From positions 1-6,131 of the forward strand of contig MHDQ01000286.1 of assembly GCA_001803565.1 (NCBI GenBank): a DNA stretch of 6,131 nt, written 5' to 3'. The notes below the pieces were generated by a model that had not been told where the DNA came from, searched no databases, and saw only the letters and a list, made by a program, of their open reading frames with translations. A program made the position numbers and the translations under genes. The first letter of the stretch is position 1. Each line of letters opens with the position of its first letter. This document shows positions 1 through 6,131 of the stretch, in pieces. The stretch comes from Nitrospinae bacterium RIFCSPLOWO2_12_FULL_45_22 (lineage in GTDB: Bacteria; 2-12-FULL-45-22).

Positions 1-27
1 TCCCTATCCCTTCATCACCTCTGGCAT

Positions 28-50
28 ACACTTTTTCGGGTTAAAAGTGT
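28..50. repeat. 8-bp inverted repeat ACACTTTT/AAAAGTGT
   Basis: ACACTTTT (28-35) and AAAAGTGT (43-50) are perfect reverse complements around a 7-base loop. No T-tract follows on either strand, so it does not look like an intrinsic terminator. It could be an operator for a dimeric regulator, or the remains of a hairpin at the end of an upstream gene outside the window. Confidence 0.5.
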
Positions 51-76
51 TAAACGAAAAATAAAGGATGCCCAAT

Positions 77-96
77 TTTGTATAAATTTGTATAAA
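77..96. repeat. Perfect tandem repeat of TTTGTATAAA
   Basis: TTTGTATAAA occurs twice in direct, gapless succession (77-86 and 87-96). The 10-bp period is close to one helical turn, so both copies present the same face of the DNA, as expected for a regulator site or a pair of -10-like elements (TATAAA). It lies about 180 bp upstream of the first start codon. The repeat is seen directly; any regulatory role is inferred, and in an AT-rich region it could be chance. Confidence 0.5.
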
Positions 97-133
97 ATAA
101 ATATGTTCGATTTGGCCACTAGTTATGGTATCA

Positions 134-147
134 TAGACTTCGGTCTA
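134..147 (+). other. Small hairpin with C(UUCG)G tetraloop in the leader
   Basis: TAGAC (134-138), TTCG (139-142), GTCTA (143-147) form a perfect 5-bp stem closed by C-G over a UUCG loop, known as an unusually stable RNA tetraloop. It would stand near the 5' end of the transcript if the weak TATCAT at 129-134 is not the true -10 box. No T-run follows, so it is probably not a terminator; protection of the mRNA 5' end is one possible role. Confidence 0.4.
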
Positions 148-223
148 AGAAGAAGGTGAGGGATAGGAAATAACCCTTTTGGAGTTTCAAGACAACCTTT
201 CGGCCAAGGGATTCGTTTATAGA

Positions 224-247
224 CAATCCTATGCGGTGCATAGGTTG
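224..247 (+). promoter_or_regulatory. Hairpin or dyad 25 nt upstream of the first mutase start
   Basis: CCTATGC (228-234), loop GGT, and GCATAGG (238-244) are a perfect 7-bp inverted repeat. With one bulged T at 227 the stem extends by CAA (224-226) pairing with TTG (245-247). It ends just before the purine-rich ribosome binding site at 256-268. There is no T-tract, so it is not a classical terminator. It could be a DNA operator or an RNA stem that affects ribosome loading or mRNA stability. Confidence 0.5.
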
Positions 248-272
248 GGTTAATTAAGGGAGGGAGAGAGTA

Positions 273-1985
273 ATGTTTTCTAAGGAAACTTTGCAGAAAG
301 ACAAGGGCCTGAAAGAAAAGTGGGAAAAAGCATCTAGCGATATACTCACAGGGCAGAAATTGAATCTGAGAACTAGTTCAGGTATAGAACTCAAACCATT
401 ATATACTCCAGAAGATTTAGCTGAAATGGATTATTATAAGTTGGGAGTGCCAGGAGAATATCCTTATGTACGAGGCAATTATTCGTTACAATACCAGATA
501 AACCCTTTTATCCAGAATCAATTTTTTGGGTTCGGTACGCCGAGCGAGACCCGTGGTAGGAGAGACTGGTTAGCCAAACTCGGCTGTAGCTATAAAGTCG
601 GCACTGAAGAACAACTTCCCTTAGTTATTGCTATGGATTTACCTACCCTTAAGGGGTTGGACCCGGACGAGCCAGAGGCCCGTGGGAGGGTGGGCCATGG
701 CGGGGTATCTATTAGTACTATTGATGACATTGGAGTAATAATGGAAGGGCTCCCTCTGGATAAGACATGTGTAATATGGAATGCTTTTGATGGAACATTG
801 CCCATCCATGCCTTATATTTTGCTTATGCCCTGGATATTCGTAGGGAGCCATTAGAAAGGCTCTTTATGGCTATCCCTAATAATATAAGTAACCAGTGGG
901 CACATGACTGGGCAGGATTCCCTCATAAAACCGCAATAAAACTTGAAATAGAGCTTATTAAGTTTATTATTGATAATTGTCCTACCTCCCTCCATACCGT
1001 CATTGAAGGCTATGAAACCGCTGAAGCAGGTGCTACCCCGGTTCAGGAAGTAGCAGTTATGCTAGCTTATGCTATTTATTTAATGGAAGAATGTATCAAA
1101 GCAGGTCTTGATCCAGATGCTGTAGCACCTGGCCTTTGGGCCCACCATCATCTCAGCCTAAATATCTTTGAAGAGATAGCTAAACTGAGGGCAGCCAGAA
1201 AACTATGGGCAAGAATCTTTAAAGAGAGATTTGGCTGTAACAAACCAGAATCCATTAAGTATAAAATAATAGCCGCCGAAACTGCTGGGATAGAATTAAC
1301 CGCTTTGGAGCCCTTAAACAATATAATACGATTAACTATCATGACTTTGGCAGGAATATTGGGAGGGGTGGAAGGGATTTTTACGGCTGCCTATGATGAG
1401 GCGCTAGGTATTCCTACTGAAGAATCAGCCCAAGTTGCAGTAAGAACCCAACAGATTTTAGCGGAAGAGACCGATCTCTGCTGGGTTACTGATCCCTTGG
1501 GCGGTTCATACTATATAGAATGGCTCACCAAGAGAATAGAAGAAGAGGTGGTTAATTTATTGGGCAGGATTGAAGAAATGGGCGGTTTCTTAAGAGCCTG
1601 CGAATCTGGTTGGATAAGGCGAGAGATAGCAAGGAGTGCCAACGAGCGGCAAGAAAAGATTAAGCAGGGGGAGAAGGTAATTATTGGGGTAAATAAATAT
1701 AGAATAGAACAAAGACCTAAGATTAAAGGATTCAGGGTACCACTGGAAGTGGAGGAAAGAATAAGAGAGCGGTTAGGAAGGTATAAGAGAGATCGTGATA
1801 ATAGTAAGATCAAGAGCTCACTCGGACAAATTAAAGAGGCGGCAGAGAAAATCGAGAAAGAATGGCCTGAATCCTGTGGGAGCTTGATGCCTGTATTAAT
1901 AGAGGCCTCCCGTGCCGGGTGTACCCTGGGAGAGATGCATGGGGTTCTTAGGGAAGTGTTTGGCTATGGTTTTTATTCAGGATAA
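273..1985 (+). CDS. B12-dependent acyl-CoA mutase, large subunit (first copy)
   Basis: This is a 570-residue large subunit of the methylmalonyl-CoA mutase superfamily, the cytoplasmic barrel that holds the acyl-CoA and adenosylcobalamin during radical carbon-skeleton rearrangement. It has no B12 domain; that is supplied by the separate small subunits downstream. Family landmarks in order are RGNY (67-70), GFGT (86-89), MDLPT (121-125), DPDEP (130-134), EAGATPVQE (251-259), the FEEIAKLRAARKLWA helix (299-313), LNNIIR (348-353), YDEALGIPTE (374-383), VTDPLGGSYYIE (405-416) and IGVNKY (471-476). By hand alignment to Propionibacterium methylmalonyl-CoA mutase, Tyr89 is Phe84, Arg207 falls at His211/Asp212, His244 is Glu248 (GYE in place of GYH), Arg283 is Gly287 and Gln330 is Glu336. 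Loss of that His is highly unusual, so the substrate is probably not methylmalonyl-CoA. The start is fixed by a purine-rich ribosome site (AAGGGAGGGAGAG, 256-268). The small subunit follows after 15 nt. It is about 55% identical by eye to the large subunit at 2899-4608. Superfamily certain, reaction unknown. Confidence 0.93.
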   Translation: MFSKETLQKDKGLKEKWEKASSDILTGQKLNLRTSSGIELKPLYTPEDLAEMDYYKLGVPGEYPYVRGNYSLQYQINPFIQNQFFGFGTPSETRGRRDWLAKLGCSYKVGTEEQLPLVIAMDLPTLKGLDPDEPEARGRVGHGGVSISTIDDIGVIMEGLPLDKTCVIWNAFDGTLPIHALYFAYALDIRREPLERLFMAIPNNISNQWAHDWAGFPHKTAIKLEIELIKFIIDNCPTSLHTVIEGYETAEAGATPVQEVAVMLAYAIYLMEECIKAGLDPDAVAPGLWAHHHLSLNIFEEIAKLRAARKLWARIFKERFGCNKPESIKYKIIAAETAGIELTALEPLNNIIRLTIMTLAGILGGVEGIFTAAYDEALGIPTEESAQVAVRTQQILAEETDLCWVTDPLGGSYYIEWLTKRIEEEVVNLLGRIEEMGGFLRACESGWIRREIARSANERQEKIKQGEKVIIGVNKYRIEQRPKIKGFRVPLEVEERIRERLGRYKRDRDNSKIKSSLGQIKEAAEKIEKEWPESCGSLMPVLIEASRAGCTLGEMHGVLREVFGYGFYSG

Positions 1986-2000
1986 TGGAGTTTAAGGGCC

Positions 2001-2411
2001 ATGGAAGAAGGGGATAGGAAGAAAATCAGGGTACTATTAGCTCAAACTCGCCTGGATTCCCATGGTGTAGGCTTACGGTACCTGAGCAGGACCTTGATGG
2101 ATGAAGGGATGGAGGTAATAATAGTCCGATATGGCGTTATAGAAGAGGTAGCAAAGGCAGCCTTGGAAGAGAATGTTGATGTTGTCGGATTAAGTTATTA
2201 TTTTCCTGGGTTTGAGTATGAAATTCCTCTACTGATGAGGCTGCTGAAGGAAAAGGGTATGGATGATCTAATAATCATTGTGGGCGGTATAATAGATGAC
2301 GAAGAAGAGGCTAAATTGCTGGAGTGGGGCGTTAAAGGGGTCTTCACTCCAGGTAGGCCAGTACAGGACGTAATTGAATGTATAATTTCTCATGTTGGAG
2401 TCAGGTCTTGA
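2001..2411 (+). CDS. B12-binding small subunit of acyl-CoA mutase (first copy)
   Basis: A 136-residue stand-alone cobalamin-binding domain (Rossmann-like) of the kind that pairs with split mutases such as isobutyryl-CoA or 2-hydroxyisobutyryl-CoA mutase, whose small subunits are also about 136 aa. The base-off/His-on signature DxHxxG is present as D19-S-H21-G-V-G24, so His21 should be the lower cobalt ligand. The later nucleotide-loop contacts are GLS (63-65, with YY where many homologues have xL), VGG (94-96) and FTPG (115-118). The lysine that forms a triad with this Asp and His in methylmalonyl-CoA mutase (Lys604) is Gln15 here, whereas the neighbouring small subunit keeps Lys. The usual QTPE stretch after the second strand is also replaced (RYGVIEEV). 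A GGAG at 1987-1990 precedes the ATG, and the stop lies 13 nt before the next start, indicating translational coupling. It probably partners the upstream large subunit, but cross-pairing is possible. Confidence 0.92.
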   Translation: MEEGDRKKIRVLLAQTRLDSHGVGLRYLSRTLMDEGMEVIIVRYGVIEEVAKAALEENVDVVGLSYYFPGFEYEIPLLMRLLKEKGMDDLIIIVGGIIDDEEEAKLLEWGVKGVFTPGRPVQDVIECIISHVGVRS

Positions 2412-2412
2412 T

Positions 2413-2418
2413 AGGAGG
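2413..2418 (+). promoter_or_regulatory. AGGAGG ribosome site that sets the second small-subunit start
   Basis: A perfect AGGAGG sits 6 nt before the ATG at 2425. An in-frame ATG at 2392, inside the preceding gene, would add 11 residues but has no comparable site and would put extra sequence before the conserved KKIRVLL-type beginning shared by both small subunits. This favours 2425. Confidence 0.85.
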
Positions 2419-2424
2419 CTAGCA

Positions 2425-2832
2425 ATGGAAGGAAAGAAAAATATTAGGGTGCTCTTGTCCAAGAGTGACCAGGATGCTCATGAAGTTGGTATAAGGTATG
2501 TGGCCAGCTCTCTTAAGGATGCGGGAATGGAGGTGATTTTCACCAGATACACAATCATAGATGAAGTAGCTGAGACAGCCTTACAAGAAAATGTGGATGT
2601 TATAGGATTGAGTTTCTATGGTGCCGGCTTGAGGTATGATATACCAAGGTTGATGGAACTTTTAAAAGAGAGAAATATAGAGGATACAAGGGTCCTAGTT
2701 GGTGGGACAATAACAGAACAAGAAAAGGCCGAATTGCTGAAGACCGGTATTAGAGGGGTTTTTACTCCAGGCAGCGGTTCAGTACAAGGTATTGTCAACT
2801 TTATAACCTCTAACATCTATGGAACGGGATAA
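2425..2832 (+). CDS. B12-binding small subunit of acyl-CoA mutase (second copy)
   Basis: A 135-residue stand-alone cobalamin-binding subunit, about half identical by eye to the one just upstream. It has the complete K-x3-D-x-H triad of methylmalonyl-CoA mutases: Lys13, Asp17 and His19, with Gly22 closing DxHxxG (D-A-H-E-V-G). Other family points are GLS (61-63, followed by FY), VGG (92-94) and FTPG (113-116). As in its neighbour, the standard QTPE segment is replaced by a sequence starting RY (41-42), which suggests that both belong to one diverged clade. The start at 2425 is chosen from AGGAGG at 2413-2418. A 66-nt gap leads to the second large subunit; it contains only a weak dyad (CCCAA/TTGGG, 2859-2869) and the next ribosome site. 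Its position directly before that large subunit suggests that the two form a pair. Confidence 0.92.
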   Translation: MEGKKNIRVLLSKSDQDAHEVGIRYVASSLKDAGMEVIFTRYTIIDEVAETALQENVDVIGLSFYGAGLRYDIPRLMELLKERNIEDTRVLVGGTITEQEKAELLKTGIRGVFTPGSGSVQGIVNFITSNIYGTG

Positions 2833-2898
2833 ACCTTGATTAGATAGCTAAAGATTTACCCAAATTGGGGTGCACTACAAAGAAAAGGAGGATCAGCT

Positions 2899-4608
2899 AT
2901 GTTCAGCAAAAAAGTAGAGGATGAGAACAAGATCATGGAGGAAGAATGGGAAAAGCAATATTCTATAATGATGGATAAGTTGAAAGCCATTAATAGATCA
3001 GGCATTGAGCTTAAGCCTTCTTATACCCCTACGGATATCCAAGGGATGGACTATAAGGATATAGCACTACCTGGGCAATATCCTTTTACCAGGGGGAATT
3101 ATCCTTTTCATTATCAGGTCATGCCCTTGATGATGATGCACGGTTATGGTTTTGGTACTGCAGAGGAGACCCTCATGAGGAGGGAGTGGCTTTCGAGACT
3201 GGGGAGTCGCCTGAAGGTGGGCACTGAAGATGACCTTACAGTGTGTATATTTACCATGGATCTGCCCACCCAGAGGGGCTATGACCCTGATGAACCAGGG
3301 GCAAGGGGAAGAGTGGGAGACTGTGGGATGTCCCTGAGCACCATCAAGGACATGGAGGCGATCTTTGAAGGATTACCTTTGGAGAAGGTTCTTACAACCT
3401 TTATTGGATTCGATGCCAGCATGATCCTTGTTGCTCTGTATGCAGCTTACTGTAAATATATCAGGAAGGAGCCATTGGATAAATTATACATGCTGTGCTG
3501 TAATCTCTTTCATCACCAATGGTTCTGGGATAGTGCTGCATTTCCCCCTGAGACAGCCATGAAACTGGAGACAGAGTTTGTAAAGTTCATAGTGGAAACC
3601 TGCCCCATGTCTTATCCCGGGGTTGTGGATGGTTACAATGTTGCTGAGGCGGGGGCAACCCCAGTGCAGGAAGCTGCCTTTTCCATTGTCGCTGCAGTGA
3701 GTCTAATGGAGGAGTGTGTAAAGGCAGGTCTTGATCCTGACAAGGTAGCTTCCAGATTTATCGGCCATCCCCATATCAGTCTCAATTTCTTTGAGGAGAT
3801 AGCAAAGTTAAGGGCCATGAGGAAAGTATGGGCTAAGATATTAAAAGAGAGGTTTGGCTGTAAAAGGCCCGAATCCCTTCAGCTAAAGTTCCTTGATGCC
3901 CAGACAGCGGGCTTTGACCTTACCGCTCAGGAGCCCCTCAATAACATTATAAGAACTACCATCATGGCCCTGGCAGGCATGCTGGCGGATGTAGAAGGTA
4001 TGTGGGTTTCCTCCTATGATGAGGCCCTGGGTATTCCCACTGAAGAAGCAGTCCAGGTAGCTGTCAGGACTTACCAGATCCTCCATGAAGAGACAGACAT
4101 ACCCCATGTTACCGATCCCTTGGGGGGCTCTTATTATATAGAGTGGCTTACTACCAGGATGGAAGAGGAAATCATGGGGTTAATGAAGAAGATGGAAGAC
4201 CTGGGAGGATACATGAAGTGCTGGCAGACGGGCTGGATAAGACAACAGGTGGAGAAAAGTGCCAATGAGAGGCTTAAAAAATTGAATGAAGGAAAGGAAG
4301 CAAAGATAGGAGTGAACAAATATAGGATTGAAGAGGTACCGAAGATGACTGCCTTCAGGGTTCCACCTGAGGTAGAACTCAAGGCTATAGAAAGGGTAAA
4401 GAAATACAGGCAGGGGAGGGACAATTCCAGGGTTGAATCTGCTCTGGCAAAGGTAAAGGAGGCAGCTATTGCCATAGATAGAGATTGGCCCAGATCCTGT
4501 GGAGTACTCATGCCTGCCTTAATTGAGGCTGCCAGGTGTGAGGCCACTGCCGGGGAGATGCACCGTATCCTTAGAGATATTTTTGGATTTGGCTATTATT
4601 CAGGTTAA
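2899..4608 (+). CDS. B12-dependent acyl-CoA mutase, large subunit (second copy)
   Basis: A 569-residue paralogue of the first large subunit, with the same layout and no fused B12 domain. Landmarks: RGNY (65-68), GFGT (84-87), MDLPT (120-124), DPDEP (129-133), EAGATPVQE (250-258), FEEIAKLRAMRKVWA (298-312), LNNIIR (347-352), YDEALGIPTE (373-382), VTDPLGGSYYIE (404-415), IGVNKY (470-475) and the shared C-terminal YSG. By hand alignment to methylmalonyl-CoA mutase, Tyr89 is Gly82 (followed by Tyr83), the Arg207 site lies around Trp210/Asp211, and His244 is Asn247 (GYN in place of GYH). Unlike the first copy it keeps an Arg at the Arg283 position (Arg286) and Gln at 330 (Gln335). The pocket therefore differs both from known mutases and from its sister. 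AAAAGGAGG at 2883-2891, 7 nt before the ATG, supports this start. Codon use looks somewhat more GC-rich than in the first copy. Function: B12-dependent acyl-CoA mutase with unassigned substrate. Confidence 0.93.
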   Translation: MFSKKVEDENKIMEEEWEKQYSIMMDKLKAINRSGIELKPSYTPTDIQGMDYKDIALPGQYPFTRGNYPFHYQVMPLMMMHGYGFGTAEETLMRREWLSRLGSRLKVGTEDDLTVCIFTMDLPTQRGYDPDEPGARGRVGDCGMSLSTIKDMEAIFEGLPLEKVLTTFIGFDASMILVALYAAYCKYIRKEPLDKLYMLCCNLFHHQWFWDSAAFPPETAMKLETEFVKFIVETCPMSYPGVVDGYNVAEAGATPVQEAAFSIVAAVSLMEECVKAGLDPDKVASRFIGHPHISLNFFEEIAKLRAMRKVWAKILKERFGCKRPESLQLKFLDAQTAGFDLTAQEPLNNIIRTTIMALAGMLADVEGMWVSSYDEALGIPTEEAVQVAVRTYQILHEETDIPHVTDPLGGSYYIEWLTTRMEEEIMGLMKKMEDLGGYMKCWQTGWIRQQVEKSANERLKKLNEGKEAKIGVNKYRIEEVPKMTAFRVPPEVELKAIERVKKYRQGRDNSRVESALAKVKEAAIAIDRDWPRSCGVLMPALIEAARCEATAGEMHRILRDIFGFGYYSG

Positions 4609-4618
4609 CTGCTACGTT

Positions 4619-4625
4619 GTTATGG
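4619..4625 (+). repeat. Left copy of direct repeat GTTATGG flanking the element
   Basis: GTTATGG is repeated at 4821-4827, immediately outside the other end of the inverted-repeat element. Wider context (TACGTTGTTATGG on the left, TACGTTATGG on the right) is also similar. This is the expected footprint of target duplication on insertion. Confidence 0.55.
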
Positions 4626-4820
4626 TGTAACTATTCAGGCACAAAGAGACAAAGGCACATAGGCACAAAGTTCTAGGAATACGATCGGAATGTAGGACAC
4701 AACCTATCCAAATACCGTTTTTGTAAACATCTTATGGGAAGTTAAGCAGCTCATTCTCTTCAGTTCTCTCGACTTTGTGCCTTTGGTGCTCTGTGCCTTT
4801 GTGCCTACCTGAATAGTTAC
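4626..4820. mobile_element. MITE-like inverted-repeat element, non-coding
   Basis: GTAACTATTCAGG (4627-4639) is matched perfectly in reverse complement by 4808-4820. Inward of these ends, both arms carry degenerate copies of a GGCACAAAG-type motif (left arm to 4671, right arm from 4772). By eye the inner arms match at about 25 of 32 positions after a 4-base offset. They enclose a central 100 nt without coding potential. GTTATGG occurs directly outside both ends (4619-4625 and 4821-4827), resembling a target-site duplication. There is no transposase, so if mobile it would move in trans. In RNA the arms would form a long imperfect hairpin that could reduce or separate downstream expression. It could instead be a processed repeat family rather than a true transposable element. 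Confidence 0.65.
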
Positions 4821-4827
4821 GTTATGG
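4821..4827 (+). repeat. Right copy of direct repeat GTTATGG, overlapping a ribosome site
   Basis: Second copy of the 7-bp repeat. Its last two bases are part of the GGAGGT (4826-4831) ribosome binding site for the molybdoenzyme gene, so the presumed insertion kept that gene's translation signal intact. Confidence 0.55.
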
Positions 4828-4836
4828 AGGTCCTCA

Positions 4837-6131
4837 ATGGAACATAATAGTTTAGAAAACCAGGCTGATGATACCTGGCTACCGAGTATGTGTGGCATGT
4901 GTATGAATTCGTGCGGCATACTGGTTCATCGTATAGATGGGAAGGTAGTAAAGATCGAGGGGAATCCAGAATGTCCCAATAGCCGGGGGCGACTGTGTCC
5001 CAAAGGGCAAGCGGGCATGATGCTCCTTTACGATCCCCACCGCTTAAAAACCCCGATGAAGCGGACAAACCCGCAAAAGGGTATTGGTATAGACCCTCAG
5101 TGGGTAGAGATCAGTTGGGAAGAGGCCCTTGATACCATAGCAGAGAAGCTCAAGCAGATAAGGAGCGAAGACCCCAGAAAAGTCATTTATGCCTATAATG
5201 TTTGTAATATCGCTAAGACTTTCTTTACTATGGCCTGGGCGGGGGCCTTTGGTACCCTAAACACTTATACCTCCGCTGGAATCCATTGTGGTATGCCGGG
5301 CCACCTATTCCGGGGATTAATGAGCGGTTCATGGTGGCATACTCCGGACTACAAATTTACCAACTATTTAATATCGGTAGGGTCAGGCGATGGCACTCAT
5401 TCAGGGTATGCCTTTACTTCTTTTGCACAACAATTTGCCGAGGCCAGGGCGAGGGGGATGAAGGTTATTGCCTTTGATCCATTATTGAGCCCTACCGCGG
5501 AAAAGGCCGATGAATGGGTACCAGTGAGGCCCGGTACCGATGGGGCATGGGCATTGGCCATGCTCAATGTAATCCTGAATGAGTTGGGTCAGTACGATAA
5601 AAAATATATCAAAGAACATACTAACGGCCCCTACCTGATCGGACCAGATGGCCATTATGTGAGAGACAAACAGACTAATAAACCAATGGTGTGGGACTTA
5701 ACGGAAGAGTGTGCTAAGCCTTTTGATGACCCCAACATAAGCGATTATGCCATTTTGGGTTCTTATAATGTCAATGGAGTAATATCTAAACCGGGCTTCC
5801 AGTTATTGAAAGACTGGGTCAAGAAGTATACCCCAGAGGAAGCAGAAAAGATAACTACTATACCAGCCAATACCATACGCCGCATAGCCAGCGAATATGT
5901 GAATGCTGCTAGGATAGGAAGCACTATAGTTATTGATGGTCATGAGCTACCTTATAGGCCCGCCTGTGTCCGAACATTCAAAGGACCAGACGGCCATAAG
6001 CACGCCACCCTTTCCGCCATGGCCTTAGAACTCTTAAACGAAGTTGTAGGGAATCCGGGTGCCGTAGGAGGCATCCTGGGAAATGCCTCCCGATGGTTCG
6101 GCTATCCTCAAACCAGTTTGCCTGCCTGGGA
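4837..6131 (+). CDS. Molybdopterin oxidoreductase with [4Fe-4S], 3' end cut by window
   Basis: The first 431 residues of a large molybdopterin enzyme of the DMSO reductase / formate dehydrogenase family, open to the window edge without a stop. Members bind a bis-pyranopterin Mo or W cofactor and run two-electron redox reactions (a few are non-redox hydratases). The N-terminal cluster motif is C19-x2-C22-x3-C26-x27-C54, followed by LCPKG (53-57) and DPHRLKTPMKR (66-76). A likely metal ligand is Cys151 in the HCGMPGH stretch (150-156), at the usual place for a Cys, Ser or SeCys ligand. A pterin-site block follows, with FDP, EKADEWVPVRPGTDGAWAL and nearby residues, about 207-248. There is no twin-arginine or other signal peptide, so it is probably cytoplasmic. 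GGAGGT at 4826-4831, 5 nt before the ATG, fixes the start. Family members are typically 650-900 aa, so about a third to a half is missing. Electron-transfer partners may lie beyond the window. Substrate not predictable. Confidence 0.93.
   Translation, partial: MEHNSLENQADDTWLPSMCGMCMNSCGILVHRIDGKVVKIEGNPECPNSRGRLCPKGQAGMMLLYDPHRLKTPMKRTNPQKGIGIDPQWVEISWEEALDTIAEKLKQIRSEDPRKVIYAYNVCNIAKTFFTMAWAGAFGTLNTYTSAGIHCGMPGHLFRGLMSGSWWHTPDYKFTNYLISVGSGDGTHSGYAFTSFAQQFAEARARGMKVIAFDPLLSPTAEKADEWVPVRPGTDGAWALAMLNVILNELGQYDKKYIKEHTNGPYLIGPDGHYVRDKQTNKPMVWDLTEECAKPFDDPNISDYAILGSYNVNGVISKPGFQLLKDWVKKYTPEEAEKITTIPANTIRRIASEYVNAARIGSTIVIDGHELPYRPACVRTFKGPDGHKHATLSAMALELLNEVVGNPGAVGGILGNASRWFGYPQTSLPAW

Follow-up and report, generated by a model that had tools for sequence, protein, structure and literature searches.

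The window, the whole stretch of 6,131 nucleotides analysed here, is the start of its contig (G000:C286) in an assembly that is 85% complete. It carries two genes for large mutase subunits (A and B), two genes for small B12-binding subunits (s1 and s2) and the beginning of a molybdopterin oxidoreductase gene (Table 1). As listed, s2 starts within s1; a start at the ATG of position 2425 is likelier. A run of N directly after the last base of the window (L073:6132-6175 or so) lies inside the oxidoreductase gene, which is therefore incomplete in the assembly. The oxidoreductase has thiosulfate and arsenate reductases as its nearest solved relatives, scored below every equivalog cut-off, and is a possible pathway partner of the mutases. 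Between B and this gene we detected an inverted repeat, rich in GGCACAAAG, that resembles a repeat or a small mobile element; it may uncouple the two genes in transcription. No Rfam match was found within the window.

Table 1. Genes, motifs and repeat detected in the window
Feature	Positions	Strand	Remarks
Large mutase subunit A	273-1985	+	ORF of 570 aa; PF01642, E 3e-140
A motif GYETAE	1008-1025	+	Glu248 (codon 1014-1016) aligned with His244
A His291-His292-His293	1143-1151	+	291/293 aligned with P. shermanii Phe287/Gly289, strand 6; candidate His244 stand-in
Small B12-binding subunit s1	2001-2411	+	136 aa; PF02310, E 4e-14; DSHGVG = DxHxxG
Small B12-binding subunit s2	2392-2832	+	PF02310, E 2e-18; DAHEVG = DxHxxG
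Large mutase subunit B	2899-4608	+	569 aa; PF01642; 56% identical to A
B motif GYNVAE	3631-3648	+	Asn247 (codon 3637-3639) aligned with His244
B His290-Pro291-His292	3766-3774	+	Aligned with P. shermanii Phe287/Gly289
Inverted repeat	4637-4671 / 4772-4806		35-nt arms, 80% complementary
Molybdopterin oxidoreductase	4837-6131	+	Fe4S4 and Mo/W domains (Pfam); continues past the window end into the gap

A and B scored 468.6 and 454.1 bits with PF01642 (gathering threshold 22.1), and the small subunits, both with the DxHxxG cobalamin-ligand motif, scored 52.9 and 67 bits with PF02310 (gathering threshold 32.1). The large subunits were above the cut-off of TIGR00641, yet far under the equivalog cut-off for methylmalonyl-CoA mutase (MCM; NF006944, 356.5 and 339.2 bits vs 876), a comparison in which the separate B12 chain alone lowers the score. 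The IcmF equivalog cut-off was likewise far from reached.

The AlphaFold models had a mean pLDDT of 67.7 for A and 65.4 for B, with much of the barrel below 50; the A model, at this confidence, matched the MCM and 2-hydroxyisobutyryl-CoA mutase (HCM) structures with Z of about 40 over 476-482 residues (477-479 for MCM), the MCM H244A mutant structure 1e1c included, compared with about 14 for unrelated barrels. A and B share with MCM (P. shermanii 1req, human 2xij) the fold, the GY..EAG motif, E247, G333 and E370, and differ from it in having the B12 domain on a separate chain. IcmF (4xc6) matched the fold with Z of about 36, but its fused G-protein is found in neither A nor B. The best PDB sequence match was HcmAB (4r3u), which is similar in size, has separate large and small subunits and, as in A and B, no Arg207.

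The histidine of the GYH motif, His244 of P. shermanii MCM, is replaced in both large subunits. A reads ...EGYETAEAGATPVQE with Glu248 (GAA), B reads ...DGYNVAEAGATPVQE with Asn247 (AAT), and in the alignment with human MCM, P. shermanii MCM and HCM both residues fall on His244. Gly-Tyr stands before this position and an intact Glu-Ala-Gly-Ala-Thr-Pro-Val-Gln-Glu after it; with these brackets on both sides the alignment is beyond doubt, and together with the translations it bears out the first-pass annotation, which had read no His in either motif. Glu at this position was found in A only, while Asn is common to B and the homologue L084 of another genome. A sequencing slip is unlikely, because L084 also has Asn and because a change from His (CAY) to Glu (GAA) takes two base changes. 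The His is dispensable for folding, as seen from the P. shermanii H244A structure (1e1c), which has the same fold without it; that is a laboratory mutant with the remaining pocket intact, whereas A and B are natural and have the pocket rebuilt.

The change is not confined to position 244. Compared with MCM, A and B are altered at His244, Arg207, Tyr89, Arg82, Arg87 and Gln197. The residue criteria used were Tyr89, Arg207 and His244 for MCM, Phe 89, Gln 207 and His244 for isobutyryl-CoA mutase, and Ile90, Asp117 (A. tertiaricarbonis numbering; aligned with P. shermanii 89 and 116) and His244 for HCM. In these positions A has Phe84, His211 and Glu248, with Ala aligned to the HCM Asp117, and B has Gly82, Trp210 and Asn247, with Thr there; Phe84 of A agrees with isobutyryl-CoA mutase, but His211 and Glu248 do not. 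The human R228Q variant, equivalent to Arg207, has no detectable activity (PMC10356863), so with His (A) and Trp (B) in place of Arg207 neither protein is expected to act as a methylmalonyl-CoA mutase.

A, B and L084 keep none of five acyl contacts and two to three of ten CoA contacts, at positions which we take to be those of the human MCM-malonyl-CoA complex. HCM (4r3u), in comparison, has His244 and keeps 8/10 CoA and 3/5 acyl contacts, and the His244-containing rows average 7.0 and 4.1. The seven to eight lost CoA contacts are occupied by Met, Ile, Asn and Trp. All three proteins retain the AdoCbl-side residues E247, G333 and E370, and also Y243, and in the window a DxHxxG-containing B12 subunit lies next to each of the large subunits. 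With the radical half kept and the substrate half rebuilt, an active enzyme that takes a new substrate is more plausible than decay.

In a tree computed without the motif columns, A, B and L084 (62% identity) formed one clade (support 100/100), nested in a ten-row clade with the same support. This larger clade is monophyletic and has neither His244 (0/10 rows) nor Arg87 (absent in 10/10). The split between His and non-His rows took five changes on both trees (108 non-redundant rows). With the trio inside an all-non-His clade and so few changes on the tree, loss in a single ancestor is the simplest reading: the His would have been lost before A and B separated, and Glu and Asn would be later changes. 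The first-pass annotation had spoken of two different replacements in two paralogues; read as independent losses these are not supported, since the His was most likely absent already in the ancestor of the ten-row clade. Within the clade position 244 is among the most variable (rank 475 of 509), and Tyr243 and Glu247 are invariant.

The other, uncharacterised clade relatives (L085-L088, L095-L097, L091-L107) resemble A and B in clade membership and in the absence of His244, Arg87 and Arg207. They differ in being only 40-46% identical, in having Asn, Phe, Tyr, Val, Gly or Ser at position 244 (the phylum was reached via a Deltaproteobacteria-labelled genome), and in having one large subunit per locus in the loci read, where the A/B locus has two. 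L084 was the only homologue found above 50% identity. No further close homologue was detected in 386 diverse genomes, in two genomes of the phylum to which the window belongs, in one genome of the G395 order, or, at a strict threshold, in the mutase-rich class described below. A named-genome scan on weak N-terminal patterns gave only more distant mutases, and among the matches listed by a plasmid tblastn there were only mutases at about 36%.

The His had been described as near-invariant, which stands for the characterised B12 acyl-CoA mutases checked, all with the same His, and for most ordinary mutases retrieved (the motif of the best matches across many lineages was nearly always GYH). It does not stand for the wider PF01642 family: His244 is absent in 79 of the 164 sequences collected and in 47 of 108 non-redundant rows, in a collection deliberately enriched in A/B relatives and thus neither a census nor a measure of natural frequencies. 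Loss of the His is thus more general than first stated, and it is undescribed in the literature searched; we found there no description of natural His244-lacking mutases, which, with incomplete coverage, is weak evidence of absence.

In the window's genome four full-length mutases have His244 and five lack it (E, N, N, N, A), and an additional split mutase gene and a fragment lack it as well. The split gene lies in overlapping frames (L080:7040-7846 / 7804-8736) with the motif GFIYHTAG, by frameshift or assembly error. With 44 B12-binding-domain matches in a 3.7 Mb, 85%-complete assembly, this is an unusually cobalamin-rich organism. The mutase-rich class (G601, G466, G431, G579, G622, G499, G527 and G554; loci L085-L185) has 13-32 MCM-type mutase candidates per genome in 8/8 genomes of 1.9-3.1 Mb each. 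Among the full-length mutases analysed, His244 is absent in 22/28 of G466 and 19/30 of G601. Most of the mutases examined in G466, G601 and G431 lack it, and many have Asp there with the CoA-binding arginines kept. Two small B12 subunits beside Asn-type mutases, L077:414-800 (-) and L152:4646-5068 (+), read SLGHSTG and SPGHATG; the Asp of DxHxxG is replaced in both, a change that one would not expect with His-on cobalamin binding.

At 56% overall identity, the pockets of A and B are identical at 7 of 27 positions only, the lowest value among the 1,812 pairs of the collection in the 50-64% identity range; since the pairs depend on one another, this is to be read as a rank, not as a probability. 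The 1,620 His-His pairs had a pocket mean of 20.8 and a minimum of 10, the 192 non-His pairs had a mean of 15.8, and B and L084 share 14/27. This rank suggests that A and B probably act on different substrates, whether they work as separate enzymes or form two dissimilar halves of a single complex.

No CoA-pathway gene lies within the window, and the hints on substrate come from relatives. L084 is followed by a gene of DUF1329, a family linked to growth on aromatic hydrocarbons: one such gene is reported to matter when Delftia grows on phenanthrene, and a benzene-degrading Desulfobacterota strain expresses another at a high level (PMC13101534). The clade relatives L085 and L086 are located among acyl-CoA dehydrogenase, crotonase and MaoC hydratase genes, and L085 also lies close to 2-hydroxyacyl-CoA-dehydratase-type genes. 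Judged from these contexts, the pathway would be one that degrades hydrophobic acyl-CoA compounds anaerobically. Glycyl-radical enzymes of the dehydratase/PFL type, neither at a named equivalog cut-off, were found near His244-lacking mutases in the window's genome (L076:9819-12359) and in G622 (L138:375-2828). A fumarate-addition pathway was set aside, since these two enzymes are of that type and none is in the window.

We suggest, with a probability of roughly 60%, that A and B with s1 and s2 are AdoCbl-dependent carbon-skeleton mutases from a so far undescribed MCM-family clade, in which the fold and the cobalamin/radical half are kept and the substrate half is rebuilt, acting in anaerobic catabolism on acyl substrates other than methylmalonyl-CoA that are probably CoA-bound and bulky or hydrophobic. 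AdoCbl homolysis and 1,2-migration would proceed as in MCM, and the hydrogen bond that the thioester carbonyl receives from His244 there may come from a strand-6 HxH together with Glu/Asn, or may be dispensable if the migrating group differs. The link to CoA comes from relatives of only 42-46% identity, because the window has no CoA-pathway gene and most CoA contacts are changed; that the substrate is hydrophobic is guessed from the kinds of residue present and from DUF1329.

Somewhat against the odds, A and B may perform ordinary acyl-CoA mutase chemistry with the thioester carbonyl held by another pocket His, either the strand-6 HxH or, in many relatives, position 330. Loss of His244 itself would then be of little consequence and only the substrate would differ, a sub-case of our preferred reading that denies new chemistry. 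Strand 6 of the barrel adjoins the strand carrying position 244, and all three trio members have the HxH at the Phe287/Gly289 positions (His291/His293 in A, His290/His292 in B). At positions 207, 287, 289 or 330, picked after the alignment had been inspected, a His is present in all members of the trio (3/3), in 5/7 of the remaining clade rows, 13/37 of the other His244-lacking rows and 1/58 of the His244 rows, and of all columns it is 330 where His is most strongly enriched when His244 is lacking (16/47 vs 0/61). However, 24 of those 37 other rows have no His at any of the four positions, and there were too few independent pairs for a tree-based test of relocation. The first-pass annotation had named another His at that place in the structure as grounds against its view; the HxH bears on this, but as a substitute for His244 it is, from these alignments, only suggestive.

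It is unlikely that A and B have abandoned CoA and act as mutases of some other compound, activated or free. The loss of most CoA-contact residues in both, the loss of Arg283 in A and the gene content of the window would fit such a change, but Arg283 is retained in B and L084, and clade members that likewise lack Arg82 and Arg87 sit in acyl-CoA enzyme operons. Equally improbable is that one large subunit is a non-catalytic partner, like the beta chain of Propionibacterium MCM, and the other the enzyme. One operon with two unlike large subunits, whose pockets differ more than in any comparable pair, would agree with it; the presence of E247, G333 and E370 in both proteins, with a DxHxxG B12 subunit beside each, speaks against it, as do the scores of 173.9 and 161.5 bits with the beta-type model TIGR00642 (equivalog cut-off 617). 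Decay of the two genes from copies of an ordinary mutase is hardly credible: a residue conserved in characterised mutases is lost, but the frames are full-length, the structural motifs are conserved, the loss is common to the whole clade and L084 retains Asn, so that the earlier preference for altered chemistry or substrate over decay is upheld, also by the AdoCbl-side residues, the neighbouring B12 subunits and the change of nearly the whole acyl/CoA contact set.

As far as we are aware, the known reactions of B12 acyl-CoA mutases number only a handful. A and B belong to a large, apparently undescribed branch with rebuilt substrate pockets, and probably rearrange compounds not yet identified. 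A wider proposal, which we consider doubtful, is that the branch without the conserved His handles a different migrating group or a non-CoA substrate and is one arm of a large radiation, with up to about 30 mutases per genome, for the anaerobic breakdown of branched and cyclic hydrophobic compounds. A deep branch in which the His and most substrate contacts are changed, with 20-30 copies in some anaerobes, implies that many carbon-skeleton rearrangements await assignment, and it offers natural variants for probing the role of His244 and a source of new biocatalysts.
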